The translations under genes were made by a program, and so were the position numbers. Shown here piece by piece: positions 1 to 5,908 of a stretch of DNA of 5,908 nucleotides. The notes under the pieces are model-generated. The model did not search any database. It saw nothing but the letters and a program-made list of their open reading frames with translations, and was not told the origin of the DNA. This stretch comes from an uncultured Lachnospiraceae bacterium (GTDB taxonomy: Bacteria; Bacillota_A; Clostridia; Lachnospirales; Lachnospiraceae), in assembly GCA_902795715.1 (NCBI GenBank), contig CADBME010000083.1, positions 1-5,908 of the forward strand. Direction: 5' to 3'. Numbering within the stretch: position 1 is the stretch's first letter; each line of letters starts with the position of its first letter.

Positions 1-795
1 AGAAGCATTCAGGGGATATCGGTAGCCATAAGGTCTTACGGCCAGCACAAACTGATCATCCCCTTTTACCGGATATTTGAGAGCCGGCCATTCCTGGCCT
101 TCCTCAGGCTGGTAGTTTGCACCCGGCATCTTTTTATTGTAAATCCTCTCTACACCTTCCTCTGTCATCTGGTATAGAGAGAGATAATTGGCTTTTTCTC
201 CTTTGGCCACAGAATTAAGGAGCATCTTCTTGCCCCCAAGATCCTTACCGCTGACCAGGAAGAGGCGGGCCCGGTTGGATTCACTGCTGATGTCCTCGGT
301 CCCTAACTTTAAGGCTGGCATCTTATCCAGAGAAAGGACTTTTCTGGTATAGCCAAGAGGATAGGCTTTATAATTTTCGCCTTCCTCATCAGGATACTCA
401 AAGAAAACCTTACCCTCTTCATCAAGAGACAGTTTAACTTTTACTTCGGATTCGTCAGCTCCGGTCATATACATGGTTTTAGATGTAATGGCATTGCCTT
501 CGCCATCATAACGGATAGCCGCTCCGGAGTTTACCTTGAGTACTTTTTCTTTGCCATTATTGAAGCTGACTTTAATCCGGCTGCCCGATGCCAGATAGAA
601 TTGATCATTGAAGCCTTCATAGAAGGTATAGGCAGCTTCGTCATCTTTATCGGTATATTCTACACTTTTTACCGAATAGTCATAGGGGTTGGTCCTGGCC
701 ATAGCCGTGGCCGGAAGCATCCCCAAGGCAAGAGCTGCTGAAAGAGCAAGGCTCAGCAGCTTGCTGACAAGATTTTTCAGGTCTTGTTTATTCAT
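1..795 (-). CDS. Secreted protein of unknown function, C-terminus beyond the window
   Basis: I do not recognise the family. The frame is open from ATG at 793-795 to base 1, giving 265 codons without a stop, so the 3' end is missing. The start follows GGAGG (801-805) with 5-nt spacing. Residues 1-33 form a classical Sec signal peptide: Lys3, Lys7 and Lys12, then a Leu/Ala-rich core, then a P-A-T-A-M-A site with cleavage likely after Ala33. There is no lipobox cysteine. The mature part is hydrophilic and acidic, rich in Asp/Glu/Lys/Tyr/Gly, with short alternating stretches such as FYLASGSRIKVSF that suggest beta-strands, and it has no further membrane segment in the visible part. It begins 25 bases after the stop of the glycan polymerase-like gene, with no terminator between, so the two are probably co-transcribed. 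The product should act outside the membrane, possibly in the same surface pathway. A cell-wall anchor or binding domain could lie in the unseen C-terminus. Confidence 0.85.
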   Translation of the reverse strand, partial: MNKQDLKNLVSKLLSLALSAALALGMLPATAMARTNPYDYSVKSVEYTDKDDEAAYTFYEGFNDQFYLASGSRIKVSFNNGKEKVLKVNSGAAIRYDGEGNAITSKTMYMTGADESEVKVKLSLDEEGKVFFEYPDEEGENYKAYPLGYTRKVLSLDKMPALKLGTEDISSESNRARLFLVSGKDLGGKKMLLNSVAKGEKANYLSLYQMTEEGVERIYNKKMPGANYQPEEGQEWPALKYPVKGDDQFVLAVRPYGYRYPLNAS

Positions 796-820
796 AATTT
801 CCTCCTTAATGTATGAACAA

Positions 821-2806
821 CTATGTTGTCGTCTCTCTTTCATTTCGAAAGAGTATTCCCTCTCCGATGCCCAACAGAGCCCAGAAAGCCGGTGCCGTAA
901 GAATCATGGAGTCGTTAGCCAGGCCCGTAATCATATAGAGGGCTGGTCCGAGAAGGAAGGCCAATCCTGTATAGAATTGGTTTCGATTCCTGGTGCCTGA
1001 CAGCCTCTTCAGGAATCGTATAAGATAAAGGAACAGGCAGCCTGTCACAAACAATGCAGACAATAGGCCTGTTTCAGCCGCCATCTGCAGATACCAGCAG
1101 TGGGGCTTGTTGTAGATGACATCATCCTGCCCGATTTGATGTCTTGCAGCATAATCATTATTTGGAAAAAAGAGAGAAAAGGTATCGGGTCCGGTCCCTA
1201 GAAAGGCCACTTCAGGAAGCCCGGCTATGGTCTTGGACCATACATATCCCCTGAACGATGCAAATCCATAAACCGATGCCGGAAATGCGTCGGGGGAAAT
1301 CACGGACTCTGCCAGAATGCCCTGATGATTGATCAGCCTGTAGCCTCCGTCTTTCCGACATAGAAACCATGCATGATCACCATCATAGAAAACGTAGCCC
1401 TTAATTTCTCCAGATGAATTGCTGACTTCGTCCCTCCAAAAGAAAAGTTTGTCAAAGGGCTGGTCTGTCACGTGATAGACCGGACCTTCCAGAGCATCCG
1501 CTCTGATCGCCTTTTTCTTCAGAGACTTCTGCAAGGCTTTCTGCTTTTTCACGGAAACTTCTTTTTGACTGACCAGATCAGCGGTCTTTGTCTCTTTCAG
1601 AATTACCGTCCCGGAAGAATCCTCCCATGAGGCCTCCAGCAGCCTGTCATCTATTTCCAGGAAAACACTATCCTCTCCTGTCCGGATTCCTGTTATAAGA
1701 CCCTGAGTGATCTTACCTTCCTCCTGGTAGCGGAATAACCTTCCCATCAGATCACCACCGGTCATCCGGTTTACAAAAACCATAAGTCCCAGAATCAGGC
1801 ATATACCGCCTGCAAGCAGGCCAAGGACAGGAAATAGCCCGAATCGCCTCTTTATCTTTATACCTGAATCAACATCTCCTTTATTGCTTTGCGGAAGCAA
1901 AGTAAAACCAAAGAGAAGAAGACCTGTAATGGAAGCGGCGATTCCGCTTCTGGACTGCGATGCCAAAAGACATACTGCATCAAGAGCTAAAGACACAAGG
2001 AAAATCCCCTTCCAGACCATCCCGGACTCTGTTACAAATCCGCTGAGGACAAGCGGCAACATCATGGCCAGATAGACACCGACATAATCCGCATGGTAGA
2101 GAGTCATATAGATTCTGGATGAAGCAAGAATTTCCGCATGGTCCAGGCCACATAAACTGCGAATCAAAGGCCAGGTCATAGGGTCATGACCCAGCAGCTG
2201 CAGGATGCCAATGGTTCCCAAAAGGCACATCGACACAGCGCAACACCTTATGACATAATGCAGAAACTCATATGACAGATTCTCTCCGGATGCTGTAACA
2301 TACCATCCGTAATAGAAAAGAATTCCATAGGAGAGCAGCACAGGGAAGGGTTGAAAAAGATCCCTGGCTCCCCGAAAAACAATCTCCTGATACTTAGAGC
2401 ACAAAGACGATATCAGGGCCAGAAAAATATAAGAGGCAGGTAAAAACAGACAAAAAAGCTGCACGCCTTTTATACCTGACCAGACAATCTTCCTCCCCAG
2501 AAGCAGCATGGAAAGCAAAAAGAAAAGGGACAGTCCGACAATAGCAAAAAGGGCTACCTCTTTGCCATGCAGAAAATAATCCACACAGTATTTCTCTCCT
2601 GCTTCCGCAGGCTGGTAAATGCAGAGCCTGTTGGCAAAAGAATAGCCCCTAATGAGCAGAGGCAGCATAACGATCGTCAAAAGAAAGGGCAAACCATATA
2701 CCCGCCAGGTCTTCTCTACCAGAAGGCCATTGGTCCTTCTACTCTGTCTGGCTGGTTTTTTTCTCTTTGTTACCTGTGATTTTGCCTTCTTACTCTTTCT
2801 TCCCAT
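821..2806 (-). CDS. O-antigen ligase/polymerase-family membrane protein (Wzy_C type, long-loop Firmicutes form)
   Basis: This 661-residue polytopic protein probably polymerises or transfers lipid-linked glycan on the outer face of the membrane; substrate unknown. The start follows GAGGT (2813-2817) with 6-nt spacing. Residues 1-24 hold twelve Lys/Arg, fitting a cytoplasmic N-terminus. Hydrophobic segments lie near 37-54, 84-103, 115-135, 152-170, 183-205, 240-258, 264-284, 288-305 and 325-345, then a large loop (about 346-575), then segments near 580-597, 611-630 and 636-652. Family signatures are SRSG at 285-288, FRGYVW at 518-523 (Arg519), LGTGPDTF at 536-543, FPNNDY at 547-552 and KPHCWYLQ at 567-574, whose His569 matches the conserved family histidine. 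The loop between 355 and 515 looks beta-rich, with a basic stretch at 420-432. The Wzy_C assignment is by motif recognition. Polysaccharide polymerase, teichoic or capsular glycan ligase and protein glycosyltransferase remain alternatives. It appears to start its own operon and leads into the secreted protein gene. Confidence 0.85.
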   Translation of the reverse strand: MGRKSKKAKSQVTKRKKPARQSRRTNGLLVEKTWRVYGLPFLLTIVMLPLLIRGYSFANRLCIYQPAEAGEKYCVDYFLHGKEVALFAIVGLSLFFLLSMLLLGRKIVWSGIKGVQLFCLFLPASYIFLALISSLCSKYQEIVFRGARDLFQPFPVLLSYGILFYYGWYVTASGENLSYEFLHYVIRCCAVSMCLLGTIGILQLLGHDPMTWPLIRSLCGLDHAEILASSRIYMTLYHADYVGVYLAMMLPLVLSGFVTESGMVWKGIFLVSLALDAVCLLASQSRSGIAASITGLLLFGFTLLPQSNKGDVDSGIKIKRRFGLFPVLGLLAGGICLILGLMVFVNRMTGGDLMGRLFRYQEEGKITQGLITGIRTGEDSVFLEIDDRLLEASWEDSSGTVILKETKTADLVSQKEVSVKKQKALQKSLKKKAIRADALEGPVYHVTDQPFDKLFFWRDEVSNSSGEIKGYVFYDGDHAWFLCRKDGGYRLINHQGILAESVISPDAFPASVYGFASFRGYVWSKTIAGLPEVAFLGTGPDTFSLFFPNNDYAARHQIGQDDVIYNKPHCWYLQMAAETGLLSALFVTGCLFLYLIRFLKRLSGTRNRNQFYTGLAFLLGPALYMITGLANDSMILTAPAFWALLGIGEGILFRNERETTT

Positions 2807-2886
2807 CTGAATACCTCATTACGATCTCAATAAAAGTTATCGAAATCTCTTGACGATCCTTTACGAGCAGGAACTAACCTGTTTCC

Positions 2887-2913
2887 TTAACCATCATCGT
2901 AATAAGCAGGCAT
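2887..2913 (-). CDS. Eight-codon ORF (MPAYYDDG) in the leader, possible leader peptide
   Basis: ATG at 2911-2913 is followed by seven sense codons and TAA at 2887-2889. The reason to list it is its ribosome binding site: AGGAGGTG at 2921-2928, near-perfect to the 16S anti-SD, with 9 nt between AGGAGG and ATG. That is better than the site of any full-length gene here. It lies 80 bases upstream of the glycan polymerase-like gene, inside the predicted transcript. It may be an upstream ORF whose translation controls the leader. It might instead be the start of a decayed small gene, since the same frame after the TAA stays open for 19 more codons (GNRLVPARKG and onward) before TGA. No protein family can be assigned to so short a peptide. 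Confidence 0.35.
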   Translation of the reverse strand: MPAYYDDG

Positions 2914-2920
2914 GTCCTTT

Positions 2921-2928
2921 CACCTCCT
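2921..2928 (-). promoter_or_regulatory. Very strong Shine-Dalgarno sequence in the leader
   Basis: The minus strand reads AGGAGGTG here, followed by AAAGGAC and ATG at 2913. It is the longest anti-SD match in the window, yet only an 8-codon ORF follows, so ribosomes are predicted to load about 100 bases upstream of the large membrane-protein gene. Confidence 0.5.
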
Positions 2929-2935
2929 CTTTCAG

Positions 2936-2966
2936 GCCGCAGCATTATCATATCTTTCGACGCGGC
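2936..2966 (-). other. GC hairpin in the leader upstream of the small ORF
   Basis: GCCGC (2936-2940 on the plus strand) and GCGGC (2962-2966) are exact inverted repeats separated by 21 bases, in an otherwise A/T-rich leader. In the predicted minus-strand transcript they would form a 5-6 bp stem ending 7 bases before the AGGAGGTG site. There is no following T-run, so it is not a terminator. A role in ribosome access or mRNA stability is possible but unproven. Confidence 0.35.
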
Positions 2967-3043
2967 TTATATGTGAAAAGTCATTTAAAAAAATATTTCG
3001 TATCAAAAACGACCATTACATTTACATTTCTTATCTGTTAATA

Positions 3044-3052
3044 ATTATATCA
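3044..3052 (-). promoter_or_regulatory. Extended -10 promoter for the glycan polymerase-like operon
   Basis: The minus strand reads TGATATAAT, a perfect TATAAT hexamer with the TGn extension. No good -35 hexamer sits at 16-18 bases (nearest ACAGTT), which extended -10 promoters tolerate and which leaves room for an activator. Transcription would begin near 3037 and give a leader of about 230 bases before the ATG at 2806. The AACT/AGTT dyad (3066-3084) overlaps the -35 position and is a possible but weak operator. Confidence 0.55.
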
Positions 3053-3148
3053 TTTTTGCTTGGACAACTGTAGGGCAAATAGTTCAAAATAAAGCTACTT
3101 TTTTGTCTGACACTCTTTCCCTTTTTCACTCCTACTTTCTCAAAAAAA

Positions 3149-4699
3149 CTATGCCCCTCCGATAATCAACTTGACCAGACCCCGGTCTTCGATCATAGTA
3201 ACATCCCCTCTAAATGGTTTGCACAAAGACCCCAGCTTACTCTTTTCCTTCCTCGAAAGAAGCCTGCCGGGATATTGGCAGAATAAGACCATTTCCTGCC
3301 TGACCATACCACCCTGGATGATAAGATCCATACAATCGTCCGCCTGATCCTTTTCCTTTTTCAATCCAAGTCCCTGACCCCCTTCTTTATCCCAGTCAGA
3401 TTCCCGTTCCTTTTCTTCTTTCAGCCCAGATTCATGACTCTCTTCCTTCTTCAGCCCGGATTCCTGATTTCCTTCCACCCTGGTCTGATCATAGTGCTTC
3501 AAAGCCATATCACACATGCACATCAGTACTTTTTCCAAATCATTTATCCTGATTCCGCAAGGAAGATCAAAATCATGGAAACGAATCTGATATGGGATTT
3601 TTTCCTGGAGGAATCTTTCCTCACAAGATACAAGAAGGTCATTGATTTCGACTACTTCACTGTATTTTCCCACAGAAAGCTCTCTATAATGATTTTCAAG
3701 AATAGCCAGATAGTCACCAGCCATATTTCTTAATCTTTCCTGCCGATCCCAATCTGCATATTTGATATGGGATTCCTTTTTTTCCCCATCCACTTTTTCA
3801 CCAAAAGCAAACTGATTCGTGCTCTCTAAACGATTTCCCTTTTGTCCGCTAAATTCCGTTTTTTCTAACAGACCGCGAATCGCCCTGTCGATCTCTCTGT
3901 TATAGCGGTTGATCCTTGCGCTTTGTATAAGAGCTTGCTGATAATGGCTCTTTAAAGCCGACTCTCTGCGAATCAATTCCTGCCTGATCCTTATCCCTTT
4001 CATCCTTTCACTATATAAAAAGGACACCCACAGATAGGAAAGTGAAATAATCAGACAGAATGCGACCAGATTAATCATACCATTCCCTTTGTTTAAGGCA
4101 AAGTGCATATTACTGGCAATGCCCATAATATAATAAGCCGTAAGGAACAAAACGAGAAAAAAGGGATATCTGGGATTCCAGGCCATAAAACGCCGGATAA
4201 ATGGTATATTCTGTCTGACAAATATGACACAAAAAGCAAGACACCATAAGCCAAGCAGCAGATCTCTGGGATCCCAGCCCATACTCATTCCCACTTTATC
4301 CGGAGTTGTCCCCGGAAATAAAACCATAATCCCTACACTGTATATAGTAGATAACAGGGTTTCAAAAACCAACTCCACCATCAGTTTTTTCAGGAGATCC
4401 CCCTTAAATACACAGGCAAACATGACAATGCCAACCCAAATATTCAGGACGATCAGAAAAATGATCTTTCTCTCATACCAGTCCTGCCCGGCATACTTTC
4501 CCCCAAGAAATATAGATATATACAGGGTAATCCAAAAATATCTCCAGAACCACAAAAGCAACCAGACCAACAGGGAGCTCTTTTTCCCAAAGCGCAGCCC
4601 TACTGTTTTTTCAAACATATAAAATATGGTAAAAAAACCAAAGAATGAAGGAAAGAAGCTTTTCATATTATTCAGCAAAAAAAATAGAAGGGGCATCAT
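3149..4699 (-). CDS. Multi-spanning membrane protein with degenerate AgrC-like kinase half (pseudokinase sensor)
   Basis: Read from ATG at 4697-4699 (516 residues). The in-frame ATG at 4706-4708 gives 519 but leaves one base after AAAGGA (4710-4715), whereas 4699 gives 10. Hydrophobic segments near 14-30, 42-65, 78-97, 105-128, 145-163, 178-196 and 206-229 suggest a seven-span sensor like those of AgrC/ComD-type kinases. A charged helical stretch (230-280) follows, then a region aligning with the neighbouring kinase. Motifs are lost: the YRHD box reads YNRE (Arg268 for the phospho-histidine), the N-box reads LMCMCDMAL (Cys394 and Met398 for the two asparagines), and no glycine box remains. 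The C-terminal strands (PFRGDVTM near 495-502) still match the kinase's KYGGHLNI. Four 10-residue repeats fill a loop at 413-452. The gene starts within 17 bases of the kinase stop, so translational coupling is likely. I infer a catalytically dead sensor partner. A fast-diverging active kinase seems unlikely. Confidence 0.8.
   Translation of the reverse strand: MMPLLFFLLNNMKSFFPSFFGFFTIFYMFEKTVGLRFGKKSSLLVWLLLWFWRYFWITLYISIFLGGKYAGQDWYERKIIFLIVLNIWVGIVMFACVFKGDLLKKLMVELVFETLLSTIYSVGIMVLFPGTTPDKVGMSMGWDPRDLLLGLWCLAFCVIFVRQNIPFIRRFMAWNPRYPFFLVLFLTAYYIMGIASNMHFALNKGNGMINLVAFCLIISLSYLWVSFLYSERMKGIRIRQELIRRESALKSHYQQALIQSARINRYNREIDRAIRGLLEKTEFSGQKGNRLESTNQFAFGEKVDGEKKESHIKYADWDRQERLRNMAGDYLAILENHYRELSVGKYSEVVEINDLLVSCEERFLQEKIPYQIRFHDFDLPCGIRINDLEKVLMCMCDMALKHYDQTRVEGNQESGLKKEESHESGLKEEKERESDWDKEGGQGLGLKKEKDQADDCMDLIIQGGMVRQEMVLFCQYPGRLLSRKEKSKLGSLCKPFRGDVTMIEDRGLVKLIIGGA
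3344..3463 (-). repeat. Four tandem 30-bp repeats coding 10-residue units
   Basis: The encoded units are ESGLKKEESH, ESGLKEEKER, ESDWDKEGGQ and GLGLKKEKDQ. The first two agree at 20 of 30 bases by my count; the last two are more diverged. All are in frame within the pseudokinase. By alignment with the adjacent kinase they lie just after the N-box helix, in a loop that is only a few residues long there (around HDRPGK). They are strongly charged and probably disordered. Confidence 0.7.
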
Positions 4700-4716
4700 T
4701 AAGATCATTTCCTTTC

Positions 4717-5472
4717 TTACGATCTCACAAGTCTGCTACTAATAGTCAGATAAGAACTCTCTTCATCGAAGTCTATGTTTAAATGACCTCCATATTTACT
4801 ACAGTAATCTTTTGCGATAAGAAGACCCAGACCATGGTTTTTTGAATCTGATTTGCTGGTCTGAAAATTCATATCAAAAGATTTTGATACATCATTGCCC
4901 ACACATATATACAGACTCTCACCCTCATCATCTAAGATAAACAGGATACCCTTGCCAGGCCGGTCATGCAATCTCAGCTCTTCCTCCAGAGCATTATCAA
5001 GCAAATTCATCAGGATTCCCGTTATGTGAAAAGGATCCATCCTGCCAATACTATCTTCTTTTATATTTACCCGGGCTTCAAAAGGAATCTCTTTTTCCTT
5101 GCATTCCTCCGCCTTGATCTCACAGATTGCATTCAAAAGTTCATTCCGGCAATAAGGAAACTCTTTCATATGAGACATGTCATCCTGCATCTCCTGAAAA
5201 TACCCCTGCAAGGCCTGATATTCCTCAAAATCTTCCAGCTCCCTGCCTTCTCTCAGGAATTCTTCTACAATTCCCATATGTTTCTGCAAATCATGCCGGT
5301 ATTTACGAATTCCCTGGATTCTCTCCTGCATATCATCATAAAACTTTTGAATATAAGTGATGTTGGTCTCCAAAATCAGGTTTTCTTTCTCGGTTTTTTG
5401 CAGTTTTCGAATATAAATCATTAATCCGACCAGGATAAGAAACAAATGAATCAGGCTAAGATATTCGACCAT
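4717..5472 (-). CDS. GHKL-family sensor histidine kinase (AgrC-like), short, without sensor domain
   Basis: This 251-residue kinase should autophosphorylate on histidine with ATP and pass phosphate to a response regulator, usually LytTR-type in this family (family knowledge). The start at 5470-5472 follows GGGGAGG (5479-5485) with 6-nt spacing. Residues 4-21 form the only membrane segment, followed by a charged, probably coiled-coil stretch (22-56). YRHDLQKH at 58-65 carries the predicted phospho-acceptor His60. The N-box NLLDNALEE is at 156-164, with Asn156 and Asn160 for Mg-ATP. VGND is at 191-194, the glycine box HGLGL at 213-217, and KYGGHLNI at 226-233. It is shorter than usual AgrC-type kinases (about 400-450 residues), which carry five to seven N-terminal spans. 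Those spans sit instead on the product of the next gene, 8-17 bases downstream. No response regulator is adjacent on the upstream side within 436 bases. Function as histidine kinase is well supported; signal and partner are unknown. Confidence 0.92.
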   Translation of the reverse strand: MVEYLSLIHLFLILVGLMIYIRKLQKTEKENLILETNITYIQKFYDDMQERIQGIRKYRHDLQKHMGIVEEFLREGRELEDFEEYQALQGYFQEMQDDMSHMKEFPYCRNELLNAICEIKAEECKEKEIPFEARVNIKEDSIGRMDPFHITGILMNLLDNALEEELRLHDRPGKGILFILDDEGESLYICVGNDVSKSFDMNFQTSKSDSKNHGLGLLIAKDYCSKYGGHLNIDFDEESSYLTISSRLVRS

Positions 5473-5486
5473 GCTTTACCTCCCCA

Positions 5487-5517
5487 TAAAGTCAAGCCTG
5501 TAACAGCTTAAATTCAA
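5487..5517. repeat. Nine-base direct repeat before the kinase gene
   Basis: The plus strand has TAAAGTCAA at 5487-5495 and TAAATTCAA at 5509-5517, 8 of 9 bases alike and 22 bases (about two helical turns) apart. Between them lies an imperfect dyad, AAGCCTGTAACAGCTT (5494-5509). This spacing resembles paired LytTR-type sites (9-base repeats with 12-13 between), but the bases do not match that consensus well. It lies inside the predicted 5' UTR, immediately upstream of the ribosome binding site, so autoregulation is possible. Confidence 0.3.
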
Positions 5518-5620
5518 GGTATTTGCTCCTATATTAAGCAGGAAATCTTTTTTTACTATTCACGGCCCTACCGTCCATCAAGCCATAGGCCATGTCATCG
5601 GAAATGTCAGTACAAATGCT

Positions 5621-5649
5621 ATTATAGGATATCACATTTGCAATAGCAA
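5621..5649 (-). promoter_or_regulatory. Sigma-A-type promoter for the kinase/pseudokinase operon
   Basis: On the minus strand a perfect TATAAT -10 (5621-5626) lies exactly 17 bases downstream of TTGCTA (5644-5649), which matches the TTGACA -35 at four of six positions. Transcription would begin near 5614, giving a leader of about 140 bases before ATG at 5472. The -35 lies inside the repeated AATAGCAAGGACAG element. Confidence 0.65.
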
Positions 5650-5669
5650 GGACAGGGAGAACAGGGGCT
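5642..5669. repeat. Direct repeat copy A (AATAGCAAGGACAG...GGGGCT)
   Basis: The first 14 bases, AATAGCAAGGACAG at 5642-5655, recur exactly at 5703-5716, and GGGGCT follows in both (5664-5669 and 5726-5731). This copy contains the -35 of the kinase promoter. The other copy has no -10 at the matching distance. Confidence 0.6.
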
Positions 5670-5677
5670 TCCCTGTT
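5660..5677. promoter_or_regulatory. Perfect 7-bp dyad upstream of the -35, operator candidate
   Basis: AACAGGG (5660-5666) and CCCTGTT (5671-5677) are exact inverted repeats around GCTT. The centre falls about 54 bases upstream of the predicted start, a usual activator position. There is no T-run after it on either strand, so a terminator role is unlikely. Confidence 0.35.
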
Positions 5678-5680
5678 GAT

Positions 5681-5700
5681 GGTCATGGCTGATCATGTCC
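5681..5700. promoter_or_regulatory. Imperfect palindrome GGTCATGGCTGATCATGTCC
   Basis: The arms GGnCATG and CATGnCC are separated by six bases. The centre is about 22 bases (two helical turns) beyond the centre of the AACAGGG/CCCTGTT dyad, so the two could be bound from the same face of the DNA. No known regulator site is recognised. Confidence 0.3.
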
Positions 5701-5702
5701 GT

Positions 5703-5731
5703 AATAGCAAGGACAGAGGCGATTAGGGGCT
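5703..5731. repeat. Direct repeat copy B (AATAGCAAGGACAG...GGGGCT)
   Basis: This is the second copy of the element, 61 bases to the right of copy A. The first 14 bases are identical, the middle is diverged, and GGGGCT is shared, with GGGGCTATT here adding another copy of the recurring GCTATT hexamer. Confidence 0.6.
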
Positions 5732-5807
5732 ATTAACCTCTAGAATCAGGCAAAAAATAGTGAGCCAAAAAGTTAAAGATTTCAAACGAGAAGGCAAGGG
5801 TACGGAA

Positions 5808-5838
5808 AGAGAATAAGCTATTGCGGCTGTGGGAGAAA
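5808..5838. repeat. Repeat copy C (TAAGCTATTGCGG...GTGG)
   Basis: TAAGCTATTGCGG at 5814-5826 recurs exactly at 5878-5890, with further matches on both sides (GAG before; GTGG and AGAAA after). The offset is 64 bases. The octamer GCTATTGC in it is the reverse complement of GCAATAGC at 5640-5647. Confidence 0.6.
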
Positions 5839-5860
5839 GCAGAAACGGAAGATCCATGTC

Positions 5861-5892
5861 GGCCGCATAGACGAGTATAAGCTATTGCGGCC
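5861..5892. other. Long inverted repeat near the right edge
   Basis: GGCCGCATAG (5861-5870) pairs with CTATTGCGGCC (5882-5892) with one bulged base, around an 11-base loop. The stem is strong and GC-rich. Neither strand shows a T-run after it, so I do not call a terminator. Its right arm is part of repeat copy D. Confidence 0.45.
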
Positions 5893-5902
5893 GTGGAAGA
5901 AA
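5872..5902. repeat. Repeat copy D (TAAGCTATTGCGG...GTGG), near the window edge
   Basis: This is the second copy of the 64-base-spaced element, ending six bases before the window edge. Further copies may follow outside the window, which would make this the start of a tandem array. Confidence 0.55.
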
Positions 5903-5908
5903 ACCGAG

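Follow-up and report, generated by a model that had tools for sequence, protein, structure and literature searches.

A short GHKL kinase and a membrane pseudokinase encoded as neighbors: a candidate two-subunit sensor kinase in Lachnospiraceae

Sensor kinases are normally homodimers that carry sensor and catalyst in one chain. We analyzed a 5,908-nucleotide stretch of DNA (the window) from an uncultured Lachnospiraceae bacterium (contig CADBME010000083.1), in which two open reading frames on the same strand, with 8 bases between them, encode a short histidine kinase (here called K) and a multi-span membrane protein with a degenerate kinase half (here called S). Their features are collected in Table 1.

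Table 1. Features of the K and S genes in the window.
Feature	Position	Strand	Basis
S, membrane pseudokinase with multiple spans, length 519 aa (516 aa from ATG 4699)	3149..4708	minus	
S membrane half (presumed sensor), residues 1-225	4034..4708	minus	hydropathy, membrane-only profile
S residues 226-519 (cytoplasmic half), a degenerate, K-homologous DHp + ATPase module	3152..4033	minus	
S Arg271, occupying the K His60 column	3896..3898	minus	
S residues 397-401 (CMCDM), replacing the N-box NLLDN	3506..3520	minus	
Short tandem repeat, period 30, 2.3 copies, within an insertion into the part of S that corresponds to the former ATP site	3407..3476	minus	
K, short histidine kinase of the GHKL type (251 aa) with a single N-terminal membrane segment	4717..5472	minus	Pfam + residue reading + hydropathy
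K residues 1-23, sole membrane segment	5404..5472	minus	hydropathy scan
K His60, predicted phosphoacceptor (YRHDL)	5293..5295	minus	
K N-box, residues 156-160 (NLLDN)	4993..5007	minus	
K G2 box HGLGL, residues 213-217	4822..4836	minus	

K matched the Pfam family HATPase_c_5 (E value of 3.7e-12; score of 46.5 bits, cut-off 22) as well as HATPase_c. With this domain, and with H60, N156, N160, and HGLGL all present and conserved in relatives, K belongs to the GHKL kinases; these K residues, like the single membrane segment, had been read correctly in an earlier note made from the letters of this DNA. The His and both N-box Asn residues were kept in all 26 K genes listed, and HGxG was kept in 25, the exception (L128) being interrupted by a stop. 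By hydropathy, every one of the 26 has one membrane segment, so a polytopic sensor of the AgrC type is absent from the K chain, and we found no domain ahead of the H-box other than that segment, i.e., no sensor of K's own such as RocA/CovS-type systems possess. In the PDB, the K profile matched the AgrC kinase module (6e52, E value of 1.5e-7; 4bxi, E value of 3.8e-4).

A Kyte-Doolittle scan placed seven membrane segments in S, in agreement with the roughly seven spans proposed earlier, the last of them near residue 214; the protein thus has the layout of AgrC, in which a DHp-ATPase half follows a polytopic N-terminal one. R271, C397, and M401 of S (numbered from ATG 4708) lie in the columns of K His60, Asn156, and Asn160. 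The earlier note had named the same kinds of residues as Arg268, Cys394, and Met398, numbers that are 3 too low for a start at ATG 4708 and that fit one at ATG 4699, the fourth codon. The latter may be the true start, since it is better spaced from an AAAGGA stretch and since P0001, the only public protein nearly identical to S, has a length of 516 aa, which corresponds to a start at ATG 4699. The reported loss of the glycine box also held, in that HGxG was not found in the S alignment. His and both N-box Asn residues were missing at the aligned columns in 30/30 S proteins, although alignment at the His column is difficult given how far the family has diverged (mean identity of 17.7% among the S proteins of 15 systems) and one S has a gap there; two further S proteins agreed on the lost residues as far as they reach.

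Pfam searches matched no family to the window S and none above its cut-off to ten related proteins, and a PDB search with the S profile gave nothing meaningful. A direct protein search with S returned the single near-identical match, to which a search with the S alignment added three HATPase-domain proteins. We nevertheless rejected the idea that S is an unrelated membrane protein, because profile-profile comparison of S and K was clear (probability of 99.1%, E value of 7e-19, 226 columns, covering the cytoplasmic half of S); the S profile also matched K proteins and full-length kinases. The best stretch of the window S against the K profile scored only 5.4 bits, so that the two sequences by themselves are insufficient to establish homology, which is proved by the S family as a whole. 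The window S matched the S of L001 at 27%, with an E value that comes from a database of 30 sequences. The alignment of the two cytoplasmic halves quoted in the earlier note is in the correct register, and its description of K and S as diverged paralogues with complementary losses, of catalysis in S and of the sensor in K, is upheld.

Relatives were gathered by a contig scan from which 80 of 371 were kept, together with protein records lacking genome context (P0003 to P0056), among which the closest K proteins were 57 to 61% identical. Six distant relatives were seen on viral contigs. In the tree, the K clade (18 rows, starred at 97) and the S group had a common branching; the K of G211 (locus L129), one of the six genomes with both genes in the 299-genome sample described below, fell outside the starred clade, and its S joined the other S proteins only at a support of 77. 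S relatives with intact H, N, and G boxes, which had been named as evidence that would count against the proposal, numbered 0 among the 30 aligned S proteins. Unsplit kinases with the S layout and intact boxes do exist and fall outside the S group; one of them (L131) also shares the sensor domain of S, carrying an S-like sensor (E value of 3e-20) on a kinase that retains the His and N-box.

Core K genes were found in 26 assemblies, and S was present in all of them, either directly next to K or with a single gene between in 24, while the remaining two have K at a contig end. Gene orders varied (K-S, S-K, S-RR-K, S-K-S, and S-S-S-K, among others, where RR is the regulator). Both genes occurred in 6 of 299 Lachnospiraceae genomes, a sample in which core K was defined as short frames of ≥136 bits, a threshold chosen after the scores had been seen; further short kinases scoring 104 to 126 bits, from at least eight more of the 299 genomes, lacked an S match. 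The only other genome of the 299 with an S-profile match at an E value of 1e-30 (G215) carries an unsplit kinase. In the nearest genus, 12 of 24 genomes had both K and S and 12 had neither, and the remaining S-profile matches, where inspected, were full-length kinases. Some of these genomes were found first through K (G003, one of the six; G001, G002, G551, and G572, four of the twelve), and misses are possible because in places the first look scored four or five candidates per genome. Co-occurrence gave a P value of 1e-12 in one sample and of 5e-6 in the other, the latter calculated before a contig-end case was resolved. S never occurred without K in either of the samples searched for both genes; in the single genome that had seemed to be an exception, K is cut by a contig end. 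A survey of the pair had been proposed, with regularly solitary short kinases as the outcome that would speak against it; pairing proved consistent, with no core K lacking its partner, and it is distant short kinases that do lack S. In one other clade of such kinases, 28/28 were without S and 23/28 were followed by two large multi-span proteins, which in one tested case were ABC transporters.

In 21 of the 26 assemblies, K and S have a LytTR-type regulator gene beside them, the linkage expected of a FasBC-type system; three of these regulators were assigned to LytTR by Pfam and the others by a profile of twelve locus regulators that included those three. The regulator is not on the window contig, and because a six-frame search of the window with the regulator profile gave no match, we rejected a hidden copy there. 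Four other assemblies likewise show no regulator close to the pair; each of these stops no more than about 1.2 kb from K or S. Rfam returned nothing, and a promoter and terminator scan gave counts below the shuffle means.

Distances among K proteins were correlated with those among S proteins (Mantel test, 17 pairs, leaving out L088 as a near-copy of L005), with r values of 0.52 for whole S, 0.62 for its cytoplasmic part, and 0.34 for its membrane part. In 15 systems, the correlation of K with S (0.67) was no higher than that of K with the regulator (0.77) and fell to a partial value of 0.22 with the regulator held constant. These values point to coinheritance rather than contact, and we therefore rejected the mirroring of trees as proof of contact, the regulator control leaving shared inheritance only.

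Five of the 26 assemblies contain more S than K genes. Two neighboring S genes in G552 encode sensor halves that are 27.6% identical and dead halves that are 90.8% identical, and their DNA identity rises at the boundary from 0.40-0.51 to 0.80-0.99, a sharp breakpoint of the kind that exchangeable sensors serving one kinase would be expected to leave. Among ten within-locus S pairs, the ATPase part always resembled its counterpart more closely than the membrane part did, and the DHp part did so in nine of the ten. Between species there was no uniform trend, and in three comparisons (L005/L088, L001/L002, and L127/L128) conservation was lower in the dead half than in the sensor half. Several S genes per K and the exchange of sensors on a common module lie beyond what the earlier note could see from the window alone.

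The closest precedent, set beside K and S by published description, is streptococcal FasBC. In Streptococcus pyogenes, FasB and FasC, two kinase-like proteins with one ComE-like regulator (FasA), much as at the K/S loci, formed a heterodimer and no homodimer by two-hybrid analysis; FasB, the kinase, can do without its membrane part and FasC, the sensor, without its ATPase part, and FasC is a proposed pseudokinase (PMC12675982). Unlike K, FasB retains its full length and six membrane segments, and unlike S, which lacks the His in all 30 aligned proteins, FasC keeps a required His246 (PMC12675982). Since K is already short and S has no His, the phosphate path must differ from that of Fas. The AgrC/ComD theme invoked earlier is apt for the layout of S and for the match of K to the AgrC module, but FasBC fits better: AgrC-type (GHKL) quorum-sensing kinases share those two features and the nearby LytTR-type regulator, yet AgrC holds sensor and active kinase on one chain. 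RocA resembles S in that it spans the membrane six or seven times, has a dead kinase half, and regulates an active kinase on another chain, CovS/CsrS, but the sensor kinase CovS is complete and RocA is an orphan regulator, whereas K has no sensor and the K and S genes are neighbors (PMC7028121, PMC6635533). CheA3 and CheA4 of Rhodobacter sphaeroides likewise spread one kinase function across two proteins, in their case with phosphoacceptor and catalytic domain on separate chains (PMC3591291); K holds both, and only sensing has moved. In Corynebacterium glutamicum, a ChrS variant with an inactivated ATPase domain affects the paralogous active kinase HrrS, but this variant arose by a frameshift in a complete sensor kinase during laboratory evolution and is not part of a conserved gene pair, and the ChrS/HrrS heterodimers reported involved native ChrS instead of the truncated form (PMC9491836). 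DivL is an inactive kinase homologue that controls an active kinase, CckA, which, unlike K, has its own PAS sensor domains (PMC12189002). BceS leaves sensing to a membrane partner, as K may, but that partner is the ABC transporter BceAB (PMC8534201), so that BceS resembles the other short-kinase clade described above rather than K/S.

We consider it fairly likely, from comparative sequence evidence, that K and S are two subunits of one receptor kinase. The most serious competitor, which we judge unlikely, is that a K homodimer does the work, with S as a separate, accessory sensor whose contact with K lies chiefly in the membrane and whose dead half only dimerizes S. RocA sets the example, binding CsrS/CovS by its membrane part and homodimerizing by its cytoplasmic part (PMC6635533, PMC7028121). 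The membrane segment retained by all 26 K proteins would also suit such a homodimer, and because S has no His or ATP-site motifs, phosphorylation in trans is impossible in a 1:1 K:S complex. Against it, K is unlike CovS in having no sensor of its own, and the greater likeness of ATPase and DHp parts within loci is the reverse of what purely membrane contact predicts, as are the nearly identical dead halves and dissimilar membrane halves of the G552 pair. It is less probable still, and indeed doubtful, that S acts on the regulator instead of K, for example as a signal-gated phosphatase or as a sink that binds the LytTR regulator. Distances among S cytoplasmic parts track the regulator (0.74; 15 systems) at least as closely as they track K, with a partial value of 0.49 given K, and in G128 S sits beside the regulator while K is on another contig. 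But S was not found without K in the two samples searched, and it lacks the H-box, where the phosphatase activity of such kinases usually resides.

That S is an ordinary decaying kinase gene paired with K by accident would account for its lost catalytic motifs, its insertions, and the broken S copies in G572 and G003. We rejected this reading on dN/dS and regard it as highly improbable. In two pairs, dN/dS was 0.19 and 0.13 for S, 0.19 and 0.16 for its dead ATPase part, and 0.17 and 0.12 for K; on these ratios, S is under purifying selection. Long intact S frames in records labeled Bacillota and Actinomycetota, a phylum placement that rests on labels because many records, those of the Coriobacteriia included, come from metagenome assemblies, also argue against decay, as do the co-occurrence P values.

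The favored two-subunit reading would have S descend from a full-length AgrC-like sensor kinase whose membrane sensor was kept and whose DHp-ATPase half was maintained but catalytically dead, and K from a paralogue of S pared to one membrane anchor and a working DHp-ATPase half. A signal in or outside the membrane would be sensed by S and relayed to K through the paired cytoplasmic halves, upon which K would autophosphorylate on His60 and transfer the phosphate to the LytTR-type regulator; in some genomes one K would serve several S proteins with different sensors. Since S has no His and no recognizable ATP site, phosphorylation of K would have to occur in cis if the two form a 1:1 heterodimer; the alternative is a K2S2 assembly. 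The K/S pair thus appears to be a real, rare, conserved, and new form of heteromeric sensor kinase, for which we infer the pairing itself, the physical contact of K with S, the direction of the signal, and phosphotransfer. More tentatively, and as a possibility that we hold short of probable, one short K may be a common catalytic subunit for exchangeable pseudokinase receptors, in which the dead half is a plug whose match to the resident K is maintained partly by gene conversion and the membrane half is swapped, changing the signal.

The interest of the family lies in the long parting of sensing from catalysis, across Bacillota- and Actinomycetota-labeled records, in the surviving unsplit relatives, and in the sharp recombination boundary. 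Because one subunit lacks both His and ATP-site motifs, cis and trans autophosphorylation could be distinguished directly. The family would illustrate how signals may still travel through a kinase domain that is dead, and its dead half suggests a ready-made plug for receptor building. If the exchangeable-receptor proposal is true, a new input would be gained by adding one S gene rather than a whole two-component system, and in some gut bacteria one kinase could listen through exchangeable sensors.

All four genes of the window contig (5,908 bases) lie on the minus strand. S, the multi-span membrane protein with a kinase-like cytoplasmic half, is separated by 342 bases from a gene whose Wzy_C match scores 33.1 bits (cut-off, 31.7); neither S nor the partial protein has a Pfam match. 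Upstream of K, the short histidine kinase, two imperfect direct repeat pairs lie in a region without a visible long gene. A sigma-70-like site is also found there; such sites are no commoner than in shuffled sequences.

Coordinates of genes and sites in the window and at loci of relatives (L, loci; G, genomes)
Feature	Position	Strand	Description
K	4717-5472	minus	251-aa GHKL kinase, one membrane segment, intact H, N and G boxes
S	3149-4708	minus	519 aa, seven predicted membrane segments
Wzy_C-type (O-antigen ligase) membrane protein	821-2806	minus	661 aa, ten predicted membrane segments
Partial gene	1-843	minus	First 281 residues of protein
Repeat pair	5631-5716		25 nt at 80% identity
Repeat pair	5809-5907		35 nt at 86% identity, extends to contig end
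Sigma-70-like site	5649-5621	minus	Upstream of K
L146 (G128)	4086-6199		S adjoining regulator without K
L126 (G128)	4547-5323		K, 300 bases from contig end
L147 (G033)	254-1600		Full-length kinase
L148 (G033)	3987-4754		Short kinase
L123 (G277:C1)	3136-5753	minus	Three adjacent genes
L016	7267-12465		Separate short-kinase clade
L120	3388-4670		191-aa five-span protein immediately before 237-aa short kinase

A protein search with K gave 55 matches, among them the window's own protein; of the 54 others, 18 were aligned with it and are 27 to 61% identical. Scanning genome contigs yielded 371 relatives, of which 80 loci were retained, and a trio recurred among the neighbors of the best: a LytTR-type regulator, a short K and a multi-span protein of ~420 to 490 aa. 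K is a member of a short-kinase family. The phosphoacceptor His and both N-box Asn residues are kept in all 26 K genes listed (in L007 the N box is NLFGNA) and HGxG in 25, the exception (L128) being shortened by a stop. In two pairs of relatives, dN/dS of K was 0.17 and 0.12.

Window S matched the S adjoining K in L001 (27% identity, 194 bits, 513 residues aligned) and other S proteins more weakly. An S profile recovered S genes and some full-length kinases end to end, and profile-profile alignment with K covered 226 columns of the cytoplasmic half (probability 99.1%, E of 7e-19). His is absent from the His60 column (one case a gap) and Asn from both N-box columns in 30/30 aligned S proteins, in which no HGxG box was found; two additional S are consistent with these losses as far as their sequences extend. 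The earlier note had called Arg, Cys and Met at these positions in window S, correctly, with numbers 3 lower than in the full ORF (R271, C397 and M401). Its residues mark S as a dead kinase, and the S proteins constitute a real family. S is maintained, because dN/dS was 0.19 and 0.13 in two pairs of relatives and 0.19 and 0.16 for the dead ATPase part. Compared only within each family, the most conserved stretch is the second DHp helix in S (mean BLOSUM 1.44 over 20 columns) and the first helix, with the His, in K (mean 1.70). This pattern hints that the cytoplasmic half of S is still structurally useful.

The two genes occur together. Among 299 Lachnospiraceae genomes, core K, divided from other short kinases by score and post hoc, is present in six, the very genomes that carry S (Fisher P of 1e-12); the only other genome matching the S profile at E of 1e-30 (G215) has an unsplit kinase. 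In the nearest relatives' genus (24 genomes), K passed threshold in 11, all with S, although in one of them (G563) S is represented by just 133 residues where the contig stops. G558 has S and a K cut by the contig end; counting it, 12/24 genomes have both genes and 12/24 neither. The other S-profile matches examined in this genus are full-length kinases with intact boxes. Elsewhere S is rare, being found in 1/391 genomes of the class and 1/246 of the class Coriobacteriia, each time the genome on which the sample was centered.

Over all loci read, core K is present in 26 assemblies, window included, and S in all 26. S adjoins K or is one gene away in 24; the gene between them is the regulator in L127 and L128 and a broken second copy of S in G572. 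The other two assemblies, G557 and G128, have K at the end of one contig and S on a different one. In the tree, K and S of G128 both cluster with proteins of L007 and L008. Orders, with RR for the regulator, include RR-K-S, RR-S-K, S-K, S-K-RR, S-RR-K, S-K-S, S-S-S-K and RR-K-S-S-S, and stops and starts overlap by four bases in L005, L008, L015, L019 and L125. In 21/26 assemblies the genes have a regulator next to them; none was found in the window and four others, all near contig ends.

At the loci read, S genes outnumber K in 5/26 assemblies (G003, G552, G572, with its broken second S, G006, and L015, with three S and two K). G552 has a single K with three S genes ahead of it. Two of these, S1 and S2, share 27.6% identity over their membrane halves and 90.8% over their cytoplasmic halves; by contrast, the values for S1 against the S from another genome, G572, are 79.4% and 65.7%. 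DNA identity of S1 and S2 in 25-codon windows (the last, one-codon window left out) rises from 0.40-0.51 to 0.80-0.99 at the sensor boundary. On the simplest interpretation, dead halves overwrite each other within a genome and are held alike by their common partner K, the sensors staying distinct. In 10/10 within-locus S pairs, similarity is higher in the ATPase part than in the membrane part, and no such rule was seen between species. For G552, a recent duplication in which another sensor was swapped in is the alternative and, like copying, is compatible with a plug-and-sensor layout.

A tree was built from 130 cytoplasmic domains and drawn with midpoint rooting. It places 18 core Ks in one starred group (support 97), with the L129 K outside it, and 22/23 S in another (89); a branch supported at 77 has all 23 S to one side of it. 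Both groups share the branchings (window, L001, L002), (L004, L018), (L019, Coriobacteriia) and (L127, L128). A search of 1,452 ORFs from the collected loci with the S membrane-half profile alone recovered S genes or fragments of them; the only other matches were L131 (E of 3e-20; same gene also L100 and L138) and L147 (E of 2.5e-12; also L140). L131, carrying RLRHDM, NLFINA with both Asn, and GQGIG, is by its motifs an unsplit relative uniting an S-like sensor with a kinase bearing catalytic residues. L147 has NIFDNA and HGLGL but RFRDEI in the H box, so that the His is missing. L006 is another intact full-length match to the S profile (105 bits), its membrane half alone falling below the pass mark.

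Other arrangements were seen. G033, which also has K and S, carries on another contig than L147 a short kinase (L148) with RFRHDL and degraded N and G boxes; the two are possibly complementary halves. In L123, each outer gene encodes a six-span protein (293-294 aa) that stops after a DHp helix containing RHD or LHD and lacks an ATPase domain; the middle one encodes a 278-aa two-span protein with an N box and HGLG, the H-box His being absent by eye. L123 has the look of a genuinely complementary split kinase, more akin to Fas or CheA3/CheA4 than K/S is; its sensor gene was found in 1/299 family genomes, its own. The 191-aa protein of L120 has no Pfam match. Other short GHKL kinases form a distinct clade (29 rows, 28 short; starred, support 99; e.g., L016, L025, L029, L031 and L080), with a regulator-profile match nearby in 26/28 cases, then two multi-span proteins of ~600-720 aa in 23/28 or one in 4/28, and S in 0/28. 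The L016 pair are ABC transporters by Pfam; a transporter perhaps stands in for the sensor, as BceAB does for BceS.

Most likely, S would sense, K would phosphorylate and the LytTR regulator would respond. S has neither the His nor an ATP-site motif, so a K:S heterodimer could phosphorylate K only in cis. AgrC-type kinases are said to act in trans, which would favor a K2S2 assembly. The distance correlation of K/S (0.67) does not exceed that of K/RR (0.77; RR/S-cytoplasmic, 0.74) and drops to 0.22 with RR held constant, which shows inheritance as a unit and not contact.

In the FasBC model (PMC12675982), FasB phosphorylates His246 of FasC; that acceptor keeps its His, whereas S has none. FasBC, RocA/CovS, ChrS, DivL/CckA and CheA3/CheA4 each offer a partial precedent for the split-kinase idea. 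Among the papers listed by searches of the open-licence literature on pseudo-, split and heterodimeric histidine kinases, none showed the K/S family by title or abstract start. The observation in the earlier note is real and extends beyond the original claim. K/S is a rare, conserved family of predicted split sensor kinases whose receptor subunits are fully dead, and some loci have more than one receptor to a kinase.
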